Positions 1-64,000 of a DNA stretch of 64,000 nucleotides are shown piece by piece; the stretch's first letter is position 1; every line of letters starts with the position of its first letter. Origin of the DNA: Acidimicrobiia bacterium (GTDB lineage: Bacteria > Actinomycetota > Acidimicrobiia > Acidimicrobiales > Poriferisodalaceae); assembly GCA_022821985.1 (NCBI GenBank), contig JAJECP010000008.1, forward strand, positions 1-64,000. The letters run 5' to 3'. Made by a program: the position numbers and the translations under genes. A model generated the notes under the pieces. The model made no database searches, had not been told where the DNA came from, and saw only the letters and a program-made list of their open reading frames with translations.

Positions 1-1443
<1,443 letters not shown>

Positions 1444-1454
1444 CCACAGATCGC

Positions 1455-1460
1455 TAGCGT
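1455..1460 (+). promoter_or_regulatory. -10 box TAGCGT of the DinB-like gene
   Basis: TAGCGT ends 6 nt before the ATG at 1467, so transcription would start at or next to the start codon (leaderless mRNA). No -35 element was recognised. Confidence 0.5.
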
Positions 1461-1466
1461 TCGGGC

Positions 1467-2183
1467 ATGGCTCGGATCGACCCTTCGGTGCTGGAGATGC
1501 CGGACGATGATGCGGCCGGCACGATGCCGTACTTCTCCCATATCGACCTGTGGCTGCGCGCCGAAGTGGACGGGCTGACCGATGCGCAGCTCGACCTCGA
1601 CGACCAGTCGCCCGAACGGGAGCTGATGTGGTGGTCGATCCGTCGGCAGATCAGCCACATCGCCTGGGTGTCGCTGATCTTCGCGAAGCGGCGCTGCGGG
1701 ACGCTGCTGTGGCCCGACGGCGACATTCCCGAGCCCATCGTGTGGGCCGAGCATCACCAGGGGCGCAACAACAAGCACGGGCTGCGGCTGGATCCTGGGC
1801 TGTTCTGGGATGTGCTCGATCTGCTCGACAAGCTCGACCTTGGCCTGAGCTGGATGCGCTACGTGGTCGCGTCCCATCCGGTCGAGACGTTCCGCGAGAT
1901 GGTGGAGTCACGTCACAGCACGCTCTTCTGGGATGACGCCATCACGGTGCTCCCCCGAGGTGCTTGGCATGATCCCGACGACGAGCGGATGATCGTGAAC
2001 ACGCTCGAGTGCGCGATCTGGATGCTGTTCTACGAGATGGCCTCGCACATCCGCTCCATCCAGCGGATCAAGGAGATCCAGGGGCTGGCATCGGCCGTCG
2101 AGCTGACGCGCTTCGGCTACCTGCGCCTCCCCCACTACTGGGGCGAGACCGACGCCCCCGCGCCCAGCATCACCAAGCTGTGA
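1467..2183 (+). CDS. DinB-like four-helix protein
   Basis: A 238-residue protein, rich in Trp and His, with helical segments and widely spaced histidines (H64 in ISHIAW; another in the C-terminal YEMASHIRSI). This resembles the metal-binding four-helix bundle of the DinB/YfiT superfamily, many of which are thiol-dependent transferases. A mycothiol-linked role would fit the mycothione reductase gene 5 kb away, but the family call rests on pattern only and no enzyme activity can be named. The ATG at 1467 is chosen because a TAGCGT box lies 6 nt upstream. The stop overlaps the GTG of the next gene (GTGA), so the two are probably co-translated. Confidence 0.5.
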   Translation: MARIDPSVLEMPDDDAAGTMPYFSHIDLWLRAEVDGLTDAQLDLDDQSPERELMWWSIRRQISHIAWVSLIFAKRRCGTLLWPDGDIPEPIVWAEHHQGRNNKHGLRLDPGLFWDVLDLLDKLDLGLSWMRYVVASHPVETFREMVESRHSTLFWDDAITVLPRGAWHDPDDERMIVNTLECAIWMLFYEMASHIRSIQRIKEIQGLASAVELTRFGYLRLPHYWGETDAPAPSITKL

Positions 2184-3103
2184 ACCCGAGGATCATTCTC
2201 GATTGCGATCCGGGCCACGACGATGCGGTGGCGATCCTGCTGGCGGCCCGCCAGTGCGAGGTGCTGGCGATCACGACGGTGTCGGGGAACGCACCGCTCG
2301 AGATGACCACGGCGAACGCGCTGCTGATGTGCGAGCTTGCCGGGCTGGACATTCCGGTGCATGCGGGCGCGGACCGGCCGCTGCTGGTACCTGCGGCCCA
2401 CGCCCCTCGTGCCCACGGGGCGACCGGGCTCGACGGGCCACCGCGGCCCGATGTGCACTTGGCGGCAGCAAGCAATGACGCCGTCGGCGTCATCATCGAG
2501 ACGGTGCGAGCCCACGACGACGTGTGGCTCGTGCCTGTCGGGCCGCTCACCAACATTGCGCTGGCCATCCGCCAAGCGCCGGACATCGTCGAGCGGGTGG
2601 CGGGCATCTCGCTCATGGGCGGCGCGGTCGGGCCGGGCAATGTCACGCCGACGGCCGAGTTCAACATCTGGGCAGATCCCCATGCCGCCCAGATCGTGTT
2701 CGCCGCCGGTGTGCCGCTGGTTCGCATGGCCGGGCTCAACCTCACCCACCAGCTCTGCGTCGGGCAGAACGAGATCATCGCCCTGCGGGAGCAGGGCGGC
2801 ATGGTGCCTGAGTTCGTGGCGGACCTGTTCGACTTCTACCTCGCCGGCTACCGCGAGCGCGCCGGGCTGGATGCCGCGCCCATGCACGACCCCTGCGCAG
2901 TGTTGGCCGTGACGCACCCAGAGCTGTTCACCTTCGGCGCCCGACACGTCGACGTGGAGACGAGCGGCGATCTCACCCGGGGCATGACCGTCGCCGACGA
3001 ACGGCCCGGCACCGACGCCACGCCCAACTGCGAGGTCGCCTACAGCATTGATGCCGCGCCGGCGCTCGAACTCATCGTCAACGCCGTCTGCAGCTACGGC
3101 TGA
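2180..3103 (+). CDS. Inosine-uridine type nucleoside hydrolase
   Basis: A 307-residue enzyme expected to split the N-glycosidic bond of ribonucleosides to give ribose and a free base (nucleoside salvage). The N-terminal motif DCDPGHDDA (residues 8-16) is the family's Ca2+/ribose-binding signature, and the C-terminal MHDPCAVLA carries the second conserved His-Asp. The GTG at 2180 is preferred over upstream starts because it overlaps the preceding stop and puts the DxDPG motif at the usual distance from the N-terminus. The next gene begins inside this stop codon (TGATG), so the three form one transcription unit. Substrate preference cannot be read from the sequence. Confidence 0.9.
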   Translation: MNPRIILDCDPGHDDAVAILLAARQCEVLAITTVSGNAPLEMTTANALLMCELAGLDIPVHAGADRPLLVPAAHAPRAHGATGLDGPPRPDVHLAAASNDAVGVIIETVRAHDDVWLVPVGPLTNIALAIRQAPDIVERVAGISLMGGAVGPGNVTPTAEFNIWADPHAAQIVFAAGVPLVRMAGLNLTHQLCVGQNEIIALREQGGMVPEFVADLFDFYLAGYRERAGLDAAPMHDPCAVLAVTHPELFTFGARHVDVETSGDLTRGMTVADERPGTDATPNCEVAYSIDAAPALELIVNAVCSYG

Positions 3104-4239
3104 TGCGCCGCGCAGCGACCCTGATTGTCCTGGCACTGGCGACAGCCATCGCCGCCGCGTCCTGCGGCAGTGACGATCTCGAAGCGCGAGACCTGACGCT
3201 GCCCGAGGCGGTGGGCCAGATGCTGCTGTTCGGCTTTCCCGGCACCGAGGTGGAACCCGCGGTGGCCGAGCTGCTGGATGAGGTTCGCCCCGGCGGGCTG
3301 ATCCTGTACGACTACGACGTGCGCAGCGGCGGCACGCAGCCGCGCAACATCGTCTCGCCTGCTCAGCTCGAGGCCCTCACGGCAAGCCTGCAAGAGCACA
3401 GCGAGATCCCGCTGCTGATCGCTGTAGATGCCGAGGGCGGGCTGGTCAATCGGCTCAAGCAGAAGTACGGCTTCACAGTCGTGGTGCCGTCGGCGGCCGA
3501 CATGGGCGCCGGCGACCCGGAAAGCACATCGGAGATCGCTACGGCGCTGGCCGAACAGCTTCGCTCGGTGGGCATCAACTGGAATCTGGCGCCGGTTGTG
3601 GATGTCGATGTGAACCCCGACAGCCCGGCGATCGGCGCGCTGGGGCGGGCGTTCAGCGCCGATCCCGCGCAGGTGGTCGAGCACGCCAGCGCCTTCTCGG
3701 ATGCGCACCTCGACCACGACGTGGTGCCGACGCTCAAGCACTTCCCCGGCCACGGCAGTGCGGTCGGCGACACGCACCTGGGCGTCACCGACGTAACCGA
3801 CAGCTTCGTGAGCGATGTCGAGCTCGCTCCCTACCAGATGCTGTTCGAGCAGGGCTACGCCGGTGCGGTCATGACCAACCATGTCGTCAACCGGCGACTG
3901 GACCCCGCTGCGCTTCCCGCCACGCTGTCAGCAGCCATCGTCACCGATCTCCTGCGCAACGATCTCGGCTACGACGGCGTGGTGATCTCCGACGACATGG
4001 GCATGGGCGCCATCGTCGAGCAGTTCACCCTGGAGCAAGCGGCGGTGCGTGCCGTCAATGCGGGCGTGGACGTCGTGCTGATCGCCAACCAGACCCACGA
4101 CGACGAGGCCGACAACGTCCGTCGCGTGCGCGAGGCGATCCTCGCCGCTGTGGAATCGGGCGAGATCCCCGAGGAGCGCATCTACGAATCGGTCCAGCGG
4201 ATCCTCGCGCTGAAACAGCAGTACGGCCTGCTGGACTGA
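3103..4239 (+). CDS. Glycoside hydrolase family 3 lipoprotein (NagZ-like beta-N-acetylhexosaminidase)
   Basis: A 378-residue GH3 enzyme. An N-terminal hydrophobic segment ends in AAASC, a lipobox, predicting export and attachment to the outer face of the membrane. The core shows DAEGG (about residue 109), KHFPGHG, the expected substrate and catalytic-loop motif of the NagZ branch, and ISDDMGMGAI with the nucleophile Asp region. It probably removes N-acetylglucosamine from muropeptides or other glycans during wall turnover. The start overlaps the stop of the nucleoside hydrolase gene. Length matches single-domain GH3 N-acetylglucosaminidases. The glycan substrate is inferred from the family. 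Confidence 0.88.
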   Translation: MRRAATLIVLALATAIAAASCGSDDLEARDLTLPEAVGQMLLFGFPGTEVEPAVAELLDEVRPGGLILYDYDVRSGGTQPRNIVSPAQLEALTASLQEHSEIPLLIAVDAEGGLVNRLKQKYGFTVVVPSAADMGAGDPESTSEIATALAEQLRSVGINWNLAPVVDVDVNPDSPAIGALGRAFSADPAQVVEHASAFSDAHLDHDVVPTLKHFPGHGSAVGDTHLGVTDVTDSFVSDVELAPYQMLFEQGYAGAVMTNHVVNRRLDPAALPATLSAAIVTDLLRNDLGYDGVVISDDMGMGAIVEQFTLEQAAVRAVNAGVDVVLIANQTHDDEADNVRRVREAILAAVESGEIPEERIYESVQRILALKQQYGLLD

Positions 4240-4303
4240 GCCGCGCGTGCCGAGGACGGGCTCACCGCGCCGCGCCGCCCGCGCACAGGCCGGACCGTCG
4301 GGG

Positions 4304-4321
4304 CGCTGGCGGTGCCCAGCG
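4304..4321 (+). other. Small perfect hairpin in the gap upstream of selD
   Basis: CGCTGG and CCAGCG flank a 6-nt loop in the 108-nt gap between the GH3 gene and selD. There is no T-tract, so it is at most a weak or factor-dependent terminator, or a transcript-end stabiliser. It lies just before the selD -10 box. Confidence 0.25.
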
Positions 4322-4335
4322 GAGGCCCGGATCGG

Positions 4336-4341
4336 TACCGT
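4336..4341 (+). promoter_or_regulatory. -10 box TACCGT of selD
   Basis: TACCGT ends 6 nt before GTG 4348. This matters because it places the start upstream of the in-frame TGA at 4426, so the region before the TGA is coding. Confidence 0.55.
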
Positions 4342-4347
4342 GACGGC

Positions 4348-5493
4348 GTGACCTCCGAGGACGCACGCTCGCGCGGCGAATCGACACCGGCGTTCCGGCT
4401 GAGCCAGTACAGCCACGGTGCGGGCTGAGCGTGCAAGCTCGGGCCTTCCGAGCTGGCGCAGGTTCTGCGCCATCTGACTCCCCCGTCGCACCCGGACCTG
4501 GTGGTCGGCACCGACACCAGCGACGATGCCGCCGTGTGGCGGCTCGACGGCGACCGGCTGCTGGTGAATTCGACCGACTTCTTCGCGCCGATCGTGGACG
4601 ATGCGCGCACGTGGGGGCGCATCGCGGCGGCGAATGCCGCCAGCGACATCTACGCGATGGGCGCGAGCCCGCTGTTCGCCCTCAACCTGGCGGCCTGGCC
4701 GCGCGACGCGCTCCCGCTGGACTTGCTGGGCGAGGTGCTCGCCGGCGGTGCGGATGCCGCGGCGGACGGCGGCTGGGTGGTGGCCGGCGGTCACACCATC
4801 GACGCGCCCGAGCCGCTCTATGGCATGTCGGTGACTGGCACCTGCCGGCCGGCCAGCGACGGCACGGGCCTGCTCACCAACGCCGGTGGGCAGGCGGGCC
4901 AGGCGCTGGTGCTGACCAAACCGCTCGGCACCGGTCTGCTCGCGACCGCGCTGAAGCGTTCGGGCCCCGAGGCCGTCGAGTCGGGCGGCGACCTGCATGC
5001 GGCCTACGAGGCCGGCGTGGCCGAGATGTGCCGGCTCAACGACGCAGCCGCCGCCGCGGCCATCAGGGCAGGAGCCACGGCGGCCACCGACGTCACCGGG
5101 TTCGGACTGCTGGGACACCTCGCAGAACTCGCCGCGGCCAGCGAAGCGAGTGCCGTGGTGGATGCCGGCGCAGTGCCGCTGCTGCCCGATGTGGTCGGGC
5201 TCGCCACCGGCGGCTTCGTGCCCGGGGGCACCGGCCGCAACCTGGATCACCTGGCCGAGCGCCTCGACGGCAGCGACGAACTCACCCGCATCGTGCTCGG
5301 CGATCCGCAGACTTCGGGCGGCCTGCTGTTCAGCTGCAATCCCGCACGTGCCGGCGACGCTGTGCGCGAGCTGCGCGACAGCGGCCATGACGCCGCAGTG
5401 ATCGGCGAACTCGCCGACGGCAGCAGCGGCACGGCGGGATCGATCACGATCGCGGGCGCCGTCACCGGAGACACCGCAGCAGACGCAGGCTGA
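4348..5493 (+). CDS. selD: Selenide, water dikinase SelD containing selenocysteine (in-frame UGA at 4426-4428)
   Basis: Makes selenophosphate, the selenium donor for selenocysteine-tRNA, from selenide and ATP. Read from GTG 4348 through the TGA at 4426-4428, the product has 381 residues. It starts with the SelD motif RLSQYSHGAG-U-ACK, where U27 sits exactly at the catalytic Cys (Cys17 of E. coli SelD) and K30 at the essential Lys (Lys20). Downstream are DDAAVW, STDFF, GGHTIDAPEP, TDVTGFGLLGHL and DPQTSGGLL. Starting at 4501 instead would remove the whole active-site segment. The start is supported by a TACCGT box 6 nt upstream. A hairpin immediately after the UGA is a SECIS candidate. The next gene starts 4 nt after the stop. 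Sec-type SelD proteins are known in other bacteria. Confidence 0.93.
4429..4459 (+). promoter_or_regulatory. SECIS-like hairpin after the selD UGA
   Basis: AGCTCGG (4436-4442) pairs perfectly with CCGAGCT (4448-4454) around the 5-nt loop GCCTT, whose first base is G. The loop starts 15 nt after the UGA. Outer bases GCG(T) at 4429-4432 can pair with (G)CGC at 4456-4459. Position, stem and a G at the start of the loop agree with bacterial SECIS elements, which are recognised by SelB. Confidence 0.6.
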
Positions 5494-5497
5494 GGAA

Positions 5498-6085
5498 GTG
5501 TCCGCTAGCGCGCAGCGGCGGGGGGTGTTTCCCGGCTCGTTCAACCCGCCCACGACGGCCCATCTCGCCATCAGCGAAGCCGTGATCGAACAGCACCGCC
5601 TCGATGTGCTCGTGTGGACCGTCAGCCGGGTGGCGCTCGCCAAGGAAGACGTGCAACGCCCGCGCCTCGCCGACCGGATCGCCGTGCTCGAACAGGTCGC
5701 AGCGCCGATCGACTGGCTCGAGATCGACGTCACCGACGCGCAGCTGCTGTCGGACATCGCTGCCGGATTCGATGTGATCGTCATGGGCGCAGACAAGTGG
5801 CAGCAGATCCACGACCCGATCTTCTACGGCAACGATCCAGCGCACCGGGATGCGTCCATCGCTGCGCTGCCGACCGTCGCCATCGCCGCCCGCCCCCCGC
5901 ACGATTGCCCCACCGAACTCGTGCTCGACCTGCCCGACTGGGTGGGCACCGTGTCGAGCACCCAGGCCCGCTCCACCGACTCGGCCCTGATGGCACCCGA
6001 AGCGGCTCGCTTCGACACAGACACCGGTGCCTGGACCGACCAAGCTCGCTACGAGGCCTGGTTGGCGCGCCAGCGGGAAGACTGA
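5498..6085 (+). CDS. NadD/cytidylyltransferase-family nucleotidyltransferase
   Basis: A 195-residue alpha/beta phosphodiesterase-superfamily protein. GSFNPPTTAHL near residue 13 is the nucleotide-binding (T/H)xGH-type motif, here TTAH instead of a strict HxGH, and GTVSSTQAR near residue 150 resembles the second ATP-binding ISSTxIR motif. It is therefore related to nicotinate/nicotinamide mononucleotide adenylyltransferases, but the altered HxGH makes the exact substrate uncertain. It starts with GTG 4 nt after selD, with GAGGAA overlapping the selD stop as ribosome-binding site, so it is probably co-expressed with selD. No selenium-related role is claimed. Confidence 0.7.
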   Translation: MSASAQRRGVFPGSFNPPTTAHLAISEAVIEQHRLDVLVWTVSRVALAKEDVQRPRLADRIAVLEQVAAPIDWLEIDVTDAQLLSDIAAGFDVIVMGADKWQQIHDPIFYGNDPAHRDASIAALPTVAIAARPPHDCPTELVLDLPDWVGTVSSTQARSTDSALMAPEAARFDTDTGAWTDQARYEAWLARQRED

Positions 6086-6093
6086 AGGGCACT

Positions 6094-7071
6094 ATGGACG
6101 AGATTCTGGATGTCGACCTGTTGGCGTTCGAGCACGGCTCGGCGGCACAGCGCAAGGCGGTCACCGACGGCGTGATGTCGAGCCTCCGGACGGGCTTCGT
6201 CTATACGGCCCACGATCTCTCAGGCGGCCTGCTCGACGATGCGTACGACGTGCTGGGCCGGTTCTTCGCGCTGGGGTCCGACACCAAGAAGCGCTACGTC
6301 GACGCGGAGTCGTTCGGTGCGCGTGGCTACACCGGCCGCCTCACCGAGACCGCCGCCATCTCCGACCTTCCCGATTGGAAGGAGATGTTCAACTGGAGCG
6401 ATCAACCGCCCGCCGGCCACCCGCTCACCGTGCAGTACGGCCGCTGGTACCGGCCGTCGATCTTCCCCGACGACGACATCGACGGCGCCGGCGCGACCCT
6501 CACCGAATTCCACCGGCGGCTCGTCGAGCTGCAGCGACGCTTCCTGCGCGTGATCGCGCAGGGCATCGGCGCCCACGAGACCTTCTTCGACCGGATGACC
6601 ACCTACGGCACGCACCTGAGCCGGGCCATTCACTACCCGCCGATGTCACATGCCCCGGGCGGCGGCAGCGAGGGCCACGTCTGGGCCGACGAGCACGCCG
6701 ACATCAACCTCATCACCGCCCTGCCACGGGCGACCGACCGCGGGCTGCAGGTGCGCATCGACGGCGGGTGGGTCGATGCCGCCCCGCCGGACGATCACGT
6801 CATCATCAACTCAGGGATCATGCTGGAGCACGTCACCAACGGCCTGATCGGCGCCGGCTGGCACCGTGTCAAGGCAGACCCAGGCCAGCACACCAGCCGG
6901 CTCAGCGTGGTGCAGTTCTGCCACCCACGCCCGTCCACGATTCTCACCCCGGCGCCGTCGACGGTCACGCCTGAGCGACCGTGCCGCTACGAGGCGGTCT
7001 CGGCCGAAGATCGGCTCGAAGAGGTGATCTGGGAGATCAACCTCATCCCCGACGCCCGCCGCATCGACTGA
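6094..7071 (+). CDS. 2-oxoglutarate/Fe(II)-dependent oxygenase (isopenicillin-N-synthase-like)
   Basis: A 325-residue non-haem iron oxygenase with the double-stranded beta-helix facial triad H201-x-D203...H257 and the 2-oxoglutarate- or substrate-carboxylate-binding R269-x-S271. This is the arrangement found in isopenicillin N synthase and plant-type 2OG dioxygenases, and the length is typical. The ATG at 6094 has GAAGGG 5 nt upstream; longer readings would overlap the nucleotidyltransferase gene. It probably hydroxylates or oxidises a small molecule. There is no neighbouring biosynthetic gene set to suggest the substrate. Confidence 0.85.
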   Translation: MDEILDVDLLAFEHGSAAQRKAVTDGVMSSLRTGFVYTAHDLSGGLLDDAYDVLGRFFALGSDTKKRYVDAESFGARGYTGRLTETAAISDLPDWKEMFNWSDQPPAGHPLTVQYGRWYRPSIFPDDDIDGAGATLTEFHRRLVELQRRFLRVIAQGIGAHETFFDRMTTYGTHLSRAIHYPPMSHAPGGGSEGHVWADEHADINLITALPRATDRGLQVRIDGGWVDAAPPDDHVIINSGIMLEHVTNGLIGAGWHRVKADPGQHTSRLSVVQFCHPRPSTILTPAPSTVTPERPCRYEAVSAEDRLEEVIWEINLIPDARRID

Positions 7072-7091
7072 ACCCGACTGACCGCGGCTGG

Positions 7092-8528
7092 CTACAGCTC
7101 GAGCAGGGCGTTCTCGATGACCTCGGTCAGCGCCGGGTGGATATAGAACTGCTCGCGGGCCATCTGGTCGACGGTCTGGCCAAAGGTCATGCCCTGGATG
7201 AGCTGCTGGATCAGCGTGGACGCCTGGGGGCCGATGATGTGGGCGCCGAGCAGCTCGCGGGTCTCGGCGTGCGCGATGAGCTTGGCGAAGCTGGCGGTGT
7301 CCTCCATCGCCCAGCCGTACGCCGTGTGGCCGAAGGGCTTGTTGACCACCGAGATCGGCAATCCCTGCGCCCGTGCATCTCGCTCGGTGAGGCCGACCGA
7401 GGCGACCTGCGGGTGCGAGAACACCGCATGGGGAACCAGATCCTCCCGGACGGAGTACATGGGGCCGTCGGCCTGGCCCTCGGCCACCAGCAGGTTGTGC
7501 CGCAGCGCCCGCACCTGCGCGTTGGCGAGATGCTTGAGCTGAGTCTCGCTCGACAGGTCGCCGAAGGCCCACACGCCCGGCGCCGAGGTGCGGTAGAACT
7601 CATCGGTCAGCACACGGCCGTCGTCGTCATCCACTCCTGCAAGGTCGAGGGCGAGCTGATCGCCGTTGGGCACCCGACCTGTGGCCACCAGCAGCACATC
7701 GGCGCTCACCGACTCGGCACGCCCGCCACGGTCGAATTCGACCGTGTAGGAGTTGCCATGGGCACTGGGCGAGCCGTCGGCGGCGTACACAAACTCCGCG
7801 GCTCCGCCGCGCACGGAGGTCACCGTCGCGCCGAGGCGCAGGTCGAAGTGGCGCTGCGCCGCCGTCGTGAATGCTGCAGACACGTCGTCGTCCTCGGCCC
7901 GCAGCAGCCGCTCACCCCGGTTGACCACCGTGACGTTGGTTCCCAGCGCCGAGAACACGTAGCCCAGCTCGCAGGCGATATACCCGCCGCCAAGCACGAT
8001 CATCGACTCCGGCAGCGAATCCAGTCGCATCACGGTGTCAGAGGTGTGGAACGGCACCGTGCCCAGGCCGCGGTACGGCGGCAGGAATGCCCGAGCGCCG
8101 GCCCCGAGCACCACATGCCGCCCGGACACCGATTCGGTACTGCCGTCGCCCATGCGCACCGCCAGGCGCCGGTCGCTCACGAAACGGGCATCACCCTCGA
8201 ACACGGTGATGTTGGGGCATTCGGCGCCGAAGCGGTAGTCGCGCCCCCCGCTGGCGATGGGATCGATGCGGCCGAAGACGCGATCTCGAATGGCAGGCCA
8301 GTCGGCGCTGTCAAAGCTGGCGGCGATGCCGTAGTCGCCCGCCGTCGCGATGGTGTCGGCAACATCGGCCGCGTACACGAACATCTTGGAGGGAATGCAG
8401 CCCACGTTCAGGCACGTGCCACCGAACGTGTCGCGTTCGACGATCGCAATCGACCAGTCGTCGAACTCGGGACCGGGAATGGAATTGGCCGAGCCGGTGC
8501 CAACGATGACCAAGTCGAAATCTGCCAT
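7092..8528 (-). CDS. mtr: Mycothione reductase
   Basis: NADPH-dependent flavoprotein that reduces mycothiol disulfide and so keeps the actinobacterial thiol pool reduced. The 478 residues begin with the FAD-binding stretch LVIVGTGSANS and contain the redox pair C39-x4-C44 in TFGGTCLNVGCIPSKMF, HTSDTVMRL, the NAD(P) motif VLGGGYIACELG, and a C-terminal dimer-interface segment ending in FYIHPALTEVIENALL with the catalytic His. The pattern follows Mycobacterium tuberculosis Mtr more closely than lipoamide dehydrogenase. ATG 8528 is preferred over an upstream TTG at 8540. This is good evidence that the organism makes mycothiol. Confidence 0.92.
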   Translation of the reverse strand: MADFDLVIVGTGSANSIPGPEFDDWSIAIVERDTFGGTCLNVGCIPSKMFVYAADVADTIATAGDYGIAASFDSADWPAIRDRVFGRIDPIASGGRDYRFGAECPNITVFEGDARFVSDRRLAVRMGDGSTESVSGRHVVLGAGARAFLPPYRGLGTVPFHTSDTVMRLDSLPESMIVLGGGYIACELGYVFSALGTNVTVVNRGERLLRAEDDDVSAAFTTAAQRHFDLRLGATVTSVRGGAAEFVYAADGSPSAHGNSYTVEFDRGGRAESVSADVLLVATGRVPNGDQLALDLAGVDDDDGRVLTDEFYRTSAPGVWAFGDLSSETQLKHLANAQVRALRHNLLVAEGQADGPMYSVREDLVPHAVFSHPQVASVGLTERDARAQGLPISVVNKPFGHTAYGWAMEDTASFAKLIAHAETRELLGAHIIGPQASTLIQQLIQGMTFGQTVDQMAREQFYIHPALTEVIENALLEL

Positions 8529-8572
8529 GTCCGCAGTCAATCAGCGCTGTTCGCGAAGAGCAGCGACCGGCC

Positions 8573-9877
8573 TCACACCAGTGCTTGATAGACGAGCGCC
8601 TTGAGCTCTGGGCGGATCGGGTGGACGCTGGAGGGCAGCAGCTGCGTCAGGAAGACGAGTGTGATGTCTTCGACCGGATCCACCCAGAATGCAGTCGACG
8701 CAGCCCCGCCCCAGGCGAACTCGCCCTTGCTGGACACGACCTTGGCCTTGGCAGGATCGAGCACCACCGAGAAGCCCAGGCCAAAACCGATACCGTCGAA
8801 GGCCGCCTCGGAGAACAGCGCTCGGCCGCACTCGGTGAGATCGGTGCCGCCAGGCAGGTGATTGCTGGCCATGAACTCGAGGGTTCGCCGGCCGATGACG
8901 CGGGCGCCGTCGAGCTCGCCCCCGTTGCGCAGCATCTGGGTGAAGCGGTGGTAGTCCCCCATGGTCGACACCAGGCCACCGCCGCCGGAAAGGATCTTGG
9001 GCGGTCCCAGATAGGCCGACGTGCGCGGGTCATCCATCAGCGTGCGCGCCAGGCCCGGGTCGTCGGGCCGGTATGCCGGGGGCGTCGGCCCCGTGTTGCC
9101 CGCTGCCTCGCGTGCCGCCAGCGTGGCTGTCGTGTAGTTGGCCGCAAAGCGCTCGACGTCGGCGGGTGGCACCTGAAAGCCCGTGTCGGTCATGCCGAGC
9201 GGCCCGATCACGTGGTCGACGAGGTACTCGTCGAGCGACTGACCCGAGACGACCTCGACGACACGGCCCAGAACATCGGTGGAGTAGCTGTAGTTCCACT
9301 CGGTGCCCGGATCGAACAGCAGCGGGAGCGATGCGAGCGCTTCGCAAGTTTCCTCGAGGTTGCCGGGGGCACCCCAGTTGAAGCCGTTGGCCCGGTACAG
9401 CGCGTCGACCTCGTTGGCGAAGTGGAAGTCGTAGGTGAGGCCGGAGGTATGGGTCAGCAGGCTGTGGACGGTTACTTCGCTCGCCGGTTCTCGCGTCTGG
9501 TACTGCATCACGTTGCCACCGGCGAAGACGCGTGCGTTCGCAAACTCCGGGATCCAACGCGAGACCGGATCCTTCAACTGGAAGCACCCTTGCTCGTACA
9601 GCTGCATCGCGGCGATCGACACGATGGGCTTGGTCATCGAGTAGATGCGATAGATGGTGTCTGCGGTGACCGGCAGCGACCGCTCGCAGTCTCGCTGGCC
9701 GTAGCGGTGGGTGTACGCGATCTGGCCGCCGCGCGTCAGCAGCACCGACACGCCCGGCAGGCGCCCGTCGTCGACATACCGATCCAGATGAGCGGCAATG
9801 CGCTCCAGCCGACCGGCGTCGAAGCCCACCTCGGCCGGATCGACGGTTGGCTCGATGTCTGAGGTGATCGATCCCAT
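8573..9877 (-). CDS. Serine hydrolase of the beta-lactamase/class C esterase family
   Basis: A 434-residue penicillin-binding-protein-like serine hydrolase. The SxxK motif is S80-M-T-K83, followed by a Tyr motif in WNYSYSTDVLG that provides the general base, and a C-terminal WGGAAST box in place of KTG. Such proteins are often esterases or D-aminopeptidases rather than true beta-lactamases. No signal peptide is visible, so it is probably cytoplasmic. GGAGG lies about 6 nt before ATG 9877. It is followed, 44 nt downstream on the same strand, by the mycothione reductase gene. The substrate is unknown. Confidence 0.87.
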   Translation of the reverse strand: MGSITSDIEPTVDPAEVGFDAGRLERIAAHLDRYVDDGRLPGVSVLLTRGGQIAYTHRYGQRDCERSLPVTADTIYRIYSMTKPIVSIAAMQLYEQGCFQLKDPVSRWIPEFANARVFAGGNVMQYQTREPASEVTVHSLLTHTSGLTYDFHFANEVDALYRANGFNWGAPGNLEETCEALASLPLLFDPGTEWNYSYSTDVLGRVVEVVSGQSLDEYLVDHVIGPLGMTDTGFQVPPADVERFAANYTTATLAAREAAGNTGPTPPAYRPDDPGLARTLMDDPRTSAYLGPPKILSGGGGLVSTMGDYHRFTQMLRNGGELDGARVIGRRTLEFMASNHLPGGTDLTECGRALFSEAAFDGIGFGLGFSVVLDPAKAKVVSSKGEFAWGGAASTAFWVDPVEDITLVFLTQLLPSSVHPIRPELKALVYQALV

Positions 9878-9944
9878 CACAACCTCCGGTGTTCGCTACT
9901 CGCCGTCCTGCAGGCTACGGCTCAGGAATCGGCCGAAGGCTCTG

Positions 9945-10586
9945 TCAGCGGCGCTCGGAAAGGTTCAGGACGCAGCAGCTGACGGTGGCCGCGGCCGGGA
10001 GCTGTTCAGTGGTCGCGATGCCACGCTCGACGACCGCCTCGGCGAGATCGGGGTCGGACCAGCTTGCGACAGTCTGGAAGCCTCGCTCCTCGTAGACCTC
10101 GACGGGTTGACCGCCCATGAAGCCCATCACCGGCCTCAACGACGGCGACGCCTTCGCGACCACGGCCGCCGCGCCGGTGGCGGACGCCCACTCCAGCATG
10201 CGGTCGAGCAGCCCGGCCCCGATGCCCCGACCGAAGTAGCGGCTATCGCGGTCGTCGGTGTCGTCAAGCTGGCCGACGTGATAGCAGAAGACGCTGATCG
10301 TGCCGGGGGGAAGGGTCGGTGCCCGGCCGTCGAAGTCCATCCAGTACACCGGATCCCAGATGTTGTTGGGGCTTCGCTGTCCGGGGATGTACCTCCGGAA
10401 CTGCAGCTGCCCGACGTGGCGGTCTCCCTCGAATGCCAGGATCGCAGCGGATCCAAGGCTGGCGATCCGCTCTGCCAGTTCGTCGGGTTCGCCCATGCAC
10501 CCCACAGGAACCGAGCCGACGTCGGAGGCCACCATCGCTCGATAGGCGATGTGCTGCGGCGTGGACATCCCCGTGTCACCTGTCAT
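9945..10586 (-). CDS. GNAT-family N-acetyltransferase-like protein
   Basis: A 213-residue protein with the acetyl-CoA pyrophosphate-binding motif RYFGRGIGAGLLDRML (R/Q-x-x-G-x-G/A) near residue 115 and a C-terminal beta-strand segment, as in GCN5-related acetyltransferases. The acceptor cannot be named. The start is ambiguous: ATG 10586 has a TAGCAT box 8 nt upstream, while ATG 10568 has a GGTG/GGGG purine stretch in front. The upstream region is a 289-nt spacer shared with a plus-strand gene. Confidence 0.65.
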   Translation of the reverse strand: MTGDTGMSTPQHIAYRAMVASDVGSVPVGCMGEPDELAERIASLGSAAILAFEGDRHVGQLQFRRYIPGQRSPNNIWDPVYWMDFDGRAPTLPPGTISVFCYHVGQLDDTDDRDSRYFGRGIGAGLLDRMLEWASATGAAAVVAKASPSLRPVMGFMGGQPVEVYEERGFQTVASWSDPDLAEAVVERGIATTEQLPAAATVSCCVLNLSERR

Positions 10587-10875
10587 CGGGCCGCATGCTA
10601 CGGCCCAGGCACTTTCCGGTCGCGTCGGCGCGGCGCTCCGGACTGTCCCGCTAGCGAATGCACGCCCGCTGCGGCGTGCGGGCCGGCGGCCGCCCCGAAC
10701 AAATTGCCAGAGACAGATTCCTAAACTACACGGAAAATATGGAAATTAGTTGAAACTAAAGCTCTTGACGGTAGATAAGCAATCGCTACTAGAGTGCCGC
10801 AGACCGGCCGGACGCTTGGCCATGCGACCACGGCTTCCGGCATCCAGCGATGCAGCGAGAGGTAACGCGCCTGTG
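10587..10875. other. Divergent spacer with a GC hairpin and an AT-rich island
   Basis: No gene is supported here. Bases 10660-10679 form a perfect 7-bp hairpin (GCACGCC / GGCGTGC, 6-nt loop). Bases 10697-10795 are clearly AT-rich, against a very GC-rich background, and contain TTGACG at 10767-10772 with TACTAG and the overlapping TAGAGT about 16-19 nt further on, a plausible promoter for the plus-strand gene at 10876. Confidence 0.5.
10595..10600 (-). promoter_or_regulatory. -10 box TAGCAT of the GNAT gene
   Basis: TAGCAT on the minus strand ends 8 nt before ATG 10586. It is the weakest-spaced of this group, and the start itself is uncertain. Confidence 0.35.
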
Positions 10876-11262
10876 ATGACCACGCATGAATTCTGTTTGT
10901 TTGTCGACGGCGCCGACCTAACCGTTGCTTCGACGGTCGAGCGGCTGGAAGGCGCCGGCTACTCCCGCCCGGCTGCAGCGGCCCACGACGGCGTCCAGGC
11001 GCTTGTGTTCTCGCGTCAATCGGAGCATCTCGTCGACGCGGTGGGCGCTGTCGTCACAGCGGCCGAGGGCATTCCCGGGCTCTGCGTGGCCAGGGAGGCA
11101 CGGAGTGGAGCCGTGCCGGTGTTCGACCCGGCTTCACTGAGACTCACCACGGCCTGCACGGTGGCTGAGCCGACCTCTCCGGCTGGCGCCGCGCCGAACG
11201 GCAGTCGTTGCGCACACCTAGAGTCTTCCGGTGTGGATGTCGGCAGCAGGCGATATGGCTGA
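10876..11262 (+). CDS. Small hypothetical protein (HEFCLFVDGADL type)
   Basis: A protein of about 128 residues of unknown function. Its first 80 residues (HEFCLFVDGADL...EGAGYSRPA...GVQALVFSRQSEHLVDAV...PGLCVAREA) resemble a small alpha/beta protein family that often accompanies DNA-binding or excisionase-like genes in actinobacteria; this is recollection of a pattern, not a proven match. The last 40 residues are low-complexity, and the end overlaps the promoter and start of the next gene. ATG 10876 is chosen because the upstream part of the frame has no family-like sequence. No partner DNA-binding gene is present. Confidence 0.5.
   Translation: MTTHEFCLFVDGADLTVASTVERLEGAGYSRPAAAAHDGVQALVFSRQSEHLVDAVGAVVTAAEGIPGLCVAREARSGAVPVFDPASLRLTTACTVAEPTSPAGAAPNGSRCAHLESSGVDVGSRRYG
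11219..11224 (+). promoter_or_regulatory. -10 box TAGAGT of the phosphatase gene
   Basis: TAGAGT ends 6 nt before GTG 11231. It lies within the 3' end of the preceding gene. Confidence 0.5.
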
Positions 11263-11935
11263 CGAGCAACTGCTCTCGCGGCTGCTGATCGTCCGGCACG
11301 GCGAATCCGTCGCCATGGCCGAAGGAATCGTCGGCGGACCCCAGGGGTGTCGGGGCCTCACCGACCGGGGCCGCGCCCAAGCGGCGGCGCTGCGCGACCG
11401 GTTCGCAGCCGGCCGCGAACCCGAGGTGCACGTCGTCTACTCCTCGCCGCTGCCCAGGGCCCGCGAGACCACCGACATCGTGCTGCCAGTACTCGGCAGC
11501 GGGCCCGAGCGCGGGAATCTCGATGTCCATCTCCACGATGACCTCGAGGAAATGCGGCTCGGACCTGCCGACGGCATGACCTGGGAGGCGGCGCGCGAGC
11601 GCTTCGGGTTCATCCAGCCGATGGACCAGCCATACGCGCCCGTGGTGGACGGCGGTGAGAGCCGCGCAGGCTTCCGCCACCGGGTTGCACAGGCGCTCAA
11701 CGACATCGCCGCAGCCCATGCGGGAAAGACGATCTTTGTGGGGTGCCACGGCGGCATCGCCTCTGCGGCCATGGCGATGGCCTTCGGCATCCCGCCCAGT
11801 CATCGGGGCGTCGGCGTGGTCACCTCGGTGACCGCCATCACCGAGCTGGAGCTGCTCGATTTCAACGGGCGGCGCCTGTGGCAAGTACGACGGTTCAACG
11901 ACGCCGCCCACCTCGCCGCCGTAGAAGCAGCCTGA
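11231..11935 (+). CDS. Histidine phosphatase family protein
   Basis: A 234-residue phosphoglycerate-mutase-like phosphatase. The catalytic motif LLIVRHGES lies near residue 19, where the His is phosphorylated; YSSPLPRARET and a late GCHGGI supply the remaining arginine and second-histidine pocket residues. It belongs to the broad-specificity SixA/GpmB/CobC group, and its substrate cannot be told. GTG 11231 is supported by a TAGAGT box 6 nt upstream; an internal ATG at 11257 is an alternative. Its start overlaps the end of the small gene before it in another frame. Confidence 0.85.
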   Translation: MWMSAAGDMADEQLLSRLLIVRHGESVAMAEGIVGGPQGCRGLTDRGRAQAAALRDRFAAGREPEVHVVYSSPLPRARETTDIVLPVLGSGPERGNLDVHLHDDLEEMRLGPADGMTWEAARERFGFIQPMDQPYAPVVDGGESRAGFRHRVAQALNDIAAAHAGKTIFVGCHGGIASAAMAMAFGIPPSHRGVGVVTSVTAITELELLDFNGRRLWQVRRFNDAAHLAAVEAA

Positions 11936-12012
11936 CACCCAGCGGCCGCGGCGCTCCGCACAGCCTCTAACTTGGCGCATAGTCAGCAGACTGCGGGAAT
12001 CTGGAGGACCAG

Positions 12013-13059
12013 ATGCTGGTCGAGCGAATCGAAGCGAAGTGGATCGATGCCTTCTCGTCGGTCTTCGAGATGTGCGGCGTCGAACCGCCCCAGACGGCAG
12101 CGATCCTGTCCGAGAGCCAGAGCAGGGCCGTGAACGTGAACCTGGCCGAACTGGCCCTGGATCGGCTCGGCACGCCGCCGGTCCACGTCGTGGTGCCCAC
12201 GCCTCGCCAGTCGGCGCCGGTGCCGGTGAGGTCGACGGGCGCGTCCGACGCCATCGCCGGCTCAGCGGCAGTGCTCGCGGCGCTCGGGGCGGTGGACTTC
12301 GTGGTCGACTGCACGGTGGAAGGGCTGCTGCACGCTCCGGAACTCCCGAAGATCCTGGGCGAGGGAACCCGGATCCTGATGGTGTCCAATGAGCACCCTG
12401 AGGCTCTCGAGCGTCTTTCGCCGGAGCCGGACCTCGAGCCGAAAGTCAAGGTCGGCATCAAGAAGCTGATCGCTGCATCTCAGATGCACGTCACCTCGGC
12501 AGCGGGCACCGATCTGGTCGTCGACGTCGACGGGGCACCGTGCGGTGGCGGATGGGGTTACACCGCCCGGCCGGGCACGATCAGCCACTGGCCGGGCGGG
12601 CTCTGCCTGGCCTTCCCCAAGGCCAACACCGTGAACGGCACGATCGTGATGGACCGTGGCGACATGAACCTCACCTTCAAGCGGTACATCGAGTCGCCGG
12701 TCACGCTGAAAATCGAAGGCGACTACGTCGTCGACGTCGAGGGCGTCGGCACCGACGCGGCGCTGTTCCGCAGCTACACCGATGCCTGGGGCGACCGCGA
12801 GGCCTACGCGACCAGCCACGTGGGCTGGGGCATGAACCCCGGAGCGCGGTGGGACACCCTTTCGATGTACGACCGGAGCCAGACCAACGGAACCGAGCAG
12901 CGGGCCTTCGCGGGCAACTTCCTGTATTCCACCGGGGCGAACGAGCACGCTGGCCGGCACACGCTGGGACACTTCGACCTGCCCATGCGCAATCACAGCG
13001 TGTTCCTCGACGGGGAGGCTGTGGTGATCGAGGGCGCCCTGCAGGGCGACCTGGCCTGA
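12013..13059 (+). CDS. NicX/aminopeptidase-T (M29)-like metalloenzyme
   Basis: A 348-residue protein resembling 2,5-dihydroxypyridine 5,6-dioxygenase (NicX), which shares its fold with M29 aminopeptidases. Visible features are HWPGGLCLAFP in the middle, an ALFRSYTD segment and the His-rich C-terminal NEHAGRHTLGHFDLPMRNH, likely metal ligands. A strong ribosome-binding site (GGAGG) sits 7 nt before the ATG. It opens a run of catabolic-type genes (CoA ligase, dehydrogenase, aminotransferase), which suggests breakdown of an aromatic or N-heterocyclic compound. Whether it is a dioxygenase or a peptidase is not decided by the sequence. Confidence 0.7.
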   Translation: MLVERIEAKWIDAFSSVFEMCGVEPPQTAAILSESQSRAVNVNLAELALDRLGTPPVHVVVPTPRQSAPVPVRSTGASDAIAGSAAVLAALGAVDFVVDCTVEGLLHAPELPKILGEGTRILMVSNEHPEALERLSPEPDLEPKVKVGIKKLIAASQMHVTSAAGTDLVVDVDGAPCGGGWGYTARPGTISHWPGGLCLAFPKANTVNGTIVMDRGDMNLTFKRYIESPVTLKIEGDYVVDVEGVGTDAALFRSYTDAWGDREAYATSHVGWGMNPGARWDTLSMYDRSQTNGTEQRAFAGNFLYSTGANEHAGRHTLGHFDLPMRNHSVFLDGEAVVIEGALQGDLA

Positions 13060-13104
13060 GCCGGCGAGCCCGCAGCCTGCACCCATCGACATCTTGCACG
13101 CACC

Positions 13105-14664
13105 GTGAGCGATCCCGGGCCGCTGTCCGCTGGGGCCGATCTTGCCGCGCGTGTCGAGCGGTGGGCCGACCGGCAACCGTCTGCGACCGCCGTCGCGTTC
13201 GAAGGCGTCGAGCACACGTATCGCGCATTCGCAGACCAGATCGCCACGACGGCCGGCTGGCTGGCCGGTGCCGGCGTGGGCGAGGGCGACCGTGTGGCGT
13301 GGCTCGGCCCGAACCGGCCGGCCGCGCTGCGGCTGATGCTCGGATGCTCTTGGCTCGGCGCCATCTACTTGCCGTTGAACTCGCGCCTGGCGCCGCCCGA
13401 GCACCAGTGGATCCTCGACCACGCCGAACCTCGCCTGCTGGTAGTCGATTCGACCTTCGAGCGGCATGCCGCATCGATCGGTGCGGGGTGCGAGATCCGG
13501 GCGCTGCCTGACGAGCCCGAGTGCCCCAGTGCCGCGAGCGCCGTACCGCCACGTCAGGGCACCCCCGCCCATCCGGTGCTGCTGGCCTACACCTCGGGCA
13601 CGACGGGGCATCCCAAGGGGGCCGTGCTGGACCAAGCGGCGATGGCTGCGAACGCCGTCAACTCAACCCACGCTCATGACCTCACGAGCCGCGACCGGGT
13701 GCTCACCACGATCCCGCTGTTCCACGTGGGCGGGCTGAACATCCAGACCCTCCCTGCTCTGCTGGGTGGGGCGGCCGCGCTCATCGAGCGGACTTTCGAC
13801 CCCGGGCAGTTCCTCGACGACGTGGAGCAGTGGCAGCCGACCTGGACCGTGCTGGTACCCGCTGCACTCACCGCTGTCGCCGCCCACCCGCGTTTCGCCA
13901 CCGCCGACCTCGGATCGCTGCACGGGATCATGACCGGGTCGTCTCCCGTGCCGGCGGCCGCCACCCAGCCCTTCTTCGACCGGGGTGTGCCGGTCGGGCA
14001 GATCTACGGATCCACCGAGACCGCCCCGATCGCGGTGCACCTGCGCTGCGACGAAGCAGCGTCCCACCCAGGTTCGTGCGGCAAGCCTTCGACTATGTGC
14101 GAGGTGCGCATCGTCTCCGATTCCGGGGGGGACGCGGCGCCGGACGAGCGCGGCGAGCTGTGGGTGCGGGGGCCGAGCGTGCTGCGGGAGTACTGGCGCG
14201 ACCCCGAGGCCACTGCTGAAGCGCTGCGCTACGGGTGGTTCCGCACCGGCGATGTCGGCCACGCCGACGACAAGGGCTGGATCTTCATCGACGACCGGCG
14301 CAAGGACATGATCATCTCGGGAGGCGAGAACATCTACCCCGCCGAGCTCGAGGAGATCCTCGCCCGCAGCGATCTCGTCGCCGAAGCAACCGTCGTGGGC
14401 GTGCCCGACGAGCGATGGGGCGAGGTGCCCGTCATCGTGGCCGTACGGGCAATCAGGCCGGCGGCCGCTCCTGGCACCGCCGACGATGCCGAGATCGAGG
14501 CCGCCGATCTCCTGCGACTGTTCGACGGGCAGCTCGCACGCTTCAAGCATCCCAAGGCAGTGTTCTGGACCGATCAGCTTCCCCGAACGGCGCTCGGCAA
14601 AGTACGCAAACACGAGGTACGAGCAATGCTCAACGAGAACCATGGAGTCCACCGTGCCGGTTGA
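13105..14664 (+). CDS. Acyl-CoA synthetase (AMP-forming, ANL superfamily)
   Basis: A 519-residue adenylate-forming ligase that activates a carboxylic acid with ATP and then CoA. Core motifs are in order: P-loop YTSGTTGHPKG, YGSTETAP, GWFRTGDVG with the ribose-binding Asp, DRRKDMIISGGENIYP at the domain hinge, and LPRTALGKVRK with the catalytic Lys. Length and motifs fit medium/long-chain or aryl acyl-CoA ligases; the acid is unknown. GTG 13105 gives a normal N-terminus. Its last 23 nt overlap the next gene, so the two are coupled. Confidence 0.92.
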   Translation: MSDPGPLSAGADLAARVERWADRQPSATAVAFEGVEHTYRAFADQIATTAGWLAGAGVGEGDRVAWLGPNRPAALRLMLGCSWLGAIYLPLNSRLAPPEHQWILDHAEPRLLVVDSTFERHAASIGAGCEIRALPDEPECPSAASAVPPRQGTPAHPVLLAYTSGTTGHPKGAVLDQAAMAANAVNSTHAHDLTSRDRVLTTIPLFHVGGLNIQTLPALLGGAAALIERTFDPGQFLDDVEQWQPTWTVLVPAALTAVAAHPRFATADLGSLHGIMTGSSPVPAAATQPFFDRGVPVGQIYGSTETAPIAVHLRCDEAASHPGSCGKPSTMCEVRIVSDSGGDAAPDERGELWVRGPSVLREYWRDPEATAEALRYGWFRTGDVGHADDKGWIFIDDRRKDMIISGGENIYPAELEEILARSDLVAEATVVGVPDERWGEVPVIVAVRAIRPAAAPGTADDAEIEAADLLRLFDGQLARFKHPKAVFWTDQLPRTALGKVRKHEVRAMLNENHGVHRAG

Positions 14665-15535
14665 TGTCGCATTCATCGGGCTCGGCGTTATGGGCTTCCC
14701 CATGGCGGGCCACCTCGCTGCAGCGGGCCACCGCGTCACCGTCTTCAATCGAACCGCGAGCGTCGCGCAGCGGTGGTCAGGCGAGCACCAGGGTCGGGTG
14801 GCTACAACGCCGGCAGACGCCGCCGATAGCGCAGCCATCGTGTTCATGTGCGTCGGCGCCGACGACGATGTGCGCGCAGTTGCCTACGGCGACGACGGGG
14901 CGCTCGCCGCAATGGGCGAGGGCTCGATCCTGGTCGACCACACCACCGCTTCGGCCGACCTGGCGCGCGAGCTGGCTGCAGCCTGCGCCGAGCAAGGAAT
15001 CGGCTTCATCGACGCACCTGTATCCGGCGGCGAGGCGGGCGCGCAGAACGGCGTGCTGACCGTGATGTGTGGCGGCGCGGCCGAGCATTTCGAGCGGGCG
15101 CGACCAGTCATGGACTGCTACGCGCGGGCGGTCACGCTGATCGGTCCTGCCGGCTCAGGGCAGCTCACCAAGATGGTCAACCAGATCTGCATTGCCGGCC
15201 TTGTCCAGGCACTGTCGGAGGGGCTCGAGTTCGGTCGCCGAGCCGGCCTCGATCTCGACGCCGTGCTCGACACCATCTCGCAGGGGGCTGCCGGGTCGTG
15301 GCAGATGTCCAGCCGCGGCACAACGATGGTCGCCGACGAGTTCGATTTCGGTTTTGCCGTGGACTGGATGCGCAAGGACCTCGGCATCGTGCTGTCGGAG
15401 GCGCAGCGCAACGGCGCTCCCCTGCCGGTCACTGCCGTCGTCGACCAGTTCTACAAGCGCATCCAGGAGCTGGGCGGCGGCCGCTGGGACACCTCCAGCC
15501 TCATCGCCCTGCTGCGCCCCCTCGAATCGCACTGA
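14642..15535 (+). CDS. 3-hydroxyisobutyrate dehydrogenase-family NAD(P)-dependent oxidoreductase
   Basis: A 297-residue beta-hydroxyacid dehydrogenase. It has the Rossmann motif FIGLGVMGFPMAGHL near residue 10, the substrate-binding DAPVSGGEAGAQNG (DxPVSGG), GSGQLTKMVNQ with the catalytic Lys, and the C-terminal RKDLGIVLSEA segment. It may oxidise 3-hydroxyisobutyrate, tartronate semialdehyde or a similar acid; paralogues are hard to separate. ATG 14642 overlaps the CoA-ligase gene end; a GTG at 14654 is also possible. It sits in the catabolic run between the CoA ligase and the aminotransferase. Confidence 0.88.
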   Translation: MESTVPVDVAFIGLGVMGFPMAGHLAAAGHRVTVFNRTASVAQRWSGEHQGRVATTPADAADSAAIVFMCVGADDDVRAVAYGDDGALAAMGEGSILVDHTTASADLARELAAACAEQGIGFIDAPVSGGEAGAQNGVLTVMCGGAAEHFERARPVMDCYARAVTLIGPAGSGQLTKMVNQICIAGLVQALSEGLEFGRRAGLDLDAVLDTISQGAAGSWQMSSRGTTMVADEFDFGFAVDWMRKDLGIVLSEAQRNGAPLPVTAVVDQFYKRIQELGGGRWDTSSLIALLRPLESH

Positions 15536-15567
15536 TTCCACTCAACCTCCAAGCGAACACGGGCCGG

Positions 15568-15573
15568 TACCGT
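15568..15573 (+). promoter_or_regulatory. -10 box TACCGT of the aminotransferase gene
   Basis: TACCGT ends 8 nt before GTG 15582, in a 46-nt gap after the dehydrogenase gene. The aminotransferase can therefore be transcribed independently. Confidence 0.5.
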
Positions 15574-15581
15574 GCGGGCCC

Positions 15582-16664
15582 GTGACCCACAGCGACCGCA
15601 TCCTGATGGGGCCGGGACCATCCAATCCCTACCCCGAAGTCATCGAAGCCTTCACTCGGCCCGTGCTGGGCCACCTCGATCCCGAGTTCATCGCCCTGCT
15701 GGACGAGATCAACGAACGTCTGCGCGCAGTCTGGCAGACCCAGAACCTGCTGACCTTTCCTGTCAGCGCCACCGGCTCGGCAGGCATGGAAGCTGCGTTC
15801 TGCAACTTCGTCGAACCCGGCGACACGGTGGTCATCGGTGTCAACGGCGTCTTCGGCACACGCATGTGCGACGTGGCAACCCGGTGCGGTGCAGACGTCG
15901 TGGCGGTGAACGAGGACTGGGGCCGTGCCATCGATCCGCAGCGACTGATCGACGCCCACCCCTCGCCAAAGCTCATCGCCGTCGTGCATGCGGAGACATC
16001 CACCGGCGTGCGCAACGACATTGCGCCGCTCGGCCAGGGCAAGCGCGATGCCCTGCTGCTCGTCGACTGTGTCACCTCCCTGGGGGGCATCGACGTCGAC
16101 ATCGACGGCTGGGCCGTCGACATCGCCTACAGCGGCACGCAGAAGTGCCTCGGCGTGCCCCCCGGCCTCGCGCCCCTCACCGTCAGTGATCGGGCGCTGG
16201 AATCGCTCGTCGAGCGGCCCCAGAGCTGGTACCTGGACCTGAACATGATCCGGGCGTACGTCGTGGGCGAGGGCGCCCGCGCCTATCACCACACCGCGCC
16301 GATCTCGATGCTCTATGCGCTGCACGCCGGCCTCGGCGCCGTGCTCGACGAGGGGCTCCAGAGCGCCTGGGCTCGTCACCAGGCCTGCGGCGACGAACTG
16401 CACGCGCGCCTGCCCGAGCTCGGATTCGGGCTGTGGGCCCAAGAGGGCCACCGCCTGCCTGAGCTCACCACAGTCACGCTGCCGGACGGCCTCGACGACG
16501 CTGCCGGGCGTCGTGCCCTGCTGGACCGCTACGGCATCGAGGTGGGCGGCGGGCTCGGACCCGTTGCCGGCAAGGTGTGGCGCATTGGCTGCATGGGGCA
16601 CACGGCCCGGATGCGCAACGTCAGAATGCTGCTGGGTGCACTCGAAGAACTCGTCGACGCCTGA
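15582..16664 (+). CDS. Class V PLP aminotransferase (alanine-glyoxylate / serine-pyruvate type)
   Basis: A 360-residue fold-type I enzyme. The N-terminal LMGPGPSNPYPEV is the hallmark of alanine-glyoxylate and serine-glyoxylate aminotransferases. The PLP lysine is in AYSGTQKCLGVPPGLAP, and HHTAPISMLYAL and GGGLGPVAGKVWRIGCMG follow as expected. It probably transfers an amino group from alanine or serine to glyoxylate, detoxifying glyoxylate or working in a C2/serine cycle. GTG 15582 is supported by the TACCGT box and by placing the GPGPS motif about 8 residues from the N-terminus, as is usual. Confidence 0.92.
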   Translation: MTHSDRILMGPGPSNPYPEVIEAFTRPVLGHLDPEFIALLDEINERLRAVWQTQNLLTFPVSATGSAGMEAAFCNFVEPGDTVVIGVNGVFGTRMCDVATRCGADVVAVNEDWGRAIDPQRLIDAHPSPKLIAVVHAETSTGVRNDIAPLGQGKRDALLLVDCVTSLGGIDVDIDGWAVDIAYSGTQKCLGVPPGLAPLTVSDRALESLVERPQSWYLDLNMIRAYVVGEGARAYHHTAPISMLYALHAGLGAVLDEGLQSAWARHQACGDELHARLPELGFGLWAQEGHRLPELTTVTLPDGLDDAAGRRALLDRYGIEVGGGLGPVAGKVWRIGCMGHTARMRNVRMLLGALEELVDA

Positions 16665-16665
16665 T

Positions 16666-17844
16666 TCAGGGCGTCGGGTGCAGCGGCAGCAGTTCTTGGC
16701 CCAGCGCGGCCCGGTAGGTGTTGTGGAAGTGATGCAGCGCCGGCTCGTTGCGTCCGAACACGACATGTTCGAGCGCGCCGCTGTTGGCTGAACGCTGCTG
16801 GCTGGCGCTCATCACGTAGTCCTCATCGCGGATGACGTTGCTGAAGGCCCGTGATGCCTCGGCCATGAAGTCGAATTCGGCGTCGTCGCGCGCGACGCCG
16901 GGCCGCAGGTAGAAGGAGATCTGGCTGGTGTGACGGCCGGGCTCGGTCGGGTGGGGATATGCCCGCACCAGGAACAGCACCTCGCGTGACGGGATCAGCT
17001 GCACATTCGGGAACAGCCAGTACACCGGCAATCCATAGCGGGTGATGTCCCACTCCGATGACGGCCGTTCGCGCGCGTCCTCGATGGCACGACGGCACAG
17101 GATCAGCCGGTGATGGCGCCCGAATTCGTCGTAGCACTGCACATTGCCGTAGAAGTCGTTCGACAGCGTCTCGGAGTGCAGCACGGGGAAGTGGTAGGTC
17201 TCGCCGAACGTGTCCATGGCGAGCTTCCAGTTGCAGCCGACCTCGTAGGCGTCACAGCCCAGCCACTGCAGTTTGCCGAAGTCCCACCCGGCGATGTCGG
17301 CGGTGAGCTCGTCGCCCAGCAGCGCATCGGGGTCGAGCGTGCCGCCGGGCTGCGGGTGCACCCACAGCAGGCCGTGACGTTCCACTGCTGGCAGCTCCAC
17401 CAGCCCCAAGTCGTCGCGGTCGAGCTCGCCGAAGTGATCAGACTTGGGCAGGCCGACAAGCGCTCCGTCGGCGTCGTAGGTCCAGTTGTGGAACGGGCAG
17501 GCAAACCGGCGCTTGCGCCCGCGCGGCTCGGTCTCGATGACCACGCCGCGGTGACGGCAGGCATTCACGAACGCCCGGAACCGGCCGCTGGGCGAACGCA
17601 CCAGCAGCATCGGCGTGCCGAGGTCGTCCTGGGTCATGAACGAACCGGCTTCGGGCAGGTCGCCCGACAGCCCAACCATCTGGGGATGGGTGTCGAAGAA
17701 CTCCCGCCGCTCGATGCGTGCGAGCTCGCGGTCGGTATAGGAGGACGTGGGGTTGTAGCGCACGCCGCCGGCATCCACGTTGGTGCCGGAATCAAGCCGT
17801 GCGAGCAGCGTCTTGATGTGGCTGATCTGTTCGGCGTGCTCCAC
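16666..17844 (-). CDS. Rieske-type aromatic ring-hydroxylating oxygenase, large subunit
   Basis: A 392-residue oxygenase alpha subunit. The N-terminal Rieske [2Fe-2S] ligands are C-R-H ... C-P-F-H in NACRHRGVV and FACPFHNW; the C-terminal domain has the mononuclear-iron motif with DTFGETYHFPVLH (D/E-x-x-H-x4-H). Electron-transfer partners are not adjacent. It may hydroxylate or demethylate an aromatic or quaternary amine. GTG 17844 is chosen: it follows the enoyl-CoA hydratase gene by 40 nt and has a CATACT box 6 nt upstream; a longer reading would overlap that gene. It converges with the aminotransferase gene, one base between stops. Confidence 0.88.
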   Translation of the reverse strand: MEHAEQISHIKTLLARLDSGTNVDAGGVRYNPTSSYTDRELARIERREFFDTHPQMVGLSGDLPEAGSFMTQDDLGTPMLLVRSPSGRFRAFVNACRHRGVVIETEPRGRKRRFACPFHNWTYDADGALVGLPKSDHFGELDRDDLGLVELPAVERHGLLWVHPQPGGTLDPDALLGDELTADIAGWDFGKLQWLGCDAYEVGCNWKLAMDTFGETYHFPVLHSETLSNDFYGNVQCYDEFGRHHRLILCRRAIEDARERPSSEWDITRYGLPVYWLFPNVQLIPSREVLFLVRAYPHPTEPGRHTSQISFYLRPGVARDDAEFDFMAEASRAFSNVIRDEDYVMSASQQRSANSGALEHVVFGRNEPALHHFHNTYRAALGQELLPLHPTP

Positions 17845-17884
17845 GGCCGAAGTATGCCACCGCCCGGCGTTCGGGAGCAGTTCC

Positions 17885-18745
17885 TCAGCGAAGCCAGTCG
17901 TTGAACTCAGGCTGCCGCTTGGACAGGAAGGCCGACACACCCTCGGCAGCATCGGGCAAGTGATCGGTGATCGCCGTTTTGGAGGCGATCTCGTCGAGCG
18001 ACTGCTCCCACGTCATCTCCGCAGCCAGCAGGATCGACCGCTTGAGCATACGCATGGCCACCTGTGGACCGTCGGCCAGCTCGGCTGCAAGCTCGGCGGC
18101 CGCAGCGGGCAGCTCTTCGTCGTCGACCACCTCGTGCACCAGCCCGAGCTCGTGCGCGGTGTCGGCATCCACGATCCGCTTGCGCATCATGAAATCGGTC
18201 GCCCGGGCGACGCCGAGGTGCTGCACCAGCAGCCACTGGCCGCCCTCGTCTGGCAGCAGGCCGAAGCGAAGCGTTGCCGATCCCATGCGAGCCGATCGGG
18301 CCGCGATCCGGAAATCGCACGCAAGGGCGAAGCTGAAGCCCGTCTGGATGGCAAATCCATTGATGGCCGCGACCGTCAGCTTGTCGAGACGGCGCACCGC
18401 GGTGTTGACGGCTTGGGAGATCGTCCGCAGGCTGTTGTAGGTGCCTGCAGCGTTGTGGTGCCCGCCGAAGATCTCCGGCATCGACGAAGGACGCTCGGCC
18501 TCGTAGCCGCCGAGGTCGTCGCCGGCCCAGAACGCACGCCCTTGTCCGGTGAACACCACGACCCGCACAGCGTCGTCCATCTGGGCTTGGGTGATCAGCT
18601 CGATCAGGTCGCGCTTCATCGAGTGGTTCGAAGCATTCATCGACTCGGGACGGTTGAACGTCACGGTCAGCACTCCGTCTGATCCCAACGCCTGCTCGAA
18701 CCCGAAATACTCGGCATCCAGATAGCCGGCTTGATCGCTTGACAT
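17885..18745 (-). CDS. Enoyl-CoA hydratase/isomerase family protein
   Basis: A 286-residue crotonase-fold protein. It shows the CoA-binding FTGQGRAFWAGDDLGG oxyanion segment, AAINGFAIQTGFSFALACDFRIA as the second oxyanion loop, and a C-terminal KRQPEF segment. A Glu typical of hydratases is not obvious at the second catalytic position (RFGLLPDEGG supplies acidic residues), so it could be a hydratase, an isomerase or another crotonase. AAGGAG lies close before ATG 18745. It is upstream of, and probably co-transcribed with, the Rieske oxygenase. Its start codon overlaps the plus-strand CATG. Confidence 0.88.
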   Translation of the reverse strand: MSSDQAGYLDAEYFGFEQALGSDGVLTVTFNRPESMNASNHSMKRDLIELITQAQMDDAVRVVVFTGQGRAFWAGDDLGGYEAERPSSMPEIFGGHHNAAGTYNSLRTISQAVNTAVRRLDKLTVAAINGFAIQTGFSFALACDFRIAARSARMGSATLRFGLLPDEGGQWLLVQHLGVARATDFMMRKRIVDADTAHELGLVHEVVDDEELPAAAAELAAELADGPQVAMRMLKRSILLAAEMTWEQSLDEIASKTAITDHLPDAAEGVSAFLSKRQPEFNDWLR

Positions 18746-18823
18746 GGCTCCTTACCCCCTGCGTGAGGTGATCCGCTCCGAGGCGGGTCGCATGCTGAAC
18801 CTAGTGAAAACTCGGCTGCTCGG

Positions 18824-18829
18824 TACGCT
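18824..18829 (+). promoter_or_regulatory. -10 box TACGCT of the split-barrel-like gene
   Basis: TACGCT ends 7 nt before GTG 18837. It decides for that start over in-frame ATGs at 18744 and 18792. Confidence 0.5.
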
Positions 18830-18836
18830 GCCCGCC

Positions 18837-19223
18837 GTGGCACTCGAGACCAGCGACGCAGGCGATGCGCCGTTCGCTCCGTTTGCCCCGTTTGACGGCG
18901 TGCTCATGCTGCGACTCGACACCGAAACGCCTGCGGGCGACCGCACCTACTACGTCACACCTTTCGTCACCGATGGCGGTCGGCTGTTCGTCTTCGACGA
19001 GCCGGGCGATCGGAGCGACGCGCTCGAAGAACTGCTCGTGGGCAATCGCACGACGATCAGCTCCGCCTCCACCGGCGAGCTGACCATCGGTGCCGTCGGT
19101 CGTTACCCGACGTCGGAGGAGGAGGCATGGGCGCGTGACGCCTGCTCGGCGCGCTTCTTCTACGACCAGGCCTTGCAGGACCTCGCCCAGCTCGGCGGTT
19201 TGGTGACCCTGCACCCCGCCTGA
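18837..19223 (+). CDS. Hypothetical protein, possibly a flavin/F420 split-barrel protein
   Basis: A 128-residue protein not firmly recognised. The pattern VLMLRLDTETPAGDRTYYVTPFVTDGGRLFVFDEPGD, followed by an EELLVGNRTTISS strand and a GRYPTSEEEAWARD helix, resembles the split beta-barrel of Ddn-type F420 oxidoreductases or pyridoxamine-phosphate-oxidase-like proteins. The next gene is an F420-type LLM oxidoreductase, which makes this reading attractive but unproven. APFAPFAP is a short duplicated stretch at residues 11-18. The start rests on the TACGCT box. Confidence 0.45.
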   Translation: MALETSDAGDAPFAPFAPFDGVLMLRLDTETPAGDRTYYVTPFVTDGGRLFVFDEPGDRSDALEELLVGNRTTISSASTGELTIGAVGRYPTSEEEAWARDACSARFFYDQALQDLAQLGGLVTLHPA

Positions 19224-19239
19224 GCATCCACGTGAGATC

Positions 19240-19245
19240 TAGGGT
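19240..19245 (+). promoter_or_regulatory. -10 box TAGGGT of the LLM gene
   Basis: TAGGGT ends 7 nt before GTG 19253. It lies inside a longer reading from 19232 and argues against that earlier start. Confidence 0.5.
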
Positions 19246-19252
19246 TCCGGGC

Positions 19253-20320
19253 GTGCGCACAGCGATCGGGTTCGGAGGGCCGGCGTCGGGCAAGCGGCGC
19301 GACTGGGACGAACAGGTCGAGTTCCTGCGAGAGGCCGATCGCCTCGGCGTGGACATCCTGTGGTCGGCTGAGGCATGGGGCATGGACGGCGTCAGCACGC
19401 TTGCCTACCTCGCCGCGGTGACCGAGCGCTGCCAGCTCGGCACAGGCATCCTGCAGATTTCGGCCCGCGCCCCCGTCATGACCGCGATGACTGCGCTGTC
19501 GCTGGCAGCCATGACCGGCGACCGGTTCATCCTGGGGCTCGGCGTCAGCGGGCCGCAGGTTGTCGAGGGCCTGCACGGGGTGCGCTTCGCCGATCCGCTG
19601 GGCCGGCTGCGCGAGACGGTCGACATCTGCCGGCAGGCCTTCGCCGGCGAGAAGATCGCCTACGACGGCCGCCACCATGTGCTTCCTCTGCCAGACGGTC
19701 AGGGCAAGTCGCTGCGACTCGCGCAGCCCGCCAATGACTCCATCGAGATCTGGCTGGCCACGCTCGGGCCGCGCTCGCTGCGGTACACCGGCGAGGCCGC
19801 CGACGGCTGGGTGGGCGTGTGCTTCGTGCCGAGCTGCCCGGAGGCCACCTGGGGTCACGTGGCAGACGCCGCAGCAGCGGCCGGCCGCCCGCCGGGCTCG
19901 GTCGCCTGCCAGGTCGGGGGCGCCGTCGAGTTCGGCGACGACCTCGAGGCCCTGATCGAGCCGAGGCGATCGGGCATCGCCTTCACCCTGGGCGCGATGG
20001 GATCAGCGACTGCCAACTTCTACAACGATGCCTACCGCCGCGGCGGCTTCGAGGAAGAATGCCGCCACGTGCAGCGCCTGTGGTTGGACGGCGACCGGAC
20101 CACAGCGGCCGCTGCGGTGCCCGACCGGCTCGTGACCGAGACCAACTTCCTGGGCACCCACGCACAGGTCACCGACCAGGTACGGGCCTACCGGGATGCC
20201 GACGTGGACGTGCTGCGCCTGCAGCCCGAAGGGCCGACAGCCGCGGACCGGCTCGACACGCTGGCTCAGATGATCGACATCGTCCAAGCCGTCAACGCCG
20301 AACCCGCCGGGGCGACCTAA
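19253..20320 (+). CDS. LLM-class (luciferase-like) oxidoreductase, probably F420-dependent
   Basis: A 355-residue TIM-barrel oxidoreductase of the bacterial luciferase superfamily. The N-terminal [56 protein letters not shown] and the late [20 protein letters not shown] follow the F420-binding LLM pattern of actinobacteria. A hydride transfer using F420 or FMN is expected; the substrate is unknown. With GTG 19253 the first strand starts directly at the N-terminus, as is typical. It follows the possible split-barrel gene, and msrB follows 32 nt later under its own -10 box. Confidence 0.88.
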
Positions 20321-20339
20321 CTGGGGCCGGCCGTGTCAC

Positions 20340-20345
20340 TACCGT
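20340..20345 (+). promoter_or_regulatory. -10 box TACCGT of msrB
   Basis: TACCGT ends 7 nt before ATG 20353. Confidence 0.55.
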
Positions 20346-20352
20346 GGTGCAC

Positions 20353-20778
20353 ATGGCTGGGCAATCTGAGACGGGACGCGCCGTCACGTTCACCGAATCC
20401 GAGCTGCGCGAGCGCCTCACGCCGATGCAGTACCACGTCACTCAAGAGGCAGGAACCGAGCGCCCGTTCACGGGCGAGACCTGGGACAACCACGACGACG
20501 GGGCATATCACTGCGTGGTCTGCGGCGCGGAGCTGTTCGACTCAGAGACGAAGTTCGAGAGCGGATCCGGCTGGCCCAGCTTCACCCAGCCTGTCTCCGA
20601 CGAGGCAGTGGACACCGAGGTCGATCGCACGTACGGCATGATCCGCACCGAGGTGATGTGCAAGGCCTGCGGGGCTCACCTGGGCCACGTCTTCCCGGAC
20701 GGTCCCCGGCCGACCGGCGACCGCTTCTGCATGAACTCGGCATCGCTCCAGTTCGCACCCGCCGAAGAACCGGGCTGA
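20353..20778 (+). CDS. msrB: Peptide-methionine (R)-S-oxide reductase MsrB
   Basis: A 141-residue enzyme that reduces methionine-R-sulfoxide in proteins. Two zinc-binding pairs are present (CVVC near residue 56 and CKAC near residue 105), as are the core [16 protein letters not shown] and the catalytic RFCMNSASL. The resolving-type catalytic position is an ordinary Cys here, notable because selenocysteine is used in two other genes of this window. The length is standard. It ends 5 nt before the stop of the convergent MerR gene. The start is fixed by the TACCGT box. Confidence 0.95.
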
Positions 20779-20783
20779 GTTCG

Positions 20784-21365
20784 CTAGTCCAAGTCGAGGC
20801 GGAGCTGGGTGGCGATCGGCTCGTCGGGGAACAGCTTTACCACGTCGGCATCGAGTTCGCGACGCACTCCCGCCACCGGCAGCACCGTCAGCATGGCCGC
20901 CTGACCCTGGCGCAACAGGCTGAGCACCTGATCGTCGTCGACCAGCAGCACATCGCTGCCGCTGATGACGATATTCGCCGAGGCAACCTCGCCTCCGAGC
21001 TGGTTGCGCAGGTAGTCGAATGCGCGGGCGATCGACTTCAAGTCGATGCCCTGGTCACGCATCTTCTTGGCGATCTTCAGCTCGACAAGGTCGTTGTAGG
21101 AGTAGCGACGCCGTGAGCCGCTGCCGGAGGCTTGGGCAACCGACGGCCTCACCAGTCCCTGACGGGCCCAGTGGTCGAGCTGCCGGTAGCTGATCCCCAC
21201 GAGCTCCGCCGTCTGCGGGCCGAAGAACCCTCCGGCCAGCGCACCCGCGACCTCGGGCACGGCCGATGGGTCAGATTCAACCGACGGCTCCGGCTGGGGC
21301 ATCGGTGGGCTGTCGTTTTCGGATCCCCTTGCCAGAGCTGTGTGGACGCGCTGCTGATCGGCCAT
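20784..21365 (-). CDS. MerR-family regulator (Rv1830/McdR-like)
   Basis: A 193-residue regulator. After an acidic, disordered N-terminus, a winged helix-turn-helix runs from about residue 48 (GPQTAELVGISYRQLDHWARQGLV) through the wing SRRRYSYNDL, followed by a long coiled helix and a C-terminal domain ending in QLRLDLD. It is the third regulator-like gene of the pgsA-gcvH-FHA-MerR-DUF151-MerR run; the mycobacterial gene at this position (Rv1830) is linked to cell-division timing. A strong ribosome-binding site (GGGGAGGAG) precedes ATG 21365. DNA targets are unknown. Confidence 0.88.
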   Translation of the reverse strand: MADQQRVHTALARGSENDSPPMPQPEPSVESDPSAVPEVAGALAGGFFGPQTAELVGISYRQLDHWARQGLVRPSVAQASGSGSRRRYSYNDLVELKIAKKMRDQGIDLKSIARAFDYLRNQLGGEVASANIVISGSDVLLVDDDQVLSLLRQGQAAMLTVLPVAGVRRELDADVVKLFPDEPIATQLRLDLD

Positions 21366-21537
21366 CGTTCTCTCCTCCCCGTTGCGGCAGGACCTCGCAA
21401 ATCACACCCTGCGAACTACCGAGTTGTGATCTGCACTCCCACAGAGCGTACGAGCACTCGTCTCTGCTGCGCAAGGGCGGCGTGGTGACAGCGTCCGGCG
21501 GCCAAGGGGATCGCAACGGCGATCCGGCCGCTGCGCC

Positions 21538-22062
21538 TCACTCTTTGTCGCCGGCCTCCGCCGCAGGACCGAAATCGTCGGGCTGCACGTCGTCCAGGAA
21601 CTGCTTGAACTCGTCGAGGAGCTCGTCGGGGTCGACGTCGTCAGGGGGATCCGCGGGGAGCTCGATGATCTGCCCCGCCTCGTCCAGCACCGACTCGCTG
21701 GCGAAGATGGGGGTGTCGGCCCGCACTGCCAGCGCGACGGCGTCGCTCGGCCGGGCAGAGATCGTGTGGGTGTCCGAGCCGATGGTGACCTCCATCTCGG
21801 CGAAGAACGTGCGATCGCGCAGGTCGGTGACGGTCACCTTGACGAGGGTCGCGCCGAGCACATCCAACATGGCTGCCATCAGGTCGTGCGTCAGCGGCCT
21901 CGGCACGCGAATCTGCTCGATGCCGCGGTAGATCGCCTGGGCCTCGGGGGTGTCGATCACCACCGGCAGCACTCGCTGAGAACCACCGGTCTCTCGCAGC
22001 AGCAAGAGCGGGCTCTGCGAGGGCATCTCCACCTGCACGCCAAGAAGCTCCATCTCGACCAT
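21538..22062 (-). CDS. Bifunctional nuclease-family protein (DUF151)
   Basis: A 174-residue protein. MELLGVQVEMPSQSPLLLLRE, LPVVIDTPEAQAI, RPLTHDLM and SARPSDAVALAVR are the typical blocks of the DUF151 domain, followed by an acidic tail (DDVQPDDFGP) seen in actinobacterial members such as Rv1829. Some relatives have DNase/RNase activity in vitro; the cellular role is unclear. ATG 22062 is chosen over GTG 22071 because a TAGTGT box ends 7 nt upstream. It lies between two MerR genes, an order conserved in actinobacteria. Confidence 0.92.
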   Translation of the reverse strand: MVEMELLGVQVEMPSQSPLLLLRETGGSQRVLPVVIDTPEAQAIYRGIEQIRVPRPLTHDLMAAMLDVLGATLVKVTVTDLRDRTFFAEMEVTIGSDTHTISARPSDAVALAVRADTPIFASESVLDEAGQIIELPADPPDDVDPDELLDEFKQFLDDVQPDDFGPAAEAGDKE

Positions 22063-22069
22063 GCCACGC

Positions 22070-22075
22070 ACACTA
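22070..22075 (-). promoter_or_regulatory. -10 box TAGTGT of the DUF151 gene
   Basis: Minus-strand TAGTGT ends 7 nt before ATG 22062, so this gene has its own promoter inside the block. Confidence 0.5.
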
Positions 22076-22114
22076 CTTCGGCCCTTGTGAGCATCGAGCC
22101 GGAGAGACCCGGGG

Positions 22115-23095
22115 CTAACGCCTGTAACGGCGCAATTGCTCCCCCATCACCACCGACCGCAGGCGCTCGCACAGCGCCGTCAAACGGCCCAAGGACCGCT
22201 GCGCGTCGAGCTCTGCCGACGCGCCGCCGGCATGCAGAATCGGCTGGATGCCCTGCTCGAACATGGAGGCGTCGCGCACGGCGGCATTGCGGATGACACG
22301 CAGGTGGCGCGCCTGCAAACCGTAGGTGGCGAACTCGCGCGAGATGCGGGCGATGAGCAGCGCACTGCTGCCGTAGCGCGGCTCAGGCGGCTCCAGCCCC
22401 AACGAGGCCTGCACTGGTTCGGGTTGTGTTGCGCCGGGCTGTGGCGGCAGCAGCCGAGTCGCGTCGTCATCGGCGAGCGGTACGAGCAGCCCGAAGTCGG
22501 TCAGCTCGGCGATCTCGTCAAGGGTGAGCCCGGTCTCGGCACTCAGATCGGCCGCGCTGTACGTGTGCGCGTCGTCCTCTGCAGCCCAGGGCAGTGCAGC
22601 GCCGCTCAAGACCGGCACCGCAGCCGGCTCGGTTGCCCGGACGGCGGGGTCTCGGCTCGAGAGCTCCTGGTCGCTTGCATCTGGGTCGACGACGGCGTCG
22701 TCAGCCGGCATCCCGCCTGTCGGACCCGCCGCATGACTGCCAGATTCTTCAAACTCAGGCGCTGTCTCGGCGGCGGCTGGCAACTCGACGGGCTCGGTGA
22801 CGCCGATGCCCCAGATGTCAGCAAGATGTTCGCCGCGATCGATCCGTTCGCCGATGATGCTGAGGGGCAGGTACTGATCGCGTTGACGGGTGAGGATCCA
22901 GCGCAGCACTTCGATGTCGTGGGGTCCGAAGCTGCGGTAACCCCCCGGCGTGCGGGCCGGCGAGATGAGCTTGCGATCTTCGAGGAACCGGATCTTGGAA
23001 TCGGTCAGATCGCTGAACTCGGACCGCAGCAACGCAACGACCTCGCCGATCGACAGTCGTGCTCCAGGTGAGGAAGGCTCGACCCCGGCGCTCAC
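22115..23095 (-). CDS. ftsR: MerR-family cell-division regulator (FtsR/Rv1828-like)
   Basis: A 326-residue regulator. The N-terminal domain LSIGEVVALLRSEFSDLTDSKIRFLEDRKLI, wing TPGGYRSFG and QRDQYLPLSIIGERI closely follow FtsR of corynebacteria and mycobacteria, which controls ftsZ and septation. The C-terminal part (TYSAADLSAETGLTLDEIAELTDFGLL...) looks like a second helix-turn-helix-type module followed by a helical sensor region; this is longer than in mycobacteria (about 250 residues). GTG 23095 overlaps the FHA gene stop (GTGA), so the two are translationally coupled. Confidence 0.9.
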   Translation of the reverse strand: MSAGVEPSSPGARLSIGEVVALLRSEFSDLTDSKIRFLEDRKLISPARTPGGYRSFGPHDIEVLRWILTRQRDQYLPLSIIGERIDRGEHLADIWGIGVTEPVELPAAAETAPEFEESGSHAAGPTGGMPADDAVVDPDASDQELSSRDPAVRATEPAAVPVLSGAALPWAAEDDAHTYSAADLSAETGLTLDEIAELTDFGLLVPLADDDATRLLPPQPGATQPEPVQASLGLEPPEPRYGSSALLIARISREFATYGLQARHLRVIRNAAVRDASMFEQGIQPILHAGGASAELDAQRSLGRLTALCERLRSVVMGEQLRRYRR

Positions 23096-23544
23096 AGCCC
23101 GACCGAGGCAACCAGGTAGAGCAGTTTGAACTTGCCCACCTGCAGCTCGTCGCCGCTGTGCAAGATGACCTCGCCATCGGTGCGAACGCCATTGATATAG
23201 GTGCCGTTCAGCGAGCCCACGTCGTACAGGATGTGCCCCCCTTGGCCGAGCTCGAGTACCACATGGCGGCGTGACACAGTGATGTCGTCGAGAAACACAT
23301 CACTGTCGGGGTGGCGACCCACGGTGACCCGGTCGCCGGCGAGCTCGAACCGCGTCCCCGATCGGTGCCCGGAGGTGACCACAAGCTCCGCCTGGCCGCT
23401 GTACGGCGGCACCTCGGTGACGCCGACAGGCGCGAGCACTTCGGTGGGTGCATCGGCCGTGGCGTCCAGGCGAGTGCCGCAGCTGGAACAGAACCGGGCG
23501 TCGTCGGCGCTCGACTTCCCACACACAGCGCAGATGATGGCCAT
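23092..23544 (-). CDS. FHA-domain protein with N-terminal zinc ribbon (GarA position)
   Basis: A 150-residue protein. Residues 5-22 hold two Cys pairs (C5-x2-C8 and C19-x2-C22), a zinc-ribbon pattern. From about residue 60 follows a forkhead-associated domain with VGRHPDSD, SRRHVVLELG and LNGTYING, which binds phosphothreonine. Its place between gcvH and the FtsR-like gene is that of GarA/OdhI, a kinase-controlled switch of 2-oxoglutarate metabolism. GarA has an ETTS phospho-site at its N-terminus; here only a Thr in DAPTEVL is found, and the zinc ribbon is different. ATG 23544 lies 5 nt after the gcvH stop. Confidence 0.88.
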   Translation of the reverse strand: MAIICAVCGKSSADDARFCSSCGTRLDATADAPTEVLAPVGVTEVPPYSGQAELVVTSGHRSGTRFELAGDRVTVGRHPDSDVFLDDITVSRRHVVLELGQGGHILYDVGSLNGTYINGVRTDGEVILHSGDELQVGKFKLLYLVASVGL

Positions 23545-23549
23545 GACGA

Positions 23550-23951
23550 TCAGATGTCCTCGGCGATCAGCGCGGCATAGCCATCGGCATCGAGCAGCGC
23601 CTCCATCTCGGCAGACGCTTGAGCTGCGTCGCCGGTCGGGGCGATGACGCAGATCCACCCGTCACCGTACGGCGATTCGTTGACCATCTGCGGCTCATCT
23701 TCGAGGGTGACATTCACCTCGACGACCTCGCCGGAGACCGGGGCAAAGATGTCCGAGACTGACTTGGTGGACTCGATTTCGCACATTGGCTCATCGGCGG
23801 TGACCTGAGCACCGATCTCGGGCAACTCCACATACACGACATCACCCAGCGCATCCTGTGCGAAATCGGTGATGCCCACCTGCACCCCGCCATCGGCAGG
23901 GCGCACCCATTCGTGATCGCTCGAGTAGCGAAGCTCGGCGGGTATCTCCAT
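23550..23951 (-). CDS. gcvH: Glycine cleavage system H protein
   Basis: The 133-residue lipoyl carrier that shuttles the aminomethyl group between the P, T and L proteins. The lipoylated lysine is K63 in [43 protein letters not shown] and the late DGWICVI are standard. The start is set by a TAGGTT box ending 7 nt upstream. It heads the gcvH-FHA-ftsR run; gcvP is at the far left of the window. Confidence 0.96.
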
Positions 23952-23958
23952 GCTCGCG

Positions 23959-23964
23959 AACCTA
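23959..23964 (-). promoter_or_regulatory. -10 box TAGGTT of gcvH
   Basis: Minus-strand TAGGTT ends 7 nt before ATG 23951. It drives the gcvH-FHA-ftsR operon. Confidence 0.55.
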
Positions 23965-23988
23965 CCGGATAGCTGTCACACGGATAGC

Positions 23989-24603
23989 TCAGCCGCTGGC
24001 GCTGCCGGCGCGCCCCTCACGCACTGCGTCGAAGGCCTGGGGGATGTAGCCCACCGCCGACCAGTAGTGGATCGGCAGGCCGGTCGCCACGAATACCCAG
24101 GCCGCCACTCCGAAAGCCTCCGCCACACCGATGTCGCTGTGGGACGCCAGGAAGCACGGCACAGCGAACATCATGAGAAACGTGCCGGTCTTGCCCCACC
24201 AGGTCACGTCGATCTTGCGAGCGCCGAGTGCCCCCAGCACCAGCGCCGCCACGGCGACCACTCCCTCCCGGAACAGTGCCAGAACTGCAATCCACATCGG
24301 CAGCGAGCCGTCGACGATCATCACCACCAGCGCGACCAGCAACAGCAGCCGATCGGCCGTGGGATCCAGGATCTTGCCGAGCTCGGAGACTTGGTTGAAG
24401 CGCCGCGCCACCCAGCCGTCGACCCAATCGGTAGCCCCGAGGGCGCCGAGCAGCAATGCAGCGGCCCAGCGGTCCTCGGCACCGAACACCAGCCACACGA
24501 ACCACGGCAGGCAGCACAGGCGAGCCAGGCTGATCAGATTCGGCACGGTGAACGGCCGCCACCCCGGGTCGGGGACCGGCGGCGCATCGGAGGCCTCGCT
24601 CAC
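23989..24603 (-). CDS. CDP-alcohol phosphatidyltransferase (PgsA type)
   Basis: A 204-residue membrane enzyme with several hydrophobic segments. The CDP-alcohol signature DG-x2-AR-x8-G-x3-D-x3-D is complete in TDWVDGWVARR...GKILDPTADR. It joins a CDP-activated lipid to an alcohol, probably glycerol-3-phosphate for phosphatidylglycerol/cardiolipin. Such genes sit near gcvH in mycobacteria (pgsA2 region). GTG 24603 is chosen because a TACTGT box ends 7 nt upstream; GTG 24612 lies inside that box. Confidence 0.88.
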   Translation of the reverse strand: MSEASDAPPVPDPGWRPFTVPNLISLARLCCLPWFVWLVFGAEDRWAAALLLGALGATDWVDGWVARRFNQVSELGKILDPTADRLLLLVALVVMIVDGSLPMWIAVLALFREGVVAVAALVLGALGARKIDVTWWGKTGTFLMMFAVPCFLASHSDIGVAEAFGVAAWVFVATGLPIHYWSAVGYIPQAFDAVREGRAGSASG

Positions 24604-24610
24604 GCGGCTC

Positions 24611-24616
24611 ACAGTA
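24611..24616 (-). promoter_or_regulatory. -10 box TACTGT of the pgsA-like gene
   Basis: Minus-strand TACTGT ends 7 nt before GTG 24603. It is back to back with the plus-strand box of the HIT gene. Confidence 0.5.
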
Positions 24617-24641
24617 CCGAGATGCCGTTGGCTCAGCCTCT

Positions 24642-24647
24642 TAGGCT
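24642..24647 (+). promoter_or_regulatory. -10 box TAGGCT of the HIT gene
   Basis: TAGGCT ends 6 nt before ATG 24654, in the 50-nt divergent gap. Confidence 0.5.
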
Positions 24648-24653
24648 GCGCGC

Positions 24654-25049
24654 ATGAGCACGATCTTCACGCGGATCATCGAGGGCGAGCTGCCCGGGAC
24701 GTTCGTGTGGCGCGACGACCGCTGCGTTGCGTTCCTGTCCATCAATCCGCTGTCGCCGGGTCACACACTGGTAGTGCCGATCGCCGAGATCGACCACTGG
24801 CTGGATGTCCCGGCGGACCTGCAGGCGCACCTGTTCGATGTGTCCAGACGCATCGGCCAGGCGCAGATGCAGGCATTGAAACCCGAACGCATCGGGCTGG
24901 TGGTCGCCGGCTTCGAAGTCCCCCACTGCCACATACACGTGTGCCCCGTGAACTCCATGGCCGACATGAACTTCGCCCGTCCGCTGCCGATGGCCTCGGC
25001 CGATGAGCTGAGCGGGCCCGCCGAAGCCATCCGCGCCGCGCTGGTCTAG
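24654..25049 (+). CDS. HIT-family nucleotide-binding hydrolase
   Basis: A 131-residue histidine-triad protein. IFTRIIEGELPGTFVWRDD at the N-terminus and PGHTLVVP precede the triad H91-C-H93-I-H95. Members hydrolyse nucleotide phosphoramidates or dinucleotides and act as general nucleotide housekeepers. The gene is monocistronic, and its stop overlaps the stop of the convergent SRAP gene at the palindrome CTAG (25046-25049). Confidence 0.93.
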   Translation: MSTIFTRIIEGELPGTFVWRDDRCVAFLSINPLSPGHTLVVPIAEIDHWLDVPADLQAHLFDVSRRIGQAQMQALKPERIGLVVAGFEVPHCHIHVCPVNSMADMNFARPLPMASADELSGPAEAIRAALV

Positions 25050-25795
25050 AAGAGCCGGACTGGCGCCGCTTCGGCGGGGTCCGCGGGCTCGATGAGACTG
25101 GCATCGCTGTTGCGGACGTTGCCGACGGCGCGGCCGACTTGATGCGAGTGCAGAATGCCTTCGGCAGCAGGTGCGCACATGGCCGACAGCATGTCGATGC
25201 CGTCGTTGGCGGGATCCAGCCACGCATCCCACGCCGATCGCTCCAACAGCACCGGCATGCGGTCGTGAATCGGCCCCATGAAATCGTTCGCTGCCGTCGT
25301 CAACACCGTTGCGGAGTGCAGCACGCGCCGTTCCGAGACTGGGCCGCTGCTGCCGGAAGGGTCCTCGGGCGGCCACCATCGCTCCCACAGGCCCGCCATG
25401 GCGAGCATGCCGCCATCCGTACGCGTGATGTAATGCGGGAGCGGGCGCTCATCGGGGCTCGTCCCCTTCGGCGCTCTTGGCCACTCATAGAAGCCATCTG
25501 CCGGCACGATGCAGCGACGCCGCTTGAATGCACTGCGGAACGCGTTCTTGGTGGACGCTGTCTCGGAGCGTGCATTGAACAGCGGCGGGCCCTTCGTGGG
25601 GTCGGCTGACCAAGCAGGCACGAGGCCCCACCGAAATGTCTCGAGACTGCGGGCATTGTCGTTGCCCACCACGGCCACGATGTCGGCAGTGGGCGCCACG
25701 TTGTAGCTGCGGGGTGCGTCGAAACCCGGCAGCGGGGTGTCGAAGTGCGCCGCTATCTGTTCGAGACTGGCTGCCGAGACAAACCGTCCGCACAT
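25046..25795 (-). CDS. SRAP (YedK/HMCES-like) abasic-site-binding protein
   Basis: A 249-residue SOS-response-associated-peptidase-domain protein. It starts MCGRF, so C2 becomes the N-terminal residue that cross-links to abasic sites in single-stranded DNA after Met removal. FNARSETAS, CIVPADGFYEW (with the conserved Glu) and the late IHDRMPVLL (with the active His) complete the pocket. It shields abasic sites during replication. GAGG lies about 10 nt before ATG 25795. Confidence 0.94.
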   Translation of the reverse strand: MCGRFVSAASLEQIAAHFDTPLPGFDAPRSYNVAPTADIVAVVGNDNARSLETFRWGLVPAWSADPTKGPPLFNARSETASTKNAFRSAFKRRRCIVPADGFYEWPRAPKGTSPDERPLPHYITRTDGGMLAMAGLWERWWPPEDPSGSSGPVSERRVLHSATVLTTAANDFMGPIHDRMPVLLERSAWDAWLDPANDGIDMLSAMCAPAAEGILHSHQVGRAVGNVRNSDASLIEPADPAEAAPVRLF

Positions 25796-25828
25796 GCGCT
25801 TGCCGCCTCGTCGGGTGGCGTCGCCCGG

Positions 25829-27511
25829 TTATACGTAGGTGGAGCCCTTCATGGCTCCGCGGTCCTGGCGGATCTCCACGTTGACCAGTGCCGGCAGACC
25901 CGAGTCGAAGGCTCGCTGAAGCGCAGGTGCGATCTGGTCAGGCTCGGTCACGTGCTCGCCGTGGCCGCCCATGGCCTCGACCACCTTGTCGTAGCGGGTG
26001 TAGTTCAGCTCGGTGGCCACCACCCGGTCCTGGCCGTAGAGGCCGGCCTGAGGACGCAGCATCTGGCCCCACGCCGCATCGTTGCCCACGACTCCCACGA
26101 TGGGCAGCCCGAATCGCACGGCCGTGTCGTACTCGAAGCCGTTGAGCCCGAACGAGCCGTCGCCGTAGACGATCAGCACCCGCTTGTCCGGGTGCGCCTT
26201 CTGCGCCGCCAGCGCGAACGGCATCCCGACACCGAGCGTGCCGAGCGGTCCCGGGTCCATCCAGGTGCCGCGCCTGGGCACCTGGATCACCTTGGAGGCC
26301 TGCGCCACGATGTCGCCGCCGTCGCCGATCACAATCATGTCGTCGGTGACGGCGTCGGCAATCTCGCGGCACAGCCGCAGCGGGTCGATCGGCACCTCGT
26401 CGCTGTTGAGCTCCGCGCTGCGGGCCTCGTCCAGCTCGGCTTCGCGCGTGCGCAGCGCCGCAAGCTGTGCACTGGCGTCCACGGTCACGCCGGTGGCCTT
26501 GAATACGTCGAGCAGCGCATCGAAGTTGGCACCGAGGTTGCCGACGAGACTGACATCGGCGGGGCGGTTCTGGCCGATGAGCGTCTCGTCCAGGTCGAGT
26601 TGCACGATGCGGGCGTCCGCCGGGATGGCGCGGCCGAACTTCATGCGGAAGTCGAGCGGCGTGCCGGCCAGGATCACCACGTCAGCGGCTTCGAGTGCTT
26701 CCTTGCGAGTGAGCGAGAGAAACGACGGGTGATCCCACGGGATCTCCCCGCGCGCCATGCCGTTCACGTAACACGGCACGGACGTGGCATCCAGGAATGC
26801 AGCCAACGCATCGCCGCCTTCGCTCCATTTCAGCGCCGTACCGGCCATCACGACGGGCCGTTCCGCTGAGGCGATCAACTGGGCTGCCTGTTCCACCAGA
26901 GGGGCTGCAGCGGCAGCGGCCACCCGGTAGTCGCGAAACCGGGGCACCTCGACGGCGTCAAGATCGACCCGCCCATGCAGGATGTCCATGGGTATCTCGA
27001 GAAAGGCCGGGCCGGGCACACCGCTGAGTGCCGTGCGCACGGCCAGCTCGATGTACTCGGCGATGCGGCGGGTTTCCCCGCACGCACCCGACCATTTGGT
27101 CACCGGCCGCATGAGCGACACATGGTCCATCTCCTGCAGCGAGCCGCGGCCGGCGTGCTTGAACGGCCCCTGGCCGCCGAAGACGAGGATCGGCGAATTG
27201 GCTCGCCAGGCATTCGCGACGCCAGTGACGCCGTCGGTTACCCCGGGGCCCGCGGTGAGGATGGCCACGCCCACCTTGCCCGGGTGCAGGCGGGCCCACG
27301 CGTCGGCGGCATGTGTCGCGGCTTGCTCGTGACGGACGTCGACCACCTCGATGCCCTCGTCGAGACAGCCGTCGTAGATGCCCATGACGTGCCCGCCCGA
27401 CAGGGTGAACACGCATTCCACGCCCGCGGCCTTCAGCGCCTTTGCGGCGAGCTTGCCGCCATGGGTCTCGGTGGCGGTCACGCCCAGCGCTCGCCGTTCC
27501 TTGCCGCTCAT
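25829..27511 (-). CDS. Thiamine-diphosphate-dependent enzyme (acetolactate synthase-like)
   Basis: A 560-residue enzyme of the acetolactate synthase / 2-hydroxyacyl-CoA lyase fold. The N-terminal GGKLAAKALKAAGVECVFTLSGGH, the catalytic Glu in RHEQAATHAADAWAR and the ThDP-binding YGDGSFGLNGFEYDTAVRFGLPIVGVVGN (GDG-x-N) are visible. TPLDFRMKFGRA replaces the usual FAD/CoA-loop sequence, so the exact reaction (acetolactate synthase, glyoxylate carboligase or acyl-CoA lyase) is open; there is no regulatory-subunit gene beside it. GGAGG sits 6 nt before ATG 27511. Confidence 0.82.
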   Translation of the reverse strand: MSGKERRALGVTATETHGGKLAAKALKAAGVECVFTLSGGHVMGIYDGCLDEGIEVVDVRHEQAATHAADAWARLHPGKVGVAILTAGPGVTDGVTGVANAWRANSPILVFGGQGPFKHAGRGSLQEMDHVSLMRPVTKWSGACGETRRIAEYIELAVRTALSGVPGPAFLEIPMDILHGRVDLDAVEVPRFRDYRVAAAAAAPLVEQAAQLIASAERPVVMAGTALKWSEGGDALAAFLDATSVPCYVNGMARGEIPWDHPSFLSLTRKEALEAADVVILAGTPLDFRMKFGRAIPADARIVQLDLDETLIGQNRPADVSLVGNLGANFDALLDVFKATGVTVDASAQLAALRTREAELDEARSAELNSDEVPIDPLRLCREIADAVTDDMIVIGDGGDIVAQASKVIQVPRRGTWMDPGPLGTLGVGMPFALAAQKAHPDKRVLIVYGDGSFGLNGFEYDTAVRFGLPIVGVVGNDAAWGQMLRPQAGLYGQDRVVATELNYTRYDKVVEAMGGHGEHVTEPDQIAPALQRAFDSGLPALVNVEIRQDRGAMKGSTYV

Positions 27512-27774
27512 CTGGAACCTCCGCAACAATTCCTGCCGCAAGAGCTTGGCATGCGGCCTACCTTTGCGCCGCGGTTCCCAGCCGTCTATCGCCCGCGGAG
27601 CGCGGTGCCTCTCATGCTTTCAGCCCCCTCCGGGACCGGCTGGCGCGAAGAGCCGCACCAGCGAACCGGTGCGGCTCCGAGCGACCCGAAGGCCAAGGGC
27701 CGAGAGAAGGTTCTCCGCCGCGTACTTGAGCCACCCGGCGTCGGGTTCGATTCCCGATCGGTCCACTGCCCAGC
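27512..27774. other. 263-nt spacer between leuS and the ThDP gene
   Basis: No protein gene is supported. It holds a perfect 10-bp GC hairpin at 27649-27676 (GAGCCGCACC / GGTGCGGCTC, 8-nt loop), which could end leuS transcription although no T-tract follows. On the plus strand there is also a tRNA T-arm look-alike at 27741-27757 (TCGGG, loop TTCGATT, CCCGA) followed by TCGGTCC and A. Confidence 0.5.
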
Positions 27775-30660
27775 CTAGCTGAGCACGATGTTCACCAGCT
27801 TGCCCGGTACGGTCACGACGCGCCGGATGTCTGCGCCGGCGGTGAGCTGGGCGATGCGTTCGTCGGCCTTCGCCGCAACTTCGAGATCGGCTGGCGAGAT
27901 GCCGGCGTCGACCGTGATCCGGCTGCGGACCTTGCCGTTCACCTGCACGGGCACCTCGATCACCTCGGCCGCCAGCATCGCAGGATCCGCCAGTGGGAAC
28001 GGCGCATAGACGACCGTGGTCGTATTGCCCAGCTTCGACCACAGCTCCTCGGCCAAGTGCGGCACCAGCGGCGCCAGCAGGCGCACCAGCACGTCGGCGA
28101 CCGAACGGGGCGTCGCGCCGCCCCGCCGCGTCAGCTCGTTGTTCAGCTCGGTGATGCGGGCGATCGCTGAGTTGAAGCGCAGGTCGGACATGGCATCGGT
28201 GACCGCGTCGATGGTTCGGTGGACCATGCGCTCGAGGTCAGCGTCGGGTTCGACATCGGCGACCGTGAGTTCGCCGGTCTGCTCGTCGATCAGGCTCCGC
28301 CACACGCGCTGCAGCAGCCGGTGCGAGCCGATCACCGAGTGTGTCTCCCAGGGACGGCCCTGATCGAGCGGACCCATGAACATCTCGTAGGTTCGCAGCG
28401 TGTCGGCCCCGTACGCGCTGTAGATGTCGTCAGGCGTGACTGCGTTGCGCAGCGACTTGCCCATCTTCCCGAAGTGGCGGGTGACCTCGGCGTCGCCCCA
28501 GAAGAACTTGCCGCCGCGCTCGGTGACCTCCGACGCTTCCACGTACACGCCGCGGCTGTCCTGATATGCAGCAGCCTGGATATAGCCCTGGTTGTACAGC
28601 CGGCCGAACGGCTCGGGGCCGCTGACGTGACCCAGGTCGTACAGCACCTTGTGCCAGAAGCGCGCATACAGCAGGTGCAGCACGGCATGCTCCACGCCGC
28701 CGACATAGAGGTCGACACCCCCGACCCCGCCATCGGGGTCAGCCATCCAGTACCGCTCCACCTCGGGATCCACCAGGGTGTCGTCGTTGGCGGGATCGAG
28801 GTAGCGCAGGTAGTACCAGCACGATCCGGCCCACTGGGGCATCGTGCTCAGCTCGCGACGGTATGTGCGCTCGCCGTCGCCCAGGTCGTAGGTGGCGGTG
28901 GCCCACTCGGTGGCACGGCCGAGCGGCGGCTCAGGTTCCGACGACTCGTCCAGCGCCCGGGGTGCCCAGTCGATCAGCTCGGGCAGCTCCACCGGCAATT
29001 CGGCCTCGGGCACCGCCAGGGGAAGGCCCGTCTCGTCGAACACGATCGGGAACGGCTCGCCCCAGTAACGCTGCCGGCTGAACAGCCAGTCGCGCAGCTT
29101 GTACGTGACCGTGCGGCGGCCGCAACTCCGCTCTTCCAGCCAGTCGCAGATGGCGTCGATGGCGTCGTCCTTTCCCAAGCCGTTCAGGAAGTCGCTGTTG
29201 ATGGCCAGCCCGGGACCGTCGTAGGCCTCGCCGTCGAAATCTGGCGGCGGCTGCACCGTGCGCATGATCGGCAGCCCGAACTGGACGGAGAAGTCCCAGT
29301 CGCGCTGGTCCTCCCCCGGCACCGACATGACCGCGCCCGTGCCGTAGTCGATCAGCACGTAGTCGGCGACGAACACCGGCACAGGCTCACCGGTCGTGGG
29401 CACGCGGCAGTTCAGTCCCAGCCATACGCCGGTCTTGTCTCGCTCGGTCTGGCGCTGCAAGTCGGTCATCGCGGCCGCCTGGGCCCGGTATGCGTGGAGG
29501 GCCTCACGGGGCGTAGCGGCACCCCCGGTCCAGCGCGGATCGGTATCCGCTGGCCACTCGTCCGCGACCAGCTCGTCGACCAGTGGGTGCTCGGGAGCCA
29601 ACAGCATCGCCGTCGTCCCGTAGATCGTGTCGGGACGGGTGGTGAACACCTCGATGGCTGAGCCGGAGCTGTTCGCATTGGACATGGCTGAACCAGAGCT
29701 GCCGGGCTCGACGTCGGTCGCGAAGCTGATGTATGCGCCCTCGCTTCGGCCGATCCAGTTGCGCTGCATGAGCTTGACGCTCTCGAACCAGTCCACCCGG
29801 TCGAGATCGGCTAGCAGCCGGTCGGCATACGCCGTGATGCGCATCATCCACTGCTTCATCGGGCGGCGGAAGACCGGATGGTTGCCCCGGTCGGAGCGTC
29901 CCTCGTTGGTGACCTCCTCGTTGGCCAGCACCGTTCCCAGCGCAGGGCACCAGTTGACCGGTGCTTCGCCCAGATAGGCCAGGCGATGTTCGTCCAGCTC
30001 GACACGCCGCTCGACATCGCTCATCTCGGCCCACACAGCACCGCTGGTGGTGGTCTTCTGCCCGTTCTCGAACAGCTCGATCAACTCCGCTATCGGGCGG
30101 GCTCGCTGCGCGTCGGTGTCGTACCAGGAATTGAAGATTTGCAGGAAGATCCACTGCGTCCAGCGGTAGTACTCGACGTCGGTGGTGGCCAGCGAACGCT
30201 GGTCGTCGTGCCCGAGCCCCAGCCGGGCCAGCTGGCGCGACATGTTGGCAATGTTCCGCTCGGTATTGACGCGGGGGTGCTCGCCGGTCTGGCGGGCATG
30301 CTCCTCCGCAGGCAGGCCGAACGCGTCGTAGCCCATCGGGTGCAGCACCACGTAGCCGCACATGCGCTTGAAACGCGCATACACGTCGGTGCCGATGTAG
30401 CCCAGCGGGTGCCCCACATGCAGTCCCGAACCCGACGGGTACGGGAACATGTCCATGATGAAGAGCTTGTTCTTGCTGGTTGCCGGGTCGCTCTGCGTGC
30501 CAATGGGATTAGGCGTGCGGTAGGTGCCGTCGGCCTTCCACCGCTCCTGCCAGCGCAGCTCGATCTCGTTCGCCATCTCGGCGTTGTAGCGATACGGAGG
30601 GAGCTCGCTCCCCTCAGCTGAGTGCGCGACAGCGACATCGGCCGACGAGGGGGGATTCAT
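27775..30660 (-). CDS. leuS: Leucyl-tRNA synthetase
   Basis: A 961-residue class Ia synthetase that charges tRNA-Leu. The HIGH motif is in [15 protein letters not shown], the large editing (CP1) domain follows with TTRPDTIYG, and the KMSKS loop appears as GKMGKSLRN, a form normal in actinobacterial LeuRS. The C-terminal [11 protein letters not shown] domain is present, so the enzyme is complete. ATG 30660 gives a 28-residue extension before MANEIELRW; that internal ATG is also possible. A CATCCT box ends 7 nt before ATG 30660. Confidence 0.97.
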
Positions 30661-30742
30661 GCGGCAAAGGATGCCACGGTCACCCGCAAATCACTAAGAG
30701 AGAGCCACGAGAGAACCACATTCCCGTCCGGAAGTCGACCGC

Positions 30743-30748
30743 TACCCT
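30743..30748 (+). promoter_or_regulatory. -10 box TACCCT of mutAB
   Basis: TACCCT ends 7 nt before GTG 30756, in the 95-nt divergent gap with leuS. No cobalamin riboswitch fits in this short space. Confidence 0.55.
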
Positions 30749-30755
30749 GCGGACC

Positions 30756-32303
30756 GTGGCCCGCACGCCCCCATCGCAGCACGACACCGCGCTCAGCGAT
30801 CCCGGCTTCGCCGATGTCTCCGAGAGCGACTGGGAGGCCGCGGCCGAAGGCGCGCTGCGGGGCGAGTCGCTGTCGTCGCTCCGCACGACGCTGCTCGACG
30901 GCATCGAGACCGCCCCGCTGTACACCGCGCATCGCCACGGAACCGAGGCTGACCCGTCGGGCTTGCCCGGCAGCGCACCGTTCGCCCGCGGCGCCACCGC
31001 CGCGAGCGGCGCACAGGGCTGGGAGGTGCGCCAGATCCACGACGTGCGATTTGCGAGCACCCCAGACGCTGTCGCCGTGGACACGACATCGGGCGTGGGT
31101 GCCGTCACCGTCGCCCGGGGCTGGGATGCGAACGACGACTCAGCGCTGCTCGACGCCGCGGTCGGCGATGCCGCCGGTGCCGGCGTGACGATCCACCTGC
31201 AGTCCGGCGCATCGCCTGCGCACGCCGCGGCTCTGCTGGATGTCTTCGACCATCACGGGGTGGACCGCGCAGGTCTGAAGTCGTGGTTCGGTCTCGACGC
31301 GATCGCCGCGGTCGCGAGCGGTTGGCAGGGCGCCGATTCCGGTAACGGCGCCACGCTCGTCACCTCGATGTGCGCCACAGCGCGCAATGCCGCAGAGATC
31401 GCCCAGCGCTCACCTGGAGCCGTGCCCCTGGAGGCCGATGGTTCGGTCTTCGCCGATGCCGGCGCGGGCGACGCCACCGAACTGGCTGCGATGCTCGCGA
31501 CCGGCGTTGCGTGGCTGCGGGCGATCTGCGACAACGCCGACGGGCCAAAACTCGACCCGGCTGCGGTTGGGGGCCTGCTGGGCTTCACGCTGTCGGCAGG
31601 ACCCGACGCATTCCTGGTCACCGCCAAGTGCCGGGCGCTGCGGATGTGCTGGGCCCGTGTGCTGCGCACCTGCGGGGTCGACGGCGCCGGTGACGGGGGG
31701 CCGTCGATGCGGCTCCACGCAGTCACCACGACGGCCATGCTGAGCGCTGTCGACCCATGGGTGAACATGCTGCGGGCCACCACGGCAACCTTCGGAGCCG
31801 CGAATGGCGGTGTCGACGCCATCACCGTCCGACCCTTTGACGCCATCAGCGCCGGTCAGGCGTCGAGCGGCCTGGGATGGCGCGTCGCCGCCAATACGCA
31901 GCTGATCCTTCGCCACGAGAGCCGCATCGGATCGGTCATCGATCCCGCCGGGGGAAGCTGGTACCTCGAAGACCTCACGCGCAAGCTGGCGCACGCAGCC
32001 TGGGACCGCTTTCGAGAGATCGAAGCCACCGGCGGCATGTGCGCTGCGATGGCCAGCGGCGATCTGGAGGCATTGATCGCCGCCGAACGAGCGCTGCGCG
32101 ACGAGCAGATCGCGGCGGGCGAGCAGGTGCTCGTCGGCGTCACCGACTTCGTGGACACCCACGCTGAGCCAGCAACGGGGGCGGGCAGCTTCGTCGGCTG
32201 GACGGCCGGCACGCCAGCGGCGGGGCTGGGCGTGCACCGCTGGGCAGCGCCGTATGAAGCCGAGCCGAACGGCGAAGCCGTGACCGGAGCGGCAGGGCCA
32301 TGA
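30756..32303 (+). CDS. mutA: Methylmalonyl-CoA mutase small subunit
   Basis: The 515-residue non-catalytic beta chain of the heterodimeric mutase that interconverts methylmalonyl-CoA and succinyl-CoA. It shares the TIM-barrel pattern of MutB ([57 protein letters not shown]) but has lost the C-terminal B12 domain, as expected for this subunit. Its stop overlaps the mutB start (ATGA). Start GTG 30756 follows the TACCCT box. Confidence 0.94.
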
Positions 32304-34621
32304 GCGTCATCGGGGACTTCTCGAACCTCCAGCTCGATGACGCTCGGCCGGACCGACGGAATGCGAACGGCGCGAGCCGCCCTGAGTCATCGACACGACC
32401 TGAATCGTCGGCAAGAGCAGTGTGGGCGGAGCGATTCGCCTCCGAGACCGGGCGTTCTCCCGCTCACAGCACCACGCCCGAAGGCATCGACATCGCACCG
32501 CTGTACGTCGCCGCGGACGTCGCCGACCTCTACGACAGCGAATCCGATGCCAGCGGGGACGGCTCCGGGGGGCGCACGTACCTCGACGGCTACCCCGGTT
32601 TCGCCCCGTACCTGCGCGGCCCGTACCCCACGATGTACACAAACCAGCCGTGGACGATCCGCCAGTACGCCGGCTTCTCCACCGCCGAGGACTCCAACGC
32701 GTTCTACCGGCGCAATCTGGCCGCGGGGCAGCGCGGCCTGTCGGTCGCCTTTGACCTTGCAACCCACCGGGGCTACGACTCGGACCACCCCAGGGTGAGC
32801 TCAGACGTGGGCATGGCAGGTGTGGCCATCGATTCGATCCTCGACATGCGCACGCTGTTCGACGGCATCCCGCTCGACCGCATGAGCGTGTCGATGACCA
32901 TGAACGGCGCCGTGCTGCCGGTGCTGGCGCTCTATGTGGTGGCCGCCGAGGAGCAGGGCGTTGCTGCCGCACAGCTGACCGGGACCATCCAGAACGACAT
33001 CCTCAAGGAGTTCATGGTCCGCAACACCTACATCTACCCGCCTCAGCCCTCCATGCGGATCATCAGCGACATCTTCGAGTTCACCTCCGCCGAGATGCCT
33101 CGCTACAACTCGATCTCGATCTCCGGCTATCACATGCAGGAAGCCGGAGCGACTGCTGATCTCGAGCTGGGCTACACGCTGGCCGACGGCCTCGAATACC
33201 TGCGCTGCGGCATCGGCGCCGGCATGGGCATCGACGATTTCGCCCCGCGCCTGAGCTTCTTCTGGGGCATCGGCATGGACTTCTTCATGGAAGTCGCCAA
33301 GCTGCGGGCCGCCCGGCTGCTGTGGGCCAAGCTCGTCGCCGGCTTCGGGCCCGAGAATCCACGATCGCTGTCGCTGCGAACGCACTGCCAGACCTCTGGC
33401 TGGTCGCTCACCGCCCAGGATCCGTACAACAACGTGGTGCGCACCTGCATCGAGGCCATGGCCGCTGTCGACGGCCACACCCAGAGCCTGCACACCAACG
33501 CCTTCGACGAGGCGTTGGCGTTGCCAAGCGACTTCAGTGCCCGCATCGCCCGCAATACGCAGCTGTTCTTGCAGCACGAAGCCGGCGCGACCCGGGTGAT
33601 CGACCCCTGGGGCGGGAGCTACTACGTGGAGCGGCTCACCGCCGAGCTGGCGCAGCGAGCCGCCGGCCACATCGACGAGATCGAGCAGCTCGGCGGCATG
33701 GCTCGCGCCATCGAGGCCGGCATTCCCAAGATGCGCATCGAGGAAGCCGCGGCGCGCACCCAGGCCCGCATCGAGGCCGGGCAGCGCACGGTGGTCGGGG
33801 TCAATCGCTTCAGGTCCGAGCTGCAGAACGAGGTCGACATCTTGCGAGTCGACAACGCCGAAGTGCGAAGCGCGCAGCTAGCGAAGCTGGACCGCCTGCG
33901 GGCCGGCCGCGACGCCGATGCGGTGCAACGCTCGCTGGACGCGTTGCGTGCAGTGGCCCGCAGCGGCGAGGGCAACCTGCTGGCTGCATCCGTCGACGCG
34001 GCGCGCTGCCATGCCACCGTGGGGGAGATCAGCGCGGCGATGGAGGACGCCTTCGGGCGGCACACTGCCCAGATACGCACGATCAGCGGCGTGTACGGGA
34101 GCGAGATGGCTGGCGACAGTTCGGGTGACGATGGCACAGCCGCAGGCGACGGCAGCATCCCTCCGATGGCGGCTGCCGTCGATGCCGTACGCAACCGGGT
34201 AGCTGCCTTCGGCGAGCAGACCGGGAGGCGGCCGCGCATCCTCATCGCGAAGATGGGCCAGGACGGCCATGACCGGGGCCAGAAAGTGGTGGCCACGGCC
34301 TACGCGGACCTGGGATTCGACGTCGACATCGGCCCGCTGTTCAGCACCCCCGCCGAAACGGCTCGCCAAGCCGTCGAGAACGACGTCCACGTGGTCGGCG
34401 CCTCGTCGCTCGCCGCGGGCCACTTGACGCTGGTGCCGGAGCTGCGGGCTGCGCTGGCAGAACTCGGCCGGCCCGACATCCTGATCGTGGTCGGCGGCGT
34501 CATCCCGGCACAGGACTTCGACGCGCTGCGCGCGGCAGGCGCCGCCGCGATCTACCCGCCGGGAACGGTCATCGCCGAAGCCGCCGCCCAGATGCTGGAC
34601 CTGCTCAAGCGGGACGGCTAG
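32300..34621 (+). CDS. mutB: Methylmalonyl-CoA mutase large (catalytic) subunit
   Basis: A 773-residue adenosylcobalamin enzyme. The N-terminal barrel carries [29 protein letters not shown]-type sequence (quoted in part: [12 protein letters not shown]) and [13 protein letters not shown]. The C-terminal B12-binding domain has the cobalt-ligand motif D655-x-H657-x2-G660 in GQDGHDRGQ. It serves propionate, odd-chain fatty acid and branched amino-acid breakdown, or the reverse route to methylmalonyl-CoA. It is translationally coupled to mutA; the mutase chaperone MeaB is encoded 0.65 kb downstream. Confidence 0.97.
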
Positions 34622-34642
34622 CGCCCCGCAACCGCCGCCGGC

Positions 34643-35203
34643 TCAGCGGTGGCGACCGCCCACGTTGCGGACCTTCTTCTTGGCCCGAGCAGCGCGGTAC
34701 GCAGAGCTGGAAGCCGCTCGCATGCCGCGAGGCGCTGCTGCAAGCCGGGCATCGGCATCATCGAGATGGCTGTGATAGCGGCGGTGCACCCACAGCTTCT
34801 CGCTGCCGACCACGATCTGCCCCCACGCCGAGCCGCGGATGTCAAACGGCTCGACACGTTCGATGCGGTCGAGCAGCTCGACCGGCTTGGCCGGCCGCAG
34901 CGCTCGGGTGCGCATGACCACGATGTCGGCATCGGTCAACGCGAGCAGGCGGTAACGCGACATGGTCAGCACTGCCGCTGTCGCGAAGACCGTCGTGGAG
35001 ATCAGGCTGACCTGCACCCAAGGCAGGTCCACCGTCAACACGATGCCGGCCAGCGCCGCCACGCCGATCACCAGCATGGAGAAGGGGTGCATGCCGCCCT
35101 GCGCCGGCACGAGCGCGTGCAGGTGGTCGCCTTGGTTCAGATACTGCTCAGCGGGGTGGGAACGGTCCCCCGTGCGCATCCGCTTCAGCAATCCCACCCG
35201 CAC
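34643..35203 (-). CDS. Small membrane protein with two transmembrane helices and a PH-like tail
   Basis: A 186-residue protein of unknown function. Two hydrophobic helices (about residues 41-60 and 65-83) are followed by a beta-rich stretch (RYRLLALTDADIVVMRT...ERVEPFDI...WVHRRYH) resembling bacterial PH-like (DUF304/YdbT-type) domains and a basic C-terminus (RAAR-AKKKVRN). It lies antisense between mutB and meaB and so breaks the mut cluster. The start is uncertain (GTG 35203 or GTG 35197). Confidence 0.6.
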   Translation of the reverse strand: MRVGLLKRMRTGDRSHPAEQYLNQGDHLHALVPAQGGMHPFSMLVIGVAALAGIVLTVDLPWVQVSLISTTVFATAAVLTMSRYRLLALTDADIVVMRTRALRPAKPVELLDRIERVEPFDIRGSAWGQIVVGSEKLWVHRRYHSHLDDADARLAAAPRGMRAASSSAYRAARAKKKVRNVGGRHR

Positions 35204-35255
35204 ATTGTGCCCGAAGTGCCGGTGCGCGCAGGCAGGCCGTCGCAGTGGCTCCCGG

Positions 35256-35261
35256 TACCTT
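35256..35261 (+). promoter_or_regulatory. -10 box TACCTT of meaB
   Basis: TACCTT ends 7 nt before ATG 35269. It excludes the earlier in-frame start at 35245, which lies upstream of the box. Confidence 0.55.
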
Positions 35262-35268
35262 GCTACCG

Positions 35269-36255
35269 ATGGCTGAAGTCGATGTCGCTGATCTCGCCGC
35301 CGGCGTGCGCGCCTGCGATCGTGCGGCCATCGGTCAGGCGATCACACTGGTCGAGTCTCAGCGCCCTGCCGACGCAGCGCCCGCGCAAGCCCTTCTGGGA
35401 GAACTGCTGCCGCACACCGGCGGTGCGCATCGAGTGGGCATCACCGGCGTTCCCGGAGTGGGCAAGAGCACCCTCATCGAGACGCTCGGCACTGCGCTGA
35501 CGAAGCAGGGTCACCGTGTCGCCGTGCTGGCAGTCGACCCCACCTCAGCGCTGCACGGCGGCTCCATCCTGGGCGACAAGACCCGGATGACGGCGCTGGC
35601 CAACGACGCGGCGGCGTTCGTGCGCCCATCGCCGACCGCCGGGCAGCTCGGCGGGGTGACGCGGGTGACCCGCGAGACGATCCTGGTGCTGGAAGCGGCG
35701 GGGTTTGACGTGGTGCTGGTCGAGACCGTGGGCGTCGGCCAGTCAGAGACCGCCGTGGCCGACATGGTGGATTTCTTCGTGGTGCTGATGCTGCCAGGTG
35801 CCGGCGACGACCTGCAGGGCATCAAGAAGGGCATCCTCGAGATAGCGGACTTGATCGCCGTCAACAAGGCCGATGGCGACAACGTCGAGCGGGCCGGCAA
35901 TGCGGCTCGCGACTACCAGCTCGCGCTGCACATGACCCAGCCGGCCTCGCCGACGTGGTCTCCCCCGGTGATCACCTGCTCCGGCCTGACCGCAGACGGC
36001 CTCGACGAGCTGTGGCGCCACGTGACCGAGCACCGCCGGCTCATGTCGGCATCGGGCGAGCTGGCAGCCCGCCGGGCGGACCAGCGGGTGCGCTGGATGC
36101 GCTCGATGCTCGCCGAGCGCATGCGCGCACGTGTGGCAACGCGCGCCCAGGATCTGCTCGCCGAGCTCGAAGACGAGGTGCGATCCGACCGGCTGACGCC
36201 GACCGCTGCCGTCGACCGCCTGATGGCAGCCTTCGACGGGTCGACAGACGCCTAG
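35269..36255 (+). CDS. meaB: Methylmalonyl-CoA mutase-associated GTPase MeaB
   Basis: A 328-residue G3E-family GTPase that loads adenosylcobalamin onto the mutase and protects it. The Walker A loop is GVPGVGKS (residues 60-68); VDPTSALHGGSILGDKTRM, VETVGVGQSE and NKADGDN are the further G motifs, and the C-terminal arm mediates dimerisation. Its substrate enzyme MutAB is encoded just upstream. The stop lies 29 nt from the stop of convergent nrdB, inside a short duplicated sequence. Confidence 0.95.
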   Translation: MAEVDVADLAAGVRACDRAAIGQAITLVESQRPADAAPAQALLGELLPHTGGAHRVGITGVPGVGKSTLIETLGTALTKQGHRVAVLAVDPTSALHGGSILGDKTRMTALANDAAAFVRPSPTAGQLGGVTRVTRETILVLEAAGFDVVLVETVGVGQSETAVADMVDFFVVLMLPGAGDDLQGIKKGILEIADLIAVNKADGDNVERAGNAARDYQLALHMTQPASPTWSPPVITCSGLTADGLDELWRHVTEHRRLMSASGELAARRADQRVRWMRSMLAERMRARVATRAQDLLAELEDEVRSDRLTPTAAVDRLMAAFDGSTDA

Positions 36256-36257
36256 CG

Positions 36258-36315
36258 AGAAGTCCTCGTCGAAGGCGACCTCGCCTAGAAGTCCTCGTCG
36301 AAGGCGACCTGGCCT
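36258..36315. repeat. 29-bp tandem duplication over the nrdB stop codon
   Basis: 36258-36286 and 36287-36315 are identical in 28 of 29 positions (36282 versus 36311 differs). The second copy encodes the last residues of NrdB and its stop; the first is an out-of-gene copy filling the whole gap to meaB. Confidence 0.9.
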
Positions 36316-37397
36316 TCGATGCCGACCTGGTAGGCGGCGACGGTGCGCTCGAAGAAGTTGGTGAGCTCCTGCACGTCCTGCAGTTCCATGAACGAGAAGG
36401 GGTTCTTGGAGCCGAAGTTCTTCGGCAGCCCGAGCTGAGCCAAACGCTGATCGGCCACGAACTCCAAGTAGGACCGGGTGTCGGCAACCGACATGCCCGC
36501 CACGCCGCCTGACAGCACGTCACGCGCGAACTGCGTCTCGACGTCGACCGCCTCGACGATCATCTCGCGGATCCGATCGGCGAGATCCTGGTCGAACAGG
36601 TCGGGTTCCTCGGAACGGATCGTGCGCACCACCTCGAACGCGAAGTTCATGTGCGCCGACTCGTCACGGAACACCCAGTTCGTGCCGGCCGCCAAGCCGT
36701 TCAGCAGGCCCTTCGATCGCAGGAAATAGACGTAGGCGAACGCCGCGAAGAAGAACAGACCCTCGATGCACGCAGCGAAGCAGATGAGATTCAGCAGGAA
36801 GGCCTTGCGGTGCTCGACGGTGGAGAGCTGGTCGAGCGACCACACGCTGTCCATCCAGCGGAAACAGAAGTCGGCCTTGGCGGCAATGGAGGGAATGTTC
36901 TCGATGGCCGAGAACGCCGCCGCTCGCTCATCGAGATCAGGGATGTAGTGATCCAGCAGCGTCAGGTAGAACTGCACGTGCAGCGCTTCCTCGTACAGCT
37001 GCCGGCTCAGGTACATGCGAGCTTCGGGGCTGTTGATGTGCTGGTAGAGGTTCAGCACCAGGTTGTTGGCGACGATCGAGTCGCCGGTGGCGAAGAACGC
37101 CACGAGCCGGTTGATGAGGTGCCGCTCGGCAGGCGCCAGCTTGCGGTTGAGGTCGACGATGTCGTCGGAGAAATCGATCTCCTCGACCGTCCACGTGTTG
37201 CGGATGGCGTCGCGGTACATGTCGAAGAACTGCGGGTACCGCATCGGGCGCAGTGTCAGCTCGAAGCCAGGGTCCAGGATGTTGCCGCTGCGGGCAGCAG
37301 CACCGGCGCCCGCGCTGGTCTGCGACTCGCCGTCCGCAAGCGGCTCGGCTGGAAGGGATTGGGGCACCAATTCGGGCGCTGGTTGCACGAGTGCCAT
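36285..37397 (-). CDS. nrdB: Ribonucleotide-diphosphate reductase beta subunit
   Basis: The 370-residue diiron R2 subunit that holds the radical for deoxyribonucleotide synthesis. Metal ligands are recognisable in TGDSIVANN (Asp), YEEALHVQFY (Glu and His), CIEGLFFF and FRDESAHMNF. A Tyr lies four residues after the first ligand His, the position of the radical Tyr122 of E. coli, so it is a tyrosyl-radical rather than a chlamydial-type R2. The C-terminal tail VAFDEDF would dock to NrdA. AGAGGA precedes ATG 37397; nrdA lies 50 nt upstream in the same operon. Confidence 0.95.
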   Translation of the reverse strand: MALVQPAPELVPQSLPAEPLADGESQTSAGAGAAARSGNILDPGFELTLRPMRYPQFFDMYRDAIRNTWTVEEIDFSDDIVDLNRKLAPAERHLINRLVAFFATGDSIVANNLVLNLYQHINSPEARMYLSRQLYEEALHVQFYLTLLDHYIPDLDERAAAFSAIENIPSIAAKADFCFRWMDSVWSLDQLSTVEHRKAFLLNLICFAACIEGLFFFAAFAYVYFLRSKGLLNGLAAGTNWVFRDESAHMNFAFEVVRTIRSEEPDLFDQDLADRIREMIVEAVDVETQFARDVLSGGVAGMSVADTRSYLEFVADQRLAQLGLPKNFGSKNPFSFMELQDVQELTNFFERTVAAYQVGIEGQVAFDEDF

Positions 37398-37447
37398 GGG
37401 GATCCTCTGTCTGTGTCAGGTGGGTCGGCCGGCGAGCCCGCGACGGC

Positions 37448-39949
37448 TCATTCGCAGGCTTCGCAGGTTTCGGGGTTCTCCAGCGAGCACGCCACGGCCT
37501 CGGCGGCTGCTGCGTCGGCGGCTGTGTCGATGACCGCGGCAGCCGAGCCCGCCGCGGCTGGGTCGGGCATGGTCGAGACAGTTGCGTGCGTTGCAGTGCC
37601 GCCGTTGGGCCGACCGCCATTGCTGCCCGATGCGCTGTCGGTCGTGGTCTGGTTGATGCGCGTAGCCGGACGGGAGCGCAGGTAGTAGGTGGTCTTCAGG
37701 CCTGATTTCCAGGCGTGCATGTACATGGAGGAGAGCTTCCCGATGTTGGGGCTCTCCATGAACAGGTTGAGCGATTGGCTCTGGTCGATGAAGGCGCCTC
37801 GTGCGGCGGCCATGTCGATGAGCGCCCGCTGGGGCAGCTCCCACGCAGTGCGATACACCGAGCGGAGGTCATCGGGAATCTCGGCGATGGCCTGCACCGA
37901 ACCCTCGGCCATCTTGATCTTGTTGGCCATGGCCTCGCTCCACAGGCCACGCTGTTGCAGTTCGCGTACCAGATAGCGATTGATCTGCATGAACTCGCCC
38001 GACAGCGTTTCTCGCTTGAACAGGTTCGACACCTGCGGCTCGATGCACTCGTAGCAGCCAGCGATGGACGCGATGGTGGCGGTAGGCGCAACTGCCACCA
38101 GCAGCGAATTGCGCAGCCCGTGCTGGCCGATCCGCTCGCGCAGCTCGGCCCAGCGCTGGGGTTGCGACGACTCGATGCCCCAGAGGTCGAACTGCAGCTC
38201 TCCCGCAGCGGCTCGCGTCTCGCCGAACGCCCCGTGCGGCCCGTGCTTACGAGCCAGCTCGCAGCTCGACCAAACCGCCCAGTAGTAGATCTCCTCGGCG
38301 ATCCGGGCCGCAATCTCGGCCGCCTCAGGCGAGTCGAACGCCAGCTTGAGCTGGAAGAACACGTCCTGCAGGCCCATGACGCCGAGCCCCACCGGACGCC
38401 AGCGCTCGTTCGATCGGGCGGCCTCGGGCGTCGGGTAGTAGTTGATGTCGATGACGCGGTCCAGGTAGGGCACCGCGGTGCGCACAACCTCTCCCAGCGC
38501 GTCGTAGTCGACGGTTCTGCCGTCTGGGCCCTCCCGCACGAACTTGGCGAGATTGACCGAGCCGAGGTTGCAGACCGCCGTCTCAGCGTCGCTGGTGACC
38601 TCGAGGATCTCAGTGCACAGGTTCGACAGGTGGATGACGTTGCCGGGCTCGCCGGTCTGGTTGGACTTGGCGTTCGAAGCGTCCTTGAAAGTCATCCAGC
38701 CGTTGCCGGTCTGGGCGAGCGTGCGCATCATGCGGCTGTAGAGGTCGCGGGCCGACACCTGCCGCTCGTACAAGCCCGCTGCTTCGGCTTCCCGGTACGC
38801 ATCGGTGAACTCGTCGCCGTACAGGTCGGTGAGATGCGGCACCTGCTTGGGGTCGAACAGCGACCACTGCCAGTCGTTCTCGACCCGGCGCATGAACTCG
38901 TCGGGCACCCAGTTCGCCAGGTTCAGATTGTGGGTGCGCCGAGCATGGTCGCCGGTGGAATCCTTCAGCTCCAGGAACTCCTCGATGTCGGCGTGCCACG
39001 ACTCGAGATACACGCATGCAGCGCCCTTGCGCCGGCCGCCCTGGTTCACCGCCGCAACCGACGAGTCAAGCGTCTTGAGCCACGGCACGATGCCGTTCGA
39101 CAGGCCATTGGTGCCGCTGATCAGCGAGCCACGCGACCGCACCCGGTGCCAGCCCACCCCGATGCCGCCGGCGAACTTCGACAGCTTGGCGATGTCGGAA
39201 TAGCGGTCGTAGATGCCTTCGAGCGAATCGGTGGGGCTGTCGAGCAGGTAGCACGACGACATCTGCGGATGGGCCGTGCCCGAGTTGAACAGCGTAGGCG
39301 ACGACGGCAAGTAGCGCAGGCTGGAGATGAGCTCGTAGAACGCGACGGCCTCTTCGGCCGTCTGCGACAGGCCGCAGGCAACCCGCAGCAAGAAGTACTG
39401 CGGGTTCTCGATGACCGAGCGGCGCTGCGGGTGCCGCAGCAGGTAGCGGTCGTACACGGTGCGGAGGCCGAAGAACTCGAAATCGCCGTTGCGCTGCGCT
39501 ATGACCGCATCGTTGAGCTTGCGAGCGTTTGCGGCAACGAAGGCCACCACATCGGGATGGATGAGCCCGCACTCGCCGCCTTCGGAGATGGACTGGCTGA
39601 ACGAGTAGATGTTCTGGTTCTGGACTTCCTTGTCGATGTAGGTGGCCAGCAAGCGGGCAGCCAGCTTCGAGTAGTTCGGCTCCTCAGAGATCAGCGCCGC
39701 GGCCGTGCGAATCGACAGCTCGTCGAGCTCGGTGGTGGTGGCGCCGTCATGAAGACCCGAGATTGTCCGCGTCGCCACCCGCATGGGATCGACGCCGGCC
39801 AGTTCGATGGCGCAGCGTTCGACGGCGCGGACGATCTTGTTGACATCGACGGCCTGCATGGAACCGTCGCGCTTCTGCACGCGCATGCCGGGCGAATCCG
39901 AGGACCGCTTCTGAACCGTCGCGGTAGGCGACTCCTCGGTGATGCTCAT
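37448..39949 (-). CDS. nrdA: Ribonucleoside-diphosphate reductase alpha subunit
   Basis: The 833-residue class I catalytic subunit. It has an N-terminal ATP-cone (MRVQKRDGSMQAVDVNKIVRAVE), which implies allosteric control by ATP/dATP, the active-site Cys stretch MSSCYLLDSPTDS, the NLCTEI finger-loop region (NLCTEILEVT), and a C-terminal CEACE Cys pair for re-reduction by thioredoxin or glutaredoxin-like donors. GGAGGGG lies about 9 nt before ATG 39949. It is the first gene of nrdA-nrdB. Confidence 0.96.
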   Translation of the reverse strand: MSITEESPTATVQKRSSDSPGMRVQKRDGSMQAVDVNKIVRAVERCAIELAGVDPMRVATRTISGLHDGATTTELDELSIRTAAALISEEPNYSKLAARLLATYIDKEVQNQNIYSFSQSISEGGECGLIHPDVVAFVAANARKLNDAVIAQRNGDFEFFGLRTVYDRYLLRHPQRRSVIENPQYFLLRVACGLSQTAEEAVAFYELISSLRYLPSSPTLFNSGTAHPQMSSCYLLDSPTDSLEGIYDRYSDIAKLSKFAGGIGVGWHRVRSRGSLISGTNGLSNGIVPWLKTLDSSVAAVNQGGRRKGAACVYLESWHADIEEFLELKDSTGDHARRTHNLNLANWVPDEFMRRVENDWQWSLFDPKQVPHLTDLYGDEFTDAYREAEAAGLYERQVSARDLYSRMMRTLAQTGNGWMTFKDASNAKSNQTGEPGNVIHLSNLCTEILEVTSDAETAVCNLGSVNLAKFVREGPDGRTVDYDALGEVVRTAVPYLDRVIDINYYPTPEAARSNERWRPVGLGVMGLQDVFFQLKLAFDSPEAAEIAARIAEEIYYWAVWSSCELARKHGPHGAFGETRAAAGELQFDLWGIESSQPQRWAELRERIGQHGLRNSLLVAVAPTATIASIAGCYECIEPQVSNLFKRETLSGEFMQINRYLVRELQQRGLWSEAMANKIKMAEGSVQAIAEIPDDLRSVYRTAWELPQRALIDMAAARGAFIDQSQSLNLFMESPNIGKLSSMYMHAWKSGLKTTYYLRSRPATRINQTTTDSASGSNGGRPNGGTATHATVSTMPDPAAAGSAAAVIDTAADAAAAEAVACSLENPETCEACE

Positions 39950-40051
39950 CTTGCCCAGCCCCTCCGCAGGCCGCCGCCCGAGTACACCGAGCGGATCGCC
40001 TTGCCTTCGTTCTCCTCGCTTCCCGCAACCACAGCCTGCTGTGTTTCGACA

Positions 40052-40066
40052 GATCGTCAGACGATC
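40052..40066. promoter_or_regulatory. Perfect inverted repeat upstream of nrdA
   Basis: GATCGTC-A-GACGATC is a 15-bp perfect palindrome with a single central base. It lies about 100 nt upstream of the nrdA start and is a plausible operator for a dimeric repressor. Confidence 0.5.
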
Positions 40067-40077
40067 GAATCACAGTC

Positions 40078-40089
40078 CTGTAGTTACAG
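40078..40089. promoter_or_regulatory. Second inverted repeat upstream of nrdA
   Basis: CTGTA-GT-TACAG, 12 bp, with its centre 24-25 bp from the centre of the first palindrome. The spacing of about two helical turns suggests paired operator sites. Confidence 0.4.
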
Positions 40090-40221
40090 AGATGTAAGAG
40101 ACATTTATAGCGCACCCATCACGTGGTCTGGCCTTGATTGCCGATCTCCTAGCTCCAAGGCCGCAAATGCCAACCGATGGACCGAAGTAATCGCGCGCCG
40201 TGGAGATGACACACTGCTCGC

Positions 40222-41481
40222 GTGTCGAACTCCCCGAAACGCATAGTCATCGTCGGCGCCTCCCTGGCGGGCGCGCGCGCAGTGCACAGCGTGCGCTCTG
40301 CAGGCCATGACGGGCCGTTGACGCTCATCGGTGCCGAACCCCATCTCCCCTACGATCGGCCCCCGCTGTCGAAGGAATTCCTGACTGGCGACAACGACCC
40401 CAGCTCGCTGGCACTCGACCCGGATGGCGCCTTTGACGACCTCGATGTGGAGGTCATGCTGAGCACCCACGCGGTGGGGCTCGACATGGCGGCTCGAACG
40501 GTCGCTGTCGCCCCGGCGGCCGGCGGCAGCGCGGAGACAGTGCCGTTCGACGGCCTCGTCATCGCGACGGGCGCAGCGGCTCGACCGCTGCCCGGCGTCG
40601 GGAACATGGCAGGCGTGCACACACTGCGGACCCTCGACGACTCGATGGCCATCCGGGAAGGTCTTATCGCCGGCGCACGAGTCGCCGTGGTGGGCGGCGG
40701 CTTCATCGGCTCGGAGGTCGCCGCTTCTGCTGCGGCCCGCGGCTGCGAGGTGACGGTGATCGAAGCGGCCCCGGCCCCGCTGGTGCGCGGGCTAGGTGCC
40801 GAGATGGGCACGCGGGTCGGCGCGCTGCACGGCCAGAACGGCGTCGAGCTGCGGCTGGGCATCGGCGTCGACGGCGTGCTGGGAGCCGACCGTGTCGAAG
40901 CGGTTGCCATGGCTGACGGCAGTCGCGTCCCCGCTGATCTCGTGGTCGTCGGCATCGGGGTCGTGCCCAACACGGAGTGGCTGGAAGGCTCAGGACTGGA
41001 GATCGACAACGGCGTGGTCTGTGATGAGACGCTGTGCTGCGGGCCGCAAGGCATCTATGCCGTGGGCGATGTTGCGCGCGCCGGCAATGGCTGGCTGGGG
41101 CCGCTGGGGGTTTCCGAGCCGGTTCGGGTCGAGCACTGGACGGCGGCAGTCGAGCATGGCATGGCCGTGGGACGCAACCTGGTCGCGCCTGCCGAAGCTC
41201 AGCCGTACAACTCAGTTCCCTTCGTGTGGTCCGACCAGTACGACGCCCGCATCCAGATTGCCGGACATCCCGACGCCGACGACGATGTTGAGGTGCTCGT
41301 CGGCTCGGCTGAAGATGACCCAGACTCAGGTCGCTCGTTCTTGGCCGGTTACCGGCGCAACGGCCGCCTGAGCGGGGTGATGGCGCTCGACGCGATCAGG
41401 CCATTCGTGCGATTCCGCCGCCTGCTGGCCAACCATCCGACGTGGGACGAGGCGCTGGAGCTCGCCGCAACCCTCGGTTGA
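40222..41481 (+). CDS. FAD-dependent ferredoxin reductase-type oxidoreductase
   Basis: A 419-residue flavoprotein of the NAD(P)H:ferredoxin/rubredoxin reductase group. The FAD motif IVIVGASLAGARAV, PYDRPPLSKEFL, the NAD motif VAVVGGGFIGSEVA, GIYAVGDVA and a C-terminal reductase domain (FVWSDQYDARIQIAG) match partners of Rieske oxygenases and cytochromes P450. It could feed electrons to the Rieske oxygenase at 17 kb, but no ferredoxin gene is adjacent. GTG 40222 has a CACACT box 6 nt upstream. It converges with the DUF427 gene. Confidence 0.88.
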   Translation: MSNSPKRIVIVGASLAGARAVHSVRSAGHDGPLTLIGAEPHLPYDRPPLSKEFLTGDNDPSSLALDPDGAFDDLDVEVMLSTHAVGLDMAARTVAVAPAAGGSAETVPFDGLVIATGAAARPLPGVGNMAGVHTLRTLDDSMAIREGLIAGARVAVVGGGFIGSEVAASAAARGCEVTVIEAAPAPLVRGLGAEMGTRVGALHGQNGVELRLGIGVDGVLGADRVEAVAMADGSRVPADLVVVGIGVVPNTEWLEGSGLEIDNGVVCDETLCCGPQGIYAVGDVARAGNGWLGPLGVSEPVRVEHWTAAVEHGMAVGRNLVAPAEAQPYNSVPFVWSDQYDARIQIAGHPDADDDVEVLVGSAEDDPDSGRSFLAGYRRNGRLSGVMALDAIRPFVRFRRLLANHPTWDEALELAATLG

Positions 41482-41494
41482 TCGGCTCCGCCGC

Positions 41495-41866
41495 TTAGTT
41501 GACGGTTTGGTCCACCTCGTCACGCTCGGCGTAGAAGCTCATCAGACCGGCGATCTCCGCCATCTCGGGGATCGGATCGGGGTAGGACCACACGACGTCG
41601 TCGTAGCTCTGACCGTTGACTGCTACTGACCAGTAGCTGGCATCGCCCTTCCACGGTCAATGAGTGGACAGCACAGTCGGGTGCAGCAACTCCATCTCGA
41701 CGTCTGAAACCGGCAGGTAGTGGCGCGGTGGGAGCCGTCCTTCGGTCAGCACCAGGGCCGAGGTCGAATCGGCCACGACCACGCCGTCAACCCGGACGAT
41801 GACCCGCCCTGGCTCCTGCACGACCGAAATCTCGGGCTTGCGATGTTCAGTTGCCGTGTCGCTCAT
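41495..41866 (-). CDS. DUF427-family protein containing selenocysteine (in-frame UGA at 41657-41659)
   Basis: Read through TGA (41657-41659) this is a complete 123-residue DUF427 protein. The part before the stop ends ...MELLHPTVLSTH; then comes U70 and, in the same frame, PWKGDASYWSVAV, VWSYPDPIPEMAEIAG and TAA. In DUF427 proteins the position before P-[WFY]-K-G is a conserved Cys, so the UGA stands exactly at that Cys. The uninterrupted conserved frame after the UGA argues against a decaying pseudogene. GGGGAG lies about 6 nt before ATG 41866. A SECIS-like hairpin with GGUC loop follows the UGA. The biochemical role of DUF427 is unknown; a selenol at its conserved Cys suggests redox or nucleophilic chemistry (inference). 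It converges with a flavoprotein gene. Confidence 0.85.
41613..41656 (-). promoter_or_regulatory. SECIS-like element of the DUF427 gene
   Basis: On the minus strand GCTACT (41637-41632) pairs with AGTAGC (41627-41622) around the tetraloop GGTC. The first loop G is 26 nt after the UGA. An outer stem CCGT (directly after the UGA) with ACGG closes the structure. A GGUC apical loop is also present in the E. coli fdhF SECIS, where G and U contact SelB. Confidence 0.75.
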
Positions 41867-41944
41867 CGGCGCTCCCCTTCGCTCCGTCAGGCACATCATT
41901 GCACCGCATCGAGACCAGGTTCTTCGCCATGGGAATCCTCGCTG

Positions 41945-42022
41945 TGGTCGGGCTGAGAGGATTTGAACCTCCGACCCCTGGTCCCCCAGACCAGTGCGCT
42001 AACCAGACTGCGCCACAGCCCG
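41945..42022 (-). tRNA. tRNA-Pro (GGG)
   Basis: Full cloverleaf on the minus strand: acceptor CGGGCTG/CAGCCCG, D stem GCGC/GCGC, anticodon stem CTGGT/ACCAG with loop CTGGGGG (anticodon GGG at 41987-41985), T stem GGAGG/CCTCT with loop TTCAAAT, discriminator A and an encoded CCA. It lies between der/membrane-protein and DUF427 genes, all on the same strand. Confidence 0.97.
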
Positions 42023-42075
42023 TTCAGGCGAGCACGATACCGGCTGGGTTGGATCGAGAGCTGTGCAGCGAGCGC

Positions 42076-42321
42076 TCAGCCGATCACGCCCGCGAACCAC
42101 TGAACCAGCCATACGACACCCTCGACGGCGCGCCAGCCCAGGTACACGGTCGCCATCACCACAACGAGCCAGAAGTGCCACGGTGCCCCCGTGCGCCCCT
42201 GCTGGGGCCGGTCGCCGTCGCTGCTCCGACGCCTGCCAGGATGGACAGGGTCGCCTGGGGACGGGCGGCGATTCTGCCGCTGGGCGGTCGATGCCGTTTC
42301 GCGCCTGAACAGCAGTCTCAC
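42076..42321 (-). CDS. Small membrane protein following Der
   Basis: An 81-residue protein: basic N-terminus, then a hydrophobic C-terminal half (HFWLVVVMATVYLGWRAVEGVVWLV) forming one long or two short membrane segments. Similar small proteins follow der in other actinobacteria; the function is unknown. GTG 42321 overlaps the der stop (GTGA), so it is coupled to der. Confidence 0.7.
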   Translation of the reverse strand: MRLLFRRETASTAQRQNRRPSPGDPVHPGRRRSSDGDRPQQGRTGAPWHFWLVVVMATVYLGWRAVEGVVWLVQWFAGVIG

Positions 42322-43709
42322 CGTCGGCGCACTCGCAGTTTGAGAGGCGTCTTGGCGAGGCCCAGTTCCTCGCGCAGGCGGCGCTCGAGGTATCGCAGGT
42401 AGGTGGCCGGGAGTTCCCGGTTGGCGAACAGCGTGAACGTCGGCGGCTGCGTTGCGGCCTGGGTGGCGTACAGCACCCGTGCCCCGCCGGGCGCAGGCTG
42501 TGCGGACTGCGCAAGCTGGACAACCTCGTTCACTTTGGCCGTCGGCGCCCTCGACTCGTAGGCCTCCATGGCCGCCTCAATCGCCGGCACGAGCCGATGA
42601 ACTCCCCGACCTGTCAGTGCGCTGATGCGCAGGACGGGGGACTCGCCCACAAAGTGCAAGCGGCGCGCGAGACCACCGAGGACGCCCTCGCGTTGCTCGG
42701 CGTCGAGCGTCTCCCACTTGTTGAGCAGCACAACGATCGGGCACCCTGCGCCGTCGATGCGCTCGGCAAGACGCTGGTCCTGTGCCGTCACTCCTTCAGT
42801 GGCGTCAATGACGAGCAGCGACACGTCGCAAGCATCGATGGCCCGCAGCGCCCGCAAGTTGGCGTAGTACTCAGTGTCCGCGTCGACCCGCGCCTTGCGG
42901 CGCATGCCCGCGGTATCCACGAACCGCACGGGGCCCGCCTCGGTTTCCACGAGCGTGTCGATGGTGTCGCGGGTCGTGCCGGGTTGGTCGTGCACAACGG
43001 ACCGTTCGTCGCCGATAAGCCGGTTGAACAGTGTCGACTTGCCGACGTTGGGCCTGCCCACGATCGCTACTGCGGGCACGGCCTCATCGCCTTCGACAAG
43101 GGCCTCGCCGTCGCCGATGGACTCGTCACGGTTTGACGTCGCCCCCTCGGCAGGACTCGCGACTGTGTCGGGGCTGCCGGGAAAGCTGCCGTAGCCATCG
43201 TCTGCATTGAGATCGAGCAGGTCCAGCACCCGGTCGAGCACATCGCCGACGTTGCGGCCATGAAGAGCAGACACTGCCCAAGCTTCGCCGAGTCCCAGGC
43301 GGTCGAACGCCCACCGATCATCATCACGGCCCCCGCTGTCGGCCTTGTTGGCAACCACCAGAGTCGGCCGGCCGCTGCGGCGCAGCATGGCGGCGATACG
43401 GGCGTCGGGCTCGGTGATGCCGACGGTGACATCCACCACCAGCAGCAGAACATCGGCGTCGCCCATCGCGCGCTCGCTCTGCTCGGACACCCTGCCGTCG
43501 AGCGTGTCGCCATCTGCAGACCACCCGCCGGTGTCCACCACCACGAAGGGGTGCCCTCGCCAAGCAGCCTCGGCTGCCTTGCGGTCGCGCGTCACGCCGG
43601 GCTCGGGCGCCACCACGGCCTCGCGACGCCCGACGAGCCGGTTGAACAGCGTGGACTTGCCGACGTTCGGCCGACCCACGATGCCGACCACGGGCAGTTC
43701 GGCGCTCAT
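42318..43709 (-). CDS. der: Ribosome-biogenesis GTPase Der (EngA)
   Basis: A 463-residue double-GTPase needed for 50S subunit maturation. Two tandem G domains each start with GRPNVGKSTLFNRL (about residues 11 and 218), with DTGGW / DTAGM switch II motifs and NKAD / NKWE specificity motifs, followed by a C-terminal KH-like domain. An acidic linker of about 40 residues joins the two. Its start overlaps the stop of the DUF512 gene. Confidence 0.96.
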   Translation of the reverse strand: MSAELPVVGIVGRPNVGKSTLFNRLVGRREAVVAPEPGVTRDRKAAEAAWRGHPFVVVDTGGWSADGDTLDGRVSEQSERAMGDADVLLLVVDVTVGITEPDARIAAMLRRSGRPTLVVANKADSGGRDDDRWAFDRLGLGEAWAVSALHGRNVGDVLDRVLDLLDLNADDGYGSFPGSPDTVASPAEGATSNRDESIGDGEALVEGDEAVPAVAIVGRPNVGKSTLFNRLIGDERSVVHDQPGTTRDTIDTLVETEAGPVRFVDTAGMRRKARVDADTEYYANLRALRAIDACDVSLLVIDATEGVTAQDQRLAERIDGAGCPIVVLLNKWETLDAEQREGVLGGLARRLHFVGESPVLRISALTGRGVHRLVPAIEAAMEAYESRAPTAKVNEVVQLAQSAQPAPGGARVLYATQAATQPPTFTLFANRELPATYLRYLERRLREELGLAKTPLKLRVRRR

Positions 43710-45340
43710 TGCGAGGCACCTTCTGTATGCGATGCAGTGCCGCTCGGAGGGGCCGCAGTGGACGGTGCTGCGGTGGCAGCGTCAAGCAACTGTCGCAGGG
43801 CGCTGCCGTTCGTCGGGACGATCTCGACGTGCCGGGGCAGCTCGGCGGGTGTCATGCCGTCGAGGAACTGCCCGCCCGACAGGCAGACGTCGGCCAGGAG
43901 GTAGCGATGCTCGGCCGGCTCGGCGGCCAACGCGGCGGCGATGTCGACGCCGGCGAGCAGGCCGGTCACGCCGATGTTGCCGCCGAAGAAGCTGTTGGGC
44001 ACTTCGATGACCCGTACCTCCGGCGGGCTCGGCTTCTCTCGGGTGATGGCATCTGCGTGCCACTGGCTCACCAACGGTGCCAGCACGGCAGCTCCGTAGG
44101 TGCCCGTCAGGATCCCGATGGGCTGGGCGGACGGTTCGCCGTTGGTCGGGCAGATCGTTCGAGAAGGGCCATGACGGGGTGATCCCGGCAGCGCCACGGC
44201 CACCGGCGTCGACGTCGGCTGCGGCGTCGGTCTCAGTGCGGGACTGAGCGGCAATCCGTCGATGTCAATCTCGCCGCTGCGGTTCGCGCCATGTCCGGGC
44301 AGCCGAACTGCGCGGTAGCCCTCCGCCGGCGCCCCGTCCACCCACGAGAAGAACCCCGCCGCCGGCGCGCGCTGCCTGAGGCCGCCTTCGGATCCGGCAT
44401 CTCCGCCGTCGGCGGCCTCACCGGCCGCCCAGAACTCCTGGGAGAATGCCTGCGCCATGCCGATGCCGTCCTCGTGCATCGGGAAGTCGCCGTACGTCGC
44501 CGCTGCGGGAAAGGGTCGACCCGCCAGCAGGTAGTACTCATCGGCACCGAACACCAGCCGGCGGCCGAGCACATCCAGATAGCGCTGCTGCCATTCCTCG
44601 CACAGGTCGACGACAGCCGCAGCTTCCGCGGCCGTGTGCGGGCGCATGGCGGGCTCTCGCTGGTGGGAGCTGACCCCGAGCGGCACCACCGCCAGCGTCG
44701 CCAGCGACGGGAACCGATCCAGCACGCCTGCCAGCGTGTCGGCCAGCACCCACCCGTCGTTCACGCCCGGGCACACCACGACCTGACCGTGAACCTCGAT
44801 GCCCCCGCCGAGCAGCGCGCTCAGCCATCGCAGGCTTGTCGCGCCGCGCGGGTTGCGGAGCATTCGAGACCGCACGTCAGGATCGGTGGCATGGATCGAC
44901 ACGTACAGCGGAGACAGCCGCTCGTCCAGCACCCGTTCGAGGTCCAGTTCGGTGAAACGGGTCAGCGTCGTGAAGTTCCCGTACAGGAACGACAGCCGGT
45001 AGTCGTCGTCCTTGAGATAGAGGCTCCGGCGCAACCCGGGGGGCAGCTGGTAGATGAAGCAGAACTCGCAGTGGTTGTCGCAGGTCTGCACCCGGTCGAA
45101 GATCGCAGCATGCACCTCGGCGCCCAGCGGGACGCCGGCGGCCTTCGGAATGTCGATGGCAATCTCGTGCCCGTCGCGCAGCACCGCCAGAGTCGGATCC
45201 GCCTCGTCGACGAGCAACTGCCAGGCGATCACATCAGTCGGGAAGACGCCCGAGATCGACACCACCTCATCGCCGGGCGCCAGCCCGGCGATCTCAGCCG
45301 CCGAGCCGGGCTCCACCGCCACCACAACCGGCCGGGACAT
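43706..45340 (-). CDS. DUF512 radical-SAM-like protein with N-terminal PDZ
   Basis: A 544-residue protein. Residues 3-65 form a PDZ-like module (AEIAGLAPGDEVVSISG). Cysteines C87, C91 and C94 (CDNHCEFC) form a CxxxCxxC iron-sulfur motif of radical-SAM enzymes, followed by the DUF512 region and a C-terminal domain with VIEVPNSFFGGNIGVTGLL. A proline-rich linker (about 365-410) separates the last part. Genes of this family are regularly next to der, but the reaction is unknown. ATG 45340 is supported by a TATCCT box 6 nt upstream. It ends inside the der start (ATGA). Confidence 0.88.
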   Translation of the reverse strand: MSRPVVVAVEPGSAAEIAGLAPGDEVVSISGVFPTDVIAWQLLVDEADPTLAVLRDGHEIAIDIPKAAGVPLGAEVHAAIFDRVQTCDNHCEFCFIYQLPPGLRRSLYLKDDDYRLSFLYGNFTTLTRFTELDLERVLDERLSPLYVSIHATDPDVRSRMLRNPRGATSLRWLSALLGGGIEVHGQVVVCPGVNDGWVLADTLAGVLDRFPSLATLAVVPLGVSSHQREPAMRPHTAAEAAAVVDLCEEWQQRYLDVLGRRLVFGADEYYLLAGRPFPAAATYGDFPMHEDGIGMAQAFSQEFWAAGEAADGGDAGSEGGLRQRAPAAGFFSWVDGAPAEGYRAVRLPGHGANRSGEIDIDGLPLSPALRPTPQPTSTPVAVALPGSPRHGPSRTICPTNGEPSAQPIGILTGTYGAAVLAPLVSQWHADAITREKPSPPEVRVIEVPNSFFGGNIGVTGLLAGVDIAAALAAEPAEHRYLLADVCLSGGQFLDGMTPAELPRHVEIVPTNGSALRQLLDAATAAPSTAAPPSGTASHTEGASQ

Positions 45341-45346
45341 GGGTTC

Positions 45347-45352
45347 AGGATA
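45347..45352 (-). promoter_or_regulatory. -10 box TATCCT of the DUF512-der operon
   Basis: Minus-strand TATCCT ends 6 nt before ATG 45340. It faces the ispH promoter across a 92-nt gap. Confidence 0.55.
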
Positions 45353-45419
45353 GAAACCTCTCACCGTCGACCCGGCGAGCCCGGCCCGATCGGCTCACGG
45401 CACCGTCACGCATCCTCGG

Positions 45420-45425
45420 TAACGT
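45420..45425 (+). promoter_or_regulatory. -10 box TAACGT of ispH
   Basis: TAACGT ends 7 nt before GTG 45433. Confidence 0.55.
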
Positions 45426-45432
45426 CAACTGG

Positions 45433-46476
45433 GTGGCTGTGGACCAGGTGCTGCTGGCAGCGCCGCGCGGCTTCTGCGCCGGCGTCGAGATGGCCATCAA
45501 GGCGCTCGCTTGGCTCGTTCGCTCGTTCCCGCCGCCGGTGTACTGCTACCACGAGATCGTCCACAACCGTCTCGTGGTGGATCGCTTCGAGCGGCTCGGC
45601 GTGGTGTTCGTCGATGACGTCGCCGAAGTGCCGCCCGGTCGGCCGCTCATGCTGTCCGCGCACGGCTCAGCGCCCGAGGTCGTCGCCGAGGCCCGCCAGC
45701 GCGGCGGCTACGTCGTGGATGCCGTCTGCCCGCTGGTCACCAAAGTGCACCATGAGGTCCGTGTGCGCGCGGGCAAGGGCTTCCGGGTGGTCTACGTGGG
45801 CCACGAGGGCCACGACGAGGCCGTCGGCACCATGGCGGTGGCACCCGAGTCGATCTCGCTGGTCTCCGAGCCTGCCGATGTCGACTTGCTCGACGACACC
45901 GACGCACCCGTGGCGGTGCTGGCCCAGACCACACTCAGCCACCGCGACTGGTCCGACGTGGCCGAAGCCGCCAAGGCGCGCTTCGGCGACGTGTGGATGG
46001 CGGGGCGCTCGGACCTCTGCTTCGCGACCACCAACCGTCAGAGTGCGCTCGAGCGGATTGCGCCCGACTGTGACGCGGTGGTGGTCATCGGGTCGGCGAA
46101 CTCGTCCAACACGATGGCGCTCGCCAAGGTCGCGGCGGAGTCCGGCTGCGAGCGCGTGCTGCGGGTGAACGCCGCTGCCGAGTTGCCCGACGACCTGTTC
46201 GGCACCGTGGGGGTCACCGCGGGGGCGTCCGCGCCGGAGGAGCTCGTGGATGCGGTGATCGCGCAGCTGGCGCCCGCCGGGGGCACCACCGAGGTCACGA
46301 TCACCGACGAGGACGAGTACTTCCCCCCGCCTCGCGAGCTGCGCGACCTGCTCGATGCCATGGAGACAGCCGTTCATGCCAGCCTCGCCGTGCCCGGGGG
46401 TGCACGAGTTCGAGCGACGGATCGGTCCGTCGCCGCCAGCAATGTGCTGGCCACGCTTGCGGGAGCGGCGGGTTGA
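45433..46476 (+). CDS. ispH: 4-hydroxy-3-methylbut-2-enyl diphosphate reductase
   Basis: A 347-residue [4Fe-4S] enzyme, last step of the non-mevalonate (MEP) isoprenoid pathway, forming IPP and DMAPP. Cluster ligands C15 (PRGFCAGVEMAI), C99 (DAVCPLVTK) and C196 (SDLCFATTNRQ) are in place, as are the substrate histidines in HEIVHN and SAHG. The start is set by the TAACGT box. The electron-donor system is not visible nearby. Confidence 0.96.
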   Translation: MAVDQVLLAAPRGFCAGVEMAIKALAWLVRSFPPPVYCYHEIVHNRLVVDRFERLGVVFVDDVAEVPPGRPLMLSAHGSAPEVVAEARQRGGYVVDAVCPLVTKVHHEVRVRAGKGFRVVYVGHEGHDEAVGTMAVAPESISLVSEPADVDLLDDTDAPVAVLAQTTLSHRDWSDVAEAAKARFGDVWMAGRSDLCFATTNRQSALERIAPDCDAVVVIGSANSSNTMALAKVAAESGCERVLRVNAAAELPDDLFGTVGVTAGASAPEELVDAVIAQLAPAGGTTEVTITDEDEYFPPPRELRDLLDAMETAVHASLAVPGGARVRATDRSVAASNVLATLAGAAG

Positions 46477-46507
46477 GCCGCCGCCGAACCTTCTGCACGG
46501 AATACTG

Positions 46508-46513
46508 TACATT
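46508..46513 (+). promoter_or_regulatory. -10 box TACATT of the Phd-RelE module, overlapping a TGTACA palindrome
   Basis: TACATT ends 6 nt before ATG 46520; TACTGT at 46503-46508 is an alternative box. The TGTACA palindrome at 46506-46511 could be the antitoxin's autoregulatory operator. Confidence 0.45.
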
Positions 46514-46519
46514 TTCGCT

Positions 46520-46792
46520 ATGTCATCACGGCTCGAATCCATCCCAGCGACCGCACCGTTGACCGACGTCCGCAGCAACCTCAGCGAGATCGTCGACGAG
46601 ATCGATCGCACCGGCACACAGTGCGTCATCACCAAGCACGGCCGGCCGGTGGCTGTCATCGTCTCAAGCGACGAGTACGAATCACTCGTCGAGACGCTCA
46701 ACATCTTGAGCGACGACGACACGATGGCGGCCATTGCGCAGGGTGAGGCCGAATTCGCCGCAGGCGAATTCATTCGACTCGACGAGATCTAG
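46520..46792 (+). CDS. Phd/YefM-family antitoxin
   Basis: A 90-residue antitoxin. The N-terminal DNA-binding part PLTDVRSNLSEIVDEIDRTGTQCVITKHGRPVAVIVSSDEYESL is the standard Phd/YefM fold; the C-terminal acidic tail (DTMAAIAQGEAEFAAGEF) would wrap the toxin. It is followed 18 nt later by a RelE-type toxin gene. It should repress its own promoter, especially in complex with the toxin. Confidence 0.93.
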   Translation: MSSRLESIPATAPLTDVRSNLSEIVDEIDRTGTQCVITKHGRPVAVIVSSDEYESLVETLNILSDDDTMAAIAQGEAEFAAGEFIRLDEI

Positions 46793-46810
46793 CGGCACAA
46801 GATCAGGGCT

Positions 46811-47053
46811 GTGCCCGAACTGTCGCGCAGTGCAGCCAAATCGCTCAGAGGGCTGCCTGAGGCGCAACGCCAGAGGGCAATGGAGATCATCCGGCGCCTG
46901 GACCAGCATCCGGCGCTCGGCAAGAAGCTGCAAGGCAACCTGCGCGGCTTTCGCTCGGCCCGCCTCGGCAGGAGCCATCGCATCATCTACCGAGTCTCCG
47001 ACGAGGTGATCCGAGTCACCGCCATCACGCCACGCAAAGACGCCTACCGCTGA
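46811..47053 (+). CDS. RelE/ParE-family toxin
   Basis: An 80-residue RelE-type protein, probably a ribosome-dependent mRNA endonuclease. LSRSAAKSLRGLPEAQRQRAMEII, then GNLRGFRSARLGRSHRIIYRV and a C-terminal RKDAYR with basic residues typical of the active site. GTG 46811 follows the antitoxin stop by 18 nt. Both genes lie in the gap between ispH and the plsC end. Confidence 0.92.
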   Translation: MPELSRSAAKSLRGLPEAQRQRAMEIIRRLDQHPALGKKLQGNLRGFRSARLGRSHRIIYRVSDEVIRVTAITPRKDAYR

Positions 47054-47089
47054 GGCAGGCCCGCTCCGGCCACGCCCCGAATGCCTCGC

Positions 47090-47785
47090 TCAGCGCACGT
47101 TGGGGGTGCCGACCTCGGCTTGGGCTCGGTCGTAGAGCTCTTGGATGCGCTCGCGCAGCTCCTCGGTGAGATCGCGTATCGCTCGTCGTGACGCCCGACC
47201 ACTCGGTCCCAGCGGCGGCGGATCCATCGGTTGGCCGATGATGAACTTGATTCGCCTGGGGTACATGAACTTGGCGCCTCGCGGCATGGCTGCGGCCGTT
47301 CCGCCGATGCCGACGGGCACGATCGGGACCTGCGCCCGCGCGGCCAGGTACACCGGACCGTCCATGAGCGGCAGCACCCGCGGGCCATCCTTGCGCTCGC
47401 CCTCGCCGAACATCACCACCGGGCCGTCGCCGTGGGTCAGGGCATCCAGCGCGGTCCGCAGCGCAGCCCGATCGGGCGCGTCGCGGTTCACCGGGAAACA
47501 GCCGATCGTCGTGAACAGCCAGCCCGGAAAGCGGTACTTCCACATCGAGTCCTTGCCCATGACGCGCATCCGGGCAGGAATCGCAGCGTGTATCGGCGTG
47601 TCGATGTAGCTGCGATGGTTGGGCACCCAGACGCACGGGCCATCGGGCAGATTCGTGAGCCCATCGACCGAGATGCGGTTCCACGCCCGGAAGACGCCCC
47701 AGATCGCGTACTTCATGATCCTGTAGACGGCCATGTTGAGCGGCCCGTCACGCAGATCGGTCTCGGGCCCGTCCGGTCCGCTCAT
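47090..47785 (-). CDS. 1-acyl-glycerol-3-phosphate acyltransferase (PlsC-like)
   Basis: A 231-residue lysophosphatidate acyltransferase-family membrane enzyme. The catalytic block is NHRSYID (H-x4-D), followed by FPVNRDAP and the substrate-binding FGEGERKDG (EGTR variant) and IVPVGIGGT. It adds the second acyl chain in phospholipid synthesis. ATG 47785 overlaps the stop of the aroA-cmk gene (ATGA); order cmk-plsC-der is common in related genomes. Confidence 0.92.
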   Translation of the reverse strand: MSGPDGPETDLRDGPLNMAVYRIMKYAIWGVFRAWNRISVDGLTNLPDGPCVWVPNHRSYIDTPIHAAIPARMRVMGKDSMWKYRFPGWLFTTIGCFPVNRDAPDRAALRTALDALTHGDGPVVMFGEGERKDGPRVLPLMDGPVYLAARAQVPIVPVGIGGTAAAMPRGAKFMYPRRIKFIIGQPMDPPPLGPSGRASRRAIRDLTEELRERIQELYDRAQAEVGTPNVR

Positions 47786-49872
47786 CAGCCTTCGACTGGA
47801 CTCGGGCGCAGGGGGCCCTGGGGCTCGGTCGCACGGCGGTACAACTCGGCGATCGTCGCGACAGCCTCATCCTGAGACAACTTGCTCGTGTCGACAATGA
47901 CCGCTCGGGGTGCCACGCGCAGCGGCGAATCGGCCCTGCCAGAGTCGAGCCGATCCCGCTCGCTCAGCTCCGCAGCCAGCGCAGCGATCGCTCCGTCGTC
48001 GTGACTCGCATCATCCACCCCACCCGCCGAGGCGGCTTGCTGGGCGAGGCGGCGGCGGGCCCGCTCCGCCGGCGCAGCGGTGAGAAACACCTTCACGACA
48101 GCGTCAGGAAACACCACGCTGCCTATGTCGCGGCCTTCCATCACGCCCCCGCCCACGCGGTTCGCCCAGTCACGCTGGCGGCGGGTCAGCACCCAGCGCA
48201 CCTGCGGGTTGGCCGCCACCGCGCTGACGCTGCGATCCACCTCGGCAGTGCGGATCGCCGCCGTGGCATCGGCGCCGTCGACGGTCACGTGCTGGGCGCC
48301 GCTCTCGCTGGAGATCTGGATGTCTGCGTTGCGTGCAATGCTCGCCACTGCCGCGAGATCGCCAAGATCCACGCCGGTTTGCAACGCCGCCCACGCCACC
48401 GCCCGGTACATCGCGCCGGTGTCGAGGTAGTCCATGTTGAGCTCGCCGGCCACTGCTCGCGCCACGCTGGACTTGCCGGAGGCTGCCGGTCCGTCGATCG
48501 CGATCACCAGCACATCCGGCTCCGCGACTGGCTCCGGCGAAGCTCTGAGGGTCTCGAGCACGTCGTAGAAGTCGGGGAATGTCTTGGCCACGCAGTCGGG
48601 ATCGTCGATGTCGATCCCGGCCACGCGCAGACCCATCAGCGACATCGCCATCGCCATGCGGTGGTCGCCGTGGCAGTCCACCAAGCCGGCCCGGAGCCCG
48701 AAGGGATTCGCGCGCACGGTGATACCGTCGGGTTCGGCCACGGCGTCGACGCCGCGTTTGGCGAGCTCGGTCGCCGTGTTGCCGATGCGGTCGGTCTCCT
48801 TGCGACGGATGAAGCCGATGCCGCCGATGGAGGTGGTGCCTTCGGCGAACGCAGCCACCGCCGCCAGCGTCTGTGCAGTGTCGGAGAAGTCGCGCAAGTC
48901 GAACGAGCCCGCCTGCAGAGTTCCACCCGGCGGCGCACCGACAGCAATTGCGTCGGCGCTGACGGAGACGTCCGCTCCCATCTCGCCGAGCACCTCCGCA
49001 AAGCGCACGTCGCCCTGGATGCTGCGGCTGCCGAGCCCCTCGACACTCACTTTGCCACCGCACATCGCAGCCGCGGCCCAGACATAGCTCGCTGCAGAGG
49101 CATCGGGCTCGATCACGTAGTCGGCAGCCCGGTAGCGGCCCTCGGTTACCACGAAGCGGTCGGCACTCGGGACGGTCACGATGGCGCCGAAGGCCTCCAT
49201 GACCGCCAGCGTCATGTCGATGTACGGCCGGCTGACGGCGTCGAAATCGGAATCGATCTCCACATGAATGCCGCCACGCAGGGGGCCGGCGAGCAGCAGG
49301 CCGCTCGCATACTGGCTGGAAGCGTCGGCCCGAATCCGGATGTGGCGCAGGACGGCAGCCTCATCGTCGACGGGCGTCGACGACACCTGGATCGGCAGGC
49401 AGCCGTGCTCGCCGAGCTCGCGCACTCTGGCCCCGAGCGAGCGCTGCGCCGCCAGCAGGTCATCCTGAGGACGCGCCCGCAGCTGGGGGTCGCCGTCGAG
49501 CAGCCAGCGGCCGCCGAGCGCCGCGACGACCGGCAGGATGAAGCGGGCCGTCGTTCCCGACGAACGAGCATGCACCATCATCGGCTTGTCCGCGGCACCG
49601 ACCGATGCCGGACCCCGACCGCCGATGCCGTCGATCACGAGCTGGCGTTTGCCGCGGTTGACCCGCACCACCGCACCGAGAGCGGTGACCGCTTCGATCA
49701 TTGCCTCGGTGTCGTCTGCGAACAGCACTCCGTCGAGCGTGCTGCGTCCGGTGGCCAGGGCTGCGCACAGCACTGCCCTGTTCGTGATGCTCTTGGAACC
49801 CGGCAGCAGCGCGGTGCCAGACGCCCCGTTGGTGAACGGGTCGACGACCCCGATGACCCGCCCCGTGCTCAT
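47785..49872 (-). CDS. aroA-cmk: EPSP synthase / cytidylate kinase fusion
   Basis: A 695-residue two-domain protein. Residues 1 to about 445 are EPSP synthase, the sixth shikimate step: PGSKSITNRAV near the N-terminus, GSSGTTARFI-like RSSGTTARFI, ADASSQYASGLL and RRKETDRI. From about residue 455 follows cytidylate kinase with the P-loop IDGPAASGKSSVARAV, YLDTGAMYRA and MEGRDIGSVVFPDA. No stop or frameshift separates them. ATG 49872 overlaps the tyrA stop (ATGA). One chain thus links aromatic amino-acid and CTP/dCTP metabolism; the two genes are often neighbours, and a fused form is less usual. Confidence 0.95.
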   Translation of the reverse strand: MSTGRVIGVVDPFTNGASGTALLPGSKSITNRAVLCAALATGRSTLDGVLFADDTEAMIEAVTALGAVVRVNRGKRQLVIDGIGGRGPASVGAADKPMMVHARSSGTTARFILPVVAALGGRWLLDGDPQLRARPQDDLLAAQRSLGARVRELGEHGCLPIQVSSTPVDDEAAVLRHIRIRADASSQYASGLLLAGPLRGGIHVEIDSDFDAVSRPYIDMTLAVMEAFGAIVTVPSADRFVVTEGRYRAADYVIEPDASAASYVWAAAAMCGGKVSVEGLGSRSIQGDVRFAEVLGEMGADVSVSADAIAVGAPPGGTLQAGSFDLRDFSDTAQTLAAVAAFAEGTTSIGGIGFIRRKETDRIGNTATELAKRGVDAVAEPDGITVRANPFGLRAGLVDCHGDHRMAMAMSLMGLRVAGIDIDDPDCVAKTFPDFYDVLETLRASPEPVAEPDVLVIAIDGPAASGKSSVARAVAGELNMDYLDTGAMYRAVAWAALQTGVDLGDLAAVASIARNADIQISSESGAQHVTVDGADATAAIRTAEVDRSVSAVAANPQVRWVLTRRQRDWANRVGGGVMEGRDIGSVVFPDAVVKVFLTAAPAERARRRLAQQAASAGGVDDASHDDGAIAALAAELSERDRLDSGRADSPLRVAPRAVIVDTSKLSQDEAVATIAELYRRATEPQGPLRPSPVEG

Positions 49873-51011
49873 GCCAGATCGCGTGTGGTGGGGTGGTAGC
49901 CCTGCCCGGCCAGGGCCGCGAGAAAGCGCTGGGCCTCGGTGCGTGCCACCACGAGCACGAGCACACCCTCGGCGCCCTCGGGTGAGTGAGCCACCTCGAT
50001 GTCGGCTACGTTCACATCGCAATCCGCCGCGAGCATGGTGATGGCCGCGATCTGACCCTTGCGATCCGGGATCGGTACGCGCACCTCCAGCAGCTCCTGC
50101 GGCCGCACATAGCGCGACGGCAGGTTGGTGCGGGCGCGCCGCGCCTGAGTGAGCACGGCGCGCAAGCCGTCGCGGTCCGCTCCCGCCACTACCTCGCGCA
50201 TCTGCATCAGCCGCTCGGACAGCTCGTCGAGCACGTTCACGATGGCATCACGGTTCTCGCCGCAAATGTCCAGCCAGATGCCCGGGTGGCCTGCAGCGAT
50301 CCGGGTCATATCCCGGAAACCGCCGGCCGCCAGGCGCAGCAGCGGCGCATCGTCGTCGGCTCGGTCGTCTGCCAGGCACATCAGCGATGCTGCTGCCAGG
50401 TGCGGCACATGGCTGACCACTGCAACAAGGGCATCGTGCCGTTCGGGGGTCATCGTCACCACATCGGATCCGAGTCCCGCCAGCACTGCCCGCGCTGAGC
50501 GCAGGGAGCTGTCGTCGGTGGTCTCATTCGGCGTCAGGGCCCACACCGCCCCGGCAAACATGTCGGGGTTCGCGCCTTCGATGCCGTCTTGTTCCGAACC
50601 GGCCATCGGATGGCCCGGCACGAAGCGCGGATCGGCGATCGCCCGGGCGACGGGAGTCTTGACGCTTCCAGTGTCGGTCACCACGCCACCCGCAGCAGCG
50701 GTGTCGGCCAGCGCGATCGCAACCTGGTCGGCCAGCAGCGCAGCAGGCACCGCCACCACGCAGAACGTCGCCTCCGGGTCGATGCCGACGGCATCGAGGC
50801 AGCCGAGCTCAAGTGCGCGTTGCGCGTGATCGCCGACGGCGTCGCGTCCCGTCACATGCCATCCCGATTTGCGCAGCGCCGCTGCGACGGATCCACCGAT
50901 CAGACCCGTGCCCACAACTTGGGCGCGGCCCGCAGACTCGTCGGCGCGCTGTGGCGCCGCTGCGCCGGCAGACGACAGCGACTGCGTTGTCTCGACGGAA
51001 CTCGAGGCCAC
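49869..51011 (-). CDS. tyrA: Prephenate dehydrogenase with C-terminal ACT domain
   Basis: A 380-residue enzyme converting prephenate to 4-hydroxyphenylpyruvate for tyrosine. NAD-binding VVGTGLIGGSVAAAL (residues 33-47), TDTGSVK, FVPGHPMAGSEQDG and SHVPHLAAASLM are typical. From about residue 300, ELLEVRVPIPDRKGQIAAIT to the end is an ACT domain, implying feedback control by tyrosine. GTG 51011 has a TACCCT box 7 nt upstream. It leads the tyrA-aroA/cmk-plsC operon. Confidence 0.95.
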   Translation of the reverse strand: MASSSVETTQSLSSAGAAAPQRADESAGRAQVVGTGLIGGSVAAALRKSGWHVTGRDAVGDHAQRALELGCLDAVGIDPEATFCVVAVPAALLADQVAIALADTAAAGGVVTDTGSVKTPVARAIADPRFVPGHPMAGSEQDGIEGANPDMFAGAVWALTPNETTDDSSLRSARAVLAGLGSDVVTMTPERHDALVAVVSHVPHLAAASLMCLADDRADDDAPLLRLAAGGFRDMTRIAAGHPGIWLDICGENRDAIVNVLDELSERLMQMREVVAGADRDGLRAVLTQARRARTNLPSRYVRPQELLEVRVPIPDRKGQIAAITMLAADCDVNVADIEVAHSPEGAEGVLVLVVARTEAQRFLAALAGQGYHPTTRDLA

Positions 51012-51018
51012 GGAACGA

Positions 51019-51024
51019 AGGGTA
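51019..51024 (-). promoter_or_regulatory. -10 box TACCCT of the tyrA operon
   Basis: Minus-strand TACCCT ends 7 nt before GTG 51011. Confidence 0.55.
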
Positions 51025-51083
51025 CCGATGGCTCTGATCGTCGCCGGTTTGGGCCGGCGAGACTCCTGATCAGCCCCAGCGGC

Positions 51084-54000
51084 TCAGCCTGGTGTCGCGA
51101 GCCCCGCGACGTGAGTCGCCAACTCCGAACGGAACGTCTCCACGGTGGCCATCTTGACATCCTCATAGCCGCGGACCAGCTCAGCCAACCCGGCGATGGC
51201 AACGGCCTGTTCATACAGCATGCGCGAGCTCGTCAGGCTTCCCGTGCTGAGGCCATTTGCTTCCCGCTCTTGTTCCCCATTTCTCTTTGAAACGGACTCA
51301 CGGGCCGCTCGGGCCACGGCTTCGCCTGCCGGCTCAGCCTCCCCTCTCGCTGCGCCTGCATCCTGCTCCAGAGCTTCGAGCGCAGCGTCGAGTGCCGCCC
51401 GGTACTCGCCGGGCAGTTCCCGCTCGGTTCGGCGGACCTCGGTACGGCCGAACGGATCGCACCATCGACCCCGGAGGCGCTTGCCTCGCGCCAGCAGCGC
51501 GAATACAGGCCGCCACGCCGTCGAGAACCGGATCTTGCCCGTGCGCCCGAGGGCACGCAGCAGCGGCGGGTGCAGGCTCCATGACACCGTGCCGCCGACG
51601 GACGCAGCCAAGTCCCGCGCCGCGGCATTCGCCTCAGGATCGGACATGAGCCGGGCCACCTCGTACTCGTCCTTGTAGGCCATCAGCTTGAAGTGCCCTG
51701 CCGCAGCGGCTGCTGTCAGCCGGCCAGAGCCGTCCCCAGCGGCCTGATCTGCGCTCGCCACGCGTGCGACTGCGTCCAGGAACTTCACTGCCAGCTCGTC
51801 CGACTGGTATGCACACAGCTCGGCTGCGTACCGGTGCAGTGCCGCACGCAGCGCATGGAGGTCGCCCGCTGATGCTCCACAGGCCAGCCCGTCGATCAGT
51901 TCGTCGATGCGGGCAGCCAGCCGCTCGGGCACTGTGATGTCAGGACCGGTATTTGTGGCGATGCTGACGTCGGGACCTGCGGCGCTGGCCGTGCCGCGCG
52001 CGGCGGCCGCGGTCACCATGGCCGGATCGCAGATCATCGTCCGGCCCCAGCGGAACGCGGCGAGGTTCTGGTCGACAGCGACGCCGTTCAACTCGATGGC
52101 TGCCTCCACGCTCGTCGGCGTGATGGGCAGCGCGCCTGCCTGGACGGCCATGCCCACCACGAACACATTCGCTGTCACTGCAGAGCCGCAGAGTGCCGTC
52201 ACCAGCGAAGCGACATCGGCCCAGTGCTGCCGGCCGTCGACGGTGACCGCAGCCACCCGCTCGAGCAGCTCAGACGTCGCAGGCATGTCGATGCTCGGAT
52301 CGGCCACCATGGCACCGGTCGGCGTCGGCGATGTCGAACCGACAACCATCGTCCGGGTCGGGTCGGCGACATCGAGTCCCGCTGCCGATGCCGCTACGAG
52401 CAGATCGAAGGCCACGATCACATCGGCTTGGCCGCTGCCGAGGCGCGCCGTGGCCGGCCCGCCGATCCGCTTCAGCCGCAGATCGCCCACCACCGTGCCC
52501 GCCTTCTGCGACAGCCCGATCTGGTCGAGACCTCGCACCTCGAAGCCGTCGAACATCGCCGCCGTGCCAAGCACCTGGTTGACCGTCACCACGCCGGTGC
52601 CGCCGATCCCGCACATGCGCACCGACACCTCATCGGGACCGACGAGCGGTACCGGATCGGGCAGCTCATCGGGCGGTTCGGGTCGAGTGCTGTCGCCGGA
52701 GCCATCGCTGCCGCCTGCCGGTTGCTTGCGCTGCAACGGTGCCAGCATCTCGCGCACCGCAGTGCGGAATGGTCCCGGCTCCGTCACCGTCATAAACGAC
52801 GGGCAATCGCCGTCGAGGCACGAGTAGTCGAGGTTGCACGACGTCTGATCGATGCGGGTCTTGCGCCCGAAGAAGGTGTCAACGGGCTGTACCGACAGGC
52901 AGTTGCTCTTGGCGCCGCAGTCGCCGCAGCCTTCACAGATTCGCTCGTTGATCAACACTCGCTTGGGCGGCGTGGACTGTGTGCCGCGCTTGCGGGCCCG
53001 TCGCGCCTCGGCCGCGCACTGCTGATCGTGGACGAGCACCGTGACGCCATCGATGCCGGCGAGCAGCTCCTGGGCCTCGGTCAAGCGATCGCGATGCCAC
53101 ACCTCGACACCGGCAGGCAGGGCACGGCCGCGATAGCCAGCGGGATCGTCCGTGGTGATGAGCACCCTGGCCACACCTCCCGCCAACAGCCCGGCTGCCA
53201 CGTCGGGCACCTCCAGCTGCCCAGCGGGATCCTGCCCACCTGTCATCGCGACAGCCCGGTTCCACAGCAGCTTGTAGGTGATATTGGTGCCGGAGGCCAC
53301 CGCGCCGGCAATCGCCAGCTGGCCGCTGTGAAAATAGGTGCCGTCTCCCAAGTTCTGGAAGATGTGCTGTGTCTCGACGAAGGGCGACATGCCGATCCAC
53401 TGCGTGCCCTCCTGACCCATGCACGTCAGGCTCACAATGTCGCCGACCCGCTCCGGATCCATGAACAGCGCCATCGTGTGACAGCCGATCCCGGCGCCCA
53501 CGACGGCGCCGTCAGGTACCTCGGTGGACCGGTTGTGCGGACAACCCGAGCAGAAGTACGGCGAGCGGCTCTGCCCGGGAGCCAGTGCCACTTCGATGCG
53601 CACGCGCTCCGGCTGGCGCTGCACCAGCCGGTCACCGATGCGAGCCTCCAACCTCCCGCGCAGCGGCTCAATCAGCTCATCGGCTGTCAGCGCTCCGTAC
53701 GAGCTGAGCAGAATCTGATCGCGCTCATCGGTCTTGCCGACGATGCGGGGATGGTGCGATTGGTTGTAGAGGGCGTCTTTGAGCAACGACTCGATATTGG
53801 GACTCTTCTCTTCGATCACGAAGATCTCCGTAACCCCGCGGGCGAAGTGCCGGGCCCGATCGGGGCTGAACGGGATCGGCATGCCCATGCGCACGAGCCG
53901 GACACCTGCGTCCCGGACCGATTCATCGCTGCCGAGGCCCAGCCGTCGCAGTGCCTCGCGAACTTCGCGGTAGGTGATGCCTGAGGCCACGATCGCAATC

Positions 54001-54836
54001 CAGGCGTCCGGCGGATCGACAGTGGCGTCGTTCAAGCGATTGGCAGCTGCGTACGCGATGGCGAGCTCGTAGCGGACCTCGACGATCTCGCGCTCGATCT
54101 CGACCGTGTGGGGCGTGAGGAGGTAGCCGTCGGGCCGGTGGCGGTACGGTTCGCCGTCGACGAGCGGGATGACCGGATCGAACCGGTCAGGATCCAGCAG
54201 GACCGTCGCAGCGCCGTCCGCCACATCGGCCACGATCTTGAGGCCCGTCCACAGCCCCGTCGTCCGGGACATGGCGATGGCATGGCGACCGAGATCGAGC
54301 GCCTCGGCGGGCGTGCCCGGGTACAGCACTGGGATGTGCAAGTCGGCCATTGACCCAGCCGAGCTCGACGGGATCGTGGAGCTCTTGGCAGCGGGGTCGT
54401 CGCCCGCAATGGCCACCGCGCCACCGCGAGGATCAGTGCCTGCGAAAACCGCATGGCGCAGCGCATCAGTCGCGCGGTCGACACCGGGCGCCTTGCCGTA
54501 CCACAACCCGACGACGCCGTCGTAGGTCGCATCGGGGCGGGTCGTGGCCAGCTGGCTGCCCATGACGGCCGTCGCGGCTTGATCTTCGTTGACAGCCGAT
54601 GAATGGACGATCGGCAGATCCGTGGCGCTGCGGGCAGCTTCGACTGCGGCGTCGTAGCCACCGAGGGGCGAGCCCGGATAGCCCGACACGAACGCCGCAG
54701 TTCGCAGGCCCGCGCGCCGGTCGGCCCGCAGCTGTTCGATCGGCAGGCGAGCCAGGGCTTGCAGCCCGGTCATGAACGTGGTGCCGCTGTCGTCGGTGTA
54801 GCGCCCCGACAGCCGGTACGTCTCAGCGAGGCTCAT
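51084..54836 (-). CDS. Indolepyruvate ferredoxin oxidoreductase, fused alpha-beta chain
   Basis: A 1250-residue oxidoreductase that decarboxylates aryl- or other 2-oxoacids to acyl-CoA with ferredoxin as acceptor. The N-terminal pyrimidine-binding domain (FVSGYPGSPLGGYD), the ThDP domain with FCSGCPHN and GDGTYFHSG...NITYKLLWN, then Cys-rich ferredoxin-like motifs (CEGCGDCGAKSNC; SCNLDYSCLDGDC) and a C-terminal gamma/beta-type domain (MCGIGGTGVVTVNQVLG) lie in one polypeptide. A disordered Gly/Ser/Pro linker (about 710-730) precedes the last part. AGGAG lies before ATG 54836. It stands between tyrA and rluB, where most actinobacteria have neither. Confidence 0.92.
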   Translation of the reverse strand: MSLAETYRLSGRYTDDSGTTFMTGLQALARLPIEQLRADRRAGLRTAAFVSGYPGSPLGGYDAAVEAARSATDLPIVHSSAVNEDQAATAVMGSQLATTRPDATYDGVVGLWYGKAPGVDRATDALRHAVFAGTDPRGGAVAIAGDDPAAKSSTIPSSSAGSMADLHIPVLYPGTPAEALDLGRHAIAMSRTTGLWTGLKIVADVADGAATVLLDPDRFDPVIPLVDGEPYRHRPDGYLLTPHTVEIEREIVEVRYELAIAYAAANRLNDATVDPPDAWIAIVASGITYREVREALRRLGLGSDESVRDAGVRLVRMGMPIPFSPDRARHFARGVTEIFVIEEKSPNIESLLKDALYNQSHHPRIVGKTDERDQILLSSYGALTADELIEPLRGRLEARIGDRLVQRQPERVRIEVALAPGQSRSPYFCSGCPHNRSTEVPDGAVVGAGIGCHTMALFMDPERVGDIVSLTCMGQEGTQWIGMSPFVETQHIFQNLGDGTYFHSGQLAIAGAVASGTNITYKLLWNRAVAMTGGQDPAGQLEVPDVAAGLLAGGVARVLITTDDPAGYRGRALPAGVEVWHRDRLTEAQELLAGIDGVTVLVHDQQCAAEARRARKRGTQSTPPKRVLINERICEGCGDCGAKSNCLSVQPVDTFFGRKTRIDQTSCNLDYSCLDGDCPSFMTVTEPGPFRTAVREMLAPLQRKQPAGGSDGSGDSTRPEPPDELPDPVPLVGPDEVSVRMCGIGGTGVVTVNQVLGTAAMFDGFEVRGLDQIGLSQKAGTVVGDLRLKRIGGPATARLGSGQADVIVAFDLLVAASAAGLDVADPTRTMVVGSTSPTPTGAMVADPSIDMPATSELLERVAAVTVDGRQHWADVASLVTALCGSAVTANVFVVGMAVQAGALPITPTSVEAAIELNGVAVDQNLAAFRWGRTMICDPAMVTAAAARGTASAAGPDVSIATNTGPDITVPERLAARIDELIDGLACGASAGDLHALRAALHRYAAELCAYQSDELAVKFLDAVARVASADQAAGDGSGRLTAAAAAGHFKLMAYKDEYEVARLMSDPEANAAARDLAASVGGTVSWSLHPPLLRALGRTGKIRFSTAWRPVFALLARGKRLRGRWCDPFGRTEVRRTERELPGEYRAALDAALEALEQDAGAARGEAEPAGEAVARAARESVSKRNGEQEREANGLSTGSLTSSRMLYEQAVAIAGLAELVRGYEDVKMATVETFRSELATHVAGLATPG

Positions 54837-55031
54837 CTGCGTGCTCCTGTGTGCTGGTATCGGTTCGGGTCGGGCATGCCAAGGCTCGTCCGTGTGTCAC
54901 TCCCATTGTGGTCGCTGCCTGTGACATGGCGAGTACGTCGAACAGCACTCCTCGCCGCCTACGAAGCAGCGCACTGCTGCGCCACAGCGCTCGCGTCGTT
55001 GCCGAACTGCTCGCGTCGTTGGCGGTCAGCG
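54837..55031. other. 195-nt spacer between rluB and the oxidoreductase gene
   Basis: No conserved coding sequence is seen. A 13-bp direct repeat (GCTCGCGTCGTTG) occurs at 54989-55001 and 55009-55021. No terminator-like hairpin with a T-tract was found. Confidence 0.4.
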
Positions 55032-55874
55032 TCAATCGCTGCGCCGCTTCGCGGCGCGGTGCAGCTCACGGACTTCATCGGCAGACAGCATCCGGTGCTC
55101 GCCGGGGCGCAGTCCGGGGTCGGTGAGCGGCCCGATGCGCGTGCGCACCAGCCGTACGACCGGATGTCCTACGGCTTCGCACATCCTGCGGATCTGGCGG
55201 TTGCGGCCTTCGTGTATCACGATGCGCAGCACCGACGCCTGGGGCATCGACACGGCAGCAGGCGCGGTGGGCCCATCGTCGAGCTCGACACCTGTGCGCA
55301 ACTGCGCCAGCGCCCCGCGTGCCGGCACCCCATCCACATGGGCGAGATACTCCTTGGGCACTCCCCACGACGGATGCGTCAGCCGGTGAGTCAGCTCGCC
55401 GTCGTTGGTGACGATGATCAGCCCTTCGGAGTCGGCGTCCAACCGCCCGATCGGATACACGCGAGCTGCAGCAGGCACCAGATCGGTCACGCAGCGCCTG
55501 CCCCGGTCGTCCGATGCCGCACTGAGCACGCCGCGCGGTTTGTTCACCAGGTAGTGGACCATCGCTGCATCCCACGTGACGACGGCACCGTCGACCTCGA
55601 TCCGATCTGCCGGGTCCGCACGGTCTCCGACCCGGGCAACTGTGCCGTTGACCGTGACGCGTCCCGAAGCGATCAGATCCTCGCACTTGCGGCGGCTGGC
55701 AACGCCGGCACGGGCCATGACCTTGTGCAGCCGCTCAGCGCTGTCCTGTTCGCCGTCGGGCGACACCGCTTCACGGTCATCCGGCATGCTGCGGCCCAGA
55801 CCTCCCTGGGCACTGTCCTGTTCGCCGTCGGGCGAGGCTGCGTCGCCGTGGTCCGGCGCGCCCGCGGGTGTCAC
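55032..55874 (-). CDS. rluB: 23S rRNA/tRNA pseudouridine synthase (RluB type)
   Basis: A 280-residue enzyme. After a disordered acidic N-terminus (about 48 residues) with the duplicated motif SPDGEQDSA, an S4 RNA-binding domain (RLHKVMARAGVASRRKCEDLI) and the catalytic domain follow. The catalytic Asp is in PIGRLDADSEGLI, and EGRNRQIRRM is the C-terminal RNA-binding motif. GTG 55874 is 5 nt after the scpB stop, so the gene belongs to scpA-scpB-rluB. Confidence 0.94.
   Translation of the reverse strand: MTPAGAPDHGDAASPDGEQDSAQGGLGRSMPDDREAVSPDGEQDSAERLHKVMARAGVASRRKCEDLIASGRVTVNGTVARVGDRADPADRIEVDGAVVTWDAAMVHYLVNKPRGVLSAASDDRGRRCVTDLVPAAARVYPIGRLDADSEGLIIVTNDGELTHRLTHPSWGVPKEYLAHVDGVPARGALAQLRTGVELDDGPTAPAAVSMPQASVLRIVIHEGRNRQIRRMCEAVGHPVVRLVRTRIGPLTDPGLRPGEHRMLSADEVRELHRAAKRRSD
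55741..55835. repeat. 23-bp in-frame direct repeat in the rluB N-terminus
   Basis: 55741-55763 and 55813-55835 are identical (23 bp). The offset is 72 bp, exactly 24 codons, so the encoded SPDGEQDSA peptide appears twice without a frame change. Confidence 0.85.
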
Positions 55875-55879
55875 GACGG

Positions 55880-56683
55880 CTAGCCGTGCTGGGGCACTGC
55901 GAGGCGGTCCATGGCTTCGACCGCTTCAGGGTCCACGCGCAGCTCCGCCAACGACGGCAGGTCGTCGAGACTGTCGAGGCTCAGCCGTTCGAGGAAGGTT
56001 GCCGTCGTTCCGAGCAGAGCGGCATTGCCCGGACCCGGATCGCGTGCGACCTCGGCGATGTAGCCCTGATCTGCAAGCGTGCGAACAACGCCGTCGGCAT
56101 TGACGCCCCGGATGGCGCTGATCTGCGCGCGTGAGATCGGCTGCTTGTACGCGACCACCGCCAAGGTCTCCATCGCCGCCGCGGACAGGCGGGCTGATCG
56201 GCGACTCCCCACAAAGCGCTCCACGTATTCCGCGACCGCTGCGGCTGTCTGAAGTTGGTAGCCGCCAGCCACCTGCATGAGAGCGAAGCCCCGATCGGCT
56301 CTCGCGTACTCCCGGGCGAGCTCGTTGCAGATCGTCGCGACGGTTGCCGTGGGTACGCCAGTGACCATGGCCAGCACATCGACCGGCACCGGCTCGGTCG
56401 CCACCATCAGCACCGCCTCGACGGCCGCGTACAGCTCATGATCATCGACCGATCGCGACGCGCCGAGCCCTTGGTCGTCGGCACCAGCTTCCGCTGCGAA
56501 GTCAGCGAGGCGATGCGCCGTCTCCGATGCGCCGTTGACGGTGCCGCCGTCGGCGGGAATCGACGGATGGGCCGGCGGGCGAGTCGGGGGTGCAGCGGGC
56601 GTGTCGTGCGGCGCATCAAGCGGTTCAGCGACCGTGCGGCCCTCATCGCTGACCAGTCTCAGGCCGCGCGCGGTACCGCTCAC
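55880..56683 (-). CDS. scpB: Segregation and condensation protein B
   Basis: The 267-residue winged-helix partner of the SMC-ScpA condensin. After a long Pro/Ala/Thr-rich N-terminal extension, the conserved part runs from about residue 82 (ELYAAVEAVLMVATEPVPVDVLA) through LQTAAAVAEYVERF and SAAAMETLAVVAYKQPISRAQI to the VARDPGPGNAALLGTT wing. GTG 56683 overlaps the scpA stop (GTGA). Confidence 0.94.
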   Translation of the reverse strand: MSGTARGLRLVSDEGRTVAEPLDAPHDTPAAPPTRPPAHPSIPADGGTVNGASETAHRLADFAAEAGADDQGLGASRSVDDHELYAAVEAVLMVATEPVPVDVLAMVTGVPTATVATICNELAREYARADRGFALMQVAGGYQLQTAAAVAEYVERFVGSRRSARLSAAAMETLAVVAYKQPISRAQISAIRGVNADGVVRTLADQGYIAEVARDPGPGNAALLGTTATFLERLSLDSLDDLPSLAELRVDPEAVEAMDRLAVPQHG

Positions 56684-57486
56684 GCAGCGTCTTCCCCGTA
56701 ACCGCCGGCCGCCGCCGGCAGGGCTGCCCCGTCGCCGATCCACTCCACACCGATGTCGCCGAAGCGCTCGGCCTGGGTCAGCTCGACAAGGCCCGATCCG
56801 AACAGCTCGAGCACCGCCAAGAAGTACACGACCACCACGATGCGCTCGGTGATGTCGCAGGTGAGCTCCCGGAAGGTCGCTGGGCCCGCCGATGCGAGCT
56901 GCTCGACGATCTTCGCCGCCGCCTCGTCCACCGTGATGCCGGCGGCCCTCAGGTGACTGACGTCGACCCGCGGCACGGGCCGCGGCGCAAGCGCCCGTTC
57001 CATCGCCGCGGCCAAATCATCTCGAGATGCTCCCGCGAGCAGATCCGGCGCAAAGACCAAGAAGCGCTCGGGGGGACCCGCGGTGCGGGGCCATTGCAGC
57101 GCCGCGGCGTCCCAGCGCTCACGGAGCAGCCTTGCGGCTGCGCCGAACGTGCGCCCCTCGACCAGACGTGCCAGTGCGGCATCGCGCAGGCCGTAGGCCG
57201 CCAGTTCCTCCTCCAGATCCAATTCGACCGGCGGGGCCGGCAGCAGCCGGCGGGATTTCAGCTCGATCAACGTCGCTGCCAGCAGCGCGAATTCGCTGGC
57301 AGCGTCAATGTCGATCCTGCCTTCGGAAGCAGCGTGGCTCACATCCACAGCAGCCATGACGGCGACGAAGTCGTCGACCAGGCGCGTCAACGACACGTCC
57401 CAGATGTCCACCTCCTGGGAGACGACCAGCTTCACCAGCACGTCGAGCGGGCCCGCGAAGGCCTCCGTGCGAACCTCGTGGGCCAC
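56680..57486 (-). CDS. scpA: Segregation and condensation protein A
   Basis: The 268-residue kleisin that bridges SMC heads in chromosome condensation. VRTEAFAGPLDVLVKLVVSQEVDIWDVSL is the SMC-neck binding N-terminus; EFALLAATLIELKSRRLLP is the typical kleisin helix; the C-terminal winged helix ends near LVELTQAERFGDI. GTG 57486 is preferred because a TACCTT box ends 8 nt upstream and FxGPLDxLL then lies near the N-terminus; longer readings run into the trpS promoter. No smc gene is in the window. Confidence 0.94.
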   Translation of the reverse strand: MAHEVRTEAFAGPLDVLVKLVVSQEVDIWDVSLTRLVDDFVAVMAAVDVSHAASEGRIDIDAASEFALLAATLIELKSRRLLPAPPVELDLEEELAAYGLRDAALARLVEGRTFGAAARLLRERWDAAALQWPRTAGPPERFLVFAPDLLAGASRDDLAAAMERALAPRPVPRVDVSHLRAAGITVDEAAAKIVEQLASAGPATFRELTCDITERIVVVVYFLAVLELFGSGLVELTQAERFGDIGVEWIGDGAALPAAAGGYGEDAA

Positions 57487-57494
57487 GCGGCCCG

Positions 57495-57500
57495 AAGGTA
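57495..57500 (-). promoter_or_regulatory. -10 box TACCTT of the scpA-scpB-rluB operon
   Basis: Minus-strand TACCTT ends 8 nt before GTG 57486. The divergent trpS box lies 59 nt away. Confidence 0.5.
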
Positions 57501-57558
57501 CCGCGGCATTCGTGTGCGGCCCGGGATATTTGCAGGGCTCTCGCGGACACCGTTCCGG

Positions 57559-57564
57559 TACCGT
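57559..57564 (+). promoter_or_regulatory. -10 box TACCGT of trpS
   Basis: TACCGT ends 8 nt before ATG 57573. Confidence 0.5.
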
Positions 57565-57572
57565 CAGGCACC

Positions 57573-58574
57573 ATGACACGAGTGCTCTCGGGCATCCAGC
57601 CCACCGGCGACGTACACCTCGGCAACTATCTCGGGGCACTGCGGCAGTGGGCGATCGACCAGCACGATGCCGACGCCTTCTACTGCGCCGTCGACCTGCA
57701 TGCGGTCACCGTCCAGCAGGATCCGGCCCAGCTGCGCGAAGCCACCCTGGGCACGATGGCCACGCTGATCTCGGTTGGCCTCGATCCCGAGGTCTGCACG
57801 CTCTTCGTGCAGAGCCACGTGCCCCAGCACACGGAGCTGTCCTGGCTGCTGGAGTGCACAGTGTCGCTCGGCGAGCTGCGCCGCATGACCCAGTTCAAGG
57901 ACAAGTCGGCACGTTCGGAGGGGGGCGAGATGGGCGGCGACCACGTCTCGGCCGGCCTCTTCACGTATCCGGCGTTGATGGCAGCCGACATCTTGATCTA
58001 CGACGCCGATCGAGTGCCGGTCGGCGACGACCAGCGCCAGCACCTCGAGCTGACACGTGATGTGGCGCAGCGGTTCAACTCCCGTTACGGCGACACGTTC
58101 GTCATCCCTGAGGCTGCCATCCCCACGGTCGGCGCCCGCGTCATGGACCTGCAGAACCCCACGTCGAAGATGTCCAAGTCGGCCGAGAGCCCCCAAGGCT
58201 CGATAGGCATCTTCGATGATCATGCCGACATTGCACGCAAGTTCGCCCGCGCAGTGACCGACTCCGAGTCTGAGGTGCGTTACGACCCCGACACGAAGCC
58301 GGGCGTTTCGAACCTGCTGTCGATCCTGGGTGCCGCAACAGGCCGGAGCCCTGCGGACTCTGCGGCGGGCTACAGCCAGTACGGATCGCTCAAAACCGAC
58401 ACTGCGGACGCGGTCATCGCGATGCTCGAGCCCATCGCGGCGCGCAAGGCCGAGCTCGACGCAGATCCCGCCGAACTCGCCCGCATCATCGCCGCCGGCG
58501 CCGACAAAGCCGAGACCGTGGCATCTGGCACCTTGGCCCGCGCCAAAGAGGCCATGGGCTTCCTTCCCAAGTAA
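57573..58574 (+). CDS. trpS: Tryptophanyl-tRNA synthetase
   Basis: A 333-residue class Ic synthetase. The HIGH-type motif is in SGIQPTGDVHLGNYLGAL, the KMSKS loop is NPTSKMSKSAES, and GDDQRQHLELTRDVAQRFN is the conserved tRNA/Trp-binding stretch. The length is standard, and nothing suggests an attenuator or T-box in the short upstream region. Confidence 0.97.
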   Translation: MTRVLSGIQPTGDVHLGNYLGALRQWAIDQHDADAFYCAVDLHAVTVQQDPAQLREATLGTMATLISVGLDPEVCTLFVQSHVPQHTELSWLLECTVSLGELRRMTQFKDKSARSEGGEMGGDHVSAGLFTYPALMAADILIYDADRVPVGDDQRQHLELTRDVAQRFNSRYGDTFVIPEAAIPTVGARVMDLQNPTSKMSKSAESPQGSIGIFDDHADIARKFARAVTDSESEVRYDPDTKPGVSNLLSILGAATGRSPADSAAGYSQYGSLKTDTADAVIAMLEPIAARKAELDADPAELARIIAAGADKAETVASGTLARAKEAMGFLPK

Positions 58575-58651
58575 CTGCCTCAGGCCCTCGAAGAGGGCAC
58601 GCAGGCCAAGCCAGATGGGGCGTCAACGCACTCACAGCTCGTGGTGCGTGC

Positions 58652-58665
58652 CAGGAAATTTCCTG
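58652..58665. promoter_or_regulatory. 14-bp perfect palindrome upstream of the HNH gene
   Basis: CAGGAAATTTCCTG at 58652-58665, in the 146-nt gap after trpS. It could be an operator; no known consensus was matched. Confidence 0.45.
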
Positions 58666-58697
58666 AAATTGATGCGCGCGAGTGTTTGCATTTGTCT

Positions 58698-58713
58698 GCA
58701 TACGAATGTATGC
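58698..58713. promoter_or_regulatory. Inverted repeat overlapping the HNH gene -10 box
   Basis: GCATAC-GAAT-GTATGC overlaps the -10 box TATGCT (58709-58714), which ends 6 nt before ATG 58721. A bound protein here would block RNA polymerase. Confidence 0.5.
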
Positions 58714-58720
58714 TCTCTTC

Positions 58721-60079
58721 ATGTTCGGCGACGTCGTGCGAGAACTCGCCCCCGGCTACGTAGACGCACCCGAAGCCGACAGCAGCCTGGCGTCGACTTG
58801 GCCCGCTGCTGGGTCGGCATGGCCCAATGAGGCGGCGGTGTGGGCCGGCGGCGGCACGGCCGACTGCAGTGTCGATCTGGGGGCGCTGAGCGGCTGCGAA
58901 CTCAAGGCGCTGGTCGTCGAGTTGGCGGCCGAGCGCTCCCGTATCGAGGGCCGCTACCTGACGGCGGTAGGCGAGCTGGCGTCGCGCAACGGTGCACAGT
59001 CCGCCGCCTACATCCTGCGCGATCAGACGCGCATGAACTGCGCGCAGGCTCGCTCAGAGGCCCGCCTGGCCGAGAGCCTGGTGTCGGAGGGCTTCACCGA
59101 CACGCTCGAGGCGATGCAGGCCGGCGAGATTCACATGTCCCACGCGAGGGTGATCGCCCGCGAGGCACCCAAGAAGCACCGCCGAAGCGAGGACGATTTC
59201 CTGGGACTTGCGCGCGTGTATCCCTCCGACACGATCGCCCGGCACCCCTTCGCCTATCGCAGCCAGCAGGTCGAAGCCGACCTCGCAGCCGAGGGTGCCG
59301 CCGAGAACCTGAGCCCCATCGACGCCGAGTTGGCGTTGCAGCGTCATGAACGCTTCGCGTCGCTGCGGGTGGGCGACGACGGCATGTGGCATCTGCACGG
59401 CAAGTTCGACTTCTTGACCGGGCGCGAACTCAGCACTGCGCTCGAAGCCCAACTCCGGTCGCTGCGCCGCCGCGCCGAACTCGATGCCGGCAGCGCCGAT
59501 TCCGCCCACTCGTACCCGGCCGACGACGGCAGGCCCAGCAGCAACAGGGACGGCGACAGTCCGATGCCGACGCGTCGCCAACTGCTGGCCGACGCGCTCA
59601 GCGAGCTTGTCGCCGGCACCGCCTCGACGCGCCACGCCAAGAACAACCTCATCATCGTTGCCGACTACGACGTCACAAGCGATCGGCTCGCCAACCCCCG
59701 CCTCGACGACGGCACTCCCCTGTCGGCGCAGATGCTCGTCGAGCATGCCGTTGACGCCAAGGTGCTGCCCGCGATGTTCAGCGCCGACTGGTCAGAACTC
59801 GCGTTGGGACGCACACGCAACGCCAACGACGCCCAGCGCCTCGTCCTTGCGGTGCGCGATGGCGGCTGCATCGGCTGCAAACTCACCTCCGAGCACACCC
59901 AAGCCCACCACATCACCTACTACGAGAACGACGGCCTCACCGAAGTTCCGAACCTCGCCTCGATGTGCAGGCCGTGCCACCGTGACCTCCACACCCACGG
60001 CCGCAAGATCCACACCTCACCCGACGGCCGACCCCGCCTCCAACCCCCCGAACCCCGCAACACCGACCCGCCCGTCTAA
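58721..60079 (+). CDS. DUF222 / HNH endonuclease-domain protein (13E12-type)
   Basis: A 452-residue protein typical of actinobacteria. The N-terminal two thirds is the helical DUF222 region (ELKALVVELAAERSRIEGRYLTAVGELASR, then EMHMSHARVIA-like IHMSHARVIA). The C-terminus carries an HNH nuclease module: zinc Cys pairs CIGC and CRPC with the HH of TQAHHITYY and the His of CHRDLH. These genes occur in many copies per genome; their role is unknown, and a mobile or defence link is speculation. ATG 58721 fits the TATGCT box; the frame extends further upstream but lacks conserved sequence. Confidence 0.88.
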   Translation: MFGDVVRELAPGYVDAPEADSSLASTWPAAGSAWPNEAAVWAGGGTADCSVDLGALSGCELKALVVELAAERSRIEGRYLTAVGELASRNGAQSAAYILRDQTRMNCAQARSEARLAESLVSEGFTDTLEAMQAGEIHMSHARVIAREAPKKHRRSEDDFLGLARVYPSDTIARHPFAYRSQQVEADLAAEGAAENLSPIDAELALQRHERFASLRVGDDGMWHLHGKFDFLTGRELSTALEAQLRSLRRRAELDAGSADSAHSYPADDGRPSSNRDGDSPMPTRRQLLADALSELVAGTASTRHAKNNLIIVADYDVTSDRLANPRLDDGTPLSAQMLVEHAVDAKVLPAMFSADWSELALGRTRNANDAQRLVLAVRDGGCIGCKLTSEHTQAHHITYYENDGLTEVPNLASMCRPCHRDLHTHGRKIHTSPDGRPRLQPPEPRNTDPPV

Positions 60080-60136
60080 CGCTGCTTCGGTTCGTTTCGG
60101 GAATACGCCGGATCCAGACGGCTGCCCAGATCACGA

Positions 60137-62173
60137 TCAGTGATCGCTGGTGACCTGCACGCTGTGGGTGTCGCCGTCGTCGGCAATCACAGCAATCGTA
60201 TAACCCGCAACGGTCACCGATTCACCGGCTCGCAGAGTCGGGAAGTCGTCGACGCGGCTGTTGCCGGAATCCCCGGCGACCTTGATGGGCACCTGCCCGT
60301 TGCCGATGCGGGAGTCCACGGTGTACACCAGCACGCCTTCGTCAAGCAGCCCGTGGCGGGGCATCGCGCCGTTCTGGTGCGTGTGGGGCGCTGTGGCGTC
60401 GAAGCCCAGCCGGCGGCGGCTCTCGACCACGATCATCTCGTGCTCGCTGACCGGCACAATGAGCGCCGCTGTTCCTTCACCCGGCTTCGCCACCGGATGC
60501 AACCGCACCGTCGTACCTGAGCGGACACCGCAAGCGACCTGCTCGGGGTTCAGCCATCCGAGCTGCCAGCGCGACCAGGACAGCATCTCTACCGGAGTCA
60601 CGAGCCACAGCGAGTGATCAGAGTCTGAGTAGCGGGCCTTCAGGCCCATCAGTCCGATCTCGACCTCCACCCATGCAGTGCCGGGCGGTGGGTCCCCGAC
60701 TGCGTGCCGGCTGCCGTCGAATGGGTACAGGTCCAACAAGCCGAAGTTGTGAGCGAGCTCATGTGCAGCAGTCAGACCCCAGTTCCACGGCTCACCCTTG
60801 CTCCGAGCCGGTTGCGAATTGATCCTGAAGCTCGAGAGATCGGTGCCATCGGCATGGGATCGACCGAGTGCATTGCCGCCCCCGAAATGGTTGCTCGGGA
60901 ACACGACCAGCACGATGTCTGTGTCGGAGAAGTCGTAGCTGTCGTCGGCAAGTCGGATCGCTGCCGCGTCTGCCGACGGCCACAATGCGGGGTTATCACC
61001 GGCGTCAGGTGCACTGAAGGTCCGATACCCGTTCGGCGAACGCCACCACTTGTGCACGACATCGATGACGAGATCGAGATGCCCGTAGCTCTGCGCTTCG
61101 AGGTACTCCTCCATGATCCGCAACCCCGGGTCGATCTCAGCGTGCGTCGTGTAGGTGGCCTGCGCGTCGGGGAAGTCCATGAACAGCACCGTGATCTTCA
61201 CCTGGCCCGACGAGGGATCGGCTGTTTCGGGAATCGGAAAGCCCGCGGTCGTCCAAGCACCCGCGATGCTCGGCGGACGGCAGGCATCGTGATCGAGCGT
61301 CGACAGCGCATAGCCGGTTGGCGTACCCGCGGTGGCGTCACCGGCAGCGCGTCGGCCCACCAACCGCGCGGTGGCCCACCGGTCGGACCCGGACAGACGC
61401 GTCATCGAGCGGCCGGTGAACTTCGTCGTCGGCACGGCTGCGGGGCCGCCGACCACGAAACCGCCCGCATCCGCAGCTTCCAAGCGCACCTGCTGATCCG
61501 ACGTCATGGACTGGTCACGCGGACCGGCCAGCACGATGCAATCGCTGCCAATCACGCCAGCCAGCATCGCCGCGGCATAGACGTCCGACTGCGCCGCCGC
61601 ATCCGAACCGACCACAATCGGAACCTGACCCACGCACGACCCCCGCGACTGAGGCGGCACGGCAACGCCGTCGATCTTGGGAGGTACGTCGGCAGTCGCT
61701 GAAGCATCGGGTTCGACTCCAGCGGCCTGTTGACCCACAATGCGGGCAGTGGCCCACCGATCGGGCCCGAACAGGGACACCATCTCGCGGCCCTCGATCT
61801 TGTCCCTCGGTACTGCTGCGGGGCCGCCGACGACGAAGCCGCCCGCATCTGCAGCCTGCAAACGCGCCCGCTGATCGTTCGCCATTGGTTGGTCTCGCGG
61901 ACCGGCGAGCACGATGCAATCGCTGCCAATCACGCCAGCCAGCATCGCCGCGGCATAGATGTCCGACTGCGCCGCCGCATCCGAGCCGACCACGATCGGC
62001 ACCTGACCCGCGCACGACCCCTGTGACTGAGGCGGCAATGCCACGGCAGACGCTTGCGCCGACGAGGCACTGGCGGGAACCAGTACCACGAGCGCACCCA
62101 GTAGGCACACTGCCACTGCGACGCCCATGCGCCTATGCAGGACTACACAACTCGGGGGGGTCACCGCAAACAT
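60137..62173 (-). CDS. Secreted M6-like metallopeptidase with two cell-wall-binding repeats
   Basis: A 678-residue exported protein. A signal peptide (hydrophobic core VAVAVCLLGALVVLV, ending ASASSAQA) precedes two near-identical repeats of about 126 residues, each with GQVPIVVGSDAAAQSD, AAAMLAGVIGSDCIVLAG and GGFVVGGPAAVP, the style of cell-wall-binding repeat 2. The C-terminal half is a zinc peptidase with H471-E-L-A-H475-N-F-G478-L-L-D481 (HExxHxxGxxD, metzincin/M6-like). ATG 62173 follows a TAGCTT box; ATG 62128, directly before the signal peptide, is an alternative. It is probably wall-anchored and degrades an external protein. Confidence 0.85.
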   Translation of the reverse strand: MFAVTPPSCVVLHRRMGVAVAVCLLGALVVLVPASASSAQASAVALPPQSQGSCAGQVPIVVGSDAAAQSDIYAAAMLAGVIGSDCIVLAGPRDQPMANDQRARLQAADAGGFVVGGPAAVPRDKIEGREMVSLFGPDRWATARIVGQQAAGVEPDASATADVPPKIDGVAVPPQSRGSCVGQVPIVVGSDAAAQSDVYAAAMLAGVIGSDCIVLAGPRDQSMTSDQQVRLEAADAGGFVVGGPAAVPTTKFTGRSMTRLSGSDRWATARLVGRRAAGDATAGTPTGYALSTLDHDACRPPSIAGAWTTAGFPIPETADPSSGQVKITVLFMDFPDAQATYTTHAEIDPGLRIMEEYLEAQSYGHLDLVIDVVHKWWRSPNGYRTFSAPDAGDNPALWPSADAAAIRLADDSYDFSDTDIVLVVFPSNHFGGGNALGRSHADGTDLSSFRINSQPARSKGEPWNWGLTAAHELAHNFGLLDLYPFDGSRHAVGDPPPGTAWVEVEIGLMGLKARYSDSDHSLWLVTPVEMLSWSRWQLGWLNPEQVACGVRSGTTVRLHPVAKPGEGTAALIVPVSEHEMIVVESRRRLGFDATAPHTHQNGAMPRHGLLDEGVLVYTVDSRIGNGQVPIKVAGDSGNSRVDDFPTLRAGESVTVAGYTIAVIADDGDTHSVQVTSDH
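61340..61660 (-). repeat. Direct repeat copy A in the metallopeptidase gene
   Basis: It matches 61718-62038 with an offset of 378 bp (126 codons); 61518-61660 versus 61896-62038 is almost identical at DNA level, including synonymous positions, indicating recent or gene-converted duplication. Confidence 0.85.
61718..62038 (-). repeat. Direct repeat copy B in the metallopeptidase gene
   Basis: The second 126-codon unit, encoding the first wall-binding repeat after the signal peptide; it differs from copy A at scattered single bases. Confidence 0.85.
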
Positions 62174-62181
62174 GGCAGCAG

Positions 62182-62187
62182 AAGCTA
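62182..62187 (-). promoter_or_regulatory. -10 box TAGCTT of the metallopeptidase gene
   Basis: Minus-strand TAGCTT ends 8 nt before ATG 62173. Confidence 0.45.
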
Positions 62188-62262
62188 GTACACGTGATTT
62201 TGGCGATTCGAGCAGCGCCATCGAGCTTGCCGGGTGGTAGGAATCGCCTTGGGCTGCGGGCT

Positions 62263-63189
62263 TCAGTAGCGGGCGCGGGGGTGGGCTTGGCGGTAGACCT
62301 CGGTCAGCCGTTCCTGTGACACTGCGGTGTAGCGCTGGGTGCTCGAGATCGACGCGTGACCCAGCAGTTCCTGCACGCTGCGGATGTCGGCACCGCCGTC
62401 GAGCATGTGGGTAGCGCAGGAATGGCGCAGGACATGGGTCGTGAGCTCATCGGGCCCGAGTCCGACGCGATCGCCGTGGCGGCGCACGATCAGCCAGACG
62501 CCCTGACGGGTGATGCGGCGGCCCCGGGCATTCAGGAACAGCGCTGCGGCATCGTCTCTCGACCACCACGCAGCAGGCTCCAGCGCCTCCCGCCCGGCGC
62601 CGCTCAGCCAATCGCCCACGGCATCGGCGGCGTGGCGCCCCACCGGCACGACGCGCTCCTTGCTTCCCTTGCCCCACACGCGCATGAGCCGCTCGTCGAG
62701 GTCGACGTCGCCCAGCGAGAGCGCCACCAGCTCGCTGGCGCGCAGGCCCATGCCGTAGAGCACTTCGAGCATTGCCCGGTCTCGTCGCACCAGCGGGCTG
62801 TCCCCCACGGGGGATGCCAGGAGCCGCTCGACCTGATCGCGCCGCAACGCCCGCGGCAGCCCGGCCGGCGCCCGGGGCATGTCGAGCGCACCGGCGGGAT
62901 CGGTCGAAGCCAGATCCTCGGCCACCAGGAACCGGTAGAGGCCACGAAGGCTGACCGCAGCCCGGGCGGCAGTGGAAGCTGCCCGACCGAGATCGTCGCG
63001 CAAGTGCGCCAGGTAGGCCGCAATGTCGGCGGAGCTCGCACCCAGCAGATCGGTGCCTCGTGCCTCGAGCCATGCCGCAAACCCGCCGAGGTCGGCCCGG
63101 TACGACGCCACGGTGCGCGGCGCTCGGCCTCGCTCGTTCGACAGCCAGCCCAGGTAGTCCTCGGCTTCGACCGCCAGCGCAGCGGACAT
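62263..63189 (-). CDS. xerD: Tyrosine recombinase XerD
   Basis: A 308-residue site-specific recombinase that resolves chromosome dimers with XerC at dif. The SAM-like N-terminal DNA-binding domain (YLGWLSNERGRAPRTVASYRADL) precedes the catalytic residues R150 (GLRASE), K174 (KGSKERV), H252-x2-R255 (HVLRHS), H278 (LLGHAS) and Y287. ATG 63189 lies 2 nt after the pyrG stop. The pyrG-xerD order is that of the actinobacterial backbone, so this is the housekeeping recombinase rather than a phage integrase. Confidence 0.93.
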   Translation of the reverse strand: MSAALAVEAEDYLGWLSNERGRAPRTVASYRADLGGFAAWLEARGTDLLGASSADIAAYLAHLRDDLGRAASTAARAAVSLRGLYRFLVAEDLASTDPAGALDMPRAPAGLPRALRRDQVERLLASPVGDSPLVRRDRAMLEVLYGMGLRASELVALSLGDVDLDERLMRVWGKGSKERVVPVGRHAADAVGDWLSGAGREALEPAAWWSRDDAAALFLNARGRRITRQGVWLIVRRHGDRVGLGPDELTTHVLRHSCATHMLDGGADIRSVQELLGHASISSTQRYTAVSQERLTEVYRQAHPRARY

Positions 63190-63191
63190 CT

Positions 63192-64000
63192 TCAGCCCAG
63201 CGATTCGGTGCCCAGCGGCCCTGTTCCAGTCGAAGCCGGCAGCAGCTGAGGATTGCGTCCCTCGGCTCGCGCCAGCGCGGCGCCCACCAGTCCGCAGAAC
63301 AGCGGGGCCGGGCGGTTGGGACGGCTCTTGAACTCCGGGTGGGCTTGGGTGCCCACCCAGAACGCGTGACCGTCCAGCTCGATGAACTCTGCCAGCCGCC
63401 CGTCGGGCGACAGCCCGCTGCACTGCAGGCCGCCCTCTTCCATCCGCTGCCGGTAGGCGCTGTTCACCTCGTAGCGATGCCGGTGCCGCTCGTTGACCAG
63501 CGTGTCGCCGTACATCGCCGCCACGCGACTGCGCGGCGCCAGCCTGGCCACGTATGCGCCGAGCCGCATGGTGCCGCCCTTGTCCTCGATGCCGCGCTGT
63601 GCATGCATGAGATCGATCACCGGGTGCAGCGTGTTGGCGTCAAACTCGGTCGAGTTGGCGCCCAGCAGACCCAGCTCGTTGCGGCAGAACTCGATGACCA
63701 TGACCTGCAGCCCCAAGCACAGACCCAGGCACGGAATGTCGTGCTCGCGTGAGTACGCAGCCGCGGCGATCTTGCCCTCGATGCCCCGCGAGCCGAATCC
63801 CCCTGGGATCACCATCCCATCGAGGTGACGCAGCCGCCCCGCGGCAAGCAACCCCTCGATCTCCTCGGAATGGATCCACTCGATGTCGACTTCGACGCCG
63901 TGGTAGGAGGCCGCATGGCGGAGCGCCTCCACGACGGACAGGTAGGCATCGGGCAGCGCCACGTACTTGCCGATAATGCCGACGCGCACCGTCGCCTGCG
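63192..64000 (-). CDS. pyrG: CTP synthase, C-terminal part
   Basis: Glutamine-dependent enzyme converting UTP to CTP. The frame stays open to the right edge, so the synthetase domain lies outside the window. The visible 268 residues hold VGKYVALPDAYLSVVEALRHA-type linker sequence (IIGKYVALPDAYLS) and the class I glutaminase with G-rich IPGGFGSRG, nucleophile Cys in GLCLGLQ and the His-Glu of THAHPEF-like TQAHPEF. The 2-nt gap to xerD indicates one operon. Confidence 0.97.
   Translation of the reverse strand, partial: QATVRVGIIGKYVALPDAYLSVVEALRHAASYHGVEVDIEWIHSEEIEGLLAAGRLRHLDGMVIPGGFGSRGIEGKIAAAAYSREHDIPCLGLCLGLQVMVIEFCRNELGLLGANSTEFDANTLHPVIDLMHAQRGIEDKGGTMRLGAYVARLAPRSRVAAMYGDTLVNERHRHRYEVNSAYRQRMEEGGLQCSGLSPDGRLAEFIELDGHAFWVGTQAHPEFKSRPNRPAPLFCGLVGAALARAEGRNPQLLPASTGTGPLGTESLG

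Follow-up and report, generated by a model that had tools for sequence, protein, structure and literature searches.

Among the closest described systems, SelD is a selenoprotein family that has been verified by experiment and is listed in Table 1 of PMC13188914, and DUF166, DUF523, DUF1573, DUF1858 and DUF3179 are selenoproteins predicted from pairs of Cys and UGA forms together with SECIS elements (PMC13188914). The prediction made here, for a protein of DUF427 (PF04248), follows the same logic as those predictions, although the families are different. The beta-tent proteins (MsrB, Mis18/Yippee and cereblon CULT) have no significant sequence similarity to DUF427, which is without a zinc site, and among MsrB homologues the zinc site has occasionally been lost (PMC4287342). 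The DUF427 protein studied here has no Cys with which to form such a site. For COG2343, which we take to be DUF427, none of the papers listed for it together with selenium names it, and for NTP_transf_9 no paper was found in the literature searchable in full text. A table from 2026 covering 119 families and subfamilies of prokaryotic selenoproteins lacks DUF427/PF04248, and the main text of the same paper mentions PF04248 and COG2343 nowhere (PMC13188914). The matching passages of PMC5897793 describe no DUF427 selenoprotein (the matching string was DUF4277), and the same is true of the matching passages of PMC4287342 (where ‘selenoprotein’ occurs only within a reference title), PMC9312934, PMC12013277, PMC2398784 and PMC5029168. 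An earlier, sequence-only reading of this DNA had proposed a possible new selenoprotein family, and within the literature searched (supplements, preprints and most subscription papers lie outside it), as in the 119-family table, that proposal holds.

The window, by which we mean the whole stretch of 64,000 nucleotides analysed, from an Acidimicrobiia bacterium, carries the following putative gene:

41495 to 41866, minus strand: putative selenoprotein gene of the DUF427 family (PF04248), encoding 123 residues with Sec as the 70th, terminated by TAA
41657 to 41659, minus strand: TGA codon, presumed to encode Sec, at the Cys column preceding PWKG; TGA in 10 of 10 distinct sequences of the genus

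On the minus strand the frame runs from an ATG at 41866 to the TGA at 41659-41657, and continues for 53 more codons to a TAA at 41497-41495. In a search of the genome the PF04248 match crosses the TGA (115.3 bits, one TGA inside), and with C written for U the protein reaches 121.3 bits where the cut-off is 22.1; assignment to DUF427 rests on this score above the curated cut-off and on the shared fold (see below). It is the single DUF427 match in the 41 contigs of this genome, and no NCBIfam model matched the protein at E 0.001. Coordinates and PF04248 match agree with what had been claimed from the letters alone, namely a frame that carries the second half of a DUF427 domain for 53 residues past the TGA to a TAA. 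Because a plain open reading frame listing shows no more than the N-terminal half of the protein, such genes are easily overlooked.

The internal TGA is a shared character of one genus. DUF427 was matched in 33 of the 39 genomes of the family that were searched: in 10 of the 11 genomes of the same genus, with one TGA in each, and in 23 genomes of other genera, none of which has the TGA. The eleventh same-genus genome gave no match in the family search or in a search by DNA, so that the gene is absent or unassembled there. Removal of duplicates left 10 distinct gene sequences for comparison within the genus, six of which were also met as MAG contigs assigned to Acidimicrobiia, Acidimicrobiales or Acidimicrobiaceae (L048-L053). 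Codon 70 is TGA in all 10, at protein identities of 75-96%, and the frame is intact throughout, ending at residue 123 in nine and at residue 156 in one; none of the 10 proteins contains a cysteine. Seven of the 10 genes also terminate at TGA: UGA serves these same genes as a stop, and its internal reading is therefore site-specific. The sequence-only reading had staked itself on relatives with something other than TGC or TGT and on a frame free of additional disabling changes: its same-genus relatives have TGA, and no such change was seen in the frame. The search for TGA at the same column in homologues, which it had also proposed, returned nine other genomes of the genus and one candidate from Candidatus Tectomicrobia (discussed below); confirmed TGA forms are limited to one genus.

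Beyond the genus, the column of the TGA is a cysteine column. In nine sister rows, from other genera of the family, the codon is TGC or TGT, which bears out the claim that the UGA coincides with the conserved Cys before P-[WFY]-K-G. Over 90 domain stretches, an unfiltered count, the column holds 52 C, 19 S, 8 U and 3 other residues and is unreadable in 8; the tree (64 stretches) and the alignment (46) took as input only stretches that are longer than 90 residues and contain a [CU]-x-[WFYLH]-K-G motif, so that the invariance of the Cys in the alignment is partly due to the selection of rows. Most of the S rows represent a degenerate domain with SPSRG. Many two-domain DUF427 proteins (L019, L021-L027 and others) pair SPSRG in the first domain with CPYKG in the second, as if one copy had lost its reactive residue.

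In the tree, all 10 Sec proteins fall into a single clade (100/100), which is joined at 97/91 to the nine Cys proteins that belong to other genera within the family; the tree has few columns, many unresolved forks, a bootstrap that had not settled and a midpoint root. Eight of these nine sister proteins were included in the alignment, where they share 48-58% identity with the window protein. Given that the Sec clade is joined to Cys-bearing sister rows, Sec would have replaced Cys in the genus, most likely by a Cys-to-Sec change in its ancestor. A second position may have changed with it: the position preceding FY holds Cys in eight of the nine sister rows and in 26 of 53 Cys rows, and Ser in 10 of 10 Sec rows, and might have held a resolving Cys that was lost when Sec arrived.

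Selection on the gene extends past the TGA. Across the 10 distinct genes pN/pS is 0.231 for codons 2-69 and 0.186 for codons 71-123, a comparison of the two sides of the UGA that the sequence-only reading had called for; judged by these ratios, the frame past the TGA is under purifying selection and its second half appears to be translated. The longest stretches of the gene without any change, two of 17 and 23 nt, lie at the TGA and directly after it. Synonymous variation occurs in only 1 of 10 degenerate codons in codons 71-82, versus 76 of 105 in the rest of the gene (Fisher p 1.7e-4), a block that was picked after inspection of the data and that a scan returned as the least variable 12-codon segment of the gene. 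Within this region the rare codons TCA, GTA and GCA, which in eight genes of the genome account for 4.6% of Ser, 1.1% of Val and 11.5% of Ala codons, are unchanged in 10 of 10 genus genes, and together they occupy the loop of a predicted hairpin and its right arm:

41622 to 41637, minus strand: SECIS-like upper hairpin GCUACU-GGUC-AGUAGC, 6 bp with a GGUC loop, 25 nt between TGA and loop
41610 to 41659, minus strand: possible lower stem UGACCGU...ACGGUCA, 54-nt fold of -19.8 kcal/mol, z -2.39; not strictly conserved

The letters of the upper hairpin are invariant in 10 of 10 genus sequences, its fold being a prediction. We compared it with the bacterial SECIS model given in the legend of Fig. 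2 of PMC13188914, which it fits. On the minimum free energy fold the model is passed by 9 of the 10 genus sequences; in the tenth (L078) the hairpin is lost from the predicted fold though its letters are intact. The background is high: across seven genes of the window the SECIS criteria also accept 655 of 3187 codons, and they accept 13 of 53 Cys relatives; they are loose in a window of 68% GC and weak alone. Fold z-scores are modest (-2.39 for 54 nt, -0.66 for 48 nt and -1.06 for 79 nt), and L049, L069 and L078 are predicted to fold with the lower stem altered or missing. With a loose model and modest z-scores, we place the weight on sequence invariance and synonymous constraint rather than on the fold.

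The genome is equipped to insert Sec, and part of this equipment lies in the window itself:

4396 to 5349, plus strand: selD match (selenophosphate synthetase), TIGR00476 at 354.6 bits, with an in-frame TGA at 4426-4428 (GAGUACKLG)

This selD is both a component of the Sec machinery and a positive control for an in-frame TGA. It resembles the DUF427 gene in having an in-frame UGA and a downstream hairpin with a G-bearing loop in the same genome, and differs in the spacing between UGA and hairpin loop, 33 nt as against 25 in the DUF427 gene. Exactly one TGA is found in selD of all 11 genomes of the genus, its context having been examined in 3 of them. A plain open reading frame listing would miss the start of the window selD. 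A tRNA-Sec (66.3 bits, anticodon UCA) and selB (273.8 bits) share a contig, and a frame upstream of selB is, from its motifs, presumably SelA-like. The sequence-only reading had made its claim depend on Sec machinery, and with tRNA-Sec, SelB, a TGA-bearing SelD and this SelA-like frame that machinery is in place. Across the family, selB is above cut-off in 39 of 39 genomes and tRNA-Sec in at most 34, an upper bound because the model catches other tRNAs and at least one match is barely above the line. Near selA-selB, a minus-strand frame at about 35863-37521 of the same contig (G000:C16) has what we take to be [2Fe-2S] and xanthine-dehydrogenase-like motifs, and is possibly part of a molybdenum hydroxylase. 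In a sponge microbiome, most symbiont bins had co-occurring SelA and SelB (PMC5649159).

We place Sec at the conserved Cys because the TGA and frame are conserved, the hairpin is constrained, the machinery is present and the sister clade carries Cys; on this central point comparison of genomes (TGA in 10 of 10) supports what had been read from a single sequence. At a probability of roughly 94%, we consider that the gene encodes a selenoprotein in which tRNA-Sec and SelB would decode the UGA at codon 70 as Sec under the direction of the hairpin immediately downstream, with Sec replacing Cys. Very likely, then, a real and so far unlisted Sec-containing DUF427 variant exists in 10 of 11 genomes of one genus. 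The alternative that survives best, itself improbable, is that the UGA is read in some other way (as Trp or Cys, or through a near-cognate tRNA) or that a truncated form of 69 residues is the working protein. Our identification of residue 70 does come from sequence, and truncation could arise under selenium shortage, but general readthrough sits poorly with UGA as the terminal stop of 7 of the 10 same genes, in an organism that has tRNA-Sec, SelB and a TGA-bearing SelD, and at a site that falls on the Cys column of the sister rows; a Trp reading in particular is opposed by the lack of any Trp at this column in the 82 of 90 domain stretches of relatives that are readable, and a truncated form alone leaves the selection on the downstream half without explanation. 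Still less probable is a pseudogene or sequencing error, with the TGA a premature stop and the downstream half a relic: a lone stop inside the frame of a small protein without known function, from a family whose stop-free copies are common elsewhere, might suggest one, but the TGA and an intact frame recur in 10 of 10 distinct genus sequences, pN/pS stays at 0.186 past the TGA and the longest invariant runs (17 and 23 nt) lie at the TGA and just after it. Pseudogene and alternative-code readings were both rejected, on the conserved TGA and frame, pN/pS and the terminal TGA of those seven genes.

If residue 70 is Sec, its setting suggests a chemical role. The structure model (pLDDT 94.2) has as its best fold match 3djm, the solved DUF427/PF04248 (NTP_transf_9) structure from Rhodobacter sphaeroides; MsrB is absent among the fold matches listed, which has no bearing on whether a likeness is excluded. 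Where 3djm and the sister proteins have Cys, the genus proteins have UGA at that codon and a SECIS-like hairpin downstream. The protein would be one small beta-tent domain, with the selenol at a strand end, adjoining the Pro-Trp-Lys-Gly turn; as this single domain is without Cys, the selenol would be its most reactive nucleophile. We may fairly infer a redox or nucleophilic active site at the Sec position, and the most likely role is that of a redox or nucleophilic enzyme with one Sec, in which the selenol would attack the substrate and, since the chain has no resolving Cys, would be reset by an outside thiol or reductase. Sec is usually retained only where a very reactive nucleophile repays its cost, and for this reason Sec would mark the probable catalytic residue of DUF427, a family that Pfam lists as of unknown function. 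This shows biochemists which residue to mutate, with redox or nucleophilic chemistry the first to try, and adds to the prokaryotic selenoproteome a candidate family whose fold is not thioredoxin-like.

DUF427 relatives were found at no fewer than 17 loci, and DUF427-like matches at less than 60% identity occur in 143 plasmid records and 1 phage record; viral contigs gave no DUF427-like match. A TGA pattern search of 396 genomes of the phylum and 395 of the class (overlapping draws, both without other genomes of the same genus or family) returned the window's own genome only, as an earlier TGA pattern in 11 genomes had returned its own gene only; the pattern demands exact motif columns, so that diverged cases would be missed. 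Among the best matches listed for PF04248 in the 395 class genomes, a stop lies inside the window's own gene only. A possible second Sec case of DUF427 comes from Candidatus Tectomicrobia (L055; MGDP01000160.1), where a frame at 2560-3426 encodes two DUF427 domains in tandem, the first reading STHUPWKGDASYW with its TGA, at L055:2800, in the same column; the hairpin is poorer, and this is a single sequence whose placement in the tree is unsure. A downstream frame (3842-4240) we take, from its motifs, to be MsrB-like. No paper linking a selenoprotein with Tectomicrobia was found among those searchable in full text. It is a tentative idea, and we lean against it, that Sec was gained at least twice at the same DUF427 Cys, in the genus and in L055, which would make this a widespread Cys/Sec enzyme family; if so, the reactive residue of DUF427 would precede the PxKG turn of the beta-tent, in parallel to MsrB.

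The gene neighbourhood is also conserved within the genus, where the DUF427 gene faces a reductase-like gene:

40222 to 41481, plus strand: FAD/NAD(P) ferredoxin-reductase-like gene (Pyr_redox_2 and Reductase_C), convergent neighbour

The same ferredoxin-reductase-like neighbour also adjoins the DUF427 gene in the nine other distinct genus loci, and Der adjoins it in the 10 genus loci; these neighbours added little to what can be said about function. Around the Cys-type genes of the sister clade, a frame that we take from its motifs to be MBL-fold adjoins DUF427 in at least three of nine loci (L071, L072, L077), a possible link to sulfur chemistry.
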